64,000 nucleotides of DNA from Ruminococcus sp. Lineage in GTDB: Bacteria; Bacillota; Clostridia; Oscillospirales; Acutalibacteraceae. The notes below the pieces were generated by a model. That model searched no databases, was not told the origin of the DNA, and saw only the letters and a list, made by a program, of their open reading frames with translations. The stretch is taken from positions 1 through 64,000 of the forward strand of contig JAFRDE010000014.1 in the NCBI GenBank assembly GCA_017403985.1, given 5' to 3'. The stretch's first letter is position 1, and each line of letters starts with the position of its first letter. The position numbers were made by a program, and so were the translations under genes. Shown here in pieces: positions 1 through 64,000 of the stretch.

Positions 1-304
1 GGATATGATGTTCTTTCGCGAATACAAAGTCCTCGTCCATCGCGCGGTTCGCTTCCGTAAGCAGGCGAAATGTGACCGGGATCACAAACAGGTTCATCGT
101 ATTCAGATCGATCTCCCGCGTTTCTTCATCAAGCGGCCGCGCCATATCTTCCGTATAGAAGATCGCGCAGTCGTAAACCTTGAAGATATCCTCACAGATC
201 GATCGGAACGCCCTTTCAAAATCTATGGGATGACAGGTGAAATACACCTTCGGCTTGTTTTCCGGGCTCGAGTTTCCTTTGGTAACGAATTTTAATTCCG
301 ACAT
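1..304 (-). CDS. TIR-like domain protein, N-terminal fragment (runs off the left edge)
   Basis: The first 101 residues of a minus-strand gene are visible; the rest lies beyond base 1. The ATG at 304-302 has AGGAG about 10 bases upstream and a promoter behind it. The residues KPKVYFTCHPIDFERAF followed by an ICEDIF..YDCAIFYTEDM stretch look like the first strand, helix and second strand of bacterial TIR-like domains, and FVIPVTFRLL like a later strand. In clostridial genomes such domains are often joined to tetratricopeptide repeats. TIR domains are NAD hydrolases or scaffolds, often in defence or stress signalling. The catalytic glutamate region is only partly in view, so activity cannot be judged. 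The family call is from remembered similarity and is moderate. Confidence 0.6.
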   Translation of the reverse strand, partial: MSELKFVTKGNSSPENKPKVYFTCHPIDFERAFRSICEDIFKVYDCAIFYTEDMARPLDEETREIDLNTMNLFVIPVTFRLLTEANRAMDEDFVFAKEHHI

Positions 305-350
305 GGTTCACACTCCTGTTATTCTGTCGAATTCTTTGTCATTTATCTCC

Positions 351-379
351 ATCATAAACAACTATACATTGATTGTCAA
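351..379 (-). promoter_or_regulatory. Promoter of the TIR-like gene
   Basis: On the minus strand TTGACA (379-374), a 17-base spacer and TATGAT (356-351) form a near-consensus sigma-A promoter about 45 bases upstream of the start codon. The rest of the 305-680 gap holds the 7-bp repeat at 502-522 and the PFOR promoter; I see no gene in it. Confidence 0.7.
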
Positions 380-501
380 TCGCGATCTTTTATATTTACA
401 AGGCTTCTGCCCTCCGTCCGTCACATGGCCCAAAAAACTGCTGTTTATTTAGGCACAGTGCACCTAACGACGCCGCTCATGTCCTTTCCTCCTCCCTTTA
501 A

Positions 502-522
502 CCTTCGCCCTTCACTTTTCAC
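502..522. repeat. Heptanucleotide array H1
   Basis: Three degenerate 7-base units: CCTTCGC, CCTTCAC, TTTTCAC. One of sixteen period-7 arrays in the window. Confidence 0.6.
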
Positions 523-542
523 CAAAAAACAAGATTTTCCCC

Positions 543-571
543 TTTACATATCCGACAAAAAGTGCTAAACT
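543..571 (+). promoter_or_regulatory. Promoter of PFOR
   Basis: TTTACA (543-548), 17-base spacer, TAAACT (566-571). It leaves an untranslated leader of roughly 100 bases before the ATG at 681. Confidence 0.6.
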
Positions 572-680
572 ATAGGATGGAAAAGTGAGTATTGTTCGTA
601 CATATTCACCAAAGCCAAAATACTGCGTCAGTGTGGGAAAGAGCTCATCCTACAGTAACGCAAAAACAGGAGGAAAACAC

Positions 681-4199
<3,519 letters not shown>

Positions 4200-4278
4200 G
4201 ACACGCGTGTCTGTATCTGCTTCCTCTGAGAATGTTATCATTGTAATATAATGTTGTGAGGCAGCTTTCCTCCAACTA

Positions 4279-4326
4279 TCATTACGAGGCTCGCAAGAGC
4301 CGTGGTAATCCCACAAAGAGGAACTG
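4279..4326. repeat. Interspersed palindromic repeat R1
   Basis: ATTACGAGG and GTGGTAATCCC arms around a short GC-rich centre, followed by the CACAAAGAGGA tail typical of this family. Confidence 0.7.
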
Positions 4327-4364
4327 TGCGTCGGTTACAACCAAATATCACGCGAAAGCGTATG

Positions 4365-4400
4365 TCACCCTCGAGGTTCTCCCTCGGGGGTGATTTTTTG
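4365..4400 (+). terminator. Rho-independent terminator after PFOR
   Basis: TCACCC/GGGTGA and CGAGG/CCTCG form a stacked 12-bp stem with one T-G pair, followed by six T. Confidence 0.85.
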
Positions 4401-4472
4401 TCTTGTTTCATTTATCCTGTATGGTTCAGAAAAACAGAAAAAGACGCTGTGTAAAAAAGACGCCGCGTGTCC

Positions 4473-4501
4473 TTGACAAATCCCGCCCGAAATGCCATAA
4501 T
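4473..4501 (+). promoter_or_regulatory. Promoter of valS
   Basis: TTGACA (4473-4478), 17-base spacer, CATAAT (4496-4501). The 215-base leader that follows is filled by a MITE-like repeat. I see no T-box motif in it. Confidence 0.75.
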
Positions 4502-4520
4502 ATATAGGTTAGAGTGCGCC

Positions 4521-4676
4521 CAAGCCTCCCTTTCTTAAGGGAGGTGACCTCGCCGCAAGGCGAGGTCGGAGGGTTGTCACGTATGATATGATGCTGTTAT
4601 CAAAGAGTTATCCGGTATTCAATGTATCAACCCTCAGTCGCTTCGCGACAGCTCCCTTATGAAAGGGAGCCTCATA
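4521..4676. repeat. MITE-like repeat M1 (two inverted hairpin ends)
   Basis: The left end starts GCCTCCCTTT with an AAGGGAGG hairpin, a CCTCGCC/GGCGAGG hairpin and GGAGGGTTGT. The right end is the inverted counterpart AACCCTCAGTCGC..GAAAGGGAGCC. About 55 bases of unrelated sequence separate the ends. It lies in the valS leader. Confidence 0.7.
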
Positions 4677-4716
4677 AGGTTTCAGCAATCAAATTCAACA
4701 GAGAGGAAGTCCATCT

Positions 4717-7410
4717 ATGGCAGAACTCAATAAGTCCTATGATCCCCGTCAGGTGGAGGACAGAATATATCAGAACTGGCTGGAGCATAATTATTTCCAC
4801 GCCGAAGTCAACCCCGACAAAAAGCCCTACTGCATCGTCATGCCGCCGCCCAACATCACCGGTCAGCTGCACATCGGTCACGCGCTGGACAACACCCTGC
4901 AGGACATCCTGATCCGCTGGCGCCGCATGCAGGGCTATGAAGCCCTCTGGCTGCCCGGCACCGACCACGCCTCCATCGCCACCGAGGCGAAGATCGTGGA
5001 AGCCATGCGTCAGGAAGGCGTCACCAAGGAAGACCTCGGCAGAGAACAATTCCTCGAGCGCGCGTGGGCGTGGAAACGCGAGTACGGCGGACGCATCACT
5101 AAGCAGTTTTGGAAGCTCGGCGTCAGCTGCGACTGGCAGCGCGAGCGCTTCACCATGGATGAAGGCTGCTCCAACGCCGTCAAAGAAGTATTCGTCAATT
5201 ACTATAACAAAGGTCTGATCTACCGCGGCAACCGCATGGTCAACTGGTGTCCGCATTGCGGCACTTCCATTTCCGACGCGGAGGTCGAGTATGAGGCGCA
5301 GAACGGCAACTTCTGGCACATCCTCTACCCGGTTAAAGAGACCGGCGAGATGCTCGAGATCGCTACCACCCGTCCCGAGACCATGCTCGGCGATACCGCC
5401 GTTGCGATCAACGTCGAGGACGAGCGCTACAAGCATCTCCACGGCTGCCATGTCATCCTGCCCCTGCTCAACAAAGAGATCCCGATCGTCTGTGACGAGC
5501 ACGCGGATATGGAAAAGGGTACCGGCGTGGTCAAGATCACTCCCGCCCACGACCCCAACGACTTCGAGGTAGGTTTGCGCCATGATCTCCCGATCGTCCG
5601 CTGCTTCACCTACGACGGCCACATGACCGGCGCCGAAGACGTCGCAGCCTATGAAGAGCTCAAAGCCAAGGGCAATCTCTCCGAGAACGAGCCCGAGGTC
5701 CTCAACTGCGGCAAATACGCCGGCATGACCACGATGGAAGCGCGCAAGGCGATCGTCGACGACCTCAAAGAGCTGAATCTGCTCGTCGACGTCGAGCCCC
5801 TCTCCCATGACGTCGGCACCTGCTACCGCTGCCACTCCACCATCGAGCCGATGGTCTCTAAGCAGTGGTTCGTCAAGATGGCTCCCTTAGCGGGTCCCGC
5901 CATCGACGCCGTCAAAAACGGCGACACCCAGTTCATCCCCAAGCGCAGTGAGAAGATATACTTCCACTGGCTCGAAAATATCCGCGACTGGTGCATCTCC
6001 CGTCAGCTCTGGTGGGGTCACCGCATCCCCGCCTACTACTGCGAGGAATGCGGCGAGATGGTCGTCAGCAAAGAAGCCGTCCACACCTGCCCGAAGTGCG
6101 GCTGCACCCATATGAAGCAGGACGAAGACACCCTCGACACATGGTTTTCTTCCGCCCTATGGCCGTTCTCGACCCTCGGCTGGCCTGAAAAGACCGAGGA
6201 GCTCGAGTACTTCTACCCCACCGACACCCTCGTTACCGGCTACGATATCATCTTCTTCTGGGTCGTCCGCATGATGTTCTCCGGACTCGAGAACATGGGC
6301 GACGTCCCCTTCCGCACCGTGTTCATCCACGGTCTGATCCGCGACGCGCAGGGCAGAAAGATGAGTAAATCCCTCGGCAACGGCGTCGATCCCATCGAGA
6401 TCATCGACAAGTACGGAGCCGACGCGTTGCGCTTCTTCCTCGCGACGGGCAACTCTCCCGGCAACGATATGCGATTCAGTGAAGAGCGCGTCGAGAGCTG
6501 CCGCAACTTCGCGAACAAGCTTTATAACGCCAGCCGTTTCGTGCTGATGAATATTGAGGGACATGATGTGCCTCTCACCCTTCCCGAAAAGCTGAAGCTC
6601 GAGGATAAGTGGATCCTCTCCACCCTCAACACCCTGTGCAAAGACGTCACCGAGAATCTCGAAAAATTCGAGCTGGGCATCGCGGTACAGAAGCTCTACG
6701 ACTTCATCTGGGACTGCTTCTGCGACTGGTACATCGAGCTGAAAAAGACCGATCTCTACAGCGACGATGAACAGGCGGCGCAGAACGCCCGTCAGGTGCT
6801 GGTTTACGTCCTCGACAAGATCCTCAAGCTCCTGCATCCGTTCATGCCCTTCATCACTGAAGAGATCTGGCAGAACATCCCCCACGAGGGCGAAACCATC
6901 ATGCTCGAGAAATATCCCGAGTACACCGACGCGCTGAACTTCGAGCGCGAGGCGGACGATATGCGCAAGATCATGACCGCGATCACCGCTATCCGCACCC
7001 AGCGCAACGAGATGAACGTCCCGCCCTCCAAAAAGGCAAAGCTCTATATCGCGACCAAGACCGCCGATACTTTCAAGCACGGCGCGGAATTCTTCAAGAA
7101 GCTCGCTTCCGCGAATGACGTCGAGATCGACGCCGACTTTGAGATCGACGGCGCTGTTACGGTCGTCACCGCGAACGCGAAGATCTACATCCCGCTCAGC
7201 GAGCTGGTCGATAAGGACGCGGAGCTCAAGCGTCTGAACAAAGAGCTCGAGCAGACCGAAAAGATGCTGCGTCAGGACGAAGCCAAGCTCTCTAACCCCG
7301 GCTTCATGGGCAAAGCTCCCGCCGCCGTCATCGAAAAGATCAAGAACCAGGCGCAGCGTGAGCGCGAAAAGATCGCCCTCATCAAAGCCGCGATCGAAAA
7401 CCTGAAATAA
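4717..7410 (+). CDS. valS: Valyl-tRNA synthetase
   Basis: Class Ia aminoacyl-tRNA synthetase charging tRNA-Val with valine and editing mischarged threonine. The 897-residue length is normal. HIGH is intact in PPPNITGQLHIGHA (residues 52-55) and KMSKS is at 548-552. The middle holds the CP1 editing domain (TTRPETMLGDTAVA), and the C-terminus ends in the ValRS coiled-coil arm rich in Lys and Glu (about 830-897). ATG 4717 has GAGAGG 11 bases upstream. It has its own promoter and terminator, so it is a single-gene unit. No T-box is visible in the leader, which is unusual for a Firmicute valS but not unknown. Confidence 0.97.
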   Translation: MAELNKSYDPRQVEDRIYQNWLEHNYFHAEVNPDKKPYCIVMPPPNITGQLHIGHALDNTLQDILIRWRRMQGYEALWLPGTDHASIATEAKIVEAMRQEGVTKEDLGREQFLERAWAWKREYGGRITKQFWKLGVSCDWQRERFTMDEGCSNAVKEVFVNYYNKGLIYRGNRMVNWCPHCGTSISDAEVEYEAQNGNFWHILYPVKETGEMLEIATTRPETMLGDTAVAINVEDERYKHLHGCHVILPLLNKEIPIVCDEHADMEKGTGVVKITPAHDPNDFEVGLRHDLPIVRCFTYDGHMTGAEDVAAYEELKAKGNLSENEPEVLNCGKYAGMTTMEARKAIVDDLKELNLLVDVEPLSHDVGTCYRCHSTIEPMVSKQWFVKMAPLAGPAIDAVKNGDTQFIPKRSEKIYFHWLENIRDWCISRQLWWGHRIPAYYCEECGEMVVSKEAVHTCPKCGCTHMKQDEDTLDTWFSSALWPFSTLGWPEKTEELEYFYPTDTLVTGYDIIFFWVVRMMFSGLENMGDVPFRTVFIHGLIRDAQGRKMSKSLGNGVDPIEIIDKYGADALRFFLATGNSPGNDMRFSEERVESCRNFANKLYNASRFVLMNIEGHDVPLTLPEKLKLEDKWILSTLNTLCKDVTENLEKFELGIAVQKLYDFIWDCFCDWYIELKKTDLYSDDEQAAQNARQVLVYVLDKILKLLHPFMPFITEEIWQNIPHEGETIMLEKYPEYTDALNFEREADDMRKIMTAITAIRTQRNEMNVPPSKKAKLYIATKTADTFKHGAEFFKKLASANDVEIDADFEIDGAVTVVTANAKIYIPLSELVDKDAELKRLNKELEQTEKMLRQDEAKLSNPGFMGKAPAAVIEKIKNQAQREREKIALIKAAIENLK

Positions 7411-7431
7411 GGACACGTATGTCTGTGACAG

Positions 7432-7462
7432 AAAGCCTCCGATTCCTCGGAGGCTTTTTTTC
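7432..7462 (+). terminator. Terminator after valS
   Basis: AAGCCTCCGA..TCGGAGGCTT hairpin followed by a run of T; the A-run on the other side could let it work for aspS too. Confidence 0.85.
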
Positions 7463-7482
7463 TCCATTACCGACAACAAAGC

Positions 7483-7507
7483 CGCACCCTTTCGGATGCG
7501 GCTCTCT
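7483..7507 (-). terminator. Probable terminator of the hisS-aspS unit
   Basis: On the minus strand GCCGCATCC, a GAAA loop, GGGTGCGGC, then a short T-rich run just downstream of the aspS stop. The T-run is weak. Confidence 0.55.
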
Positions 7508-7517
7508 TTATACCAAA

Positions 7518-9302
7518 TTATTCTTTTGTTTCTCTGAGTTGGATCCCCAGCACTTCCAGCGACTCCTCGTCCACCGCCGACGGACAGTTGCTCATCAATT
7601 CAGAAGCGTTCTGCACCTTCGGGAAAGCGGTGACGTCCCTGAGGCTGTCACAGCCGCACATCAGCATCGCGATTCTGTCGAGACCGATGCCCATGCCGCC
7701 GTGAGGCGGCGCGCCGTACTTGTACGCTTCGACAAGGAAACCGAATTTTGCCTCGATCTCCTCGTCCGTCATCTTTAGCGCGCGGAACATCTGCTGCTGC
7801 AGCTCATAATCCGTGATACGGATGGAGCCGGAGCTCAGCTCGGTGCCGTTGAGCGTCAGGTCATACGCCTTCGCGACCACCTTGCCCGGGTCGCTCTCGA
7901 GGTATTGCAGACATTCTTCCTTCGGCATCGTGAACGGATGATGCATCGCAACCCATTCGCCGCTCTCCTCGTCCTTTTCAAAGAACGGGAAGTCCACGAT
8001 CCACACGAACTTGTATTCATCCTTCGGGATCAGGTCGAGCTGTCTGCCGACCTCCAGGCGCAGCGCACCCAGAACGGGCAGGGTCACGGAATTTTTGTCC
8101 GCGACGATCAGCACCACGTCGCCCTTTTCCGCATCCAGCGTATTCAGGATGCGGTCGAGGTCGCCCTCGCCGAGGAATTTGTTGAACGAGCAGTTCGGCG
8201 CCTCTTCAGCCCAGCGGATGTACGCCAGACCCTTCGCGCCGATACCCTTGACGAATTCGGTCAGCTTGTCGATCTTCTTGCGGGTCAGCGCTCCCGCCGC
8301 GTTCTTCGCGACGATCGCGCGTACAGAGCCGCCGTTTTCGATCGCGCTCCTGAAGACCACGAAGTCGATATCCTTCACGGTCTCCGTCAGGTCGCTGATC
8401 TTCATCCCGAAGCGCACGTCCGGCTTATCCGAGCCGTAGGTGTTCATCGCGTCATTGTAGGTCATGCGCTCAAAGGGCTGTTCGAGCTCGATACCCTTGA
8501 TCTCCTTAAAGAGTCTGACCATCAGGCCCTCGTTGATCTCCATGATCTCGTCCACGTCGACGAAGCTCAGCTCCATATCGATCTGGGTGAACTCCGGCTG
8601 GCGGTCTGCGCGCAGATCTTCATCGCGGAAGCAGCGCGCGAGCTGGATATAGCGGTCAAAGCCCGACAGCATCAACAGCTGCTTGTAGATCTGCGGCGAC
8701 TGCGGCAGGGCGTAGAATTTGCCGTTATGGATGCGCGACGGCACGAGGTAGTCACGCGCGCCCTCGGGAGTCGACTTGATCATCATCGGGGTCTCGATCT
8801 CGATGAAGCCGTTTTCATAAAAGTAATCTCTCGCGATTTTCGCGATCTTCGAGCGGGTGATCAGGTTCTGCTGCAGCGGCGTGCGTCTTAAATCGAGATA
8901 GCGATATTTTAAGCGGATATCCTCCGCCGTCTTGCTGTCATCCACGATCTCAAAAGGCGGCGTCTGCGCCTTAGATAGCACGCGCAGGTCGCTGACCTCG
9001 ATCTCGATATCTCCCGTCGGGATCTTATTGCTCTTCGCCGAACGCTCGCGCACCGTGCCCTTCGCGCACAGCACGAATTCACTGCGCGCCGCGAACGCCT
9101 TGTCAAAGATCTCTCTGTCCGTGTTGTCGTCAAAAGCGAGCTGCACGATGCCCGTGCGGTCGCGCAGGTCGATAAAGATCAGCTGACCGAGGTCGCGCTG
9201 ACGCTGTACCCAGCCGCATACGACGACTTCCTCGCCGATATTCTCCGCTCGAAGCGTCCCGCAGTAATGCGTGCGCTTGAGTCCTGTCATAAATTCTGCC
9301 AT
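7518..9302 (-). CDS. aspS: Aspartyl-tRNA synthetase
   Basis: Class IIb synthetase that charges tRNA-Asp. The 594-residue protein has the N-terminal OB-fold anticodon domain (GWVQRQRDLGQLIFIDLRDR), motif 2 with RCFRDEDLRADRQPEFTQID, the bacterial GAD insertion, and motif 3 GGMGIGLDRIAMLM near the C-terminus. The ATG follows AAGGAAGG by about 7 bases. It lies downstream of hisS on the same strand, the usual Firmicute order, but an M repeat of about 170 bases sits between them. Whether the enzyme is discriminating for tRNA-Asp over tRNA-Asn cannot be told by eye. Confidence 0.97.
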   Translation of the reverse strand: MAEFMTGLKRTHYCGTLRAENIGEEVVVCGWVQRQRDLGQLIFIDLRDRTGIVQLAFDDNTDREIFDKAFAARSEFVLCAKGTVRERSAKSNKIPTGDIEIEVSDLRVLSKAQTPPFEIVDDSKTAEDIRLKYRYLDLRRTPLQQNLITRSKIAKIARDYFYENGFIEIETPMMIKSTPEGARDYLVPSRIHNGKFYALPQSPQIYKQLLMLSGFDRYIQLARCFRDEDLRADRQPEFTQIDMELSFVDVDEIMEINEGLMVRLFKEIKGIELEQPFERMTYNDAMNTYGSDKPDVRFGMKISDLTETVKDIDFVVFRSAIENGGSVRAIVAKNAAGALTRKKIDKLTEFVKGIGAKGLAYIRWAEEAPNCSFNKFLGEGDLDRILNTLDAEKGDVVLIVADKNSVTLPVLGALRLEVGRQLDLIPKDEYKFVWIVDFPFFEKDEESGEWVAMHHPFTMPKEECLQYLESDPGKVVAKAYDLTLNGTELSSGSIRITDYELQQQMFRALKMTDEEIEAKFGFLVEAYKYGAPPHGGMGIGLDRIAMLMCGCDSLRDVTAFPKVQNASELMSNCPSAVDEESLEVLGIQLRETKE

Positions 9303-9328
9303 AGTATTACCTTCCTTTATGTCACTCT

Positions 9329-9494
9329 AAAGGCTCCCTTTGGGAAAGGGAGCTGTCACCGCAAGGTGACTGAGGAATTGTATTAATTGAGCGAAGCGAC
9401 CAACCGAATTATAAAGGTTTCTCGCTCACGCTCGATCAAATAATACAATTCATCCGCCTCCGTTTGGAGGCACCTTCCTTTCCCAAAGGAAGGC
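9329..9494. repeat. MITE-like repeat M2
   Basis: AGGCTCCCTTTGGGAAAGGGAG hairpin, then GTCACC..GGTGAC hairpin and TGAGGAATTGTAT at the left; an inverted ATACAATTCATCCGCC and CCTTCCTTTCCCAAAGGAAGG hairpin at the right. It separates hisS from aspS. Confidence 0.7.
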
Positions 9495-9498
9495 TATA

Positions 9499-10791
9499 TC
9501 ACTCCGCGAACTCCGCCGCTAATTTCGCCGCCGTGAACTCCTTCACGAACGCCTCGTCCTCCAGCGGGATCTCGCTCTGTTCGCCGTTATCCATGTTCTT
9601 CAGCTTCGCGACGCCGTTCGCGATCTCGTCGTCGCCGAGCACCATCGAGAATTTCGCGCCGATCTTGTTCGCGTATTTCATCTGCGCCTTCAGCCCTCTG
9701 CCGACGACGTCGAATTCCGCGTACATCCCGGCTTTTCTCAGGATATTGCACAGCTGCGACGCCTTTTTATGCGCGTCCTCCCCCATCGAGCCGATGTAGA
9801 TATCGCAGGGGGCGGGAGCGGGGATCTCGATCCCCTGCGCGTCGAGCGTCAAAAGCAGTCTTTCGATGCCAGCCGCAAAGCCGAGCGCCGGCATCGGGTT
9901 GCCGCCAAGCTCCTCGATCAGTCCGTCGTATCTGCCGCCGGCGCAGACAGCGCTCTGCGCGCCGATGTCGCCCGACAAAAATTCGAACACGGTCTTTGTA
10001 TAATAATCCAGACCTCTGACGATGGTCGGATTGACGGTATAGGCAACGTCATTCGCGTCCAGATATTCCTTCACGCCTTCAAAATGCTCTCTGCACTCAT
10101 CGCACAGATAATCCGGCATCATCGGCGCGCCCTTCGCGATCTCGTGGTCGTGCGGTACCTTGCAGTCGAGCAGGCGCATCGGATTGCGCTCCAGTCGGCT
10201 CTTGCAGTCCTCGCACAGCGTCTCACGATACTGTGAATAGTATTCGGTCAGCGCCTTGTGATACTCCGCACGGCATTTCGGACAGCCGATCGAGTTGATC
10301 TCTAAGCTGATCCCGCGCAGTCCGAGGCGTTCAAAGATATTAGCCGCAGCGGTGATCAGCTCCGCGTCGGCGGCGGGAGCCTGCGTGCCGTAGCACTCCA
10401 TGCCGAACTGGTGAAATTCTCTCAGCCTGCCCGCCTGCGGCTTCTCATAGCGATAACACGAGGTCAGGTAGTACGCCTTGATCGGCAGCGGATCGTTATG
10501 TAATCCATGCTCTAAAAACGCGCGGCAAGCGCCCGCGGTCCCCTCGGGACGCAGGGTGATGCTGTCGCCGCCCTTAGTCAGGAAGGTGTACATTTCCTTT
10601 TGCACGATGTCCGTCGTATCGCCGACGCCGCGTTCAAAGAGGTTGGTGTGCTCGAACACCGGCGTCCGCATTTCTTTATATCCGAACGCCCGCGCTTCCT
10701 CGCGGAAAATATTCTCCAAAAATTGCCAGCGATAGCTGTCCCGCGGCAGTACATCCTCCGTACCGCGCGGCTTCTTTGTGATCAATGCCAT
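9499..10791 (-). CDS. hisS: Histidyl-tRNA synthetase
   Basis: Class II synthetase charging tRNA-His. The 430 residues are the usual bacterial length. Visible motifs are the N-terminal KPRGTEDVLP, motif 2 RPEGTAGACRAFLEH, the histidine-A motif VCAGGRYDGLIEELGG and motif 3 ALGFAAGIERLLL, followed by the HGTP-type anticodon-binding domain. Between motif 2 and the histidine motif there is a CPKCRAEY..CEDC..CDECREHF cysteine stretch, seen in many clostridial HisRS. The ATG has GAAAGG 9 bases upstream. It is probably transcribed with aspS despite the repeat between them. Confidence 0.97.
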   Translation of the reverse strand: MALITKKPRGTEDVLPRDSYRWQFLENIFREEARAFGYKEMRTPVFEHTNLFERGVGDTTDIVQKEMYTFLTKGGDSITLRPEGTAGACRAFLEHGLHNDPLPIKAYYLTSCYRYEKPQAGRLREFHQFGMECYGTQAPAADAELITAAANIFERLGLRGISLEINSIGCPKCRAEYHKALTEYYSQYRETLCEDCKSRLERNPMRLLDCKVPHDHEIAKGAPMMPDYLCDECREHFEGVKEYLDANDVAYTVNPTIVRGLDYYTKTVFEFLSGDIGAQSAVCAGGRYDGLIEELGGNPMPALGFAAGIERLLLTLDAQGIEIPAPAPCDIYIGSMGEDAHKKASQLCNILRKAGMYAEFDVVGRGLKAQMKYANKIGAKFSMVLGDDEIANGVAKLKNMDNGEQSEIPLEDEAFVKEFTAAKLAAEFAE

Positions 10792-10826
10792 TATATCAAA
10801 CCTTTCAATGGAGTAGATGTTTATTC

Positions 10827-10968
10827 AGCCTCCCTTTCCTAAGGGAGGTGCCCCGACAGGGGCGGAGGGTTGTCTTTTATGGCAAAATAAACATCGAAAA
10901 ATACATCTGACCGATAAGAAATCAACCCTCAGTCGCTTCGCGACAGCTCCCTTAGAATAGGGAGCCTC
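10827..10968. repeat. MITE-like repeat M3
   Basis: Left end AGCCTCCCTTTCCTAAGGG with CCCC/GGGG hairpin and GGAGGGTTGT; inverted right end AACCCTCAGTCGCTTCGCGA and TAGAATAGGGAGCC. The left 47 bases match M4 (12539-12585) exactly by eye. The rest of the 10792-11182 gap carries the zinc promoter and operators. Confidence 0.75.
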
Positions 10969-11041
10969 TATTTACCCCAAAATTTGCTTTATCAAGTATA
11001 TCACAAACTTCTCCCCTCCGCAATATCTCTGTCATATAAAT

Positions 11042-11112
11042 ATTTGCGACCCATTCGCATATTGACATTCCCTTTCCCCTGTGCTATACTGATTTGCGAA
11101 CGATTCGCAAAT
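11042..11112 (+). promoter_or_regulatory. Promoter with two flanking Fur/Zur-type operators
   Basis: TTGACA (11062-11067), 17-base spacer, TATACT (11085-11090). Just downstream is a perfect 9-3-9 palindrome, ATTTGCGAA and TTCGCAAAT (11092-11112). A second copy with 7 of 9 arm bases paired, ATTTGCGAC and TTCGCATAT (11042-11062), overlaps the -35. A repressor on both would bracket the promoter, which fits autoregulation by the Fur-family gene that follows and zinc control of the znu genes. Confidence 0.8.
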
Positions 11113-11125
11113 TCTATATGAAATT

Positions 11126-11162
11126 GTCATTGCGAGACTCAAAAGGAGCCGTGGCAATCTCA
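11126..11162. repeat. Interspersed palindromic repeat R2
   Basis: TCATTGCGAG and GTGGCAATCTC arms around AAAAGGAGCC, in the leader of the Fur-family gene. Confidence 0.65.
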
Positions 11163-11182
11163 ACCGATTCAGAGGTACTATC

Positions 11183-11575
11183 ATGCCCAAATACATCACA
11201 AAACAGCGAAAGATCCTCACCGACTATCTCATGCAGCACGTCGATGAGAACCTCTCCGCGGGACAGATCGCCGATGCGCTGTCCGATACCGTCAGCAAAA
11301 GCGCCGTCTACCGCAACCTCGCCGATATGGAGGCGGAGGGTAAGCTCCACCGCGTTATGGGCGGCGGCGGCAGAGAGGTCATCTACCGCTACAGCGGCAG
11401 CCACGCCTGCTCCGAGAGCCTGCACCTGAGCTGCAAAAAATGCGGCAAGACCGTCCACATGCAAAAGCAGCTCGCCGATTCTCTGGTACAAAGCGTCGCC
11501 CAGAACGACGACTTCGCCATCGACAAAGGCGAGACCGTCATCTACGGCGTCTGTGCCGCCTGCCAACATAAATAG
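11183..11575 (+). CDS. zur: Fur-family metalloregulator, probably Zur
   Basis: A 130-residue DNA-binding repressor with the Fur winged helix (SKSAVYRNLADMEAEGKLHRV) and a dimerisation half with the structural zinc site LSCKKCG and CAACQHK. His residues in HACSESLHL and TVHM are candidate regulatory ligands. The ATG has AGAGGT 6 bases upstream. It is the first gene of a run with znuA, znuC and znuB, 12 bases before znuA. A zinc-sensing role (Zur) rather than iron or peroxide is therefore inferred from context, not from residues alone. Paired palindromes at its own promoter suggest autoregulation. Confidence 0.85.
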   Translation: MPKYITKQRKILTDYLMQHVDENLSAGQIADALSDTVSKSAVYRNLADMEAEGKLHRVMGGGGREVIYRYSGSHACSESLHLSCKKCGKTVHMQKQLADSLVQSVAQNDDFAIDKGETVIYGVCAACQHK

Positions 11576-11587
11576 AAAGGAAAACAT

Positions 11588-12553
11588 ATGAAAAAACTAT
11601 CCGCACTACTCCTATGCCTTATCCTGCTCGCCACCCTGTTTGCGGGCTGCAATTCAAATAACCAATCATCCGACGCTGATATCAAGGTCGTCACCACCGT
11701 CTTTCCGCTCTACGACTGGGTGCGCGAGGTCGCGCAGGACGACGTCCACATCGACCTCGACCTGCTTCTCGACAACGGCGTCGACCTCCACAGCTACCAG
11801 CCTACCGCCAAAGATATCATGAATATCTCCGACTGTGACGTCTTCGTCTATGTCGGCGGCGAATCCGACCAATGGGTCGCCGATACCCTCGACCAGGCCG
11901 ATAATAAAGATATGGTCGTCATCGACCTGATGGACGTCCTCGGCGACAAAGCGAAGGAAGAAGAACTCAAGGAGGGCATGCAGGGCGAAGAAGAGGAAGA
12001 AACCGAAGAGGAGCCCGAGTATGACGAGCACGTCTGGCTTTCTCTGAAAAACGCCGCGCTCTTCACACAGTCGATCGCCGACGCGCTGAAAACTGCAGAC
12101 AGTCAGCATGCCGACTCTTATCAGGCGAACGCCGACGCCTATATTGACAAGCTCAACGCGTTAGACGCGCAGTATCAGCAAACCGTTGATTCCGCCGCTG
12201 TCAGGACCCTGCTCTTCGGCGACCGCTTCCCCTTCCGCTATCTGACGGACGACTATGGTCTCGACTATTACGCCGCCTTTGTCGGCTGCTCCGCCGAAAG
12301 CGAAGCGAGCTTCGAGACCATTACCTTCCTCGCGAATAAGGTTGACGAACTCGGGCTGAAAGCCATCATGAAGATCGAGACCTCCGACGGTTCCATCGCC
12401 CAAACCGTCCGCGACAATACCAAAACTAAGGATCAACAGATCCTGACCCTCGACTCCATGCAGGCGGTCACCGCCGACCGCGCCGCCGCCGGCGAGACCT
12501 ACCTTTCCATCATGGAAAGCAATCTCGAAGTGCTGAAAGCCTCCCTTTCCTAA
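11588..12553 (+). CDS. znuA: Zinc ABC transporter substrate-binding lipoprotein
   Basis: Captures Zn2+ outside the membrane and delivers it to ZnuBC. It has a lipoprotein signal with lipobox LFAGC (Cys21), then the cluster A-I fold. Candidate metal ligands are the His in GVDLHSYQP and the His in YDEHVWLS; the segment LFGDRFPFRYLTDDYGL lies where many ZnuA proteins carry a further His. The usual His-rich loop is replaced by a Glu-rich loop, EEEEETEEEPEYDEH. The gene ends inside repeat M4, which supplies the last codons (A-S-L-S) and the TAA stop, so the C-terminus may have been altered by repeat insertion. SD AAAGGA precedes the ATG. Confidence 0.93.
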   Translation: MKKLSALLLCLILLATLFAGCNSNNQSSDADIKVVTTVFPLYDWVREVAQDDVHIDLDLLLDNGVDLHSYQPTAKDIMNISDCDVFVYVGGESDQWVADTLDQADNKDMVVIDLMDVLGDKAKEEELKEGMQGEEEEETEEEPEYDEHVWLSLKNAALFTQSIADALKTADSQHADSYQANADAYIDKLNALDAQYQQTVDSAAVRTLLFGDRFPFRYLTDDYGLDYYAAFVGCSAESEASFETITFLANKVDELGLKAIMKIETSDGSIAQTVRDNTKTKDQQILTLDSMQAVTADRAAAGETYLSIMESNLEVLKASLS

Positions 12554-12585
12554 GGGAGGTGCCCCGACAGGGGCGGAGGGTTGTT
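12539..12585. repeat. Single M repeat end (M4) overlapping the znuA 3' end
   Basis: AGCCTCCCTTTCCTAAGGG, CCCC/GGGG hairpin and GGAGGGTTGT; a 47-base match to the left end of M3. Its first 15 bases are coding for ZnuA. Confidence 0.75.
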
Positions 12586-12652
12586 ACTTCTGTATAGATC
12601 ACGTTCATTCGCGAAGCAAATTCTTTTTTTATCATAATGCTACTTATTTATA

Positions 12653-12687
12653 ACCGGTCACCGGTCACTTGCCACCGGTCACTTATT
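12653..12687. repeat. Heptanucleotide array H2
   Basis: Five units: ACCGGTC, ACCGGTC, ACTTGCC, ACCGGTC, ACTTATT, directly before the znuC ribosome site. Confidence 0.8.
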
Positions 12688-12704
12688 CCGAAAGGACTGC
12701 CATC

Positions 12705-13409
12705 ATGCCTCAAATCAAATGTACCGATCTCACCCTCGGTTACGGCTCACAGGAGATCCTCTCCGGTCTGAGCTTCGAAGTCAACGCGGGCGATTACCTG
12801 TGTATCGTCGGCGAGAACGGCTCCGGTAAAACAACATTAATGAAAACGCTCCTTGGGCTGACCAAGCCCCTCGGCGGCTCTATCGAATTCGGCGACGGCG
12901 TCACCGCGCGCAAGATCGGCTATCTGCCTCAGCAGACCGACGTGCAGCGTGATTTTCCCGCCAGTGTGCGGGAGATCGTCCTCTCCGGCTGTCTCGGTCA
13001 CGACGGCTTCCGTCCCTTTTACAACAAAGCGGACAAGGCGCTGGCTCAGCGCTCGATGGAGCGCATGAATATCGCCGACCTCAGCCGCCGCTGTTACCGC
13101 GAGCTTTCCGGCGGTCAGCAGCAGCGCGTGCTGCTCGCCCGCGCCCTCTGCGCGACCGAAGAGATCCTCCTGCTCGACGAGCCCGTCGCGGGACTCGACC
13201 CCAAGGTCACCGCCGAGATGTACGAGTTGATCGAAAGCCTCAACAAAAACGATAACGTCACGATCATCATGATCTCCCACGATATCGATAAGGCGCTCGA
13301 TTACGCCTCCCATATCCTCCATATCGGTCATGAGATTATCTTCGGCACAAAGGATAATTATCTGAACTCCAAACATCACGCAAAAAAGGGGGATGCTTCT
13401 TATGACTGA
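12705..13409 (+). CDS. znuC: Zinc ABC transporter ATP-binding protein
   Basis: The cytoplasmic ATPase that powers zinc import by ZnuA/ZnuB. The 234 residues carry Walker A GENGSGKTT (about 35-43), the Q-loop GYLPQQ, signature LSGGQQQR and Walker B ILLLDEP, with a switch His in MISHD. ATG 12705 follows AAAGGA by 8 bases; the frame is open 12 codons further up but into the 7-bp repeat, so the longer start was rejected. The stop overlaps the znuB start by 8 bases, which indicates translational coupling. Confidence 0.94.
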   Translation: MPQIKCTDLTLGYGSQEILSGLSFEVNAGDYLCIVGENGSGKTTLMKTLLGLTKPLGGSIEFGDGVTARKIGYLPQQTDVQRDFPASVREIVLSGCLGHDGFRPFYNKADKALAQRSMERMNIADLSRRCYRELSGGQQQRVLLARALCATEEILLLDEPVAGLDPKVTAEMYELIESLNKNDNVTIIMISHDIDKALDYASHILHIGHEIIFGTKDNYLNSKHHAKKGDASYD

Positions 13410-14256
13410 CGTATTCTCCACGCTCGGCTTTTATCTGAGCAAGCCCTTTGTTGTCAACGCGCTGATCGTCGGCGTACTGATCGCCCTGTGTTCATCCCTT
13501 TTGGGCGTAACATTGGTGCTCAAGCGCTATTCTTTCATCGGCGACGGTCTTTCCCACGTCGCGTTTGGCGCGATGGCTGTCGCCGCCGTCATGGGACTGA
13601 CCAACGATATGCCGCTGGTGCTCACCGTCACGGTCGTCTGCGCGGTTCTGCTTTTGCGTATGGGTAAAAACGCCAAAATCAAAGGCGACGCCGCGATCGC
13701 GATGATCTCCGTCGGTTCTCTCGCGATCGGCTATCTCTTGATGAATATTTTCAACACCGGTTCCTCGAACCTTTCCGGCGACGTCTGCTCTACCCTGTTC
13801 GGTTCGACCTCGATCCTCACGCTCAGTACCTTTGATGTTTGGATGTGCGTGATCCTTTCGGTGCTCGTCGTGCTGTTCTTCGTCCTGTTCTACAACAAGA
13901 TTTTCTCTGTCACCTTTGATGAGAATTTCGCCCGCGCCACGGGTCAGCGCGCCGGACTGTATAACCTGCTGATTGCCATCGTTATCGCAGTGATTATCGT
14001 CGTATCCATGCAGCTTGTCGGCTCCCTGCTGATTTCCGCGCTGGTCATCTTCCCCGCCCTGTCCGCGATGCGCGTATTCAAGAGCTTCAAGAGCGTCACG
14101 GTCTGCGCCGCTATCGTCTCCGTCGTCTGCGCTTTGATCGGACTGTTCACATCCATCCTTGCCGGAACCCCTGTCGGCTCTACCATCGTCGCCGCCGATA
14201 TTGCCGTCTTCGCGGTATTCTTCGTTGTCGGCGCCGTTACCAAGCGCACCGCATAA
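13402..14256 (+). CDS. znuB: Zinc ABC transporter permease
   Basis: Membrane channel of the zinc importer, ABC-3 family. The 284 residues form about eight hydrophobic segments, with conserved stretches SFIGDGLSHVAFGAMA and LVGSLLISALVIFPALSA typical of ZnuB/AdcB/MntB. I chose ATG 13402, 9 bases after AAAAAAGGGGG; an ATG 9 bases earlier sits directly on that purine run. It is coupled to znuC. Metal preference for zinc rather than manganese is inferred from the operon. Confidence 0.93.
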   Translation: MTDVFSTLGFYLSKPFVVNALIVGVLIALCSSLLGVTLVLKRYSFIGDGLSHVAFGAMAVAAVMGLTNDMPLVLTVTVVCAVLLLRMGKNAKIKGDAAIAMISVGSLAIGYLLMNIFNTGSSNLSGDVCSTLFGSTSILTLSTFDVWMCVILSVLVVLFFVLFYNKIFSVTFDENFARATGQRAGLYNLLIAIVIAVIIVVSMQLVGSLLISALVIFPALSAMRVFKSFKSVTVCAAIVSVVCALIGLFTSILAGTPVGSTIVAADIAVFAVFFVVGAVTKRTA

Positions 14257-14263
14257 AGCAAAA

Positions 14264-14302
14264 TGTCATTGCGAGCCTTTTAGGGCGTGGTAACCCCACA
14301 AA
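14264..14302. repeat. Interspersed palindromic repeat R3
   Basis: TGTCATTGCGAG and GTGGTAACCCC arms with the CACAAA tail, between znuB and the lipoprotein gene. Confidence 0.6.
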
Positions 14303-14362
14303 TTTGTGAAAAGTCTTTGATGATTCTTCATGATATAATAATTAATGTTTCGAGGTACTACC

Positions 14363-14899
14363 ATGAAAAAAATCATTTGTCTGCTCATCATCACCGTTAT
14401 GCTCTTCTCTCTCGCCGCATGTTCCGACAGCGGCTCTTCATCCTCTGCCCCGTCCACTGAATCTCCTAAAACAACAGAGACCGTTGATTCTTCGGCGTCG
14501 AAACCGGAAGAAACCACAGCAAAAACCGCCGATACCAAATCGAATGCCCCCTCCTCCGACGGAGTCGACGTCGACCTCACCGCCATGAGCTCGACCATGG
14601 TCTACTCCGAGGTACTGAATATGCAGCAGCATCCCGAGAATTATCTCGGCAAGATCGTCAAAATGAAGGGAGCCTTCAACGTATCCGAGGTCGACGATAA
14701 CCGCTATTTCGCCTGTCTCATTGCCGACGCTACCGCTTGCTGCTCCACCGGTATCGAGTTTGTTTGGGCAGGTGATCACGACTATCCCGACGACTATCCC
14801 GAAGCGAATACGGAGATCACCGTAATAGGTACCTTTAATACCTATATGGAAGGTAACAGCAAATATCTCCAGCTGAAGGATTCAGAGGTTCAGTTTTAA
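14363..14899 (+). CDS. Putative surface lipoprotein linked to the zinc operon
   Basis: A 178-residue protein with a lipoprotein signal (lipobox LAAC, Cys20), a Ser/Thr/Glu-rich linker to about residue 75, and a C-terminal domain of about 100 residues. That domain starts HPENYLGKIVKMKGAF and contains ACLIADATACCSTGIEF, then VIGTFNTYMEGNSKYLQL. The paired cysteines after an Ala-Asp resemble the C-terminal domain of the YcgQ/DUF1980 group, which is often found with zinc genes; this likeness is from memory and weak. SD CGAGGT precedes ATG 14363. It lies 106 bases after znuB on the same strand with no terminator between them, so a zinc-related surface role is inferred. Confidence 0.75.
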   Translation: MKKIICLLIITVMLFSLAACSDSGSSSSAPSTESPKTTETVDSSASKPEETTAKTADTKSNAPSSDGVDVDLTAMSSTMVYSEVLNMQQHPENYLGKIVKMKGAFNVSEVDDNRYFACLIADATACCSTGIEFVWAGDHDYPDDYPEANTEITVIGTFNTYMEGNSKYLQLKDSEVQF

Positions 14900-14916
14900 T
14901 CAATTATAATCAACGT

Positions 14917-14947
14917 AAAAAAGGGACTGTTTTTGCAGCCCCTTTTT
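14917..14947 (+). terminator. Terminator closing the zinc operon
   Basis: AAAAAAGGGACTG, TTTTT loop, CAGCCCCTTTTT: a stem with one bulge followed by T-run. Confidence 0.8.
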
Positions 14948-14958
14948 CTTTCGTTATC

Positions 14959-16101
14959 CTATTCTGTAACCGGCTCCGGAACCGATCCGATGGTTTCAGC
15001 TGTTTCTTTCGTTTCGGTTTTCTGTTCCGAAACGGGCTCCGGTTTTTTTGTTTTCTTCCCTGTGATCAGCCTGATCACCAGCGCGATCAGCTCATGCAGC
15101 GCCGCCGCCAGCAGGATCGATAACAGCGCTAAGAGGAAGTAATATTCCTTAGAGTACGTGTTGATCCCGATGTCGTTGATCAGCTTCATCACGGACGTGC
15201 CCTTATCTCCGGCGACAAATTCCAAAATCCGCTGATGGAAGAGATATATCTCCAGGCTGTATCTGCCGCAGACATAGAACGGAAACAGCAGTATTTTTCC
15301 GACGATCTTCAGATACCTGTCAAACAGATAGAACAGAGCGCCTAAAAACGCGCAGATCGCGGGCGCGGCAAGCAGCGCGGGATAACAGTTCAATCCCCAG
15401 AACACCGTAGGATTCTTTATATAGGTCTGGATATAATAGACCAGCGCAATGCCGCAGAACAACAGCGACAGATGCACCATCCAGCTGCCTTTCCCTTCTT
15501 CCCTCTTCTCATAGAGAAACCAGCCGATCCAGTAGCCGACCAGAAAGATCGCGATACGCACCGTGCTGCCGTACAGCACCTGCTGACCGGTATGGTAAAA
15601 GATAATGCACAGCAAAGGCGAGATCATCATGCTGAGAAACGTGAATTTCCATTTGACGCCTGCCTTCTGGAACAGCTTATCGTACAGGGGCGTCAGCAGA
15701 TACAGCACCATCAGCGTCGGCAAAAACCAGTCGAAATACTCGGGTCTGCCGTGGATCGTGCCCCTGAAATAATTGACGCCCAGGATCGCCAGCAGCTTAT
15801 CGCTGAAGCTCAGATCGGTCTTGAAGAACGCGTACCAGCATATGGATACAATCAGGTAGGCGGGCAGGATGCGAACCAGACGCTTTTTATAGAATTCTCC
15901 GATGCTTTTCGACTTGCGCATCGAAAAATACAGTCCCAGACCGGAAACCAGCAGGAACATATCCACGCCGTAAAAGCCGATATTATGGATAAAGTGGAAA
16001 ACCTCCGTCTTTCCGTAGAACGGCGAATGGAACCACATGATCCACAGGATCGCAAAACCCATGATATGGGTGCGGTATTTACTGATCAACGTTAACTTCA
16101 T
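14959..16101 (-). CDS. Acyltransferase family 3 membrane protein
   Basis: A 380-residue integral membrane protein of the OafA/YrhL-type acyltransferase-3 family, which moves acetyl or other acyl groups onto cell-surface sugars. About ten hydrophobic segments are visible; the N-terminal WIMWFHSPFYG and GFYGVDMFLLVSGLGL carry the family's conserved His and Gly/Asp positions. A hydrophilic Lys/Glu/Thr-rich tail of about 35 residues follows the last membrane segment. ATG 16101 follows GGAAAGGA by about 6 bases; the open frame above it is repeat R4 sequence and was excluded. The substrate is unknown; no polysaccharide cluster is adjacent. Confidence 0.85.
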   Translation of the reverse strand: MKLTLISKYRTHIMGFAILWIMWFHSPFYGKTEVFHFIHNIGFYGVDMFLLVSGLGLYFSMRKSKSIGEFYKKRLVRILPAYLIVSICWYAFFKTDLSFSDKLLAILGVNYFRGTIHGRPEYFDWFLPTLMVLYLLTPLYDKLFQKAGVKWKFTFLSMMISPLLCIIFYHTGQQVLYGSTVRIAIFLVGYWIGWFLYEKREEGKGSWMVHLSLLFCGIALVYYIQTYIKNPTVFWGLNCYPALLAAPAICAFLGALFYLFDRYLKIVGKILLFPFYVCGRYSLEIYLFHQRILEFVAGDKGTSVMKLINDIGINTYSKEYYFLLALLSILLAAALHELIALVIRLITGKKTKKPEPVSEQKTETKETAETIGSVPEPVTE

Positions 16102-16150
16102 AAAAACATCCTTTCCAAGGCTCCCTTTCCGCCATCTGTCATTATCTGTC

Positions 16151-16324
16151 ATTGCGAGGCTCGCAGAGCCGTGGCAATCCCATAAAGAGGAGCAGAGCTT
16201 GTCCAAGGCTCCCTTTGGGAAAGGTCCCCCCGTTGGGGGAATGTCCGAAGGACAAGTGGGGAGCCGCTTCCGGCGAGGAGGCTGTCACCGAACGGTGACT
16301 GAGGAATTGTATCATTGTCCGAGC
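16151..16324. repeat. Composite R4+M5 repeat, left copy flanking serS
   Basis: An R element (ATTGCGAGGC..GTGGCAATCCC..AAAGAGGAGC) runs straight into an M element (AAGGCTCCCTTTGGGAAAGG, CCCCCC/GGGGG, GTCACCG..CGGTGAC, TGAGGAATTGTA). Nearly the same sequence lies at 17741-17914 in the same orientation. Confidence 0.8.
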
Positions 16325-16347
16325 GGACGCGTGCGTCCCGCGAGTAA

Positions 16348-16361
16348 CCTTCACCATTCAC
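16348..16361. repeat. Heptanucleotide array H3 (two units)
   Basis: CCTTCAC, CATTCAC; same unit type as H1, just downstream of serS. Confidence 0.45.
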
Positions 16362-16368
16362 TGCATCT

Positions 16369-17655
16369 TTACTTCGCTTCGATCTTTTCCTTCCCGCCCA
16401 TATACGGTCTGAGCGCCTCGGGAATGTTCACGCTGCCGTCCTCGTTGAGATTGTTCTCGAGGAACGCGATCAGCATACGCGGCGGCGCCACACATGTATT
16501 GTTCAGGGTATGTGCGAAGTACTTCTTGCCGTCCTTGCCGTTGACGCGAATTTTGAGCCTTCTCGCCTGCGCGTCGCTGAGGTTCGAGCAGGAGCCGACC
16601 TCAAAATACTTCTTCTGTCTCGGGCTCCACGCCTCGACGTCGATGCTCTTGACCTTCAGATCAGCAAGGTCGCCGGAGCAGCACTCGAGCGTGCGGACGG
16701 GCACATCCAGCGTGCGGAAGAATTCTACCGTGTTCTGCCACAGCTTGTCGAACCACATCTTGCTTTCGTCGGGATGACAGACGACGATCATTTCCTGCTT
16801 CTCGAACTGATGGATACGGTACACGCCGCGCTCCTCGAGTCCGTGTGCGCCCTTTTCCTTGCGGAAGCAGGGAGAATAGGAAGTGAGCGTATAAGGCAGG
16901 TTTTCCTCCTGTAAAATGGTATCGATGAACTTACCGATCATGCTGTGCTCGGAGGTACCGATCAAAAAGAGATCTTCCCCCTCGATCTTGTACATCATCG
17001 CGTCCATCTCGGCAAAGGACATCACGCCCGATACCACGTTGGATCGGATCATATAGGGCGGGATGCAGTAGGTAAAGCCCTTGTCGATCATAAAATCGCG
17101 CGCGTAGGAGATCACCGCCGAATGAAGCCGCGCGATATCGCCCATCAGATAATAGAAGCCGTTGCCCGCGACCTTGCGCGCCGCGTCGAGGTCGATGCCG
17201 CTGAGCTTCTCCATGATCTCGGTGTGATACGGGATCTCAAAGTCCGGTACGACCGGCTCGCCGAAGCGCTCGATCTCCACGTTCTCGCTGTCGTCTTTAC
17301 CGATCGGTACGCTCGGATCGATGATGTTCGGGATGACCATCATGATCTCGGTGACCTTCTCGTTGAGCTCTGTTTCTTTCTTCTCGAGCTCTGCGAGCTT
17401 CTCACCGTCCGCGGCGACCTGTGCCTTGAGCTCTTCCGCCTTCTCGCGTTCGCCGCGCGCGAAACAGCCGCCTATTTCCTTGGAAATCTTGTTGCGTCTG
17501 GCGCGCAGCGCGTCAGCCTCGCCCTTGGCGGCTCTCGCCTGCTTGTCAAGCTCGATCACCTCGTCGACCAGCGGCAGTTTTTTATCCTGAAATTTGTTCT
17601 TGATGTTCTGTTTTACCACATCGGGGTTTTCTCTTAAAAATCTGATATCGATCAT
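16369..17655 (-). CDS. serS: Seryl-tRNA synthetase
   Basis: Class II synthetase charging tRNA-Ser and tRNA-Sec. The 428 residues start with the long helical arm (MIDIRFLRENPDVV to about residue 110) that grips the tRNA variable arm, followed by the catalytic domain with motif 2 FRKEKGAHGLEERGVYRIHQF and motif 3 NNTCVAPPRMLIAFLENN. The ATG follows GAAAGG. It stands between two direct copies of a composite repeat and next to the parAB segment. No T-box leader is visible in the 100 bases upstream, which hold a truncated R repeat. Confidence 0.97.
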   Translation of the reverse strand: MIDIRFLRENPDVVKQNIKNKFQDKKLPLVDEVIELDKQARAAKGEADALRARRNKISKEIGGCFARGEREKAEELKAQVAADGEKLAELEKKETELNEKVTEIMMVIPNIIDPSVPIGKDDSENVEIERFGEPVVPDFEIPYHTEIMEKLSGIDLDAARKVAGNGFYYLMGDIARLHSAVISYARDFMIDKGFTYCIPPYMIRSNVVSGVMSFAEMDAMMYKIEGEDLFLIGTSEHSMIGKFIDTILQEENLPYTLTSYSPCFRKEKGAHGLEERGVYRIHQFEKQEMIVVCHPDESKMWFDKLWQNTVEFFRTLDVPVRTLECCSGDLADLKVKSIDVEAWSPRQKKYFEVGSCSNLSDAQARRLKIRVNGKDGKKYFAHTLNNTCVAPPRMLIAFLENNLNEDGSVNIPEALRPYMGGKEKIEAK

Positions 17656-17692
17656 TGTCTTTTCATACCTTTCAAATAATCTTAATCTAATA

Positions 17693-17726
17693 TGTCATTG
17701 CGAGGCTCCATAGGAGTCGTAGCTTT
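17693..17726. repeat. Truncated R repeat (R5)
   Basis: TGTCATTGCGAGGCTCCATA with the distal arm reduced to GTCGTAGC. Confidence 0.5.
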
Positions 17727-17740
17727 TTTAACTCGCAGTC

Positions 17741-17914
17741 ATTGCGGGGAGCGCAAGCGACGTGGCAATCCCACAAAGAGGAGCAGCGCTTGTCCAAGGC
17801 TCCCTTTGGTAAAGGTCCCCCCGTTGGGGGAATGTCCGAAGGACAAGGGGGGAGCCGCTTCCGGCGAGGAGGCTGTCACCGAACGGTGACTGAGGGATTG
17901 TATTAATTGTTCGA
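17741..17914. repeat. Composite R+M6 repeat, right copy flanking serS
   Basis: Near-identical to 16151-16324, same orientation, about 174 bases; differences are mostly in the R arm and the last 20 bases. Confidence 0.8.
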
Positions 17915-17934
17915 GCGCAGCGAGTAACCAATAA

Positions 17935-17969
17935 ACTAATCACAAATCACTCGCCACTAATCACTAACC
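17935..17969. repeat. Heptanucleotide array H4
   Basis: Five units: ACTAATC, ACAAATC, ACTCGCC, ACTAATC, ACTAACC. It abuts the parB stop codon. Confidence 0.75.
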
Positions 17970-18835
17970 TACTCCCACAGCTTCTCGAGCTTTCCCGTCA
18001 GCGCGAACAGCTCTTCGGGATCATAAAACTCAATATTTAAAGTACCGCCCTTTTTGTTCTTGTTCTCCGTTACGGTGACCTTGGTGCCGAGCGCCATCGT
18101 CAGCGCCAGCTCGACCTCCGTGTATGCGGTTATCTTCTTTTCACTGTTTTTCTTTTTCTGCGGTTTTGCCGAATCGAGCTTTTTGACCAGCTTTTCGGTT
18201 TCTCTGACCGACAGCCCGTCCTTGACGATCTTCTTCGCCGTTTCTGCGGCAGCTTTATCGTCTTCTACGATCAGCAGCGCGCGCGCGTGACCCGCGCTGA
18301 TCTTACCTTCTTCCAGCAGCTCCTTTACTTCGTTGGGCAGTCCGATCAGCCGCAGGGTGTTCGCCACGGCAGAGCGTGATTTGCCGACGGTTCGCGCGAC
18401 GTCCTCCTGTGAGAAGCCGTATTCGTCGATCAGCGTCTGATAACCCTTCGCTTCTTCGAGCGGCGTCAGATCGCTTCTCTGCAGATTCTCGATCAGCGCG
18501 ATCTGCATCGTCTCGCTGTCCGAAAGCTCCCGGATGATCGCGGGTATCTCCGTCAGCCCCGCTATACGCGACGCGCGGTATCTGCGCTCGCCCGCGACGA
18601 TCTGATAACCGCCGTAGATCATCGGCCGCACTAAGATCGGCTGTAGAACGCCGTGTTCGGAGATGCTCTGCGCCAGCTCCTGCAGCGCGTCTTCGTCAAA
18701 GCTGCGGCGCGGCTGATTACGGTTTGGTTCTATCTGAGATATTTTCAGGCTGACTACTTCATTCTTATCCTCGGTGTCGTTCTCGCTGAAGATCGCCGAG
18801 AGTCCCTTTCCGAGACCTCCGATTTTCTTAGCCAT
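17969..18835 (-). CDS. parB: Chromosome partition protein ParB (Spo0J)
   Basis: CTP-dependent DNA clamp that loads at parS, spreads, and works with ParA and condensin to segregate origins. The 288 residues have the N-terminal ParB/sulfiredoxin domain with AGERRYRASRIAGL and ENLQRSDL, the helix-turn-helix DNA-binding domain (SQEDVARTVGKSRSAVANTL), and a C-terminal dimerisation domain. The ATG follows AAGGAGAG. It overlaps the parA 3' end by 8 bases, so the pair is co-translated. Three perfect parS sites lie 0.9-5 kb away. A 7-bp array begins at its stop codon. Confidence 0.96.
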   Translation of the reverse strand: MAKKIGGLGKGLSAIFSENDTEDKNEVVSLKISQIEPNRNQPRRSFDEDALQELAQSISEHGVLQPILVRPMIYGGYQIVAGERRYRASRIAGLTEIPAIIRELSDSETMQIALIENLQRSDLTPLEEAKGYQTLIDEYGFSQEDVARTVGKSRSAVANTLRLIGLPNEVKELLEEGKISAGHARALLIVEDDKAAAETAKKIVKDGLSVRETEKLVKKLDSAKPQKKKNSEKKITAYTEVELALTMALGTKVTVTENKNKKGGTLNIEFYDPEELFALTGKLEKLWE

Positions 18836-19601
18836 TCGTTCTCTCCTTACTGATCAACTCCTGCGAAAGTCCCAAATAGGCTTCGGTTCCTTTACAGCTT
18901 TTATCATAATACATGATCGGCATACCGAAAGAGGGCGCTTCCGACAGGCGAACGCCGCGCGGTATCACCGTGCCGAATACCTTTTTCGGGAAGAACTGCT
19001 TGACCTCGCTGACGACCTGCTGGGTCAGGTTCAGCCTGCCGTCGTACATGGTCAGCAGCACGCCTTCTATATAGATATGCTCGTTTAACTTCCGCTTGAC
19101 GTACCGCACCGAATTCATCAGCTGTGACAGACCCTCGAGCGCGTAATACTCGCACTGGATCGGCACCAGCACGCTGTCGCACGCGGTCAGCGCGTTAGTG
19201 GTGATGATGCCGAGCGACGGCGGACAGTCGATGATGATATAGTCGTAATTCTGTTTGACCGGCAGCAGCGCCTTTTTCAGCCTCTGCAGTCTGTCCGGGG
19301 CGTCCATGATCTCGAACTCTGCGGCGGCGAGGTCGATGCCCGCGGGCATTAAGTCCAAATTATTGTACTTTGTATGTAAGATGACTTCCTCTGCCTTCGC
19401 TTCGCCGAGCAGGATATCATAGGTGCTTTTTTCGATACTGCGTTTATCAAAGCCGACGCCGCTGGTGGCGTTGCCCTGCGGATCGATATCGACCAGCAGC
19501 GTGCGCCTGTCATAATATCCCAGTCCCGCGGCGAGGTTCACGGCGGAGGTGGTCTTCCCTACCCCGCCTTTTTGGTTGGCAACCGTGATGATTTTAGCCA
19601 A
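18828..19601 (-). CDS. parA: Chromosome partition ATPase ParA (Soj)
   Basis: Deviant Walker ATPase that drives ParB-parS movement and regulates DnaA in Bacillus. The 257 residues begin MAKIITVANQKGGVGKTTSAVNLA, with the signature lysine of KGGVGKTT at about residues 11-18, and include IIIDCPPSLG (Walker B). The start is TTG at 19601-19599, preceded by AAGGAGAAGGTGAGAG; no ATG fits the family start. A possible -10 TACAAT and a DnaA-box-like TTATACACG (8 of 9 bases) lie about 70-80 bases upstream on the minus strand. Confidence 0.96.
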   Translation of the reverse strand: MAKIITVANQKGGVGKTTSAVNLAAGLGYYDRRTLLVDIDPQGNATSGVGFDKRSIEKSTYDILLGEAKAEEVILHTKYNNLDLMPAGIDLAAAEFEIMDAPDRLQRLKKALLPVKQNYDYIIIDCPPSLGIITTNALTACDSVLVPIQCEYYALEGLSQLMNSVRYVKRKLNEHIYIEGVLLTMYDGRLNLTQQVVSEVKQFFPKKVFGTVIPRGVRLSEAPSFGMPIMYYDKSCKGTEAYLGLSQELISKERTNG

Positions 19602-19709
19602 ACTCTCACCTTCTCCTTCACATTTTGATGTTTCTGTTCTCTCATACGCCCTCTATTGTATCACAAAGCCGTGTATAATAAAACCCTTTTTCCGAATTTT
19701 CGGCAAAAA

Positions 19710-19725
19710 TGTTTCACGTGAAACA
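19710..19725. promoter_or_regulatory. parS: parS site 1
   Basis: TGTTTCACGTGAAACA, a perfect 16-base parS palindrome, in the parA leader region. Confidence 0.95.
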
Positions 19726-19731
19726 ATTGTA

Positions 19732-19837
19732 GTAGGGACGACCATCGGTCGTCCGCTTTAAAAACCAGCATCTTAACATTTGGATAGAACTGACCGCAGA
19801 GGTCATCTTATTGCGGACGAGCAATGCTCGTCCCTAC
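19732..19837. repeat. Inverted pair of P palindromes (P1-P2)
   Basis: GTAGGGACGACC..GGTCGTCCGC at the left (19732-19756) and GCGGACGAGC..GCTCGTCCCTAC at the right (19813-19837) are inverted copies closing a unit of about 106 bases. Confidence 0.7.
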
Positions 19838-19999
19838 AGGCACCACTATAAACGCCGACAACCGCACGCTTTCGCGCACGGCTGTCGGCAAGGGGTTCAG
19901 ATAAGGAAATGGGTATGAGTGGACAGGAACACGCTTTACGCATATCCCTATCGGGAAAGAAATGTATATCAGGCTTTCGCCGTGATACCAAAATAACTT

Positions 20000-20108
20000 G
20001 TAGGGGCGACCATCGGTCGTCCGCAGAATGACGGACGTTGCTATCAACAAAAACAACAGATAGGAGAAAAACGCCCCTACCGGACGGACGAGCATCGCTC
20101 GTCCCTAC
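20000..20108. repeat. Inverted pair of P palindromes (P3-P4)
   Basis: GTAGGGGCGACC..GTCCGC at the left and GGACGAGCATCGCTCGTCC with CTAC at the right. Same design and size as P1-P2. Between the two pairs (19838-19999) I see only a GCCGACA/TGTCGGC hairpin and no gene; the whole 19602-20124 gap is repeat DNA plus parS. Confidence 0.7.
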
Positions 20109-20124
20109 AAAAACCGGTCAGTAT

Positions 20125-20934
20125 TCATATAATCGCTTTCGGGATCTTCACGGTATATTCGATATAGTCGTCCGTCTCGCTGCGGCGGGAGATCGCGTTG
20201 ATCCCGGACAGGCGCATTGTGTCCACCGCCTTGTTAATGGTGTTGACAAAGATACGCACGTCCTTGACGGCGATCTTGTATTCCGGTTTCTTTTCCGGAA
20301 CGGGCTCGGTCTTTTTCGTCAGGACTTCGGTGACCAGCGTCTCCGCCTCCCCTACGCCCAGACCGTCAGCGATGATCCGGCTGAGGACTTCTCGGCGCAG
20401 GTTTTCATCGTTGATCCTGAGCAGTGTCCGCGCGTGACGCTCGGAGAGATGTGCCGTCAGGATCCATTCCTGTTCTTCAAAGCCTAATCGTAATAAACGC
20501 AGCTTGTTGGCGATAGTGCTCTGCTTTTTGCCGAGCTTGATTGCTGCCTGCTCCTGCGTCAGTCCGTACTTTCGGATCAGCCGGGCGATCCCCCGTGCCT
20601 CCTCGAACATATTCAGATCGGCGCGCTGGAGATTCTCGATCAGCGCTAAGAGCGCACTGTCCTTATCGCTGCATTTATGCACGACGCACGGCACCTTGCT
20701 CAGCCCTGCCATCACGGCGGCGCGAAGGCGCCTCTCCCCCGCTATCAGCTCAAATTCCGTATTGTTGATACGGCGCACGACCAGCGGCTGCAGGATCCCG
20801 TTCTCTACGATAGAGCGCGACAGGCTTTTCAGCTCGTCTTCGTCAAAGTTGCGGCGCGGCTGGGTACGGTTCGGGCGGATCTGAATGGTAGAAATATTCA
20901 GCACCTTATTATCTCTGCCTAATTGCAGATTCAC
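20125..20934 (-). CDS. noc: ParB-family nucleoid occlusion protein Noc
   Basis: A ParB paralogue that in Bacillus blocks Z-ring assembly over the nucleoid. The 269-residue protein has the ParB N-domain with AGERRLRAAVMAGL and ENLQRADLNMFEEARG, and an HTH (TQEQAAIKLGKKQSTIANKL). Position between rsmG and parA, in the order rsmG-noc-parA-parB, is the main reason to call it Noc rather than a second ParB. I chose GTG 20934 after GAGGTGA. The resulting N-terminus (MNLQLGRDNKVLNIS) does not show the amphipathic membrane helix of B. subtilis Noc. The frame is open a further 28 codons upstream but without a ribosome site. Confidence 0.85.
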   Translation of the reverse strand: MNLQLGRDNKVLNISTIQIRPNRTQPRRNFDEDELKSLSRSIVENGILQPLVVRRINNTEFELIAGERRLRAAVMAGLSKVPCVVHKCSDKDSALLALIENLQRADLNMFEEARGIARLIRKYGLTQEQAAIKLGKKQSTIANKLRLLRLGFEEQEWILTAHLSERHARTLLRINDENLRREVLSRIIADGLGVGEAETLVTEVLTKKTEPVPEKKPEYKIAVKDVRIFVNTINKAVDTMRLSGINAISRRSETDDYIEYTVKIPKAII

Positions 20935-21046
20935 CGTACTCACCTCACCCCTATGGCTTGTCCTTACAGCTAATATCATAACAGAGTCAGTGCAAATTCC
21001 ATGTCGATATTTGAGCAATTATTATCGATTCTTTTGTCGAGAAACA

Positions 21047-21083
21047 AAGAAAGATGTCACCCGAACAAAGGATGACATCTTTT
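21047..21083 (-). terminator. Terminator after rsmG
   Basis: AAAAGATGTCA and TGACATCTTTCTTTG on the minus strand, directly after the rsmG stop; nearly symmetrical. Confidence 0.8.
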
Positions 21084-21797
21084 CTATAAAGGATTGGTTT
21101 TGATCTGTTTGCTCTTTCTCGGAAACTTCTCGGGCGTCGGTGCAATCTTTTCGATCTCAATGATACTGCGTTCGCCGGCTGTGCCTAAAACAAATTCATG
21201 ATCGGCGATTAGTCTGCCTCCGAGCGTTTCGATCGCTATCTGTGCCGCAGTCAATTCCTCCGCGGCTTCCTTGCCCTTCATCGCGATCGTTCTGCCGCCG
21301 ACCCTGACATACGGCATATCGTATTCACACAGAGTATTCAGCGAAGCGACTGCGCGAGATACCGCTATATCGAAGTTGTCGCGAAGCTCGGTGCGCGAGC
21401 CGTCCTCCGCGCGGCTGTGGATCAGTTCTATGTCGTCAAATCCCAGCTCGTCGCAGACCGCACCCAAAAAGACCAGCCGCTTTTGTAAGCTGTCCAATAA
21501 GGTCAGGCGGATATCCGGTCGCGCGATTTTCAGCACCAGTCCGGGAAAGCCCGCGCCGGTACCGACGTCGATGACGCTTGCGCCTTCTTCGATCTTGATA
21601 TAACGCAGCAGCATCAAGCTGTCCGCAAAATGTTTCAGCGCAACGTCCTCGGGCGCGGTCAGCGCCGTCAGATTCATCTTTTGATTCCACTCGATCAGCA
21701 GGTCATTGTACTGACATAACCTGTCAATTGCTTTTTCATCGACCGTGATATCGAAATCAGAAAGCGTCGATAACAAAACCTTGCGAAAATCACTCAT
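21084..21797 (-). CDS. rsmG: 16S rRNA (guanine-527 N7) methyltransferase
   Basis: Methylates G527 of 16S rRNA using S-adenosylmethionine. The 237 residues show the SAM-binding motif VIDVGTGAGFPGLVLKIARP (about residues 72-91), the substrate region NLTALTAPEDVALKHFADSL before it, and AVASLNTLCEYDMPYV. It overlaps mnmG by 8 bases, the classic gidA-gidB arrangement at origins, and is followed by a terminator. Confidence 0.96.
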   Translation of the reverse strand: MSDFRKVLLSTLSDFDITVDEKAIDRLCQYNDLLIEWNQKMNLTALTAPEDVALKHFADSLMLLRYIKIEEGASVIDVGTGAGFPGLVLKIARPDIRLTLLDSLQKRLVFLGAVCDELGFDDIELIHSRAEDGSRTELRDNFDIAVSRAVASLNTLCEYDMPYVRVGGRTIAMKGKEAAEELTAAQIAIETLGGRLIADHEFVLGTAGERSIIEIEKIAPTPEKFPRKSKQIKTNPL

Positions 21798-23679
21798 CCT
21801 TTGTCCCGCCTTTCTGTTTGACCAGATAGATCATCAGCACGTTGACGTCGGCGGGCGACACGCCGCTGATACGGCTCGCCTGACCGATATTCAGGGGTCG
21901 GATATTGCTGAGCTTTTCCTGCGCCTCTAAGCGCAATCCGGTGATACTCCGGTAATCGATATCCTCGGGAAGGCATTTATTTTCGAGCTTACGCATATTC
22001 TCTACCGCGGCAAGTTGTTTTTTGATATAGCCCTCGTACTTGATTGCAATCTCGACCTGTTCAAAGATCGCGGGATCGAGATCGGGACGCGTCGTATCGA
22101 TCGGTTTCAGTACTTCATAGTTAAGCTCGGGTCGCTTCAACAGTTCAATCAGACGAATACCCGTTTTTACGTCAGATGTTTCACGTGAAACAAGTATCTC
22201 AGACAATAGGGGAGAAGGGGAGACGACTGTCGCCGCGACGCGTTTCTTTTCCTCTTTGATCAGCTCCTGCTTTTTCAGATATCGCTGCCAGCGCTCTTCG
22301 CTGATCAGCCCTAAGTCATAGCCGATAGGGGTGAGGCGCTCGTCGGCGTTATCCTGCCGCAGGATCAAACGGTACTCGCTGCGACTGGTCATCATGCGAT
22401 AAGGCTCGTTCGCGCCCTTGGTGACCAGATCGTCGATCAGGGTGCCGATATAAGATGAGGCACGGTCGAGAATCAGGGGATCCTTGCCTTGGATCTTTAA
22501 AGCGGCGTTCACGCCCGCGACAAACCCCTGCGCCGCGGCTTCCTCATATCCCGAGGAGCCGTTGAACTGTCCCGCGCCGTACAATCCGGGAAATTTTTTG
22601 AATTCCAGAGTCGCCAGCATATCGGTCGGATCGATACAGTCGTATTCGATCGCGTAGGCGGGACGCATGATCATCGCGTTCTCCAGTCCCGGAATCGTAT
22701 GATAAAAGGCAATCTGAACTTCTTCGGGCAGGGAAGAGCTCATACCCTGCAGATACATTTCCTCCGTATCCTCGCCGCAGGGTTCAATAAAGAGCTGATG
22801 ACGCTTTTTGTCCGCAAAGCGCACGATCTTATCCTCGAGGCTCGGACAGTAGCGCGGACCGACGCCTTCGATCTTGCCGCCGTACAGCGGAGATCGGTGG
22901 ATATTATCGAGAATGATCTTTTTGGTATTCTCATTCGTCCAACTGACATGACACAAGACTTTGTTCTCTGGAGGCGTCAGGGTGTCATAGGAAAAGGGGA
23001 CGGTTGGTTCATCGCCGCGCTGCTCCTCCAAATCGGTGAAATCAATGGAAGAACGCTTCACGCGGGCGGGAGTACCGGTCTTGAAGCGTCTGGTTTTCAC
23101 GCCGAGCTTCCTCAGGCTCTCGCCCAGGAACGCGGCAGGGAAGGTGCCGTCGGGTCCGCTTTCGTAGCTGACTTCGCCGACATAAATGCGTCCTCCGAGA
23201 TAGGTACCGGTCGCGATGACGACCGCTTTCGCTTTGAATACGCCGAGCATACGGGTGGTCAAAAGCCAATTGCCGTTATCATCCTGTTCGATATCGGTGA
23301 TCTCCGCCTGACGCAGATCGAGATTCTCCTGTAATTCCAGCTTATGCTTCATCACCGCGGAATACCTGCGGCGATCGATCTGCGCGCGCAGGGAATGGAC
23401 GGCGGGTCCTTTGCCGCGGTTGAGCATGCGGCTCTGGAGCGTACATTCGTCCGCCGTTTTACCCATCTCGCCGCCGAGCGCGTCGATCTCGCGTACCAGG
23501 TGTCCCTTCGCCGTACCGCCGATCGACGGGTTGCAGGGGCAGTTGCCGACCGCGTCCATATTGATCGTGAATACCGCTGTTTGACAGCCGAGACGCGCAG
23601 CGGCTAAAGCCGCTTCGATCCCCGCGTGTCCCGCGCCGATCACGGCAACGTCATATTCACCCGCAAAATAGGTTGACAT
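21790..23679 (-). CDS. mnmG: tRNA uridine-34 5-carboxymethylaminomethyl modification enzyme MnmG
   Basis: FAD-dependent partner of MnmE; together they install cmnm5U at the wobble position of several tRNAs. The 629-residue length is usual. The FAD-binding start is YDVAVIGAGHAGIEAALAAARLG, and CNPSIGGTAKGHLVREIDALGG and the HSLRAQIDRRRY segment are family hallmarks; CHVSWTNENTKKII carries the conserved Cys. The C-terminus has the helical MnmE/tRNA-binding domain (IGQASRISGVSPADVNVLMIYL). GGAGGAAATT precedes the ATG. parS site 2 lies inside the coding region. Confidence 0.97.
   Translation of the reverse strand: MSTYFAGEYDVAVIGAGHAGIEAALAAARLGCQTAVFTINMDAVGNCPCNPSIGGTAKGHLVREIDALGGEMGKTADECTLQSRMLNRGKGPAVHSLRAQIDRRRYSAVMKHKLELQENLDLRQAEITDIEQDDNGNWLLTTRMLGVFKAKAVVIATGTYLGGRIYVGEVSYESGPDGTFPAAFLGESLRKLGVKTRRFKTGTPARVKRSSIDFTDLEEQRGDEPTVPFSYDTLTPPENKVLCHVSWTNENTKKIILDNIHRSPLYGGKIEGVGPRYCPSLEDKIVRFADKKRHQLFIEPCGEDTEEMYLQGMSSSLPEEVQIAFYHTIPGLENAMIMRPAYAIEYDCIDPTDMLATLEFKKFPGLYGAGQFNGSSGYEEAAAQGFVAGVNAALKIQGKDPLILDRASSYIGTLIDDLVTKGANEPYRMMTSRSEYRLILRQDNADERLTPIGYDLGLISEERWQRYLKKQELIKEEKKRVAATVVSPSPLLSEILVSRETSDVKTGIRLIELLKRPELNYEVLKPIDTTRPDLDPAIFEQVEIAIKYEGYIKKQLAAVENMRKLENKCLPEDIDYRSITGLRLEAQEKLSNIRPLNIGQASRISGVSPADVNVLMIYLVKQKGGTKDE
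22177..22192. promoter_or_regulatory. parS: parS site 2 (inside mnmG)
   Basis: TGTTTCACGTGAAACA, a perfect palindrome embedded in mnmG; the coding strand reads it as part of the LVSRETSD segment. Confidence 0.95.
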
Positions 23680-23756
23680 AATTTCCTCCGGAAATAAAGA
23701 ATAATTGTAGACGGGCTTTGCTCATACCCAATGAATTAGAGATAACAGAAACGTAC

Positions 23757-23805
23757 TGTCTCTGTTTGTGGGATTGCCACGGTCGTAAACTCCCTCGCAA
23801 TGACA
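23757..23805. repeat. Interspersed palindromic repeat R6
   Basis: TTTGTGGGATTGCCACGG and CTCGCAATGACA; inverted orientation relative to R1. It lies left of parS site 3. Confidence 0.7.
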
Positions 23806-23815
23806 GCGAGATAAA

Positions 23816-23831
23816 TGTTTCACGTGAAACA
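23816..23831. promoter_or_regulatory. parS: parS site 3
   Basis: TGTTTCACGTGAAACA, perfect, in the mnmG-mnmE gap, bracketed by R6 and R7. Confidence 0.95.
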
Positions 23832-23843
23832 TTTTTATCAGTT

Positions 23844-23876
23844 GAGATTGCCACGGGTTAAACCCTCGTAATGACA
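23844..23876. repeat. Interspersed palindromic repeat R7 (short)
   Basis: GAGATTGCCACGGG and CCCTCGTAATGACA; a short R copy right of parS site 3. Confidence 0.6.
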
Positions 23877-23884
23877 AATAAAAA

Positions 23885-25255
23885 CTACTTGCCGACGCAG
23901 AATTGATGGAAGACTTTATCGATCACCTCGTCCGTGACGCGCTCGCCGGTCAGCTCACAGATATATCCGACCGCTTCTTCGATCAATACCGTTACCGCGT
24001 CGAGCGTTAAACCAATATGTAGTGCTTCTATCGCTTCGCTGACACAATTTACAGCTTTCATCGTCAAAGTGCGCTGGCGTTCATTATACAATAAGGCGTT
24101 AGCGCTGTTGATATCCCCGACGGAGCAGACGCGCTTGATCGCCTGAACCAGCTCATCCGCGGAAGTAGCATACTTAGCCGACATTTTCACAACTTCATCG
24201 AAGTGTTCTTTGATCAGCGCTTCATCGGCCTGCTGAGTCAGGTCGCTTTTATTCAGGATCGCGACAGAAGAAACTTCATTTGCCAGCCTGATGATATCAA
24301 GATCGTCGTCAGTCAACGGGGAAGAGGCGTCAAAAACACATAGCAGGAGCGCCGCGCTGTTGACGCGCGATCTCGCTTTATCGACGCCGATGCTTTCGAT
24401 CTCGTCGCCCGTTTCATGGATTCCGGCGGTGTCGCTGAGATTCAGAACGATGTCGCCGAGGCTGACGCTCTCTTCTACAATATCTCTGGTCGTGCCCGCC
24501 ACAGACGTGACGATACTTTTATCAAAGCCCGCGAGCAGATTCATCAAGGTGCTTTTGCCGACGTTCGGCTTGCCCGCGATAACCGTATCGATACCGTCCT
24601 TTAAGATGCGTCCGTTATCATAGTTTTGAAGGATATCTTTCAGCTGCGCTTCGACGCTTTTCAGCGAATCACTCAGCGCGTCGTTTTCAACGACAGGGAT
24701 ATCCTCTTCGGGATAATCCGCCCAAGCGTTCAGATGCGCCGCTAAATTCAGCAACTCATCCTTTAAACTGTTGATCCTTCGCGAGAGTGCGCCTTCTTTT
24801 ACATTCAGAGCGGCTCTGGCGCTTTCTTTGGAGCGGGAGGATATGATGTCCATGACGGATTCCGCTTCGATCAGGTCGAGCTTTCCGTTCAGAAAAGCGC
24901 GCTTGGTGAACTCGCCCGCCTGAGCCGCAACGACGCCTGCGTCATAGACGGCGCGCAGCACGCGCGCGGTGATGTATACGCCGCCGTGACAGGATAATTC
25001 GACGACGTCCTCGCCGGTATAGCTGTGAGGCGCGCGGAAAACGGTCGCGATACATTCATCGATCGCTTCTCCGTTTTCATGCGCCGTGCCGAGGGCGCAG
25101 GTGTAGCCTTTCATTTCGGACAGCTTTTTTCCTGATTTTGTTCGGAATACTTTTTCCGCGATCTGTATCGCTTCGCCGCCCGAGATGCGGATGACGGAGA
25201 TACCCGCGCTCGCCTGCGCGGTAGAAATAGCAGCGATAGTTGTATCGATATTCAT
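23885..25255 (-). CDS. mnmE: tRNA modification GTPase MnmE
   Basis: GTPase partner of MnmG in wobble-uridine modification. The 456 residues begin with the formyl-THF-binding domain (DTIAAISTAQASAGISVIRI), followed by a helical domain interrupted by the G domain with G1 GKPNVGKST, the GTTRDIVEE switch and NKSD. It ends in the family's C-terminal FCVGK with the conserved Cys. AAGGA lies 9 bases before the ATG. A terminator separates it from jag upstream, so it probably has its own promoter. Confidence 0.97.
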   Translation of the reverse strand: MNIDTTIAAISTAQASAGISVIRISGGEAIQIAEKVFRTKSGKKLSEMKGYTCALGTAHENGEAIDECIATVFRAPHSYTGEDVVELSCHGGVYITARVLRAVYDAGVVAAQAGEFTKRAFLNGKLDLIEAESVMDIISSRSKESARAALNVKEGALSRRINSLKDELLNLAAHLNAWADYPEEDIPVVENDALSDSLKSVEAQLKDILQNYDNGRILKDGIDTVIAGKPNVGKSTLMNLLAGFDKSIVTSVAGTTRDIVEESVSLGDIVLNLSDTAGIHETGDEIESIGVDKARSRVNSAALLLCVFDASSPLTDDDLDIIRLANEVSSVAILNKSDLTQQADEALIKEHFDEVVKMSAKYATSADELVQAIKRVCSVGDINSANALLYNERQRTLTMKAVNCVSEAIEALHIGLTLDAVTVLIEEAVGYICELTGERVTDEVIDKVFHQFCVGK

Positions 25256-25272
25256 GGTTTCAAGTCCTTATC

Positions 25273-25300
25273 AGTGACCGGTGGCAAGCTACCGGTTTTT
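25273..25300. repeat. Heptanucleotide array H5
   Basis: AGTGACC, GGTGGCA, AGCTACC, GGTTTTT: degenerate period-7 units, just upstream of mnmE. Confidence 0.65.
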
Positions 25301-25327
25301 AAGAGAATCATAACCCAATCAGGTTAT

Positions 25328-25356
25328 AAAAAGGCGGGCGGAATAATCCGCCCGCA
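25328..25356 (-). terminator. Terminator after jag
   Basis: On the minus strand GCGGGCGGA, TTATT loop, TCCGCCCGC, then CTTTTT. Confidence 0.85.
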
Positions 25357-25362
25357 TCATAA

Positions 25363-26151
25363 TTACTTATCGATTCTGCCGTAAAGACCGTGTTCGCCGC
25401 CTTCGTTCAGGGGCTTGCGGTCGGGATTGGGAGCGGGAGCGGACGTCTTGGGCTTGGAGCCTCTTCTGCTGTAGTTACTGCGTCTTCCGCCTCTGCCGCC
25501 TCTGTTATAATCCTTGCTCTTGCCGTCGGGACCGATTACGACATGGCGGTTCATGTTTTCGCCTTCGCTCCATGAGGTAGCGCCGTTGACCTTCTGCACC
25601 GCAGTATGGATGATGCGGCGCTCATAGGGATTCATCGGCTCCAAAGAGCTCTTTCTGCCGGTCTTAGCGGCTTTGATCGCCAGTCTTCTGCCGAGAGATT
25701 CCAGCGTCTTTTCACGCTTCTCGCGATAGTCGCCGGTGTTGATGACGACTCTCTTATAGGAGCTGTCGACGCGATTTGCCGCGAGGCAGGCAAGATACTG
25801 CAGCGCGTCGAGGGTCTCGCCGCGTCTGCCGATGATGAAGCCGACGTCTTCGCCTTCGATATCGATGGTGATGATGTTGTCTTCATCCTTAGTGGTTACG
25901 GTGATATCATTCAGATCCATGCTCTTGATGATCTTCTTGATGAATTCCTCCGCAGTCTGCGCGGCGTTCTGCTTAAGAGTTACTTTAACCTTGGCAGGTC
26001 TGCCGCCGAAAAGACCGAGGACCTTTTTGCTTTGCATTTCGATGATCTCGAATTCGATACGATCATCAAATGTTTCTACGCCGAGTTCTTTACAGGCTGC
26101 TTCCTTCGCTAATTCAACGGTAGCGCCGACGGCGATTGCTTCCTTTAACAA
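25363..26151 (-). CDS. jag: RNA-binding protein Jag (KhpB/EloR)
   Basis: RNA-binding regulator linked to cell elongation and to YidC. The 262 residues hold a Jag-N domain (about 1-52, EAIAVGATVELAKEAACKEL), a KH domain with the GRRG loop (FIIGRRGETLDALQYL) and an R3H domain (NPYERRIIHTAVQKV, WSEGENMNRHVV). The C-terminal tail of about 45 residues is unusually Arg/Gly-rich (RGGRGGRRSNYSRRGS), an RGG-like RNA-binding tail. The start codon is TTG at 26151-26149 after AAGAAGGTG. Its place directly after yidC is the usual one. Confidence 0.94.
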   Translation of the reverse strand: MLKEAIAVGATVELAKEAACKELGVETFDDRIEFEIIEMQSKKVLGLFGGRPAKVKVTLKQNAAQTAEEFIKKIIKSMDLNDITVTTKDEDNIITIDIEGEDVGFIIGRRGETLDALQYLACLAANRVDSSYKRVVINTGDYREKREKTLESLGRRLAIKAAKTGRKSSLEPMNPYERRIIHTAVQKVNGATSWSEGENMNRHVVIGPDGKSKDYNRGGRGGRRSNYSRRGSKPKTSAPAPNPDRKPLNEGGEHGLYGRIDK

Positions 26152-26171
26152 GTTGACACCTTCTTTGTCTT

Positions 26172-26206
26172 AGTGACCAGTGACCAGTGGCAAGTGACCA
26201 GTGATC
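26172..26206. repeat. Heptanucleotide array H6
   Basis: Five units: AGTGACC, AGTGACC, AGTGGCA, AGTGACC, AGTGATC, between jag and yidC. Confidence 0.85.
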
Positions 26207-26225
26207 AAAGGATATTTAATAAACG

Positions 26226-27206
26226 TTATTTTTTCTTTTTTGCGTTGTTTTTCGAACTGCTTGGCTGTGGTGATGATACCGGTTGATAGTCATACGGTAC
26301 CTTCGCTTCCTTTAGCTCCAGAAGCGCGACATGTTCCGCTTCAGCCCGGGCGGTCATATGTGCCGCCGAATAGAATTTGTTGATCAGTAATGTCTGGACG
26401 AATCCGAAGATCGTGGACCAGATCCAGTAGAAGCCGACAGCGCCGGGTACGATATAGGAGATATATACCGTGATCAGCGGTAAGAGGAGCATCATATACT
26501 TCATGCATCCCTGCTGACTCTGCATGGGGTTGCCCTGCATTCTCATCGTCAGAAGCTGTGAACCTAAAGAAGTCACAAGACAGAGGATCGGGATGATGAT
26601 GATAGCGGAGGTAAAACCGGTCTCTTTCGGGATAGAGAGAAGATCAAGACCTAAGAAGTTGAAACCGCCGGCAAGATTGTGGATCGCGTGGATCTCCTTC
26701 GCCGGTAAGCCCTGGTTGATCAGGATATTGACGTTGTCGGGATTGGTGAAGAGATGCAGCGCGTTCATTTCGGAATAGATGCTGTTCTGTGTCACATAGA
26801 CGCCGGGGATCATGTTGATCTGGTTGATCGCCTCAGCGGACAGATGGATCACGTTGGACAGAGGTCTTACGACCGCGTAGTAGATACCCAGCATGATGAA
26901 CATCGGGAAAATAGAGGTAGCGCATCCCGACATAGGGGAGACGCCTTCTCTGTCGTAGAGCTTCTGGATCTCTTCATTTTGTTTTGCCTTATTGTTGGCA
27001 TACTTTTCTCTGATTTCCTTCTGCTTCGCCTGTAAAGAAGCGTTGGCAGCCATTGATCTTTGCTGCTTGATAGAGGAAGGAAACAGGATCGCCCTGAAGA
27101 TCAGGGTGAAGACGATGATAGCGACGCCGAAATTCTGGAACACCCAGAAGATCGCCCATAACACGTAGCCGAAAATGCTACCGATAAAATTGAAAACTGT
27201 AAACAT
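26226..27206 (-). CDS. yidC: Membrane protein insertase YidC (SpoIIIJ/OxaA type)
   Basis: Inserts and folds membrane proteins, alone or with SecYEG. The 326-residue protein has the Gram-positive five-segment layout without the large periplasmic domain. The functionally key Arg sits in LIFRAILFPSSIKQQ in the first conserved membrane segment, followed by a charged cytoplasmic hairpin (QAKQKEIREKYANNKAKQNE). The C-terminus is Lys-rich (NNAKKKK). No signal-peptidase II lipobox is obvious at the N-terminus, unlike many Gram-positive YidC proteins. AGAAAGG precedes the ATG. Confidence 0.95.
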   Translation of the reverse strand: MFTVFNFIGSIFGYVLWAIFWVFQNFGVAIIVFTLIFRAILFPSSIKQQRSMAANASLQAKQKEIREKYANNKAKQNEEIQKLYDREGVSPMSGCATSIFPMFIMLGIYYAVVRPLSNVIHLSAEAINQINMIPGVYVTQNSIYSEMNALHLFTNPDNVNILINQGLPAKEIHAIHNLAGGFNFLGLDLLSIPKETGFTSAIIIIPILCLVTSLGSQLLTMRMQGNPMQSQQGCMKYMMLLLPLITVYISYIVPGAVGFYWIWSTIFGFVQTLLINKFYSAAHMTARAEAEHVALLELKEAKVPYDYQPVSSPQPSSSKNNAKKKK

Positions 27207-27237
27207 ACGTAAAAGCCTTTCTTAGCTTATAAGATTC

Positions 27238-27468
27238 TCATTGAAGTTTATGCTTTTTTTCGGGAACGGGGTCGTAACCGCCCCTTGACCACGGGTTACA
27301 CCTGAGAATCCTCCATAATCCCATCGCCGAGCCTTTCAGCGCGCCGAAGCGCTCGATCGCTTCATAGGTGTACTGCGAACAGGTGGGATAATACTTACAC
27401 TTCGGTTTGGTGTGTGGTGATATAGCAGTCTGATAAAACCGGATGAGTTTCAAAAACAGTTTTTTCAT
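27238..27468 (-). CDS. yidD: Membrane insertion efficiency factor YidD
   Basis: A 76-residue protein of the YidD/haemolysin family, thought to help YidC-dependent insertion. The conserved core [20 protein letters not shown] and [13 protein letters not shown] with its Cys residues is complete. The N-terminal helix is amphipathic. No clear ribosome site is visible before the ATG. It lies between rnpA and yidC as usual. Confidence 0.93.
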
Positions 27469-27534
27469 GTTATTAAAATAATCTGAGAGTTCCGCGAAAA
27501 TATGAAATAGCTTTCGCTCTCACAATAACCGTTC

Positions 27535-27867
27535 TTATTCGATAATACCTATCTTCTTTAAATGTTCTCTCATATATTTTTCCACTTCATAGCTCTTGCA
27601 GTACGCCGTACGGGTACGTGCTACGAAAATCAGATCGAAAGGTGCGTTCTGATCAGCGTTCAGATGAGAGAAAGCCGCCCTGATCACTCTGCGGCTGCGA
27701 TTGCGGCAGACTGCTTTGCCGACCTTTTTTGAGGTGGTGATACCTATCCTAAGGTTATGATTTTTTGTTTTGATCGCATAGGTAACAAGAGCGGGGGAAA
27801 CAAAGGATTTTCCCTTACGGTAAAGACGCTGGAAATCTCTGTTGCTCTTGATCGTAGTAATCTTCAT
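27535..27867 (-). CDS. rnpA: Ribonuclease P protein component
   Basis: The protein subunit of RNase P, which matures tRNA 5' ends with the RnpB RNA. The 110 residues show the LRIGITTSKKVGKAVCRNRS RNA-binding segment and the IFVARTRTA strand. The start ATG has GGTGG close upstream. It follows rpmH after a partial terminator, the standard arrangement that keeps rnpA expression below rpmH. Confidence 0.95.
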   Translation of the reverse strand: MKITTIKSNRDFQRLYRKGKSFVSPALVTYAIKTKNHNLRIGITTSKKVGKAVCRNRSRRVIRAAFSHLNADQNAPFDLIFVARTRTAYCKSYEVEKYMREHLKKIGIIE

Positions 27868-27952
27868 TTAACCACCGATGATGTCGAAAAACATCGTTTT
27901 TTGTCCCAAACGGGACCGTAAATCACAGAAATGATAATATCCTATAAATGAA

Positions 27953-27980
27953 AAGAAAGACCACTGCCTCTCAGTGGCCT
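27953..27980 (-). terminator. Hairpin terminator between rpmH and rnpA
   Basis: GGCCACTG, AGAGG loop, CAGTGGTC, then TTTCTTTT on the minus strand, 14 bases after the rpmH stop; likely partial read-through to rnpA. Confidence 0.8.
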
Positions 27981-27993
27981 TTACATCGTCAGA

Positions 27994-28128
27994 TCAATAG
28001 GATAACTGCTTTCTGCCCTTCGCTCTTCTTCTGGCAAGAACTTTGCGGCCGTTACTGGTAGACATTCTCTTTCTGAAGCCGTGCTCTTTTTTACGATGGA
28101 TCTTCTTAGGCTGATATGTTCTGAGCAT
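27994..28128 (-). CDS. rpmH: 50S ribosomal protein L34
   Basis: A 44-residue basic ribosomal protein. The reading [20 protein letters not shown] and then [20 protein letters not shown] matches the L34 family from end to end. AAAGGAGGAG lies 6-7 bases before the ATG. It marks the left side of the origin, divergent from dnaA, with a consensus promoter upstream. Confidence 0.98.
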
Positions 28129-28168
28129 TGTTACTCCTCCTTTCGGGTGCATAACCTTACAAGATAGC

Positions 28169-28197
28169 ATTATAACTTAGTTTTTCTTATTAGTCAA
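28169..28197 (-). promoter_or_regulatory. Promoter of rpmH
   Basis: On the minus strand TTGACT (28197-28192), 17-base spacer, TATAAT (28174-28169). The leader contains TTATGCACC (28154-28146), 8 of 9 bases of a DnaA box. Confidence 0.85.
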
Positions 28198-28381
28198 TAT
28201 CCAATTTACCTTATTTACTATGTTTTTTGAACCCTTTTTTAGAGAAAAAATTGCAGACCACAATATATAGTATATGAGAAAAATACAGACACAATCGATA
28301 AAAAAAGCATACTGTCATAATGCACATTTTTATAGATATATATAATACTTATATATATGTAATTTTTTTCAACAATATCGG

Positions 28382-28410
28382 TTGCTTTTATGTGGAAAAT
28401 TTGATATAAT
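28382..28410 (+). promoter_or_regulatory. Promoter of dnaA with a DnaA-box-like site in the spacer
   Basis: TTGCTT (28382-28387), 17-base spacer, TATAAT (28405-28410). TGTGGAAAA in the spacer is a one-mismatch DnaA box in reverse, which would fit autorepression. Confidence 0.75.
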
Positions 28411-28517
28411 ATTTGTGATTATGGGTCGGTGTAAATCCGATCGGTTTTCTGTTATTTCAACGATTAAAATATACCCTTGAAACAAGGGTTGTCATATGAT
28501 GATCAGAGGGGAAAAAT

Positions 28518-29846
28518 ATGGAAAATTTCAATGAAGGCTGGAGCATCATCTGCAACTACCTCAAAGAGGAGAAAAAAATCGCCGATGTTGCCTATAAAAC
28601 ATGGATATCAAGGATCGAGCCGATCGGCATCGATTTTGAAAAGGGCGTTATCGTCCTGATGGTACCGAACGAATTTCACCGCCAGACGCTGATACGCGGT
28701 TACCTTCCGAAATTCGAGGACGCCTATGAGGCGGTGCTGGGTACAACGTTCGAAACGATATTCCTGATCCCGGAGGAAAATGAAAAACAGAAAGAGAAGC
28801 TGCTGGGTGAGGAGACCTCCGCCGATACCGGCTATGTATTCACATTCGATACCTTTATCGTAGGATCCTCCAATAAATTTGCTCACGCCGCTTCCTTAGC
28901 GGTCGCACAGAATCCCGCCTCCGCTTATAATCCGCTGTTTCTTTACGGCAACTCGGGACTGGGCAAAACGCATTTGCTTTACGCAATCGGCAACGAGATC
29001 CGCAAAACGCATCCCGACTATAAGGTAATCTATATCAAGGGCGAGGATTTTGCGAACGAGATCATCCAGTCAATCATGAACAAAACGACGGCGCAGTTCA
29101 GACAAAAGTACCGTCAGACGGACGTTCTGCTCGTCGACGACGTCCAGTTCATCGGAGGCAAGGAAAGTACGCAGGAGGAATTCTTCCATACCTTCGACGC
29201 CTTATACGACGCGAAGAAACAGATCGTTCTGACGTCCGATCGTCCGCCGAAGGAGATCAAGGTGCTGACGGAGCGACTCAGAAGCCGTTTTGAAATGGGT
29301 CTGCTCGCCGATATCCAGGCGCCGGACTTTGAAACCAGAGTCGCGATCATCAAACGAAAGGCGGAAATCATCGGTCTCGACCTTGACGACGATCTGTGCG
29401 AATATATCGCCAACAAGCTCAAGACCAATATCCGACAGCTCGAGGGCGTCGTCAAAAAGCTGATGGCGAGATACAACCTGACGAAAGAAAAACCCAATCT
29501 TTCTATTGTCAACGAGTCGATCTCCGAGATACTGAACGACGATACGCCGCCGGAGCTGACGGTGGAAAAAATCATCGACGAGGTGTGCCGCACCTTCGGC
29601 GTTGACAGCGACGATCTGCGGTCGCAGAAATCCCGCCGCGCCAATATCAACAAACCCAGACAGATCGCTATCTATATCGTCCGCGAGCTGACGACGCTAT
29701 CGATGGAGGCGATCGGTAAGGAATTCGGCAACCGTCATTATTCCACCATCGTCTATACCGTCCAGCAGGTGGAAAAGGAGATCAAAAAAGATCCCGCCCT
29801 CAGAGATACGGTAGAGGATATCATCAAGAATATCAGGGAACGGTAA
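28518..29846 (+). CDS. dnaA: Chromosomal replication initiator DnaA
   Basis: Binds DnaA boxes and opens the origin with ATP. The 442 residues have domain I (about 1-80), a short linker, the AAA+ domain with Walker A GNSGLGKT (144-151) and Walker B LLVDDVQFI, and the C-terminal DNA-binding domain with the signature GNRHYSTIVYTVQQVEKEI. AGAGGGG precedes ATG 28518. No terminator follows; the 419-base gap to dnaN holds an R repeat, a small open frame and a trio tract. Confidence 0.98.
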   Translation: MENFNEGWSIICNYLKEEKKIADVAYKTWISRIEPIGIDFEKGVIVLMVPNEFHRQTLIRGYLPKFEDAYEAVLGTTFETIFLIPEENEKQKEKLLGEETSADTGYVFTFDTFIVGSSNKFAHAASLAVAQNPASAYNPLFLYGNSGLGKTHLLYAIGNEIRKTHPDYKVIYIKGEDFANEIIQSIMNKTTAQFRQKYRQTDVLLVDDVQFIGGKESTQEEFFHTFDALYDAKKQIVLTSDRPPKEIKVLTERLRSRFEMGLLADIQAPDFETRVAIIKRKAEIIGLDLDDDLCEYIANKLKTNIRQLEGVVKKLMARYNLTKEKPNLSIVNESISEILNDDTPPELTVEKIIDEVCRTFGVDSDDLRSQKSRRANINKPRQIAIYIVRELTTLSMEAIGKEFGNRHYSTIVYTVQQVEKEIKKDPALRDTVEDIIKNIRER

Positions 29847-29943
29847 AGTTGTAACGCGCCACTGATTTTTAAAATAAATACATGTTAACGCTGATAATAT
29901 ATACATTATCACTCATACCATTTGATGTAAAAGAAATGTACTG

Positions 29944-29992
29944 CTTCTCTTTGTGGGATTGCCACGGCTCCTGACAGAGCCTCGCAATGACA
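29944..29992. repeat. Interspersed palindromic repeat R8
   Basis: CTCTTTGTGGGATTGCCACG and CCTCGCAATGACA arms; inverted orientation, inside the dnaA-dnaN interval. Confidence 0.7.
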
Positions 29993-30114
29993 TTATTATC
30001 ATATACTTATCATCATATCCATCAACATTCACTCCACATCTCTTAACAGCATGTTAAAAGTTTTATTAATCAGAGAAAAAGAATCACGATTCTCCTTAAT
30101 GCTTGGAGAGAAGT

Positions 30115-30192
30115 ATGGATAAAAAAGACAGCAAGAATGCGGGATGGAAGAGATTTCCTCATTTTAACGTTACCTACTACTATTACTATTAA
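30115..30192 (+). CDS. Possible 25-residue small protein ending in five tyrosines
   Basis: ATG 30115 has GGAGAG 6-7 bases upstream and opens a frame reading MDKKDSKNAGWKRFPHFN then VTYYYYY and TAA. The penta-Tyr end is encoded by exactly the triplet run that looks like the DnaA-trio. Either the frame is incidental or the unwinding element doubles as coding sequence. I recognise no family. Confidence 0.25.
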   Translation: MDKKDSKNAGWKRFPHFNVTYYYYY

Positions 30193-30265
30193 TTATTACA
30201 TAACATTTCATAACATAAGAAAATAAAAATAATAACGGAACTTCCGGTGAAAGAGGTAATTCAAT

Positions 30266-31363
30266 ATGAAATTTCAATGCATGAGAACAGATTTATCCAA
30301 CGCTGTATCCAACGTATCGCGCGCGGTCGCGACGAAAGCGACGACTCCCGCTTTAGAGGGCGTACTGATCAAAGCCTACGGCAGTCAGTTGGAAATTTGC
30401 GGTTATGATCTCGAGATCGGTATCGTCACCAAGGTCGATGCGTCGATCACGGAGGAAGGAGAGATCGTTGTATCCGCAAGATTATTCAACGAGATCATCA
30501 GAAAATTACCGGAGGAGATCGTCAGCATCGAGACCGACGACAGGATGATCACTTATATCCATTCCGGCGCGGCGGATTATCAGATCGTCGGCATCAGCTC
30601 GACCGAGTATCCGGAGTTGCCGAACGTGGAAGAAATCAGCGGTCTGACCGTGAATGCGGAGATCCTGAAGAATATGATTCGTCAGACGGTGTTCGCGACC
30701 TCGGATAATATGGCGAAGCCGATCTATACCGGTTCTCTGTTTGAGATCAAAGACGGTCTGTTCAAGATCGAAGCGGTCGACGGCTTCCGCATGGCGATCC
30801 GTGAGGAAAATGTTGACAGCGATATCGAAGCAAAATTTGTCGTACCCGGCAAAACACAGAATGAGATTTTGAAGCTGATCACCGATAATAAGAAAGACGT
30901 CGATATTATCGTCGGTCAGAGACATATTATATTTAAGATCGAAGAATACAGCATCATTTCCCGCTTGCTGGAGGGTAACTTCCTCGATTATAAGATGCCC
31001 TCGTCCGCTTCGACCGAGTTCGTTGTCAACACCCGCATCCTTGCTTCCGCGGTAGAGAGAATGGCGCTCCTGACCAATGAGAAGATCCAATCGCCGGTGC
31101 GCTGCTCCATCAGCGCAGATGAGATCAAGCTGTCCTGCTCGACGACAGTCGGCAGAGCGAACGATATGATCTCGGTATCTGTGGTCGGCAACGATATGGA
31201 GATCGGCTTCAATAACCGTTTTCTGCTTGACGCGCTGAAATATGCCGATACAGACGAGGTAAGGGTGATGCTCAACGGCAGCCTGCAGCCGATGATCATC
31301 CGACCGGTCGAGGGACAGAGCTTCACGTTCCTTGTCGTTCCGATGCGTCTGGCGGCGGAGTAA
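30266..31363 (+). CDS. dnaN: DNA polymerase III beta subunit (sliding clamp)
   Basis: Ring-shaped processivity clamp. The 365 residues fit three clamp domains of about 120 each, starting MKFQCMRTDLSNAVSNVSRA. The C-terminal hydrophobic pocket region ends in the family's FLVVPMRL. GAAAGAGG precedes the ATG. It is the first gene of the plus-strand right arm and is followed by a 235-base repeat-filled gap before rlbA. Confidence 0.98.
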   Translation: MKFQCMRTDLSNAVSNVSRAVATKATTPALEGVLIKAYGSQLEICGYDLEIGIVTKVDASITEEGEIVVSARLFNEIIRKLPEEIVSIETDDRMITYIHSGAADYQIVGISSTEYPELPNVEEISGLTVNAEILKNMIRQTVFATSDNMAKPIYTGSLFEIKDGLFKIEAVDGFRMAIREENVDSDIEAKFVVPGKTQNEILKLITDNKKDVDIIVGQRHIIFKIEEYSIISRLLEGNFLDYKMPSSASTEFVVNTRILASAVERMALLTNEKIQSPVRCSISADEIKLSCSTTVGRANDMISVSVVGNDMEIGFNNRFLLDALKYADTDEVRVMLNGSLQPMIIRPVEGQSFTFLVVPMRLAAE

Positions 31364-31373
31364 TTTATCCGCA

Positions 31374-31595
31374 TTCATTGCGAAGCCCAATAATTAGGGT
31401 CCCCGACGCGCCCCCTGCGCGGTGGGGAGAGGAGGAGTCGTGCCACGAGTACGAAAGTGGTCATATCTGACCGCTTTCAGTGAGTACAGCGAATGACGAC
31501 GACGTGGCAATCCCACAAAGTAGGAGCACAGAGGTGTGGGATTCCCACGGTCGCTCAACACGCGTGTTGGCTCCCTCGGAATGACATAGGGAGGA
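31374..31595. repeat. Nested R repeats R9
   Basis: At least two R elements: GACGTGGCAATCCCACAAAG (from about 31490) in direct orientation and GTGTGGGATTCCCACGG..TCGGAATGACA (31534-31589) inverted, with a GC-rich insert (CCCCCTGCGCGGTGGGGAG) in an interrupted ATTGCGAAG copy at the left. Confidence 0.6.
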
Positions 31596-31598
31596 AAT

Positions 31599-31814
31599 AT
31601 GGAAATCATAAAAATCAATGAAGAATATATCAGGCTGGATAATCTGATGAAGTTTTCGGGCTTGTGCGATACCGGCGGCAGGGCAAAATACCTGATCCAG
31701 AACGGAGAGGTCAAGCTCAACGGCGAAATCTGCACAATGCGCGGAAAGAAGATCAGACCCGGCGATAAAGTAGAATATCAGGGCAGGACGGTTGAGGTGG
31801 CAGTTGAAAGTTAA
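31599..31814 (+). CDS. rlbA: S4-domain RNA-binding protein RlbA (YaaA)
   Basis: A 71-residue single S4 domain (EYIRLDNLMKFSGLCDTGGR, then VKLNGEICTMRGKKIRPGDK) of the YaaA/RlbA family, conserved between dnaN and recF and linked to ribosome assembly. GGGAGG precedes the ATG. It overlaps the recF start by 11 bases. Confidence 0.92.
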   Translation: MEIIKINEEYIRLDNLMKFSGLCDTGGRAKYLIQNGEVKLNGEICTMRGKKIRPGDKVEYQGRTVEVAVES

Positions 31815-32904
31815 CTCGCTTCACTTTGAAAATTACAGAAACCTAAAAGATAATACGATCATCCCGTCCGACAGCGTAAATGTGATCTACGGAGAGAATG
31901 CCAACGGAAAGACCAATCTGCTGGAGGCACTGTGGCTGTTCTGCGGAGGTCATTCCTTTCGAGGTTCAAAAGAAAACGAGCTGATCAGCTTCGATAAAGA
32001 ATTCTTTCGGCTGAAGATGGGATTCGAGTCGGGGGAGAGGGACCAGACCGCAGAGATTATCTTTGATAAGAATAAAAAGATGATCAGGATCAATGAGGTG
32101 GAAAAAAATTCCTCCTCCTATCTGACAGAGGTTTTTTCAGCCGTCGTCTTTTCACCGGAGCATCTCAGTCTGATCAAGCAGGGTCCGACGGTACGCAGGC
32201 GATTCTTAGACGCCGCGATCTGTCAGCAAAGGATCCGTTACGCATCCCTGTTGTCGCAGTACAATCGGATCATCAATCAGCGCAACGCGCTGTTGAAGGA
32301 TATCTATAAAAACAAAGATTTGAAAGAGACCCTGTTCATCTGGGACGACAGCCTGTCGGTGGTCGGCGCGCAGATCATCAAAGAGCGCTTTGCCTATATC
32401 CGACAGATGAGAGAAACGGCGAAACAGTATCACAGCGGAATATCCGGAAATAAAGAAGAGCTGGATATCGCTTGTCAGTGTACGGCAAAGGCGGAGGAGA
32501 ACGACTGCGTCGAAGTGATCCGCGACAAGCTGATAAACGCGTTTTTATCTTCCCGGCACGAGGATTATCACACCGGTTACACATCGGTCGGTCCTCACAG
32601 AGACGATATAGAGATCAAAATCAACGGTATTTCCGCAAGAAGATTCGGTTCGCAGGGACAGCAGCGTTCGGCGGTATTGTCGATGAAGCTGAGCGAGGCG
32701 GAGCTGCTGTATCGAAAAAACGGCGAGAGACCCGTCATCCTGCTCGACGACGTACTGTCGGAGCTGGACAACAGCCGTCAGGATTTTCTTTTGAATAAGG
32801 TGGAGGATTATCAGGTATTCGTCACCTGCTGTGAGGAAAGCAACAAAGAACAGCTGAAAAAAGGAAAGGTGTTCTATGTGAAGGACGGAGAGATAACGGA
32901 ATGA
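31804..32904 (+). CDS. recF: DNA replication and repair protein RecF
   Basis: SMC-like ATPase that helps load RecA at gaps. The 366 residues have Walker A GENANGKTNLLEALW (about 31-45), the signature FGSQGQQRSAVLSMKLSE and Walker B PVILLDDVLSELD. I chose TTG 31804, giving MKVNSLHFENYRNL, which aligns with the family start; an upstream TTG at 31792 is possible. The gene overlaps rlbA by 11 bases and remB by 4, so the three are co-translated. Confidence 0.95.
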   Translation: MKVNSLHFENYRNLKDNTIIPSDSVNVIYGENANGKTNLLEALWLFCGGHSFRGSKENELISFDKEFFRLKMGFESGERDQTAEIIFDKNKKMIRINEVEKNSSSYLTEVFSAVVFSPEHLSLIKQGPTVRRRFLDAAICQQRIRYASLLSQYNRIINQRNALLKDIYKNKDLKETLFIWDDSLSVVGAQIIKERFAYIRQMRETAKQYHSGISGNKEELDIACQCTAKAEENDCVEVIRDKLINAFLSSRHEDYHTGYTSVGPHRDDIEIKINGISARRFGSQGQQRSAVLSMKLSEAELLYRKNGERPVILLDDVLSELDNSRQDFLLNKVEDYQVFVTCCEESNKEQLKKGKVFYVKDGEITE

Positions 32905-33152
32905 AATATCTTCATCTGGGAAAAGATACCTCGATCGAGATACAGAATATCGTCGGTATCTTTGATCTGGATACCAGCACGGTCAGCAAGCATACCAGAG
33001 ATTTTCTGAGCGTCTGTGAAAAAGAGAATAAGATCGTCAACGTCAGTTACGAGCTGCCGAAGTCATATATCCTATACGATTTTTCGGGAGAATATTCGGT
33101 TTATCTTTCGCCGCTGAACACGGCGACGCTGCTCAAGAGAATGAATGAATAG
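32901..33152 (+). CDS. remB: DUF370 protein RemB (YaaB)
   Basis: An 83-residue member of the RemA/RemB family (DUF370): MKYLHLGKDTSIEIQNIVGI and YLSPLNTATLLKRMNE match the Bacillus YaaB type found between recF and gyrB. In Bacillus the paralogue RemA activates matrix genes. The start overlaps the recF stop (ATGA). Confidence 0.9.
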   Translation: MKYLHLGKDTSIEIQNIVGIFDLDTSTVSKHTRDFLSVCEKENKIVNVSYELPKSYILYDFSGEYSVYLSPLNTATLLKRMNE

Positions 33153-33188
33153 ATAAGTCGGTAACGTTTTTTACGTTGCTTTGATATA

Positions 33189-33214
33189 TCGGGACGACGC
33201 ATGCGTCATCCCCT
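33189..33214. repeat. P palindrome P5
   Basis: ATCGGGACGACGCATGCGTC with ATCCCC; diverged copy. Confidence 0.45.
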
Positions 33215-33247
33215 GAAATGATAATCAAACAGAAAAGGATCATGATT

Positions 33248-33859
33248 ATGAAATGTAAATGTCCGTACTGCGGTAAGCATGTCTCATATTTTACCGCGCT
33301 CTCTATCCGCAGGAGGGGAGAGTATTACTGCAAAAAATGTAAAAAGGAAAGCAATATCCATATCAATAAGACGATTTGGGTGATGTTCTTTGCCGCGCTG
33401 GTGCTGGCGCTGATCATCCTGGGCTATTATATGCTGTTGACGAACAGAGAGAATCTGTGGTTTGTACTGTTCGTGGCGATGCCTTTTATTCTGTTTTATC
33501 TGTTTTCGCCGCTGTTCGTCAGACTCCGTCCGAAGAAAAAATTCCAGGATTCGCTGTATGATACGGATATGGTGAACGCGCCGAACGCGGATCCCGATCC
33601 GACGATGGCGACGACGGCAAAGGTGACTCCCGCTTTTGTGGATGATATCGTGCTGGGCGACGACGATTATAAGCCCGCGATCAATTCCGATATCTTCAAT
33701 GCGATCAAGGAAGAACGCAAGGTGGCTGCCGATACGGACGGCGGCACGAAAGCGTTCGATAAGTTTGATAATATATCGAGCTCCGGTCAGGATATCGGCG
33801 AGACCAGAGTGGTAGGAAATATCAAAAACGTTTCTGCTGACCCGACGGATATTCCGTAA
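33248..33859 (+). CDS. Zinc-ribbon membrane protein (cxxc_20_cxxc-like), first copy
   Basis: A 203-residue protein with an N-terminal CPYC..CKKC ribbon, the two CxxC pairs about 20 residues apart, as in the TIGR04104 'cxxc_20_cxxc' group. Two membrane segments follow (about 38-60 and 69-88), then a cytoplasmic Asp-rich tail of about 110 residues with no recognised domain. ATG 33248 has AAAAGGA 8 bases upstream. It stands between remB and gyrB with a smaller paralogue next door. Function unknown; the position inside the replication operon is notable. Confidence 0.75.
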   Translation: MKCKCPYCGKHVSYFTALSIRRRGEYYCKKCKKESNIHINKTIWVMFFAALVLALIILGYYMLLTNRENLWFVLFVAMPFILFYLFSPLFVRLRPKKKFQDSLYDTDMVNAPNADPDPTMATTAKVTPAFVDDIVLGDDDYKPAINSDIFNAIKEERKVAADTDGGTKAFDKFDNISSSGQDIGETRVVGNIKNVSADPTDIP

Positions 33860-33874
33860 AGACAGGTAACCGCT

Positions 33875-34201
33875 ATGTTTCGTTTGCCTGTCTGTCCGCA
33901 CTGCGGTACGGTCTATCGCTATAAAGATACCAAAGCCGCGATCAGGAAAAAGGAAAAAGTCTGTTACCACTGTCAGAAAAAGTTCAAGGCAAGGATTTTT
34001 CCTTATCTGCTCGTAGGAGCGCTGATCCCGCTCATTTTGTGTATCGGCTTCAATATTTTCCTGCTGTCGAGAATGACAGATTTTGAAATATTTCCGTTGC
34101 TTGTGTCAGCGCTGGTATGTATTTTGATCATCTATCTGATCATACCGTTTTTTACAAAGTTCAAAAAAGATGAGAATGAAAAAGATATCAAGAAATCATA
34201 A
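33875..34201 (+). CDS. Zinc-ribbon membrane protein (cxxc_20_cxxc-like), second copy
   Basis: A 108-residue paralogue of the preceding protein without its tail: CPHCGTVYRYKDTKAAIRKK..CYHC ribbon, then two hydrophobic segments (about 44-65 and 73-93) and a Lys/Glu-rich end. The ATG has ACAGGTAA upstream. It lies 15 bases after the first copy, so the two are one transcription unit. Function unknown. Confidence 0.75.
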   Translation: MFRLPVCPHCGTVYRYKDTKAAIRKKEKVCYHCQKKFKARIFPYLLVGALIPLILCIGFNIFLLSRMTDFEIFPLLVSALVCILIIYLIIPFFTKFKKDENEKDIKKS

Positions 34202-34213
34202 AAGAACCTGTTT

Positions 34214-36312
<2,099 letters not shown>

Positions 36313-36332
36313 CGAACGGCATTTTCCGTTCG

Positions 36333-36367
36333 GGTGAATGGTGAATGATGAAGGGTGAATGGTTTTG
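36333..36367. repeat. Heptanucleotide array H7
   Basis: Five units: GGTGAAT, GGTGAAT, GATGAAG, GGTGAAT, GGTTTTG, 20 bases after the gyrB stop. A CGAACGG/CCGTTCG hairpin lies just before it. Confidence 0.8.
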
Positions 36368-36395
36368 GTTACTCCCTTCGGTCGGACAATTATTC

Positions 36396-36446
36396 AATCC
36401 CTCAGTCTGCTGCGCAGACAGCTCCCTTTACCAAAGGGAGCCTAAG
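36396..36446. repeat. Single M repeat end (M7)
   Basis: ATCCCTCAGTC, CTGC/GCAG hairpin, GACAGCTCCCTTTACCAAAG and GGAGCC, upstream of gyrA. Confidence 0.7.
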
Positions 36447-36467
36447 GGATAAACGAGGTGTATATTA

Positions 36468-39023
36468 GTGGATAATGAGAATATGAATATCAACAATAAT
36501 GAGAATACAGAGGTTGATGCACAATTGACGGAGCAGGCGGAGTTCGGTTCCGGAAAGATCATCGACGTCGATATCAACCGCGAAATGAGAAAGTCGTTCC
36601 TCGACTATTCGATGAGCGTTATCGTATCGCGCGCGCTGCCGGACGTCCGCGACGGCTTGAAGCCCGTTCATAGGCGTATCCTGTACTGTATGTACGAAAA
36701 CGGCATCACATCGTCGAAGCCTCACCGCAAGTGCGCGTATACGGTCGGTGAAGTGCTGGGTAAATATCATCCCCACGGCGATGCTTCCGTCTATGACGCG
36801 ATGGTGCGTCTGGCGCAGGATTTCTCGATGCGCTATATGTTGGTCGACGGTCACGGCAACTTCGGTTCCATCGACGGCGACCCGCCCGCTGCTTACAGAT
36901 ATACGGAGAGCCGCATGAGCAAGATCTCTTCGGAGATGCTCGCGGACATCGACAAAGAGACCGTGGACTTCATGCCGACCTTCGACGACGTTTTGGAGGA
37001 GCCGACAGTCCTGCCGTCGCGCTTCCCGAACCTGCTGGTCAACGGTTCGAGCGGTATCGCGGTCGGTATGGCGACCAATATCCCGCCGCATAATCTCGGC
37101 GAGACCATCGACGCGATGTGCCTCCTGATCGACAATCCGGAGGCGGAGATCGCGGACCTGATGGAATGTATGCCCGGTCCCGACTTCCCGACCGGCGGTC
37201 TGATCATGGGCCGCTCGGGTATCCGTGCCGCGTACGCGACCGGCAGAGGCAGGATCGTCGTCAGAGCGAGGACGGAGATCGTCGAGGCGAAAAACGGACG
37301 CTTCAAGATCGTCGTCACGGAGATCCCCTACGGCGTCAATAAGTCAAAATTAATAGAGAATATCGCCAATCTGGTCAAGGATAAAAGGCTGGACGGCATT
37401 TCCAATATCGAAGACCATTCCGACAGAAACGGTATGCATATCGAAATCGACGTCAAGCGCGAGGCGTCTCCGCAGGTGGTGCTGAACCACCTGTTCAAGA
37501 TGACGCAGCTGCAGACGACCTTCGGTGCGATCCTGCTGTCGATCGTGAACGGCGAGCCGCGCGTGCTGACGCTCAAGGAGATGCTGCAGTACTACATCGA
37601 GCATCAGGAAAAGGTCATCGAACGCCGCACGCTCTTCGACCTGCGCAAGGCGAAAGAGCGCATGCATATCTTAGAGGGTCTGAAGATCGCGATCGACTTC
37701 ATCGACGAGGTCATCGCCATCATCAGAAAGAGTAAGGATCAGGCGGCGGCGAAGCTCGCGCTGTGCGAGCGCTTCGGTCTGGACGATATCCAGGCGCAGG
37801 CGATCGTCAGTATGCGTCTCGGTCAGCTGACCAACATGGAACAGGCGAAGATCGAGGAAGAGATCGCCGCTCTGGGTGAAAAGATCAAAGAATATAACGA
37901 GATCATCGAAAGCGAAGCAAGACGACTGGAGATCGTCAAGGAAGAAGCGATGGAGATCCGCAACAAGTACGCCGATCCCAGACGCACCGAGATCTGTGCG
38001 ATCACCGGAGAGGTGGATATCGAGGATTTGATCCCGCAGGAGGACTGCGTCGTCACGATGACCAAGTTCGGCTACATCAAGCGTATGCCGCACGATACCT
38101 ATAAGATCCAGAACAGAGGCGGCAGAGGCGTCGCCGGTATGACGCGCCGGGACGAGGACGTCGCGACGGAGATGTTCATTTCCAATTCGCACGATTATAA
38201 CCTGTTCTTTACCAACAAGGGCAGAGTCTACCGCATCAAGTGCTATGAAATCCCCGAAAGCACCCGCCAGAGCAAGGGTATCAATATCGCGAATATCCTG
38301 CCGCTCGGCGCAGAGGAAAAGGTGACCTCGATGATCCGGATCCCCGCCTTTGAAGAGGACAAGTACCTGATCATGGTCACGAAGCAGGGCATCATCAAGC
38401 GTATAGCGCTGACAGCGTACGATACCGCCAGAAAGGGCGGACTGATCGCGCTCGACCTGAACGAGGGCGACGAGCTCGCGTGGGTACGCATGACGACCGG
38501 CAGCGATGAAGTCATCATCGCGACCAAGAAAGGTATGGCGATCCGTTTCCGCGAGACAGACGTCCGTCCGATGGGCCGTCTGGCGCGCGGCGTGAAGGCA
38601 ATGAAGCTCAAGGAAGGCGACAGCGTCGTCGGCATGAGCATCATCGAGCCGGATAAGCTGATCCTGACGGTTTCCGAGACAGGGTACGGCCGACTGAGCT
38701 CGCCCGACGATTACCGCCTGCAGAGTAGAGGCGGCAAGGGTCTGACGAACTACCACGTCAACAAATACGGCGACGTCGCGGCGCTGACGGTGGTACCGAT
38801 GGGCGACGACGTGATCATCATATCCGAAAACGGCATCATCATCCGTATCCTCGCTTCGACCATCCGCGTGTGCTCCCGTCCCGCGAAGGGCGTTACGGTC
38901 ATGAAGATCAAGGGAGATAACAAGGTCGTGTCCGTATCCGGCGCGCCGCACGACGAGGATGAAGCGGAGAGCGCGGAGAACGATGAGAACGCTGAGGCTC
39001 CCGAGGATATGGTAGAAGAATAG
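36468..39023 (+). CDS. gyrA: DNA gyrase subunit A
   Basis: Breaks and rejoins DNA in gyrase. The 851 residues have the catalytic Tyr145 in AAYRYTE, and the C-terminal pinwheel with the GyrA box [12 protein letters not shown] and a second SRGGKG repeat, then an acidic Glu/Asp tail. The quinolone-resistance region reads [13 protein letters not shown]: the position equal to E. coli Ser83 is Ala106. The start is GTG 36468 after GAGGTG. A 7-bp array begins directly at its stop. Confidence 0.97.
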
Positions 39024-39051
39024 TTTTTAGTTGTTAGTTGTCAGTAATGGG
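39024..39051. repeat. Heptanucleotide array H8
   Basis: TTTTTAG, TTGTTAG, TTGTCAG, TAATGGG, starting on the base after the gyrA stop codon. Confidence 0.75.
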
Positions 39052-39074
39052 TGGGCTTTGCCCACACCCGATTA

Positions 39075-39108
39075 TACAATCCCTCCGCCTCCTTCGGAGG
39101 CTTGGAAA
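39075..39108. repeat. M repeat remnant (M8)
   Basis: ATACAATCCCTCCGCC with CCTCCTTCGGAGG hairpin; truncated. Confidence 0.5.
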
Positions 39109-39116
39109 GGATTCTG

Positions 39117-39162
39117 TTCCTTCTTTGTGGGATTGCCGCGCCCTAAAGGGCTCGCAATGACG
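39117..39162. repeat. Interspersed palindromic repeat R10
   Basis: TTCTTTGTGGGATTGCCGCG, CCCTAAAGGG centre, CTCGCAATGACG; inverted orientation. Confidence 0.7.
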
Positions 39163-39199
39163 TATGGAGGAAAGGGAGGCTATGGGATGGAGGAAAGAA

Positions 39200-39973
39200 A
39201 TGGAAAATAACAAGATCAAGGTGAGTGTATTTGTCGCGGGACAGAGATTCAACATCATCACCGACAAAAGTGAAAAATATGTCCGCGATATCGCGGACGA
39301 GATCGACGCGCGCATCAATTCGCTGGTGCTGTCGCAGAGTATGTCCCGCGAACGCGCCGCGGTGCTGGCTGCGCTGGATTATGCCGACGACAGCGAGCTG
39401 GATAAGGAGAATATCACCGCCGTCAAGGAGCAGATGAAGGATTATCTGCGCGAGATCGAGCGGCTGAAGGCGGAGAACGAGAAACTCATCGGCGAAAAAG
39501 ACGCGGTCAAGGCAGAAAAGGATAAGATCGTCGGAGACTATAACAGCCTGAAAGCGGAATATGAAAGACTGATCGAAGAACACCGCGCGGCGGCGGATAC
39601 CGAAAAGGCGCTGGCGGAAAGTCAGGAGCAGAACGCCGCGCTGCAGGAGCAGGTCGATGCTTTGAAAGCGGACCTGCATAAGGCGAAGGATCGGATCGAA
39701 GCCGCGAAAAAGGTGATGACGGAGTCGGAAGCGCCCTCAGAGGAAGAGATCCCGCTCCCTGAAGAGCCTCCCGTGGAAGAAGAAAAAACAATCACGGCAG
39801 AGGACGACCTGTTTTTTGACGCCGAAGAGGAAACTCAGGTAAAGCCCGAGAAAAAGAAGAAGAACAGACATAATCACAATCATGTGAACCCTTATCAGCA
39901 GAAAGCGAAACAGAAGGAGCAGGGCTATACCCAGCAAAGGCAGTATTCTTTCTTTGACATCGATGAGGAATAA
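39200..39973 (+). CDS. zapA: Cell division protein ZapA with coiled-coil extension
   Basis: ZapA bundles FtsZ filaments. The N-terminal 80 residues fit the ZapA domain (KVSVFVAGQRFNIITDKSEK, YVRDIADEIDARINSLV, RAAVLAALDYADD). A long Glu/Lys-rich coiled coil follows to about residue 180, and then an acidic and His/Asn/Gln-rich low-complexity tail (NRHNHNHVNPYQQKAKQKEQ). The protein is 257 residues against about 85-110 for a plain ZapA; such extended forms occur in Clostridia. GGAGGAAAG precedes ATG 39200. It overlaps the next gene by 11 bases. Confidence 0.88.
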   Translation: MENNKIKVSVFVAGQRFNIITDKSEKYVRDIADEIDARINSLVLSQSMSRERAAVLAALDYADDSELDKENITAVKEQMKDYLREIERLKAENEKLIGEKDAVKAEKDKIVGDYNSLKAEYERLIEEHRAAADTEKALAESQEQNAALQEQVDALKADLHKAKDRIEAAKKVMTESEAPSEEEIPLPEEPPVEEEKTITAEDDLFFDAEEETQVKPEKKKKNRHNHNHVNPYQQKAKQKEQGYTQQRQYSFFDIDEE

Positions 39974-42032
39974 GATCGAGATATTAGCGCCTGCCGGAGG
40001 CATGGACAGCGTGATCGCCGCCGTTCACAGCGGCGCAGATGCGGTGTATATCGGCGCGAAGGCGTTTTCCGCCCGCGCGTCGGCGCACAACTTTGACGAC
40101 GACGAGCTCAGAGAATGTGTAAGATACTGTCACCAAAGAGGCGTGGATGTGCATCTGGCGCTGAACACGCTGATCTTCGACGATGAGATGCAGGACGCGC
40201 TGGAGCTGGTAAAGACCGCCGCAAAAGCGGATATCGACGCGCTGATCATCCAGGATTTAGGCTTGGTGTCTTTAATAAAAAAGACGGTTCCCGACCTGCC
40301 GCTCCATGCGTCGACACAGCTGACGGTCCACACGCCGTACGGCGCGAGGGCGCTGTATGAAATGGGTTTTGAGCGAGTCGTCCTTTCTCGAGAACTCTCT
40401 TTAGAGGAAATAAAAAAGATTCACGAATCCTGTCCCGAGGTCGAGCTGGAGGTATTCGTCCACGGCGCGCTGTGTATGTGCGTGTCGGGTCAATGCTTCT
40501 TTTCGGCGATGCTCGGCGGCCGTTCCGCAAACCGCGGGATGTGCGCCCAGCCTTGCAGACTGCCGATGCGATACGGCGAAAACGACCACGCGCTGAGCCT
40601 GAAGGACAACGGCTCGCTGCATTATCTCAGAGAACTGCAGGAGCTTGGGATCGCAAGCGCAAAGATCGAGGGACGCATGAAGCGCCCCGAATATGTCGCG
40701 GCGGCAACCATAGCCGCGCGGGAGGCGCGCGACCTCGGCTTTATCACCGATCAGACGGCGGATAGACTGCGATCCGTTTTTTCCCGCACCGGCTTCACCG
40801 ACGGTTACCTCAGAGGAGAGATCGGAGGGGAGATGTTCGGTTTCCGACAGAAAAGCGACGTCGTGTCCGCTGACGGCAAATTACTCAAAGAGATCAGAGT
40901 TCTGTACAAGGATGAATATAAAAGGATTCCCGTCCGATTCGATTTTCAGGCGCGGACAGGGGAGAAGATGCGGCTCACCGCGAGCGACGGCACGCATACC
41001 GTGACGGCGGAAAGCGACGAACCCGTCGAGCGGGCGGTCAACCTACCGCTGAGCGGGGAAAGAGCCGCGCAAAGCCTGAAAAAAACCGGCAACACGCCGT
41101 ATACCGTCGAAGAGATCACGACGGATATTGCGCCGGATGCGGCGGCGTCCGCTTCCGCGATCAACGCGCTGAGAAGAAAAGCGCTGGAGGAGCTTAACCT
41201 GCGGCGCGAAAAATGTCACAATTACAAGATCAATGATATCGATATCGCCGATGAGCTGTGCGATGAAACGCGTACGGAGGATCGCCGGAGGGCGATCGTA
41301 AGAACGCTCGATTTTCCCGACAGTTTTCGGGAATTTGACGTGATATTTGTCGACGTATTCGGTCTTGACGATCACGAAAGGCTGAAAGAATCACAGAAAG
41401 ACGGCTTCCATATAGGCGTTGAGGCGCCGCGCGTGACCTTCGGGAATGAAGAAGAGGTTTTCGGCAGGCTGAAAGCGCTGAGAGAGCTCGGCGTACAGGA
41501 CCTGATGGCGCATAACATCGCCGCCGTCTATATGGGAAAGATGCTCGGCTATACCGTGCACGCGGGCTTCGGGATGAATATCGCGAACTCGTATACGCTG
41601 AAATGGGCGAAGGAATACGGGATCGCAAGCGCACAGGTCAGCGTGGAAGCGGATCTCGGGCATATCGAGAGGATGCGTAAGTGTATCCCGGTCGGGATCA
41701 TCCGCTACGGATACCTCCCGCTGATGATCACGCGCAGCGCTCCCGCGGGAGAATCCTGCAAAAGCAAAGGATATTTGCAGGACAGGAAGAACGAGAGGTT
41801 CCCGGTTGTACGACGTGAGGGGTACAGTGAGATATACAACTGCGTGCCGCTTTTAATGCCGCAGAAGGATTATCCGCTCTCGGGCGAGGTCATGAGCGAT
41901 TTCCTCTTTACTGTGGAAAACTCTGTGGATAACATGGAAAACATCATGCGAAAAATACGGAAAAATCAAGATTTTGAACGCATGACCCACGGTTTGTATC
42001 TCAGGGGCGTTAAAAAATTCACAATCTATTAA
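39963..42032 (+). CDS. U32-family peptidase-like protein (RNA hydroxylation type)
   Basis: A 689-residue U32-family protein starting MRNKIEILAPAGGMDSVIAA, with the conserved Cys block SGQCFFSAMLGGRSANRGMC followed by AQPCR. Family members RlhA and TrhP/YrrN-O hydroxylate cytidine in 23S rRNA or uridine in tRNA, using prephenate-dependent chemistry; the size with a C-terminal region resembles the RlhA/DUF3656 branch. True proteolysis is unproven. I chose ATG 39963; a TTG 9 bases earlier is possible. It overlaps zapA, so the two are coupled, an association common in Clostridia. Confidence 0.85.
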   Translation: MRNKIEILAPAGGMDSVIAAVHSGADAVYIGAKAFSARASAHNFDDDELRECVRYCHQRGVDVHLALNTLIFDDEMQDALELVKTAAKADIDALIIQDLGLVSLIKKTVPDLPLHASTQLTVHTPYGARALYEMGFERVVLSRELSLEEIKKIHESCPEVELEVFVHGALCMCVSGQCFFSAMLGGRSANRGMCAQPCRLPMRYGENDHALSLKDNGSLHYLRELQELGIASAKIEGRMKRPEYVAAATIAAREARDLGFITDQTADRLRSVFSRTGFTDGYLRGEIGGEMFGFRQKSDVVSADGKLLKEIRVLYKDEYKRIPVRFDFQARTGEKMRLTASDGTHTVTAESDEPVERAVNLPLSGERAAQSLKKTGNTPYTVEEITTDIAPDAAASASAINALRRKALEELNLRREKCHNYKINDIDIADELCDETRTEDRRRAIVRTLDFPDSFREFDVIFVDVFGLDDHERLKESQKDGFHIGVEAPRVTFGNEEEVFGRLKALRELGVQDLMAHNIAAVYMGKMLGYTVHAGFGMNIANSYTLKWAKEYGIASAQVSVEADLGHIERMRKCIPVGIIRYGYLPLMITRSAPAGESCKSKGYLQDRKNERFPVVRREGYSEIYNCVPLLMPQKDYPLSGEVMSDFLFTVENSVDNMENIMRKIRKNQDFERMTHGLYLRGVKKFTIY

Positions 42033-42180
42033 AGAATTATTTAAAAGAAATTTGTTATTTTTCTTTATGATAATAATAGGAAAATCTGACCGAAAAGGAA
42101 GAAAACGATAAGAGAAAGATTTGCAGGAAAGAAAAAATTTTTGCAGGATTATCGTTTGAGAATGAAATGAAAGGGACACT

Positions 42181-42624
42181 ATGAGTGTACTGAAAATCAA
42201 AAAGTTGAAAGAAAACGCGAAAATCCCGATGCGCGCGACAGAAGGCTCGGCAGGGATGGACCTGTACGCCTGTATCGGCGAGCCGGTGCTGATCGCGCCG
42301 CATGAGATACAATTGATCCCGACGGGGATCGCGATCGCGCTGGAAAGCCCGGATTATGTCGCGTACATCTACGCGCGGTCGGGACTCGCGATCAAGTACG
42401 GGATCGCGCCCGCGAACTGCGTCGGCGTGATCGACAGCGACTATCGCGGCGAGGTGTGCGTCGGGCTGGTCAATCAAACGGAGAAAGCCTTCACCGTGAA
42501 TCCCGGAGAACGGATCGCGCAGATGGTGATCTCGCCGGTGATCCTGCCCGTGATCGAAGAAGTCGACGAGCTCGACGAGACCGACAGAGGCGCGGGAGGA
42601 TTCGGTTCGACGGGAAGGAAATAG
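42181..42624 (+). CDS. dut: Deoxyuridine 5'-triphosphate nucleotidohydrolase
   Basis: Hydrolyses dUTP to dUMP, keeping uracil out of DNA and feeding dTMP synthesis. The 147-residue trimeric-type dUTPase shows motif 1 AGMDLYA, motif 2 YARSGLAIKYG, motif 3 GVIDSDYRGEV, motif 4 GERIAQMVI and motif 5 RGAGGFGSTG. AAAGGG precedes the ATG. The 148-base AT-rich gap upstream may hold its promoter. Confidence 0.96.
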   Translation: MSVLKIKKLKENAKIPMRATEGSAGMDLYACIGEPVLIAPHEIQLIPTGIAIALESPDYVAYIYARSGLAIKYGIAPANCVGVIDSDYRGEVCVGLVNQTEKAFTVNPGERIAQMVISPVILPVIEEVDELDETDRGAGGFGSTGRK

Positions 42625-42629
42625 CGGTT

Positions 42630-42656
42630 AGTGACCGGTAGTCAATGGCCGGATAA
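42630..42656. repeat. Heptanucleotide array H9 (diverged)
   Basis: AGTGACC, GGTAGTC, AATGGCC, GGATAA; starts a few bases after the dut stop. Confidence 0.5.
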
Positions 42657-42728
42657 AAGCATAAATCATCATCAATATACCTACAATACTATAAGTTAGT
42701 TAAACTTTAAAACAACTATTTAATTACG

Positions 42729-42756
42729 GGTCACTGGTCACTTGCCACTGACCACT
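42729..42756. repeat. Heptanucleotide array H10
   Basis: GGTCACT, GGTCACT, TGCCACT, GACCACT, upstream of mreB; complementary in type to H11. Confidence 0.8.
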
Positions 42757-42804
42757 GAAAAAAGCAGAAATCAATTTGCGCCGCTCGGCGGAAAGGGGAA
42801 AGAT

Positions 42805-43800
42805 ATGGCAAAGGATATCGGAATCGACTTGGGTACAGCGAATACGCTGGTATTTATGAAAGGAAAGGGCATCGTCATGCGCGAGCCGTCGGTCGTTGCG
42901 GTGGACGTCAAGCGCGATATGGTGCTGGCGGTCGGTCATGAAGCGAAGGAAATGATCGGCAGGACGCCCGGCTCCATCGTGGCGATCCGTCCGCTGAAGG
43001 ACGGCGTTATCGCAGACTTTGAGATTACGGCGACGATGCTGAAATACTTTATCAAAAGCGTAGTGCGCAGCACGTTCTTCAGCAAGCCGCGCATCATCAT
43101 CTGCATCCCCTCGGGTGTGACCGAGGTCGAGCGCAACGCGGTCGAAGACGCGGCGCGTCAGGCAGGCGGCAAATATGTCGAGCTGATCGAGGAGCCGATG
43201 GCGGCGGCGATCGGCGCGGGTCTGCCCGTTGACTCTCCCATCGGCAGCATGGTCGTCGATATCGGCGGCGGTACCAGCGAGGTCGGCATCGTGTCGCTGG
43301 GCGACATCGTGGCGTCCTGCTCGGTACGTATGGCAGGCGACAAGTTCGACGAAGCGATCGTGACATATATCAAGAAGAAGTATAACCTGCTGATCGGCGA
43401 GAGGACCGCCGAGGATATCAAGATCACCATCGGCTCCGCATACCCGTATGAGGGAGAGGGCGCGATGATGGTCAAGGGCAGAAACCTCGTAGACGGTCTG
43501 CCGAAGAATATCCGCATCACGGCGGAGGAAGTGCGCGAAGCGCTGAAGGATCCGCTGATGATGATCGTGGACGCGATCCTGAATACGCTGGAAAAGACCC
43601 CGCCCGAGCTGTCGGCGGACATCATCGACAACGGCATCATGCTGACCGGAGGCGGCGCGCTGCTGAGAGGTCTCGACAAGCTGATCGAGGAAGAGACCGG
43701 TATGCCGGTGAAGATCGCCGAAAGACCGCTGGACTGCGTCGTGGACGGCGCGGGTATGCGGCTGGATCCCAATTTCAGGGCGAGTAAAAGAGCGAAGTAA
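42805..43800 (+). CDS. mreB: Rod-shape determining protein MreB
   Basis: Actin-like filament protein that guides sidewall synthesis. The 331 residues begin [20 protein letters not shown] (phosphate 1), with [17 protein letters not shown] (phosphate 2), [14 protein letters not shown] (connect) and ILTGGGAL-type [11 protein letters not shown] (adenosine). GAAAGGGGAAAG precedes ATG 42805; open frame above it is 7-bp repeat sequence. First gene of the mreBCD-PBP2 cluster, with 7-bp arrays on both sides. Confidence 0.97.
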
Positions 43801-43806
43801 GAATTT

Positions 43807-43834
43807 AGTGACCAGTGGCAAGTGACCAGTGACA
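43807..43834. repeat. Heptanucleotide array H11
   Basis: AGTGACC, AGTGGCA, AGTGACC, AGTGACA, 6 bases after the mreB stop. Confidence 0.85.
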
Positions 43835-43906
43835 AGAAAATGGTTTTTGCGTGCTTGCTAAGAATATGGTCTGTATTTTGAAAAAGAAAGCGTTAAAATA
43901 TAATTA

Positions 43907-43934
43907 ACTGATCACTGACCACTGGTCACTGGTC
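43907..43934. repeat. Heptanucleotide array H12
   Basis: ACTGATC, ACTGACC, ACTGGTC, ACTGGTC, directly before mreC; inverted relative to H11, so H11 and H12 can pair. Confidence 0.85.
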
Positions 43935-43946
43935 ACTAAAAGAAAG

Positions 43947-44795
43947 ATGAAAGATTTTTTTCAATCCACAAAAGTAAAAGTATTTTTATCGGTGCTGCTG
44001 GTATTGATCATGCTGTCGGTGTTTACGCGGAACGTGGAGAACAACATCATTTCCACAACGCTGAATGCCATCACATTCGGGCTGTCCAAGGTGACCGCCG
44101 CGGCGACAGAGGATCATTCTCCCAAAAAAAGCTATGACGAGCTGAAAACGGAGAACGACGCGCTCGCACAGGCGAATCGCGAGCTCAGGGCGAAGCTGGT
44201 CGATTACTACAATGTAAAAGAAGAAAATACCCGCCTGTGGCAGTTTTACGGCATCAAAAAGGAGCACGAGGACTATTCGCTGATCCCCGCGACCGTACTC
44301 AGGCGCGATACCAACGACGAGTTCGGCTCCTTTACCATTGATAAAGGAACCGCTTCATCCGTGAACGTCGGCGCGCCTGTCATCGGCGAAAGCGGACTGA
44401 TCGGCTGGATATCCGAAGCGGACGCCTATACCGCGAAGGTCGTCACCATCCTGTCCCCGCAGACCAGCATCGGCGCGGTGGACAACGCGACGGGAGACAC
44501 GGGCATCATCACCGGCTCGGCAAAATTCGCCGACGAGAACCGCACGACTTTCACGAAGCTGAATTCCGAGAACAAGGTAGAGGAGGGCGACATCATCACC
44601 TCCTCGGGCGCGTCGGGTATCTATCCCAAGGGGATGGCGCTTGGCGAGGTCATCGAGATCGGCTACGATACATACGATACCTCGTATTATGCCGTGATCG
44701 AGCCGTACGACGATATCAGCAAGATCCTCGACGTCGCTGTCGTCACCGATTTTGACGGTCAGGGCGAGATTTTGAAGAAAGAGAGCGATGAATGA
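43947..44795 (+). CDS. mreC: Cell shape protein MreC
   Basis: Bitopic membrane scaffold linking MreB to PBP2. The 282 residues have an N-terminal cytoplasmic tip, one membrane segment (about 11-28, VFLSVLLVLIMLSVF), a coiled-coil (DELKTENDALAQANRELRAK, about 52-85) and the beta-rich C-terminal domain with GAPVIGESGLIGWI and GDIITSSGASGIYPKGMALG. Only a weak AAAGAAAG precedes ATG 43947; array H12 fills the space upstream. Its stop overlaps mreD by 4 bases. Confidence 0.95.
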   Translation: MKDFFQSTKVKVFLSVLLVLIMLSVFTRNVENNIISTTLNAITFGLSKVTAAATEDHSPKKSYDELKTENDALAQANRELRAKLVDYYNVKEENTRLWQFYGIKKEHEDYSLIPATVLRRDTNDEFGSFTIDKGTASSVNVGAPVIGESGLIGWISEADAYTAKVVTILSPQTSIGAVDNATGDTGIITGSAKFADENRTTFTKLNSENKVEEGDIITSSGASGIYPKGMALGEVIEIGYDTYDTSYYAVIEPYDDISKILDVAVVTDFDGQGEILKKESDE

Positions 44796-45313
44796 TGTCG
44801 GATAAGGCTACCGCTTTCTTTCGGTACTTAGCATATGTGATCGAGTTGATCCTGATGTTTATGCTGTGCACGACGCCGGGGCTGATGCCCGAGCTTTTCG
44901 GCGCAAAGCCCGCGCTGCTGATCTGCGTCGCGCTGACGGCGGCGGTGTTCGAGCGCGAGATCCCCGCGATGATCATCGGCATGGTCGCGGGTATCTTGAC
45001 GGATATTGGCTACAGCAACAGCATCGGCGTGTTTACGATATCGCTGACGATCATCTGCTTTATCGTCGGCTACGCGGCGAATAACCTGATCGTCGCCAAA
45101 TTCCTCAACTATCTGCTGTACGCGGCGATAGCTGTAGGGATTTTGTTTATGCTGTACTTTTTAGTATGGTTCATCATCCCCGGGGTAGAGGATATGTGGC
45201 AGTATTTTACCGCGCATATCATATCGCGGGCGGTACAGACGTTTTTATATTCCATCCCGTTTTATTTTATCAATAAGTTTATTTACTCGAGGCTGAATAC
45301 GGAAATAGGGTAA
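44792..45313 (+). CDS. mreD: Rod-shape determining protein MreD
   Basis: A 173-residue hydrophobic protein with five or six membrane segments and a polar spot in GMVAGILTDIGYSNSIGVFT, typical of MreD. Starts at the ATGATG overlap with the mreC stop. It acts with MreC in the elongation complex. Confidence 0.9.
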   Translation: MMSDKATAFFRYLAYVIELILMFMLCTTPGLMPELFGAKPALLICVALTAAVFEREIPAMIIGMVAGILTDIGYSNSIGVFTISLTIICFIVGYAANNLIVAKFLNYLLYAAIAVGILFMLYFLVWFIIPGVEDMWQYFTAHIISRAVQTFLYSIPFYFINKFIYSRLNTEIG

Positions 45314-45399
45314 AGGCAAAGCCGCGTGATGATTGACTTCGTCAAGTGATGATGTTTTGCAGTGATGAGATAAATCGTTAAGGAAAGGAGGTCGCACGG

Positions 45400-47568
45400 A
45401 TGAAAAAGGACAAAAAGCCGTTGTTCAAGCTGCGTCGGGATACGGACAAGATCCTCAGCGCGAACAACCGCAGCATGCTGACGTCCAATAACGCGAACGC
45501 GGATGAAAAGAAGAAAGATTCGACAATGATCCGCATGATCATCTGTGTGGTTCTCCTGCTGGTGATCTTCGGCGGATTCGCTTTTCGGCTGTTCGACTGG
45601 CAGATCGTACACGGCGACGAGTACAAGGAGCTGTCGGCGGCTTCGACCGCGCACACGGTCCAGTCCGACGCGACGCGCGGCGAGATCCTCGACGTCAGCG
45701 GCAATCCGCTCGCGGTCAACGAGACCGCTTACAATATCGTCATCAACAAGGTCTATGCCTCCGAGGACAATGACCTCAACCTCATCATTATCAACCTTTT
45801 GAATACACTCAATGAGTGTGATGAGGACTATATCGACGAGCTGCCGATCTCGATACAGGACGGCGGGTTCGTCTTTGACGAGGGCAGCGAAGGCGACGTG
45901 GAGTATATCGAGTCGCCCGTGATGCTGAACAAGGAAGGTCTGACGGCGGACGAGATTATCGAGGGGCTCGCGAAGCGCTATCACGCCGACAACATCGAGG
46001 ATCCCTTCACCAGACGCTCGGTGGTATCCGTGCGCTATAATATGGAGAAAAAGGGCTTCTCGTACGAGCAGGTCTATGTGGTCGCCGCCGACGTTAGCAG
46101 CGATACGGTGGCGGTCGTTTCGGAGCGCAACCAGACGGTTCCCGCGGTAGAGATCCGCACCGTCAACGAGCGCGTGATCAAGAACGGCGAGCTGATCCCG
46201 CATATTCTCGGCGTCGTGGGCAAGCTCAACGAGGAAGAATACGAATCGCATAAGGATAAGGGCTACGGACTGGACGACGATATCGGAAAGTTCGGTATCG
46301 AAGCTGCGATGGAGGAATATCTGCGCGGCAAGGCAGGGGAGAAGACCATCATCTCGGACGCGGACGGCAACATCGTCGGCGAGGAGGAGACGGTCGAATC
46401 AAAGCCCGGAGATACCGTGTATCTGACGATCAACTCGAGGATCCAAGAGGTCGCCGCCTATACGATCGGCAAAAATATCCGCGAGGCGCAAAAGCTGGGT
46501 CTCGAGGACGTCAAGAACGCGCGCGCGTCCAACGCCAAGCAGCAGAGCAAGCTGGGCGAGGACTGTGTCGCGGGTGCGGCGGTGATGCTGGACGTCAGGG
46601 ACAATTCGGTGATCTGCGCCGCGTCGTATCCCAATTACGATATTTCGCGTTACTATGATCCCGATTATTCGGATTATCTGTTCGGCGACGAGGATATCCC
46701 GATGTTCAACCGCGCCTTTGAAGGCGCGTTCGCGCCGGGTTCGACCTTCAAGCCCTGCGTGGCGACCGCGGCGCTGCAGGAAAATATCATTTCACCCGGG
46801 ACAACCATCCACTGCAACGGTGTTTACGATTATTATAAGGATTATGTCGTCCACTGTCTGGGTCACCACGGCGATCAGGTGCTCGAAAGCGCGATGGCGC
46901 ATTCGTGCAACTGCTACTTTGCCGAAGTCGGCAGGCGCGTGGGCATCACGACGATGTATATGTACGCGGAAAAGCTGGGGCTGGGCTCCAAGACCGGTAT
47001 CGAGGTCTATGAGAGCACGGGCGTTCTGGCGGGCAGAGATTCGACGACATGGTACGAGGGCAACACCGTGCAGGCGGCGATCGGTCAGAGCGACAACGCC
47101 TTTACCCCGGTACAGCTCGCGACCTATGTCTCGACGATCGCCAATAACGGCGTGCGCTACCGCACCCATCTGGTACGCAAGATCGTCAACTATGAGCGCG
47201 ACGAGACCGTGCTGTACAACGATCCCGAAAAGCCGGAGACCGTCGCCGAAACAGGCGTATCGCAGGACAATATCGATCTGGTGAAGGAAGCGATGTACGC
47301 CGTGACGCAGACCGCCAATATGCGCGAGATGGCAGGACAGTATCCGATCAAGATGGGCTGTAAGACCGGTACCGCGGAGAACGCAGGTTCCGACCACAAT
47401 GTTTTCATCTGCTTCGCGCCGTACGACGATCCGGAAGTCGCGCTGTGCGTGCTGTTCGAGCACGGCGGCAGAAGCTACCTGCCTCAGCAGGCGGCGTGCG
47501 ATATCCTCGACGCGTATTTTTACGATAAAGACGTGGACGATATCAAGAAGGATCCGTGGAAGTTCTGA
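45400..47568 (+). CDS. mrdA: Class B penicillin-binding protein 2 (elongation transpeptidase)
   Basis: Cross-links sidewall peptidoglycan. The 722 residues have a short cytoplasmic end, a membrane anchor (about 43-63), the class B dimerisation domain, and the transpeptidase with STFK (Ser448), SCN (502-504) and KTGT (655-658). An acidic stretch and insertions make it longer than E. coli PBP2. AAAGGAGGT precedes the ATG. Its place after mreBCD supports PBP2 rather than the septal PBP. rodA is not in the window. Confidence 0.93.
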   Translation: MKKDKKPLFKLRRDTDKILSANNRSMLTSNNANADEKKKDSTMIRMIICVVLLLVIFGGFAFRLFDWQIVHGDEYKELSAASTAHTVQSDATRGEILDVSGNPLAVNETAYNIVINKVYASEDNDLNLIIINLLNTLNECDEDYIDELPISIQDGGFVFDEGSEGDVEYIESPVMLNKEGLTADEIIEGLAKRYHADNIEDPFTRRSVVSVRYNMEKKGFSYEQVYVVAADVSSDTVAVVSERNQTVPAVEIRTVNERVIKNGELIPHILGVVGKLNEEEYESHKDKGYGLDDDIGKFGIEAAMEEYLRGKAGEKTIISDADGNIVGEEETVESKPGDTVYLTINSRIQEVAAYTIGKNIREAQKLGLEDVKNARASNAKQQSKLGEDCVAGAAVMLDVRDNSVICAASYPNYDISRYYDPDYSDYLFGDEDIPMFNRAFEGAFAPGSTFKPCVATAALQENIISPGTTIHCNGVYDYYKDYVVHCLGHHGDQVLESAMAHSCNCYFAEVGRRVGITTMYMYAEKLGLGSKTGIEVYESTGVLAGRDSTTWYEGNTVQAAIGQSDNAFTPVQLATYVSTIANNGVRYRTHLVRKIVNYERDETVLYNDPEKPETVAETGVSQDNIDLVKEAMYAVTQTANMREMAGQYPIKMGCKTGTAENAGSDHNVFICFAPYDDPEVALCVLFEHGGRSYLPQQAACDILDAYFYDKDVDDIKKDPWKF

Positions 47569-47633
47569 TGATGGATAACGATTAAAGGAAAATTAGTATT
47601 GATAACCTTTTCAAGTATCAGGAGTGAGAAAAG

Positions 47634-48926
47634 TTGAAAAAAAAGTTCAAAAAACTGTTGGTGATCATTACGAAAAGAAATCGGTTGGAGCTGATTTTTT
47701 ACTTTATCATCGTTGTTATTCTGCTTTTCTATTTCGGATTTGAGAAAATCATCGATATCACGACTTTTTCTACCGTAGTGATCGTCACAACGCTCAGCTT
47801 TTTGATCGGTAAGATCGGAAACCGGCTGTATAATAGAGTTGAAGATACCGTAAAGCTCACTGATGATTATGACGGTCTGGTCAAGCGCTATTCCGCCGAA
47901 ACGATGATCACACATCAAAACGGAGATACAAACGAAGCCGTTGTTTTTCCCGTGATAAAAACAGCCGATCTATATGATAAGACCGTAACGATCTGCGATG
48001 ATCCCGAGCATGAATACCAACTGCCGCAGCTTGTCGTCGCCTGTTTTGCGGAACTGATCGACGCCCATAAAACCTCGGAGATATATAATAACCCGAATAT
48101 CCGTGTCGACAAATGGTTTTCACAAGGAAATAATTTTGCGATCCAAACCGGCAGAACGACATATTTCAATTCGATGGTTACCAACAGAGCGATGGATTAT
48201 GCGATCCGAAAAAACCTGACGATCCGGGAACTGTTTGAATGCGGACCGTTTTTATGCCTGCCGGAACAATCCAAATTATCCAATCATCTCGGCTTTAACG
48301 GTTTTGTTGAATCCTCGGACGGATATATCGTTTTTATCGTCAGAGGCAGAAACGTATCGATAGCAAAAAACACGATCGGTACAAGCGTCGGAGCCAGCCT
48401 GAAAGTCAAATATGCTCTTGATGATAACAGAAAGCTTTCGGAAAAAGGGTTATATAACAGCATGGTCAGGGAGATTTACGACGAATTATCGATTGCGGCT
48501 GAAGATTGCATCAATGTATACGAAGATAAAAAGGTCAACATCATTTCAGCTTACAGAGATCTGGTGGAGGGCGGCAAACCGCAATTGCTGTTCTATGCAA
48601 AAACAAAAACGCCAAAAAAAGAGATCGAAAAGCATTTCTTTGAGATCAAGATCCGGAACAGCAAATATTTGAAGGATAAAAACAGCAGTATGCCGTTAGA
48701 TTTTGAAGCATACAAATTAAAATCGCCGCAGGAACAAAAAATGCTGTATGACGGAGATCGGATGATCTGGTTTTCGAAGGACGATTTACTGAGCGATCAA
48801 ACGGAGATCTATCCGGATAAAATGATAGTAAACGACAAAAAGTATGATATGGTTCCATCGGCGTCCGCCAGCGTTGTGATGCTGATCGATTGGTTGAAAA
48901 AAGAACAGTATGATAAAGGTAATTGA
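47634..48926 (+). CDS. Membrane-anchored Nudix-like protein of unknown function
   Basis: A 430-residue protein. Two hydrophobic segments are near the N-terminus (about 19-36 and 45-62), then a large cytoplasmic region. TSVGASLKVKYAL and MVREIYDELSI (R279-E280, E284) match the second half of a Nudix box (REUxEExGU), but the upstream Gly and Glu are off register, so the box is degenerate and hydrolysis is uncertain. The start is TTG 47634 with AGGAG 9 bases upstream. Base composition differs from its neighbours: sampled lines gave about 30-48% GC against 62% in a gyrA line. It overlaps the next gene by 17 bases. The pair breaks up the mre/PBP2-min-mgsA order. Function unknown. Confidence 0.7.
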   Translation: MKKKFKKLLVIITKRNRLELIFYFIIVVILLFYFGFEKIIDITTFSTVVIVTTLSFLIGKIGNRLYNRVEDTVKLTDDYDGLVKRYSAETMITHQNGDTNEAVVFPVIKTADLYDKTVTICDDPEHEYQLPQLVVACFAELIDAHKTSEIYNNPNIRVDKWFSQGNNFAIQTGRTTYFNSMVTNRAMDYAIRKNLTIRELFECGPFLCLPEQSKLSNHLGFNGFVESSDGYIVFIVRGRNVSIAKNTIGTSVGASLKVKYALDDNRKLSEKGLYNSMVREIYDELSIAAEDCINVYEDKKVNIISAYRDLVEGGKPQLLFYAKTKTPKKEIEKHFFEIKIRNSKYLKDKNSSMPLDFEAYKLKSPQEQKMLYDGDRMIWFSKDDLLSDQTEIYPDKMIVNDKKYDMVPSASASVVMLIDWLKKEQYDKGN

Positions 48927-49722
48927 ACAGTACCTGTGCTCAAAGACAGGAGACGACAGCAAAAACGAAGACTTGATATTTGTCAGTGATGATTTTTGTG
49001 TGTTGTTGGACGGCACGACTTCAAAAACAAAAGCATTGTTTCACGGAAAGACTGCCGGTCAGCTGACGATAAAGATCATCGAGGAGCTTTTTCGAAGCCG
49101 TCGAATCACACCCGAAACCGACCCGCAGGAAGCGGTTGAACTGATCCAAAAGGAGTTGAAAGACTTTTCGCGGGCGAACGATCTGGAAAGCAAAGAGATC
49201 TGCCTTTGCGCGTCCGGATTGATCTATCATGCGGCAAAACGCCGGATATGGTCCGTCGGGGATTGTCAGTTTTTGGTAAACGGCGTTTTGTACAGCAAGC
49301 CGAAACGGATCGACGCGCTGCTGGGAGAGATTCGATCCGTCATGATAAGATGCCTGCTTCACAGCGGGTACAGTGAAGCCGATCTGCTTCATGAGGATCG
49401 GGCGCGCGGTATGATCATCGATCTCCTGAAAAAGCAGCGCTTTCTTGAAAACACGGACGATCCGTATGGATATGCCGTTTTCTCATGCCGAGGCGGCGTG
49501 CCCGAGGTCAGTATAACCGACGTTTCGTGCGGCGATGAGATCGTATTCGCTTCCGACGGATATCCTGAACTGTGCCGCTCGTTGGCGGAAAGCGAAGCAA
49601 AGCTGAAGGAGCTGACAGAAAAGGATCCGCTGATGTATCGGTATACGCATATGACCAAAGGCGTAACGGACGGAAATGTCAGCTATGACGACAGGAGTTA
49701 TATCCGATTTATCGCAGGATAA
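48910..49722 (+). CDS. PP2C-like protein phosphatase partner of the Nudix-like gene
   Basis: A 270-residue cytoplasmic protein with the PP2C metal-site pattern in order: Glu20-Asp21, Asp34-Gly35 in VLLDGTT, Gly117-Asp118 in WSVGDCQF, Asp216-Gly217 in FASDGYPEL and Asp260-Asp261 in SYDDRSY. This suggests a metal-dependent phosphatase, possibly active. The ATG lies inside the 3' end of the Nudix-like gene (17-base overlap) with only a weak ribosome site, so translation is probably coupled. A strong terminator follows. No kinase is adjacent; the substrate may be the partner protein or a nucleotide-responsive target (inference). Confidence 0.75.
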   Translation: MIKVIEQYLCSKTGDDSKNEDLIFVSDDFCVLLDGTTSKTKALFHGKTAGQLTIKIIEELFRSRRITPETDPQEAVELIQKELKDFSRANDLESKEICLCASGLIYHAAKRRIWSVGDCQFLVNGVLYSKPKRIDALLGEIRSVMIRCLLHSGYSEADLLHEDRARGMIIDLLKKQRFLENTDDPYGYAVFSCRGGVPEVSITDVSCGDEIVFASDGYPELCRSLAESEAKLKELTEKDPLMYRYTHMTKGVTDGNVSYDDRSYIRFIAG

Positions 49723-49841
49723 AGATCGAACTGAAAAAAGCAGTATTTGCCAAATTAAAAACTGTGCAAGTGCAAAAGAAAAATCGGTCGGATCCGAATG
49801 GATTTATTGAATATAACCAATTTTCAGATTCATAATTCTAC

Positions 49842-49874
49842 AAAAAGAGCAGCCGTCAACGGTTGCTCTTTTTT
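49842..49874 (+). terminator. Terminator after the Nudix/PP2C cassette
   Basis: AAGAGCAGCCG, TCAA loop, CGGTTGCTCTT and T-run. The 49723-49841 stretch before it is AT-rich with no gene visible. Confidence 0.85.
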
Positions 49875-49910
49875 GATGTTTGTGATAGAATATTAACAGG
49901 TATAGCTTTA

Positions 49911-49945
49911 ATTAGTGGCAAGTTGCCGGTGATTAGTGGTTAGTT
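49911..49945. repeat. Heptanucleotide array H13
   Basis: TTAGTGG, CAAGTTG, CCGGTGA, TTAGTGG, TTAGTTA, upstream of minD. Confidence 0.75.
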
Positions 49946-49984
49946 ATTATCGCCGAAGAAAGGTGTTTGTTTTTACATAAACAA

Positions 49985-50722
49985 ATGAGTGAAGTGATCG
50001 TAATCGCTTCCGGCAAGGGCGGAACAGGCAAGACGACTGTATGCGCGGGCTTGGCGGCGGCGTTGGCTAAAGCAAATTATAAGGTTTTGATCATCGACTG
50101 TGACAGCGGGATGCGCGGCGTCGACCTGATGCTGGGGATCTCGGACCGGTTGGTGTATGATATCTCGGACGTGGTCAGCGGAGCGTGCGAGTACAGCGAC
50201 GCGCTGTATAAGGTAGACGGCGAGTTGGAGCTGTACAGCGTAGCGGCGCCGCTTTACGCGGATGATGAGGTCAGCCCCTCGCTGATCAAGCAGTTTGTCG
50301 AAAGAGTCAGAAACGAATTCGACTACATCCTGATCGATTCCCCTGCCGGTACCGGCTCGGGCTTTTACGCGGCGGCGATCGCTGCCGACAGGGCGCTGGT
50401 GGTGATCAACACCGAGCCGATCAGTATCCGCGGCTGTAAGAATATCGGCGCGCGTCTGCGCGAGCTGAATATCAGCGACAGCCGGCTGATCATCAACCGC
50501 TTTGATAAAGACAGATTTTTTGAGATGGGACTGTACCGCGACCTCGACGAGGTGATCGACGAGGCGGGGATGAGGCTGATCGGTCTGATTCCCGAGGACG
50601 TCAGGGTCATCGCGCTGTCCCAGCGCGGCGCGCTCGCGAACAACTGGTCGCAGTCGTCCGTCATTTTTGATACTATCGTCAAGCGTCTGCAGGGCGTTGA
50701 CGTTCCTATCGTTGTAAGATAA
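49985..50722 (+). CDS. minD: Septum-site determining ATPase MinD
   Basis: Deviant Walker ATPase that positions division inhibitors on the membrane. From MSEVIVIASGKGGTGKTTVC it has the signature-Lys Walker A, the Walker B region YILIDSPAGTGSGF, and the C-terminal FDTIVKRLQG.. segment that resembles the membrane-binding amphipathic helix. I chose ATG 49985; a TTG at 49967 with GAAAGG very close upstream is an alternative. minC and minE are absent from the window. mgsA follows, as in many Clostridia. Confidence 0.9.
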   Translation: MSEVIVIASGKGGTGKTTVCAGLAAALAKANYKVLIIDCDSGMRGVDLMLGISDRLVYDISDVVSGACEYSDALYKVDGELELYSVAAPLYADDEVSPSLIKQFVERVRNEFDYILIDSPAGTGSGFYAAAIAADRALVVINTEPISIRGCKNIGARLRELNISDSRLIINRFDKDRFFEMGLYRDLDEVIDEAGMRLIGLIPEDVRVIALSQRGALANNWSQSSVIFDTIVKRLQGVDVPIVVR

Positions 50723-50808
50723 GGTTTACTGATATGTATAATTGACGAGTTGACGTTTTGTTTGAAGACACATATCGGTATCAGCAAAGGTCATATGGAG
50801 GTGCGTGT

Positions 50809-51204
50809 ATGAATATCGCGATTATTGCACATGATGAAAAGAAAGAATTGATGGTACAGTTCTGCATTGCTTACTGCGGCGTGCTCAGCAGAAATAAAAT
50901 GTGCGCGACAGGTACTACCGGCAAGATGGTCGCGGAGGCGACCGGTCTGCAGATACAGACATTTTTAGGCGGCTCACAGGGCGGCGACCAGCAGATCGCT
51001 GCGCGCATTGCATGCAACGAGATCGATATGCTGATCTTCTTCCGTGATCCGCTGACGCCCAAGCCTCACGAGCCGAACGATATGAACCTGCTGCGCCTGT
51101 GCGACATGCACAACATCCCCGTGGCGACTAATATCGCGACCGCCGAGGTGCTGATCCACGGTCTGGAGCGCGGCGACCTCGACTGGAGAAATATCGTCAG
51201 ATAA
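50809..51204 (+). CDS. mgsA: Methylglyoxal synthase
   Basis: Converts dihydroxyacetone phosphate to methylglyoxal and phosphate, a bypass of lower glycolysis. The 131 residues show the family core: [18 protein letters not shown], the phosphate-binding ATGTTGKM, and [15 protein letters not shown] with the catalytic Asp in FFRDPL. GGAGGT lies 7 bases before ATG 50809. It is closed by a strong terminator. Confidence 0.96.
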
Positions 51205-51226
51205 AAAAACATACATATATAATGAT

Positions 51227-51259
51227 ACCCGCAGCGGAATGGACCGCTGCGGGTTTTTG
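51227..51259 (+). terminator. Terminator after mgsA
   Basis: ACCCGCAGCGG, 6-base loop, CCGCTGCGGGT and T-run. Confidence 0.9.
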
Positions 51260-51278
51260 TGTGTGTTTATATATCGGG

Positions 51279-51455
51279 TATCGGTACGTCGCAAGCGTTG
51301 TCCCCTACATCATACGTTACATCTGCTTCGCAAAATGATTGATTGATAGGAAACGTTGCGGACGAGCAATGCTCGCCCCTACGGCAGAGAGATATGTTTC
51401 ATGGTTGGTTAGAGTTGGACAGGGGCATCGGTACGTTGCAAACGCCGTACCCGAC
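51279..51455. repeat. Cluster of three P palindromes (P7-P9)
   Basis: TACGTCGCAAGCGTTGTCCC (about 51285), GCGGACGAGCAATGCTCGCC with CCTAC (51358-51382) and CGGTACGTTGCAAACGCCGT (about 51430), diverged copies in the mgsA-kinase gap. Confidence 0.5.
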
Positions 51456-51464
51456 ATTTTATGA

Positions 51465-52997
51465 TTATTCCTCATCCGTGGGGATGACGGGGAGGATGAA
51501 CCAGAAGTCGGAGCCTTCGCCGAGGGCGGAGCTGACGCCGTATTCGCCGTCGTGGGCGAGGAGGACGTTCTTGACGATGGAGAGCCCTAAGCCCGTGCCG
51601 ATCTTCGCGCGGCGGTGCTCCTCGCCCGCGCGGTAGTAGCGGTCCCAGATATAGGGGAGCTGTTCCTCGGGGATGCCCTCGCCGTGATCGATGACGTCGA
51701 TGCGAACCTTTTCATCCGTCACCGTCTGGCGCACGATGACGGTCTTATCCTCGCCGATATAGTTGATCGCGTTGTTGATCAGGTTATAGATCACCTGCGT
51801 GATGCGGAGCTCGTCGCCCATGACAAAGACCTCGCGGTCGTGTTCAAAGACGATGTTCAATCCATCGCTCTCGATCAGCTTGGTGTAGCGGGAGAAGATG
51901 CTTTCGATACATTTTGTCAGCGAGAACGGCGCCATTTTGATATCGGCGGTGTTGCTCTGCAGGCGGGAGATATCTAAAAGGTCGGTGACCAGCAGGTTCA
52001 GGCGGTTCGCTTCGTCGATGATGATCTGCAGGTTTTCGGGGGTCATCTCGCCGGGCAGATCCTGCATGACCTCGGCGTAGCCGGTGATCATGGTCAGCGG
52101 CGTGCGCAGGTCGTGGGAGATGTTGGAGATCAGCTCTTTTTGGAGCGAATCGACCTTTTTCAGCTCGCCGGCGGCGAAGTTGAGGGTGGTGTTCAGCTCG
52201 GTGATCTCGCGGTATCTGCCGCCCTCAAAGGAGACGTCGTAGTCCTGCTTTGCCAGAGCCTTTGCCTTTTCGTTGGTAACGGAGATGGGCTTGGCGATCA
52301 TCTTGCCGAGGAAAACAGCGATGATGACGCTGAACAGGAGGATGACCGCGGTCATGATAATCAGCTGATAACGCAGGGTCTCGACGACGCTGTTGACGGG
52401 AGTGATCTCGCTTTCAACCAGGATCAGCCGCTCGCCGTCCGTAACGGGAACGATGCACGCGTAGGCGAGGATCTGAACCGTTTCGCGATCCAGGGACGGC
52501 TGATGCTCGTGCATGATGATATCGACGCGCGCTTCGTCCTCGGTCGCGCCGAAGGAGCGGCGGGAATGCATTTCAAAGCGGCTTTCTTTTTCCGCGGCGG
52601 TGATGGTCGATACCTTGCCGCCGTTATCGGTCGCCTGCCGGTAAAGATCATAGACGGTGCTCATGGGCACGTCGGAACGGATCCACGGACGCGACGAAGA
52701 AACATATTCACAGGAGAAAATCGAGTCGGTGGTATCGTAAACGCCGACCAGCATGGAATTCTGTTCTTCGATCTCTGTGACCAGATCGTAAAACTTTCCG
52801 GTTTCACCATATTTGAGATAGGTTTCCAAGCCGTAGGCGCAGGATTTGACCTGTTCGGTTTTGATGGTTTTATAGAAGGATTCCAGAAAAACCGTCTGGA
52901 ATAGCCATAATATGATCAGCAGGAGCGCCGAAAAGGTCAGAAAGCCTATCGCGAGATAAAAGCGGAGCGGGCGTTTTTTCTTTAATTCAGGTTTCAA
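51465..52997 (-). CDS. Membrane sensor histidine kinase
   Basis: An orthodox two-component kinase of about 510 residues. It has a membrane segment near residues 13-34, an extracellular sensor domain of about 170 residues, a second membrane segment and HAMP-like linker, the H-box SNISHDLRTPLTMITGY (His295), and the ATPase with N box (LINNAINYI), DHGEGIPEEQLPYIWDRYYR and GTGLGLSIVKNVL. It overlaps the regulator gene upstream. I set the start at TTG 52997, 12 bases after GAGGAG; a TTG at 53009 touches that site. The signal is unknown. Confidence 0.92.
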   Translation of the reverse strand: MKPELKKKRPLRFYLAIGFLTFSALLLIILWLFQTVFLESFYKTIKTEQVKSCAYGLETYLKYGETGKFYDLVTEIEEQNSMLVGVYDTTDSIFSCEYVSSSRPWIRSDVPMSTVYDLYRQATDNGGKVSTITAAEKESRFEMHSRRSFGATEDEARVDIIMHEHQPSLDRETVQILAYACIVPVTDGERLILVESEITPVNSVVETLRYQLIIMTAVILLFSVIIAVFLGKMIAKPISVTNEKAKALAKQDYDVSFEGGRYREITELNTTLNFAAGELKKVDSLQKELISNISHDLRTPLTMITGYAEVMQDLPGEMTPENLQIIIDEANRLNLLVTDLLDISRLQSNTADIKMAPFSLTKCIESIFSRYTKLIESDGLNIVFEHDREVFVMGDELRITQVIYNLINNAINYIGEDKTVIVRQTVTDEKVRIDVIDHGEGIPEEQLPYIWDRYYRAGEEHRRAKIGTGLGLSIVKNVLLAHDGEYGVSSALGEGSDFWFILPVIPTDEE

Positions 52998-53661
52998 AGC
53001 GATATCCAACTCCTCTGAGGGTGACGATCAGGTGGGCATAGGGTCCCAGACTTTTTCTGAGCAGCTTGATGTGGGTGTCGAGGGTACGGTCGTCACCGAA
53101 GAAATCGTAGCCCCAGACCTTGGAGATCAGCTGTTCGCGGGTGAGGGCGATGCCCTTGTTGTTGACCATGTAGAACAGAAGCTCATATTCGCGGGGGGTG
53201 AGGGAGACGCGCTCGCCGTCGACGGTGACGACGCGCGCGGAAAAGTCGATGGAAAGCCCCTGATAGACGAATCGGGAGTTCTTGTCGTCCTTTTGATCGC
53301 TGCCGGAGCGGCGCAGGACCGCGGCGACGCGCATCATCAGCTCCTTGGGAGAGAAGGGCTTGACGACGTAATCGTCGACGCCCGACTCGAAGCCCGAGAG
53401 GCGGTCGTACTCCTCGCCGCGGGCGGAAAGCATGATGATGGGGACGTTGCTGAACCGGCGGATCTGCTCCACCGCCTGAAAGCCGTCCATCACGGGCATC
53501 ATGATGTCCATGACGATCAGGTCGTAGGTGTTGTTGCGGCATTTCAGGACCGCCTGTTCGCCGTTTTCGGCTTCATCGACCTCATGACCTTCATATTCGG
53601 CGTATTTTTTGATCAGTTCGCGGATGCGGAATTCGTCGTCGACGATCAGTAATTTGCTCAT
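52987..53661 (-). CDS. OmpR-family response regulator
   Basis: A 224-residue transcription factor. Receiver: acidic pair Asp8-Asp9, phospho-acceptor Asp52 in VMDIMMP and the Lys of VVKPFSPKE. The C-terminal winged helix ends LRGVGYRFET. GGGGAGAT precedes ATG 53661. It is the first gene of the regulator-kinase pair. Paired AATGTNACA boxes stand at its -35, suggesting autoregulation. Confidence 0.95.
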   Translation of the reverse strand: MSKLLIVDDEFRIRELIKKYAEYEGHEVDEAENGEQAVLKCRNNTYDLIVMDIMMPVMDGFQAVEQIRRFSNVPIIMLSARGEEYDRLSGFESGVDDYVVKPFSPKELMMRVAAVLRRSGSDQKDDKNSRFVYQGLSIDFSARVVTVDGERVSLTPREYELLFYMVNNKGIALTREQLISKVWGYDFFGDDRTLDTHIKLLRKSLGPYAHLIVTLRGVGYRFET

Positions 53662-53691
53662 AAGATCTCCCCGTTTCTCAATTATGAAAAC

Positions 53692-53735
53692 ATTATACAA
53701 TGGGAATGTGACAGTTATTTGATGAAAATGTTACA
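53692..53735 (-). promoter_or_regulatory. Promoter and direct-repeat operator of the two-component pair
   Basis: TATAAT on the minus strand (53697-53692) with no TTGACA, and two AATGTNACA copies (plus strand 53705-53713 and 53727-53735) exactly 22 bases apart, two helical turns. This is the geometry expected for an OmpR-family activator. Confidence 0.6.
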
Positions 53736-53740
53736 GGTTA

Positions 53741-53768
53741 TAGGAGTTAGGAGTTAGGAGTTAGATAT
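53741..53768. repeat. Heptanucleotide array H14
   Basis: TAGGAGT three times exactly, then TAGATAT. Confidence 0.85.
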
Positions 53769-53826
53769 ATCCTCTCAAATTATATTATAATGGAAAAAGA
53801 GGGGAATGGCAAGAAGTTCCGACATA

Positions 53827-53858
53827 CAAAAACGGCGCCCTCTTCTGAGAGCGCCGCA
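53827..53858 (-). terminator. Terminator after the dockerin gene
   Basis: GCGGCGCTC, TCAGAA loop, GAGGGCGCCG then TTTTTG on the minus strand. Confidence 0.85.
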
Positions 53859-53870
53859 GAGATCAAAGAT

Positions 53871-54911
53871 TTATTCTTCTTCTTTATAGGGCTTGGAGCC
53901 GTCGATGTTGCAGATCTTCGCCAGATATCTCTGGATACGGGTAGCGTCGATGATGGAGATATAACCGTCGTCGTCAACATCCGCAGCATCCTTATCAAAG
54001 GTCATGCCATCGGGCAGATCCGCACCAACGAGATAATACTGGATGCAGAGTACGTCGAGCATATCGACAACCTTGTCGTTATTGACGTCGCCGGGCTTTG
54101 CATGATGATGCTCGGGGTTGATACAGGAAGACGTTCTGCCGTGATAGTTCGGGTTCTTCTGACCGTCCTGCGTGTACTCGGGATAGTAACCGTAGCAGCC
54201 GTTGCCGTAGTAGACATACCAGTTGGAGTCATAGTTCGGGAAACCGGTCAGCGGGTTGATGGTGTAGCGGGTATAGTCGATGATCTGGATACAGCCGTCC
54301 ATGTTGTCCTCGTTGGGAGAACCGTCAGGAAGGGTATCATAGTCGTCAGGATAAGCGCCTTCGATGTTGGCGTCGGCGAGCTGACGGGCATAGTTGAAGA
54401 TCTCTTTGGTATCGTCCATACCGCCGTTAACGCCGTTGTCCCAGATCATGATGGGGGTGCCGCCGTCAGCGGGAACGGTCGCTTCATAAATGCGGTTCTC
54501 GGCATCTACGAGCTTAGTTCTGTAACCAACCCAAGTACAGCCGCTGCCGCTCGACCAGCCCTGATCGGCAGAACCTGCAATACCGCCCCACCAGTATACG
54601 CATACCTGGCAGACGCCGTCAGCGTTGGTATTGAACTTATTCGCCCAGTCGGAGCCTGACTGTTCGGGATCCGGAACAGGAAGCTGGAAGTAAATATGCT
54701 GGACGTCGCCGAGCTGACCGTTGTTGCAAGCCTTGATCGCTTCTTCACAGGTAGGGGTATTATCGTCTACGGTATAAGAGCCGCTGGGATTATAAACCGA
54801 ACCGGAAATCATTTTCGAGTAGTCGTCGTCGTTGTTATACGCGCTTGTGGATACGACCGCGACAGAGGCTACCAGCATTACAGCAAGCAAAATGCTAATA
54901 ATTTTTTTCAT
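53871..54911 (-). CDS. Exported dockerin-bearing protein, possible starch-binding module
   Basis: A 346-residue exported protein. Signal peptide is about residues 1-24 (MKKIISILLAVMLVASVAVV, STSA). The C-terminus (about 280-335) is a type I dockerin with two calcium-loop repeats, DVNNDKVVDMLDVLCIQYYL and DVDDDGYISIIDATRIQRYL, so it should bind a cohesin scaffold or a cell-surface cohesin. The middle, with HIYFQLP, VCQVCVYWWGG and IMIWDNGVNGG, loosely recalls CBM26-type starch-binding modules; this is a weak call. No catalytic domain is seen. AGGAGG precedes ATG 54911. It has its own promoter and terminator. Confidence 0.85.
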   Translation of the reverse strand: MKKIISILLAVMLVASVAVVSTSAYNNDDDYSKMISGSVYNPSGSYTVDDNTPTCEEAIKACNNGQLGDVQHIYFQLPVPDPEQSGSDWANKFNTNADGVCQVCVYWWGGIAGSADQGWSSGSGCTWVGYRTKLVDAENRIYEATVPADGGTPIMIWDNGVNGGMDDTKEIFNYARQLADANIEGAYPDDYDTLPDGSPNEDNMDGCIQIIDYTRYTINPLTGFPNYDSNWYVYYGNGCYGYYPEYTQDGQKNPNYHGRTSSCINPEHHHAKPGDVNNDKVVDMLDVLCIQYYLVGADLPDGMTFDKDAADVDDDGYISIIDATRIQRYLAKICNIDGSKPYKEEE

Positions 54912-54941
54912 GAGAAATCCTCCTAATATATTGGTAACGTT

Positions 54942-54971
54942 ATTATAACATAATCTTATCACAGATTACAA
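54942..54971 (-). promoter_or_regulatory. Promoter of the dockerin gene
   Basis: On the minus strand TTGTAA (54971-54966), 18-base spacer, TATAAT (54947-54942). From 54972 to 55160 I see only AT-rich DNA and a GGTCGGACGG direct repeat, no gene. Confidence 0.65.
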
Positions 54972-55165
54972 GTATATTTCCTTTACAATTTTAATATTTT
55001 TTGATAAAATTTTGAAATTTCTGTAATATTGCATAAATCCGGAGGGTGATTTTTCATACTATCGACGAAAGAACAGGAGGGTCGGACGGCGCGGTCAGGG
55101 GTCGGACGGACGAAAAAGGAAACATTTGGAGCACGAGGGTATACATACCTATACAGTAGGTTATA

Positions 55166-55193
55166 TTGACAAGATGAGATTTGTGTGTAAAAT
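55166..55193 (+). promoter_or_regulatory. Promoter of hydE
   Basis: TTGACA (55166-55171), 16-base spacer, TAAAAT (55188-55193). The leader to hydE contains the R11 pair. Confidence 0.6.
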
Positions 55194-55249
55194 GAGGGGT
55201 AGTGAGCAGAGGATCGTTAAGTAAACAATGATCACACTAATTGTAATAG

Positions 55250-55402
55250 TGTCATTGCGAAGCCTGAAGCCTCTCTATGAGAGAGGTGCCGCGAAACGGC
55301 AGGCTGCGGCAATCCCCCGGTCAACAATACGGTATGATGTGACAGAAGAAAACGGCTCCTCTTTGTGGGATTGCCACGTCGCTTGTGCTCCTCGCAATGA
55401 CA
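55250..55402. repeat. Inverted pair of R repeats (R11)
   Basis: Left: GTCATTGCGAAGCC and GGCAATCCCCC, split by an M-like hairpin insert CCTCTCTATGAGAGAGG. Right: TCCTCTTTGTGGGATTGCCA and CCTCGCAATGAC, inverted. Together they bound a unit of about 150 bases. Confidence 0.65.
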
Positions 55403-55439
55403 ACGAATATGAAAACTCCGGACCTACTCAAGGTGTAAT

Positions 55440-56483
55440 ATGACAGATGTATTAGTGAAAAAGTTAAGAGAGAACCGCGATCTCAGCGACGGTGAGCTGC
55501 GTGAGCTGATCGAAAGCTCCGCTCATGATGAGGCGCTCAGACAGGCAGCGGACAAGGTCCGGCGCGAGCGGTACGGCGACGCCGTATATCTGCGCGGGCT
55601 GATCGAATTCACCTCGTACTGCAAGCAAAATTGCCTGTACTGCGGTCTGCGCGCGGGCAACCGAAACGCGCAGCGGTATCGCCTGAGCAGGGAGGAGATC
55701 CTCTCTTGCTGCGACGAGGGTTATGCGCTGGGGTACCGCACCTTTGTGCTGCAGGGCGGGGAGGATCCATATTATACGGACGACATGATCTGCGATATCG
55801 TCAGATCGATCAAGGAAAAATACCCCGACTGCGCGGTAACGCTGTCGATCGGCGAGAAGCCGCGGCAGAGCTATGAACGGTACTTCGCGGCGGGAGCCGA
55901 CCGCTATCTGCTGCGGCACGAGACCGCCGACCCGGAGCATTACGCGAAGCTGCACACGGACAAGATGAGCAGCGAGAACCGCAAGCACTGCCTGAGGGAT
56001 CTGAAAGAGATCGGGTATCAGGTCGGCGCGGGCTTTATGGTGGGCTCGCCGTATCAGACGACGGAGAATCTGATCGCTGATCTGCGCTTTTTGCAGGAAC
56101 TGCAGCCGGATATGATCGGGATAGGACCGTATATCTCGCATAAGGACACGCCGTTTCGGGATGAAAAGAACGGGACCGCGGAGCTGACGCTGCGGATGCT
56201 GTCGATCCTGCGGCTGATGTTCCCGTATGCGCTGCTGCCGTCTACGACGGCGCTCGGGACGATCCGTCCCGACGGGCGCGAGCTGGGACTGAAAGCCGGA
56301 GGCAACGTGGTGATGCCGAACCTGTCGCCGGTACAGGTGCGGGATAAATACGCGATCTATGATAATAAGATCTGTACGGGAGAGGAAAGCGCTCAGTGCC
56401 GCGGCTGCCTGGAGAAGCGCATCGAGAGCGCGGGATATCGGGCGGTCACGGATCGCGGGGATGTGAAGCGCGCTTCGCGCTGA
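55440..56483 (+). CDS. hydE: [FeFe]-hydrogenase H-cluster radical SAM maturase HydE
   Basis: Radical SAM enzyme building part of the di-iron subcluster of [FeFe]-hydrogenase. The 347 residues carry the CKQNCLYCGLR cluster motif (CxxxCxxC), GGEDPYYTDDM and the C-terminal barrel segment LLPSTTALGTIRPDGRELGL. HydE is distinguished from biotin synthase by its length and lack of BioB's signature. HydF and HydG are not in the window. It implies H2 metabolism, consistent with PFOR. A 7-bp array starts at its stop. Confidence 0.9.
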   Translation: MTDVLVKKLRENRDLSDGELRELIESSAHDEALRQAADKVRRERYGDAVYLRGLIEFTSYCKQNCLYCGLRAGNRNAQRYRLSREEILSCCDEGYALGYRTFVLQGGEDPYYTDDMICDIVRSIKEKYPDCAVTLSIGEKPRQSYERYFAAGADRYLLRHETADPEHYAKLHTDKMSSENRKHCLRDLKEIGYQVGAGFMVGSPYQTTENLIADLRFLQELQPDMIGIGPYISHKDTPFRDEKNGTAELTLRMLSILRLMFPYALLPSTTALGTIRPDGRELGLKAGGNVVMPNLSPVQVRDKYAIYDNKICTGEESAQCRGCLEKRIESAGYRAVTDRGDVKRASR

Positions 56484-56511
56484 AAGAATAGAGAATAGCG
56501 AATAATGAATA
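56484..56511. repeat. Heptanucleotide array H15
   Basis: AAGAATA, GAGAATA, GCGAATA, ATGAATA, beginning on the base after the hydE stop. Confidence 0.8.
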
Positions 56512-56545
56512 ATTGTGGGAGGGCGCTGCCCTTACCCGATTTGTA

Positions 56546-56590
56546 AAACCCTCAGTCACTTCGTGACAGCTCCCTTAGAAAAGGGAGCCT
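56546..56590. repeat. Single M repeat end (M9)
   Basis: AAACCCTCAGTCACTTCGTG and ACAGCTCCCTTAGAAAAGGG with AGCC, upstream of tcdA. Confidence 0.7.
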
Positions 56591-56607
56591 AGAAAAAGGT
56601 ATTTCAT

Positions 56608-57321
56608 ATGATCAATGAATTTTCACGCACGGAGCTGCTGCTGGGTGCGGACGGAATGGAAAAACTGAAAAAATCGCGGGTCGCGGTGTTCGGGATCGGC
56701 GGCGTAGGAGGCTACGCGGTCGAGGCTTTGGCGCGCGCGGGTGTCGGGGCGCTCGACCTGATCGACAACGACGTTGTCGGTACGACCAATATCAACCGCC
56801 AGACCATCGCGCTCCGTTCGACCGTCGGACAGCCGAAGGTCGAGGTGATGGCGGCGCGTGTCAAGGATATCAATCCCGACTGTGAAGTCAGGACATATCA
56901 GTGCTTTTACGGTCCCGAAACGGCGGAGACGTTCGATTTTACACAGTATGACTATATCATCGACGCGATCGACACCGTGACGGGGAAGCTCGCGCTGGTG
57001 ACGCAGGCGCAAAAGGCAAATACGCCGATCATCTCGTCGATGGGAACGGGTAATAAGCTCGATCCTACCGCGTTTATCGTGACGGATATCTACAAAACCT
57101 CATTTTGTCCGCTCGCGCGGATCATGCGCAAGGAGCTCAGAAAGCGCGGCGTTGACAGCCTGAAAGTCGTCTATTCCGAAGAAGAAGCCTTAACGCCCGA
57201 GGGAGAGACGGAGGAGCTGCCGCAGGGCAGGCGGTCGATACCGGGTTCGGTGTCGTTCGTACCGTCGGTCGCGGGGCTGATCCTTGCGGGCGAAGTGATC
57301 AAAGATTTGGTAAAGCGATGA
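56608..57321 (+). CDS. tcdA: tRNA threonylcarbamoyladenosine dehydratase TcdA
   Basis: ThiF/E1-like ATPase that cyclises t6A37 in tRNA to ct6A. The 237 residues have the adenylate-binding VAVFGIGGVGGYAVEALARA, IDNDVVGTTNINRQ and DAIDTVTGK, and the family's RMRKELRKRGV-like IMRKELRKRGV near the middle, with LAG-type FVPSVAGLILAGEVI at the end. This pattern is that of YgdL/CsdL rather than ThiF or MoeB. AAAAAGG precedes the ATG. Confidence 0.92.
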   Translation: MINEFSRTELLLGADGMEKLKKSRVAVFGIGGVGGYAVEALARAGVGALDLIDNDVVGTTNINRQTIALRSTVGQPKVEVMAARVKDINPDCEVRTYQCFYGPETAETFDFTQYDYIIDAIDTVTGKLALVTQAQKANTPIISSMGTGNKLDPTAFIVTDIYKTSFCPLARIMRKELRKRGVDSLKVVYSEEEALTPEGETEELPQGRRSIPGSVSFVPSVAGLILAGEVIKDLVKR

Positions 57322-57323
57322 TG

Positions 57324-57350
57324 ACCGCAGGAGATATCCTGCGGTTTTTT
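57324..57350 (+). terminator. Terminator after tcdA
   Basis: ACCGCAGGA, TAT-containing loop, TCCTGCGGT and six T. Confidence 0.85.
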
Positions 57351-57463
57351 GATGCGGGGTGTAAGTGAAGGAGATTTGCGGGTTCATTGATAATTCGGAA
57401 AGGATTTCACCTCATCCGACCAACTCGCAAGCGAATTGCCCACCTTTTTCTAAGCGAAAACGG

Positions 57464-57513
57464 CAACCCCTCCGTCGCTTCGCGCCACCTCCCCTAACAG
57501 GGGAGACTCCGTC
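57464..57513. repeat. Diverged M repeat (M10)
   Basis: ACCCCTCCGTCGCTTCGCGC and CACCTCCCCTAACAGGGGAG, in the tcdA-asnB gap. I see no gene in 57322-57763. Confidence 0.55.
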
Positions 57514-57643
57514 AAGGGGAAGGCTTATAAACGCGCTGCACCAATGCTTTCTTTCATCGTGGCGCCGTCTCGCGGCAAGGGGATTTAGTATAAAAGCGCC
57601 AATTATTTTTGCTTACGTGTACGAGGGTTTTGACAATATTTTC

Positions 57644-57672
57644 TTGCAGTTTGCGGGAAAATATGGTATGAT
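57644..57672 (+). promoter_or_regulatory. Promoter of asnB
   Basis: TTGCAG (57644-57649), 17-base spacer, TATGAT (57667-57672), with a second AT-rich hexamer ATAATC just after. Confidence 0.65.
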
Positions 57673-57763
57673 ATAATCGATAGTATGCGTAATTGCGCCG
57701 CTGTCAACAACTTTGATGGAAATATCCTGATATAAAGCAGACTTTTGAAAGGAGTTTTGCGAT

Positions 57764-59989
57764 ATGTGCGGTATTTGCGGCTTTACGGGAGAGCTGGAAC
57801 AGAGAGAAGATATCATCAGAAAAATGACGGAAGTCATCACCCATCGCGGTCCCGATTCGGACGGCTTTTTTATGGATAATTATATCTCGATGGGCTTCCG
57901 CAGACTCTCTATCATCGACCTTGAGACCGGCGACCAGCCGATCACCAATGAGGAAGGAAATCTGGTTCTCACCTATAACGGCGAAATATATAACTATAAG
58001 GATCTGAAGAAAGAGCTCGAAGGGCTGGGACACAAATTCAGCACTACCTCCGACAGCGAGGTCGTTGTCCACGCCTTTGAAGAGTGGGGCGAGGACATGT
58101 TCGAGCATCTGCGCGGCATGTTCGCCTTCGCGATCTATAACAAGGACACCAGAGCGGTGTTCCTCGCGCGCGACTTCTTCGGCATCAAGCCTTTGCACTA
58201 CACCCTGATCGGCGACGAGCTGTGCTACGCTTCCGAGATCAAGAGCATCTTAGAGCATCCGGACTTTATGAAGCGGTTCAACGACAAGGCTCTGGACGCG
58301 TATCTTTCGTTCCAGTATGTGCCCCAGCCGATGACCTTCTTCAAGGACGTTTACTGCCTGCTGCCGGGTCACTTCATGTGGTACCGCGACGGCGTGATCG
58401 AGACGCAGCGTTACTTTGAGGCGAAGTTCAAGCCCGACCTTGAGATGACCGAAGAAGAAGCGGTCAACAAGATCGAGAAAGCCTTTGAGGACAGCGTCGA
58501 AGCGCATAAGATCGCGGACGTTGAGGTCGGCTGCTTCCTTAGTTCCGGCGTGGATTCGTCCTATGTCGCCTCTTACTTTTCGGGTCAGAAGACCTTTACC
58601 GTCGGATTTGACTTCGGCGAAAAATATAACGAGATCGACTGGGCAAAGTCGCTGTCGGAGAAGATCGGCGTAGAGCACCACGAAAAGCTGATCTCTTCCG
58701 AGGAATTCTGGGCGGCTGTGCCGAAGGTGCAGTATCACATGGATCAGCCGCTTGCCGATCCGTCCTGCATCGCGCTGTACTTTGTCACCAAGCTCGCGAG
58801 CGAGTATGTCAAGGTCGTGCTGTCCGGCGAGGGCGCCGACGAGCTGTTCGGCGGATACACCTGCTATAACGATCCGCGCGTGTTCAAGTGGTATCAGAAG
58901 ATCGTTCCGTATTTTCTGCGCCGCGGCATCGGCTGGATCTGCAGGAAGCTGCCCGATATCAAGGGCAGGGATTATCTGATCCGCGCGATCCATCCGCTGG
59001 AGAAGCGCTATATCGGCAACGCCTATATGTATGACGAAAAGCAGAAGAAAGAGCTGCTCAAGAATCCGGAGATCGCGTCCGATCCCTCCCGCCTGTGCAG
59101 AAGGATGTATACCCGTGCACGCCGCTGGGACGACGAGACAAAGATGCAGTATCTGGACATCAACATGTGGATGGTCGGCGACATCCTGCTGAAAGCAGAC
59201 AGGATGAGTATGGCGAATTCGCTGGAGCTGCGCGTGCCTTTCCTCGATAAAGAGGTGTTCAAGGTCGCGGCTTCTCTGCCGACGCCCCTGCGTGTGAATA
59301 AATATAACACCAAGTACGCGATGCGTAAGGCGGCGGCAAGACATCTGCCCGATGAGGTCGCCGAAAAGCCGAAGCTCGGCTTCCCCGTACCGACCCGCGT
59401 ATGGCTCAAGGACGAGCATTATTATCATGTCGTCAAGGATATGTTCCAGTCGACGACCGCGGAGAAGTTCTTCAACACCGAACTGCTGCTCAACTATCTG
59501 GACGATCACTTTGAGGAGAAAGAGGACAACTCACGCAAGATCTGGACGATCTACGTATTCCTCGTATGGTATCAGATCTACTTCGGCGCGGTAGCTCCCG
59601 AGGATCTGAAGCCTGCCGAAAGACCCGCGGCACCGGCGCCTGCCGAAACGATCGACGAAGCGCAGGACGAGGAATTCGACGAGGAAGAGGAGGAAGCCTC
59701 CGGCGGCACGAAGGTGTTCAAGCCCGTCAAAGAAAGCCCTGCGGAGGAAACCGGCGAAGAAGAATCCGCTCAGGAAGAGGAAATCGCCGAGCCTGAGCAG
59801 GAAGAAGAGCAGCCTGTGTACGAGGATATCTACTCCTCCTCCGGCAAGAAGGCGCGCCGCGTGAACATCGAGGAGGAAGAGGCTCCGATCTCTTTCACCG
59901 ACGATATCGATCCCGACGACTTTTTCGCGAATCTGAAGAGTCAGCTCAGAGAGAATTTTGACGAATCAGACGAGTCCGGAGAAGAATAA
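57764..59989 (+). CDS. asnB: Glutamine-hydrolysing asparagine synthetase with acidic C-terminal tail
   Basis: Makes asparagine from aspartate, ATP and glutamine. Cys2 of MCGICGFTGE is the glutaminase nucleophile; RGPDSDGFF and NGEIYNYKDL complete that domain. The synthetase domain has the PP-loop FLSSGVDSSYVA and GEGADELFGGY. The catalytic part ends near residue 612, the normal length. A further tail of about 130 residues follows, very rich in Glu/Asp with Pro/Ala, ending in a less acidic FFANLKSQLRENF stretch. The tail is in frame and uninterrupted and is not a known domain to me. AAAGGAG precedes the ATG. Confidence 0.95.
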   Translation: MCGICGFTGELEQREDIIRKMTEVITHRGPDSDGFFMDNYISMGFRRLSIIDLETGDQPITNEEGNLVLTYNGEIYNYKDLKKELEGLGHKFSTTSDSEVVVHAFEEWGEDMFEHLRGMFAFAIYNKDTRAVFLARDFFGIKPLHYTLIGDELCYASEIKSILEHPDFMKRFNDKALDAYLSFQYVPQPMTFFKDVYCLLPGHFMWYRDGVIETQRYFEAKFKPDLEMTEEEAVNKIEKAFEDSVEAHKIADVEVGCFLSSGVDSSYVASYFSGQKTFTVGFDFGEKYNEIDWAKSLSEKIGVEHHEKLISSEEFWAAVPKVQYHMDQPLADPSCIALYFVTKLASEYVKVVLSGEGADELFGGYTCYNDPRVFKWYQKIVPYFLRRGIGWICRKLPDIKGRDYLIRAIHPLEKRYIGNAYMYDEKQKKELLKNPEIASDPSRLCRRMYTRARRWDDETKMQYLDINMWMVGDILLKADRMSMANSLELRVPFLDKEVFKVAASLPTPLRVNKYNTKYAMRKAAARHLPDEVAEKPKLGFPVPTRVWLKDEHYYHVVKDMFQSTTAEKFFNTELLLNYLDDHFEEKEDNSRKIWTIYVFLVWYQIYFGAVAPEDLKPAERPAAPAPAETIDEAQDEEFDEEEEEASGGTKVFKPVKESPAEETGEEESAQEEEIAEPEQEEEQPVYEDIYSSSGKKARRVNIEEEEAPISFTDDIDPDDFFANLKSQLRENFDESDESGEE

Positions 59990-59992
59990 TAC

Positions 59993-60027
59993 AGTGACCA
60001 GTGGTCAGTGATTAGTGGTCGGTTAAA
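59993..60027. repeat. Heptanucleotide array H16
   Basis: AGTGACC, AGTGGTC, AGTGATT, AGTGGTC, GGTTAAA, 3 bases after the asnB stop. Confidence 0.8.
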
Positions 60028-60053
60028 CGATCAGATTAAACGTTTGATTAACG

Positions 60054-60081
60054 AACGCCGCTCATCCGAGCGGCGTTTTTT
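60054..60081 (+). terminator. Terminator after asnB
   Basis: AACGCCGCTC, ATCC loop, GAGCGGCGTT then T-run. Confidence 0.9.
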
Positions 60082-60096
60082 AATAATCGGTGGATT

Positions 60097-61002
60097 ATGA
60101 AGATATATCACAGTTTAGAAGAGTATATGCCGCAAAAAGCGGGCGCTTATGTCGCGCTGGGCTTTTTTGACGGCGTGCATCTGGGTCATCGCGCGGTGAT
60201 CGAAGGCTGTGTCGCGGACAGCGGCGGGCATGAAAGCGTCGTGCTGACGTTCCGCGAAAGTCCCGCTAAGGCACTGGGAAGAACCGCGCCGCCGTTGCTG
60301 AGCGACAACGCGCGCAAGGCGGAGCTGATGGAAGAGCTCGGCGTTGACGCGCTGATCTTCGCGGATTTTCATGCCTTGAAGGACATGCCGCCCGCGGTAT
60401 TCGTACAGAAAGTATTGGCGGAAAAGCTGAACGCCGAGCGGGTTTACTGCGGTTTCAACTATCGCTTCGGTCGAAACGGCGCGGGAGATATCGCGGCTTT
60501 GGAAAAACTCTGTGACGAGAAAGGGATCACGGTGTGCGTCAGGCAGCCGGTGGTCCTCGACGGTGAACAGGTCTCGTCCTCACGGATCCGCGAGCTGATC
60601 GCGATCGGCGCGATCGACCGCGCGAACCGTCTGCTCGGCAGTCGCTGGGCAATAGAGGGCAGGATCGAAAGCGGCAATCATATCGGTACGGGAATGGGCT
60701 TTCCGACCGTGAACCTGCCGATCCCGGACGGAACGGCGGTACCGCTCTTCGGCGTGTATGCGTCGGACATCGTGATCGACGGCGCGCGGTATCGCGGCGC
60801 GACCAACATCGGCGTGCATCCGACGGTAGGCGAGAATGATAAGCCGTTGTGCGAGACGTTTTTGCTGGATTTCGGCGAGGGAGATCTGTACGACAAAAGG
60901 GTTCGGTGCGAGCTGAAAGCGTTCATCCGTCCCGAGAGGCGGTTCAACTCCGTGGAGGAGCTGACGGAGCAGATCAGGCTGGATTGTGAGAAATGTAAAT
61001 AA
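60097..61002 (+). CDS. ribF: Bifunctional riboflavin kinase / FAD synthetase
   Basis: Makes FMN and FAD from riboflavin. The 301 residues hold the N-terminal adenylyltransferase domain (ALGFFDGVHLGHRAVI, FNYRFGRNGAGDI, SSSRIRELI) and the C-terminal kinase (GTGMGFPTVNLP, GATNIGVHPTVG and LDFGEGDLYDKRV). GGTGGA precedes the ATG. A symmetrical terminator lies between it and the convergent YfhO gene. Confidence 0.95.
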   Translation: MKIYHSLEEYMPQKAGAYVALGFFDGVHLGHRAVIEGCVADSGGHESVVLTFRESPAKALGRTAPPLLSDNARKAELMEELGVDALIFADFHALKDMPPAVFVQKVLAEKLNAERVYCGFNYRFGRNGAGDIAALEKLCDEKGITVCVRQPVVLDGEQVSSSRIRELIAIGAIDRANRLLGSRWAIEGRIESGNHIGTGMGFPTVNLPIPDGTAVPLFGVYASDIVIDGARYRGATNIGVHPTVGENDKPLCETFLLDFGEGDLYDKRVRCELKAFIRPERRFNSVEELTEQIRLDCEKCK

Positions 61003-61005
61003 ACA

Positions 61006-61031
61006 GGCGGCGTTGTGACACGCCGCCTTTT
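61006..61031. terminator. Shared terminator between ribF and the YfhO-family gene
   Basis: GGCGGCGT, TGTGAC loop, ACGCCGCC and TTTT; symmetrical enough to serve both convergent genes. Confidence 0.8.
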
Positions 61032-61059
61032 CATATGCTGTTCGGTTGATTTCGTTTAC

Positions 61060-64000
61060 TTATTGATCGGCAGAACTCTCTTCCGCGGGAGCTTTCGCCG
61101 CGCTGACCGCTGCCGGCTTCTTGTCCTTGTCGGATTTCTGTCCTTTGAGCTTCGCGAAGATTGTTTCGCGCTTCGGATAGAGGATGCACAGCGCAATGAA
61201 GATCAGCAGCGCGAATATCGTACAGCACAGACCGGGGACGAAGCCCTCGGGCGTGTATTTAAGCTCGATGTTATGCGTGCCCTTGCTCAGCTCGAATGCC
61301 AGCAGCGCGTTGCCGACGGGAGTGATCTCGGTCTCAACGCCGTCGACATAGGCTTTCCAGCCCTTGGCGTAGGAGATAGAGGTGTAGAACAAGCCGTCTT
61401 CCTTTGCGTTGATGATGCCGGAGATATGGGTATCGTCGACCTCTTTTGCGGAGAGGGTCGACTGCGACAGCTTATCATAGCCCTGCTGGAAGAGCGGGTC
61501 GTTGAACATCGCGCACTGAGCGGTAACGGTACCGCTGGTGCTGTTGTTCATGGAACAGTGCAGGGTAACGGTATCGCCTTTCTTGACGTTGCCGACCATC
61601 ATGATGAACGGGCGCTTGATATAATAGCCGATGATCTCGCTGCCGTTGACGCGGATGGAGACATTTTCGGTACTGCCGGACAGATAGGCGCAGGCTACGC
61701 CGTCGTTGGGAACGATATAGTCGATGTTGTATCCTTCGTTGCCGGAGCCGGAGGAGTAGCTATAGTTGCCGGGCGCAGCGGGAGTGATCGTACCGTTTTC
61801 CGAATCGGCTTTTGCCGAGCTGCTTTCCATGAACTGATAGAGATCGCCGCTCAGACCGGTCGCGAGACGGAAGAGATCGTTCTGGTTCTTCATCGGATTG
61901 TTGGCAGCCGCCGTTTCAAAGCTGTAATCCGCAAACGAGCTGTTGATGACGAAGCCCTGCGGCAGGTAATACTTATTCTCCATCAGCTTGACGTTGCCGC
62001 TCTGGTAGATCAGCTCGTTATGGGTGGTATCGAGATACGCGCCGTAGGGAGCAATCAGGTATTTGACGTTCAGCATCAGGTTGGTGAAGGGAGAGCTCTC
62101 CTGATAGGTGTAGCGGTTGGAGGCGACCCATCCGCAGATGCCGAACTTCTCCATGTAGGCGGTGACGTCTTTGTTGACCATCGAGTTGAACATCGAGATG
62201 CCGTTGGCGCCGATCAGGGCGTTATCGTTGAGGGAGTGGTATTTGTTGACCTCCGTGTGAGGCAAATCGATGTTGTTTTCCTCGAGCTCGTTGACCTTTG
62301 CGATGCAGTTGAGGGTATCCTGACCGCCCAGCGGATAGGAAGTCGAGTCGGTGACGCCGTTGGCTTTGACGCCCCCGGCGGCGGAGAACAGACCTTCGAT
62401 CATCGCAATGATCAACAGCAGAACAGACAGGACGACCTTTGTCATCTGGTGGTTTTTGTTCATGTCCTTGGAGCTGATCAGCAGCGCGGACGCCGCGGTG
62501 AGCAGGAGGATCACGATCGCCATGAAGATGTAGAAGGCGTTGTCGTTGTCCTGACTGACAGCGGAATTAATCAGTTTACCGGAAACGATGACGATAATCG
62601 CCGCCGCCGCGCCGATCACACAGGAGCCGATGACCAGCGCGATCCGCGGGATGCGGTTGCGCAGGGCGTACAGCAGGACCCATGCGGCGACAATGATACC
62701 GATAAAGCTCGATAAAAGGATGGGATCGGCGTTCAGGCTGGCGTCGAACACGCCGGTGACCTTGACCTTTTCACCGTCAAAGTAGGTTGCGGCGATACCC
62801 ATGTAGATCGCAAAGCCCAGAATCGCGCCGATGACCGAGGCGAGCTTGATATCGTCGATATACATAAAGACGCGGAACGCCATATAGATCAGCAGGAACG
62901 AATACAGGAACGAGAAGCGGTGCGGCAGCATGTTGGGGAAGTGGAAGCCGTGCCACACATAGTCGAGCTGACGGATGATGAAGCTGAGCATGAAGAACAG
63001 CAGCAGACAGCCGCAGAAAATGCGCTCGCGCTTCTTGATCTTGGAGCAGAAGAAGAACAGGATCGCTAAAAATACGACGAAAATGCCGCAGTAAACGTTC
63101 GGCAAGCCTTCTTTGTTAGTGGGTGCGACAAAGGCGACGGAGTTGGCAATGGTCTTGCCGATACCCTCTATTACGCCCGCGAAATCAGCAGAGCTGCCGA
63201 TATTGATGGCAAACTGCTTGGGGAAGGTGTTATCGGAGGAGTGGGTGTAGTGGAGCGCAAAGTACGCCGGCAGGGTGAGCATCGCGGACATCAGAACGGA
63301 GAGCAGCGAGCATCCCGCCATCCTCAGGAAGCGGGAGATCAGATTCTTCCAGCCCTTGAACTCAACGATGCAGTAGCCGAGCGATACCAGAAAGACGAAA
63401 ATACAGGTAAACAGACCGATATAATAATTGGCGAGGATCGACAGCGCCAGCGAGATCACATAAAGGCGGAACTTACCCTCCTTGAGCAGGGCAAAGGTTC
63501 CGGCGATGACCAGCGGCAGCAGCGCGATGGTATCCAGCCAGATGACGTTCCAGTAGTAGCCTACGATAAAGGCGCACAGAGCGTACATGATACCGAAGGC
63601 GGTGATGGATACGTCCTTTCGCTTGAAGGTGATCTTGAGGAACAGCGCGTAGAAGAAGCCCGCGAAACCGATCTTGACGCAGGTGATGATGTAGAGGAAT
63701 TCCCTGAGCTTATCCGCGGGGACCAGCACCGACAGGAAATTGAGCGGGCTCGCGAGATAGTAGGACATCAGCGCGACATAGTTGGTGCCGCCGCCGCTCT
63801 TCCACGTCCACAGCAGGGAGCCGCCGTGCTGGAGCTTGTCCTGGAAGTCGACAAGGAAGGGATAATACTGGTGCCACAGGTCGGTGACCAGTATCTGGTT
63901 GGTGCCGAACGGCGATACGCCGGCGACCTTGAACGCAAAAAAGATCAGGATAAACGGAATGAAAAACGCCAGAAACAGGTAGATCCATACTCCGTAGCGG
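61060..64000 (-). CDS. YfhO-family multi-span membrane protein (N-terminus off the right edge)
   Basis: 979 residues are visible and the frame is open to the end of the window, so the start lies beyond 64000. The N-terminal part reads FGTNQILVTDLWHQYYPFLV and then NFLSVLVPADKL, the hallmark of YfhO/GT-C-like proteins, with about twelve or more membrane segments, an extracellular beta-rich domain (about residues 560-870 of the visible part) and a last membrane segment before a Lys/Ala-rich tail. In Bacillus and Listeria, YfhO proteins glycosylate cell-wall teichoic or lipoteichoic acids using lipid-linked sugars. An ATG at 63768 is internal, since family residues lie upstream of it. Confidence 0.9.
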   Translation of the reverse strand, partial: RYGVWIYLFLAFFIPFILIFFAFKVAGVSPFGTNQILVTDLWHQYYPFLVDFQDKLQHGGSLLWTWKSGGGTNYVALMSYYLASPLNFLSVLVPADKLREFLYIITCVKIGFAGFFYALFLKITFKRKDVSITAFGIMYALCAFIVGYYWNVIWLDTIALLPLVIAGTFALLKEGKFRLYVISLALSILANYYIGLFTCIFVFLVSLGYCIVEFKGWKNLISRFLRMAGCSLLSVLMSAMLTLPAYFALHYTHSSDNTFPKQFAINIGSSADFAGVIEGIGKTIANSVAFVAPTNKEGLPNVYCGIFVVFLAILFFFCSKIKKRERIFCGCLLLFFMLSFIIRQLDYVWHGFHFPNMLPHRFSFLYSFLLIYMAFRVFMYIDDIKLASVIGAILGFAIYMGIAATYFDGEKVKVTGVFDASLNADPILLSSFIGIIVAAWVLLYALRNRIPRIALVIGSCVIGAAAAIIVIVSGKLINSAVSQDNDNAFYIFMAIVILLLTAASALLISSKDMNKNHQMTKVVLSVLLLIIAMIEGLFSAAGGVKANGVTDSTSYPLGGQDTLNCIAKVNELEENNIDLPHTEVNKYHSLNDNALIGANGISMFNSMVNKDVTAYMEKFGICGWVASNRYTYQESSPFTNLMLNVKYLIAPYGAYLDTTHNELIYQSGNVKLMENKYYLPQGFVINSSFADYSFETAAANNPMKNQNDLFRLATGLSGDLYQFMESSSAKADSENGTITPAAPGNYSYSSGSGNEGYNIDYIVPNDGVACAYLSGSTENVSIRVNGSEIIGYYIKRPFIMMVGNVKKGDTVTLHCSMNNSTSGTVTAQCAMFNDPLFQQGYDKLSQSTLSAKEVDDTHISGIINAKEDGLFYTSISYAKGWKAYVDGVETEITPVGNALLAFELSKGTHNIELKYTPEGFVPGLCCTIFALLIFIALCILYPKRETIFAKLKGQKSDKDKKPAAVSAAKAPAEESSADQ

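Follow-up and report, generated by a model that had tools for sequence, protein, structure and literature searches.

A two-gene insertion coding for a membrane-anchored Nudix-type protein and a PP2C-type protein at the PBP2-minD locus of Ruminococcus sp.

Gene structure of the locus

The DNA analysed here, called the window, is a stretch of 64,000 nucleotides of Ruminococcus sp. (assembly GCA_017403985.1, contig JAFRDE010000014.1). Two genes, which we name P1 and P2, are located between the genes for PBP2 and minD, and both are real genes. Reading of the open reading frames (ORFs) confirmed the two frames, the TTG start of P1, the short overlap between the genes and their place between PBP2 and minD, all of which had been described in the original prediction. 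The sequence AGGAG stands nine bases 5' of the TTG start. The positions of the genes and of the neighbouring features are listed in Table 1.

Table 1. Features of the P1-P2 locus, with the interrupted P1-type genes of other loci
Feature	Position	Strand	Description
P1	47634-48926	+	430 aa; based on ORF with ribosome-binding site, hydropathy, and relatives and profiles
P1 conserved core, Nudix-type region	48141-48623	+	about residues 170-330; invariant alignment columns
P1 core motifs, in order			TTYFNSMVTNRAMDY ... SNHLGFNGF ... REIYDELSI ... YRDLVEGGKPQ
P2, PP2C-type	48910-49722	+	270 aa; motifs NED, DGTTSKT, GDC, SDGYP, DDRSY
P1-P2 overlap (3' end of P1, 5' end of P2)	48910-48926	+	17 bases; 14 bases in the Acetoanaerobium counterpart
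Ancestral minD leader, outside the cassette	49757-49966	+	homology with cassette-free relatives restarts here
Promoter-like TTGAAT-18-CATAAT and terminator-like hairpin (49842-49873)	within the minD leader	+	
Interrupted P1-type genes	L006 9542-10762; L050 6758-8167; L054 8889-10222		

GC content was compared among 39 mechanically picked window ORFs of at least 200 amino acids, some of which are probably no genes. P1 had the lowest value of all (0.412), 4.5 standard deviations below the mean of the other 37 ORFs (0.548, sd 0.030), and P2 (0.500) was 1.6 standard deviations below it. The pair had been predicted to be AT-rich as a whole; this is true for P1, but P2 taken alone is only mildly AT-rich. 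The GC skew turns from negative to positive over positions 22000-31000 of the window, as at a replication origin.

Insertion between the PBP2 and minD genes

We searched minD in 100 genomes of the genus and took the best 30 loci, which included the own locus and left 29 others. PBP2 was found upstream of minD on the same piece in 27 of these 29, at a distance of 140-680 bases between alignment ends; one of the other two begins too near minD (L017), and the second shows no PBP2 (L027). None of the 29 loci had a match with P1 or P2 at E <= 1e-4, which speaks for acquisition. In the closest cassette-free locus (L013), PBP2 was 97% and minD 92% identical to the window genes, and the homology restarted about 35 bases past the P2 stop, while on the other side the cassette begins 65 bases past the PBP2 stop. 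Judged from these alignments, the pair is an insertion at the PBP2-minD locus, which supports the predicted acquisition of a cassette of a Nudix-type protein with two membrane segments and a PP2C-type protein. Because it follows the PBP2 stop so closely, the cassette is probably transcribed on the transcript of the PBP2 operon. A phage origin of the pair was considered and rejected, with no relative in five scans of viral contigs, and with bacterial-looking genes in the two phage-filed records that contain pieces of P2 type.

The terminator which the original prediction gave to the pair was not borne out. The hairpin downstream of P2 and the conserved flanks on both sides of it are common to the five cassette-free relatives that were aligned, so they belong to the minD leader of the host, and a terminator belonging to the cassette was rejected. 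Since the hairpin is ancestral, the cassette uses the host terminator. Within positions 49804-49907, the promoter-like sequence stands directly 5' of the hairpin and a second conserved stretch, AGAATATTAACAGGTATAGCT, comes after it. In an alignment with five other species this block upstream of minD was strongly conserved; it has the look of an attenuator or of a very short transcript. The locus gave no match with Rfam.

Membrane segments and Nudix-type domain of P1

The predicted two-segment membrane anchor agreed with the hydropathy of P1, which showed two peaks (19-residue means 2.58 and 1.85), one beginning at residue 18 and the other at residue 40, after a lysine-rich N-terminus. A degenerate Nudix-type domain is C-terminal to the membrane segments, which cover about residues 18-36 and 40-58.

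P1 had no match with Pfam, NCBIfam, PADLOC or PDB sequences at E <= 1, and the PDB sequence searches gave no useful lead. The relation to Nudix proteins is indirect. The profile of the P1 family (A1) matched a protein of genome G423 (L055; E 5e-5; hhalign 87%) that is above the cut-off of PF00293 NUDIX (23.3 bits vs 21.1), and on this account P1 is tentatively assigned to the Nudix type.

The intact Nudix box is GX5EX7REUXEEXGU. In P1 the Nudix-like helix is REIYDELSI, and the box around it is not intact: REIYDE is kept with one change of E to D, and the GX5E part is unrecognisable. Among the distant relatives, G666, Monoglobus (both RELWEE) and G372 (REFREE) keep an intact REUXEE part, and the helix of G423 is RGVYEE. 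Within the group of eight members defined below, we read REIYDE in the window, NEINDE in Acetoanaerobium, EEMNDE in 'Arthrobacter', ESINRE in E. eligens, KNLSDR in G028 and KTLLDN in G611. By this comparison the Nudix helix is eroded within the group, and the window copy is among the best preserved. The model of P1 folded alone had a pLDDT of 35, which is too low for a trustworthy structure.

PP2C-type features of P2

Relatives of P2 were found in Acetoanaerobium, a Bacteroidales bacterium, Miltoncostaea and Streptomyces (a copy with a stop), and as pieces in two phage-filed records. Residues E20, D21, D34, G35, G117, D118, S215, D216, G217, D260 and D261 were invariant in four aligned sequences (A2, P2 included). 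The motifs ED, DG, GD, SDG and DD, which we take to be those of the PP2C metal site, are complete as predicted, and the metal-site aspartates are present in P2. P2 shares the conserved acidic metal-site motifs with PP2C Ser/Thr phosphatases (PF13672), and it has DGTTSKT in place of the usual PP2C DGxGG.

The PP2C identity of P2 is read indirectly, through its relatives. P2 itself gave no PP2C match in Pfam (E <= 1) or NCBIfam; the relative L007 matched a PP2C profile below the cut-off (E 0.015), and the distant relative L058 matched PF13672 (PP2C_2) above it (E 1.7e-8), with an hhalign value of 95.6% against A2. The structure model of P2 had a pLDDT of 45, and its Foldseek results (best E 0.11) were a mixture of proteasome and PP2C chains. 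A weak PADLOC match of P2 with PDC-M21C (E 0.012) was discarded, as it is absent from the three aligned relatives. A2 was searched in 59 of the other genomes of the genus, and the matches in G029 and G055, which were short, and in G413 and G109, where the ORFs read were not PP2C, were dropped as probably spurious.

The two phage-filed records (L071, MT838773.1; L072, MT838269.1) were deposited as bacteriophage clones and hold bacterial-looking genes (GDPD, MFS transporter and RibF, read from ORFs) beside the PP2C pieces.

Distribution and phylogeny of the P1 family

P1 relatives were identified in Acetoanaerobium noterae, on an 'Arthrobacter' plasmid, in Lachnospira eligens (E. eligens in this text), in Monoglobus and in the genomes G028, G372, G423, G520, G572, G611 and G666, of which G520 has the closest one (52% identical). 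The A1 profile matched 3 of 161 genomes of the genus, 6 of 391 of the class and 3 of 398 of the phylum, with the own genome counted each time; two of the six class matches (G765, G555) were short, covered the N-terminal part only and were taken as probably spurious. On these counts the P1 family appears to be rare and sparse.

In a tree of 11 rows, the window copy grouped with G520 (100/99), Acetoanaerobium with 'Arthrobacter' (96/98) and G611 with G572 (100/99), and the deeper forks were weak or had long branches, in particular that of G423. From the motifs in common and the closest forks we define a group of eight (window, G520, Acetoanaerobium, 'Arthrobacter', E. eligens, G028, G611 and G572), for which the tree gives no firm proof of a single clade. 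Three P1-type genes are interrupted, those of E. eligens and G372 by a split into two ORFs and that of G572 by one internal TGA, as expected under fluctuating selection.

Two database labels were noted. The organism label of the record L004 (NZ_MN657152.1), Arthrobacter, may be an error: its P1 and that of Acetoanaerobium have an identity of 46.5%. L005 (NZ_CP154629.1) is listed as a plasmid of 2.63 Mb and looks like a chromosome.

Proposed function of the gene pair

We propose, with a probability of about 0.35, that P1 and P2 are a mobile membrane-bound ligand sensor or effector and the enzyme partner that sets its activity, with a role in defence or stress. P1 would be held in the membrane by its two-helix hairpin, with the soluble part predicted to be cytoplasmic. 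The worn Nudix-type domain would most likely bind a nucleotide or nucleotide-derived ligand without fast turnover, and the binding might change the oligomeric state or conformation of the hairpin, so that P1 would act as a membrane effector or give a signal. P2 may be produced from the same transcript by coupled translation and, as an active PP2C, may set the state of P1 or of a partner. It would remove phosphate added by a Ser/Thr kinase of the host, which the three Pkinase places found elsewhere in the own genome (G000) could supply. The defence or stress role is the least supported step of this proposal.

If it is true, the pair would represent a non-CBASS family of membrane Nudix proteins that is tied to reversible phosphorylation, and it would suggest that TM-Nudix proteins make up a broader class, of membrane effectors that are gated by a ligand and can exchange their regulators. 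Having only two genes, the pair is a compact test case, and the Acetoanaerobium pair is its distant natural replicate.

Partner genes of P1

The pairing of P1 with PP2C is loose, and the partners vary by lineage. The order P1 then PP2C was present in two of the eight group members, the window and the distant Acetoanaerobium noterae. In two others (G611, G572) a PfkB sugar kinase and a 2-hydroxyacid dehydrogenase are located 3' of P1; the best NCBIfam matches of the kinase include KDG kinases, below cut-off, and the stretch that matches PfkB in G572 is open. G028 has a Gfo/Idh/MocA oxidoreductase upstream of P1 with a 4-base overlap. The split P1 of E. eligens is followed by a 407-aa protein and a DUF4325 STAS-like protein; the former had no Pfam match above cut-off, and from the look of its motifs we take it to be a putative GHKL ATPase. 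The remaining two, the 'Arthrobacter' plasmid copy and that of G520, stand alone with open frames, and no PP2C was found within the 18 kb read near P1 of G520. As these two copies exist without a PP2C, it is not required by the P1 family. Outside the group, tblastn (E <= 1e-3) detected no P2 relative in the fetched loci of G666, Monoglobus, G372 and G423.

For the original prediction this outcome is mixed. The pairing recurs in Acetoanaerobium with a short overlap, and the 29 other minD loci are free of the pair, but PP2C adjoins P1 in only 2/8 and is absent at the closest relative. The statement that no known family has this pairing agreed with our family and paper searches, which found none; among the matches listed from the open-licence literature, no title or abstract opening described a Nudix-PP2C pair.

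It is conceivable, and we say so only tentatively, that there is an undescribed family of small mobile modules in which P1 is the component that stays the same, a membrane-anchored, catalytically worn Nudix sensor-effector that has its partner enzyme swapped by lineage. The swapped partner (PP2C; PfkB with 2-hydroxyacid dehydrogenase; Gfo/Idh; putative ATPase with STAS-like protein) would then make, remove or gate the signal.

The sugar enzymes next to P1 in G611, G572 and G028 also fit a close rival with a role in envelope or sugar metabolism. P1 would there be a Nudix protein held in the membrane that senses nucleotide sugars or sugar-phosphate derivatives or weakly hydrolyses them, the partner enzymes would belong to such pathways, and PP2C would be one regulator of several. 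Polysaccharide genes are present near the copies of E. eligens (annotated), G520 and G423 (both read from ORFs), and the window copy adjoins cell-shape genes. Because of these polysaccharide and sugar-enzyme neighbours, the metabolic role stays almost as likely as the sensor-effector role. However, polysaccharide loci are also insertion hot spots, so that adjacency to them says little; members that have such partners show a worn Nudix box (KTLLDN in G611, KNLSDR in G028), and no sugar enzyme adjoins the pair in the window or in Acetoanaerobium.

We consider it unlikely that the two genes are ordinary cargo, that is, a PP2C for host kinases and an unrelated membrane Nudix-type protein which were imported together and have no joint function. 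P2 relatives do occur without P1, as no P1-type gene was present in the fetched loci of Bacteroidales, Miltoncostaea and Streptomyces; a tblastn search of all fetched loci with 11 P1-type proteins or pieces (E <= 1e-3) detected none in L003, L007, L008, L071 and L072. The closest P1 relative lacks the PP2C beside it. But the genes of the Acetoanaerobium pair stand in the same order, with a comparably short overlap, at an identity of 32% for P1 and 37% for P2 with the window copies (BLAST), which is improbable for unrelated cargo.

Defence signals and comparison with known systems

With regard to the defence part of the sensor-effector proposal, recognised defence genes were seen, among the neighbours scanned, at a distance of up to about 3 kb from two of the eight group members; the 'Arthrobacter' plasmid has a type IIG restriction enzyme there, and E. 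eligens has an AbiD-type gene. The P1 relative of G611 (L051 9035-10636) had a weak PADLOC match with AbiEi (E 8e-5, residues 137-280), which was seen in no other P1-type protein scanned. PADLOC gave no match at E <= 0.1 for the proteins of G666, G423, G372 (Nudix half), Monoglobus, Acetoanaerobium, 'Arthrobacter' and G028.

Membership of the pair in CBASS was rejected. Neither SMODS nor Sa_NUDIX had a match in the own genome, the cassette contains no CD-NTase gene, and A1 against the Sa_NUDIX protein gave an hhalign value of 0.1%. Sa_NUDIX was detected in one of 196 class genomes (G238), at a CBASS-like locus (L057) where the Sa_NUDIX protein lies beside an ORF that looks like a cyclase.

The CBASS effector Cap16 (TM-NUDIX) has membrane segments and a Nudix domain as P1 has, and it is reported to be still toxic when the Nudix domain is mutated (PMC10419184). 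P1 differs in having a PP2C as partner; for the sequence comparison the Sa_NUDIX protein of the CBASS-like locus was used. The reported persisting toxicity of Cap16, together with the weak AbiEi match, the interrupted P1 copies and the tight coupling of a small membrane hairpin protein to a partner, would suit a P1 that is a membrane-acting toxin restrained by its partner enzyme, PP2C included, in a toxin-antitoxin-like manner, but we regard this as unlikely, as two of the eight members have no partner and keep their frames open, and the partners are mutually unrelated and vary in order (upstream in G028).

Two further comparisons concern PP2C as the partner in the proposed sensor-effector. 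Associations of PP2C, kinase and vWA are reported for GAP1-N2 conflict systems (PMC7159879), so that a PP2C is likewise found inside a predicted conflict system, whereas the P1-P2 cassette is without a kinase, vWA or GTPase gene. In G464, G333 and G308 the gene of a membrane protein also directly precedes that of a PP2C and overlaps it by one base, but there the membrane protein is a TPR and not a Nudix protein, its membrane segments are C-terminal (by eye), and the PP2C is only distantly related to P2. These loci (L058, L059 and L060, respectively), in which a 341-aa TPR protein precedes the PP2C, are a second case of coupling between a membrane protein and a PP2C.
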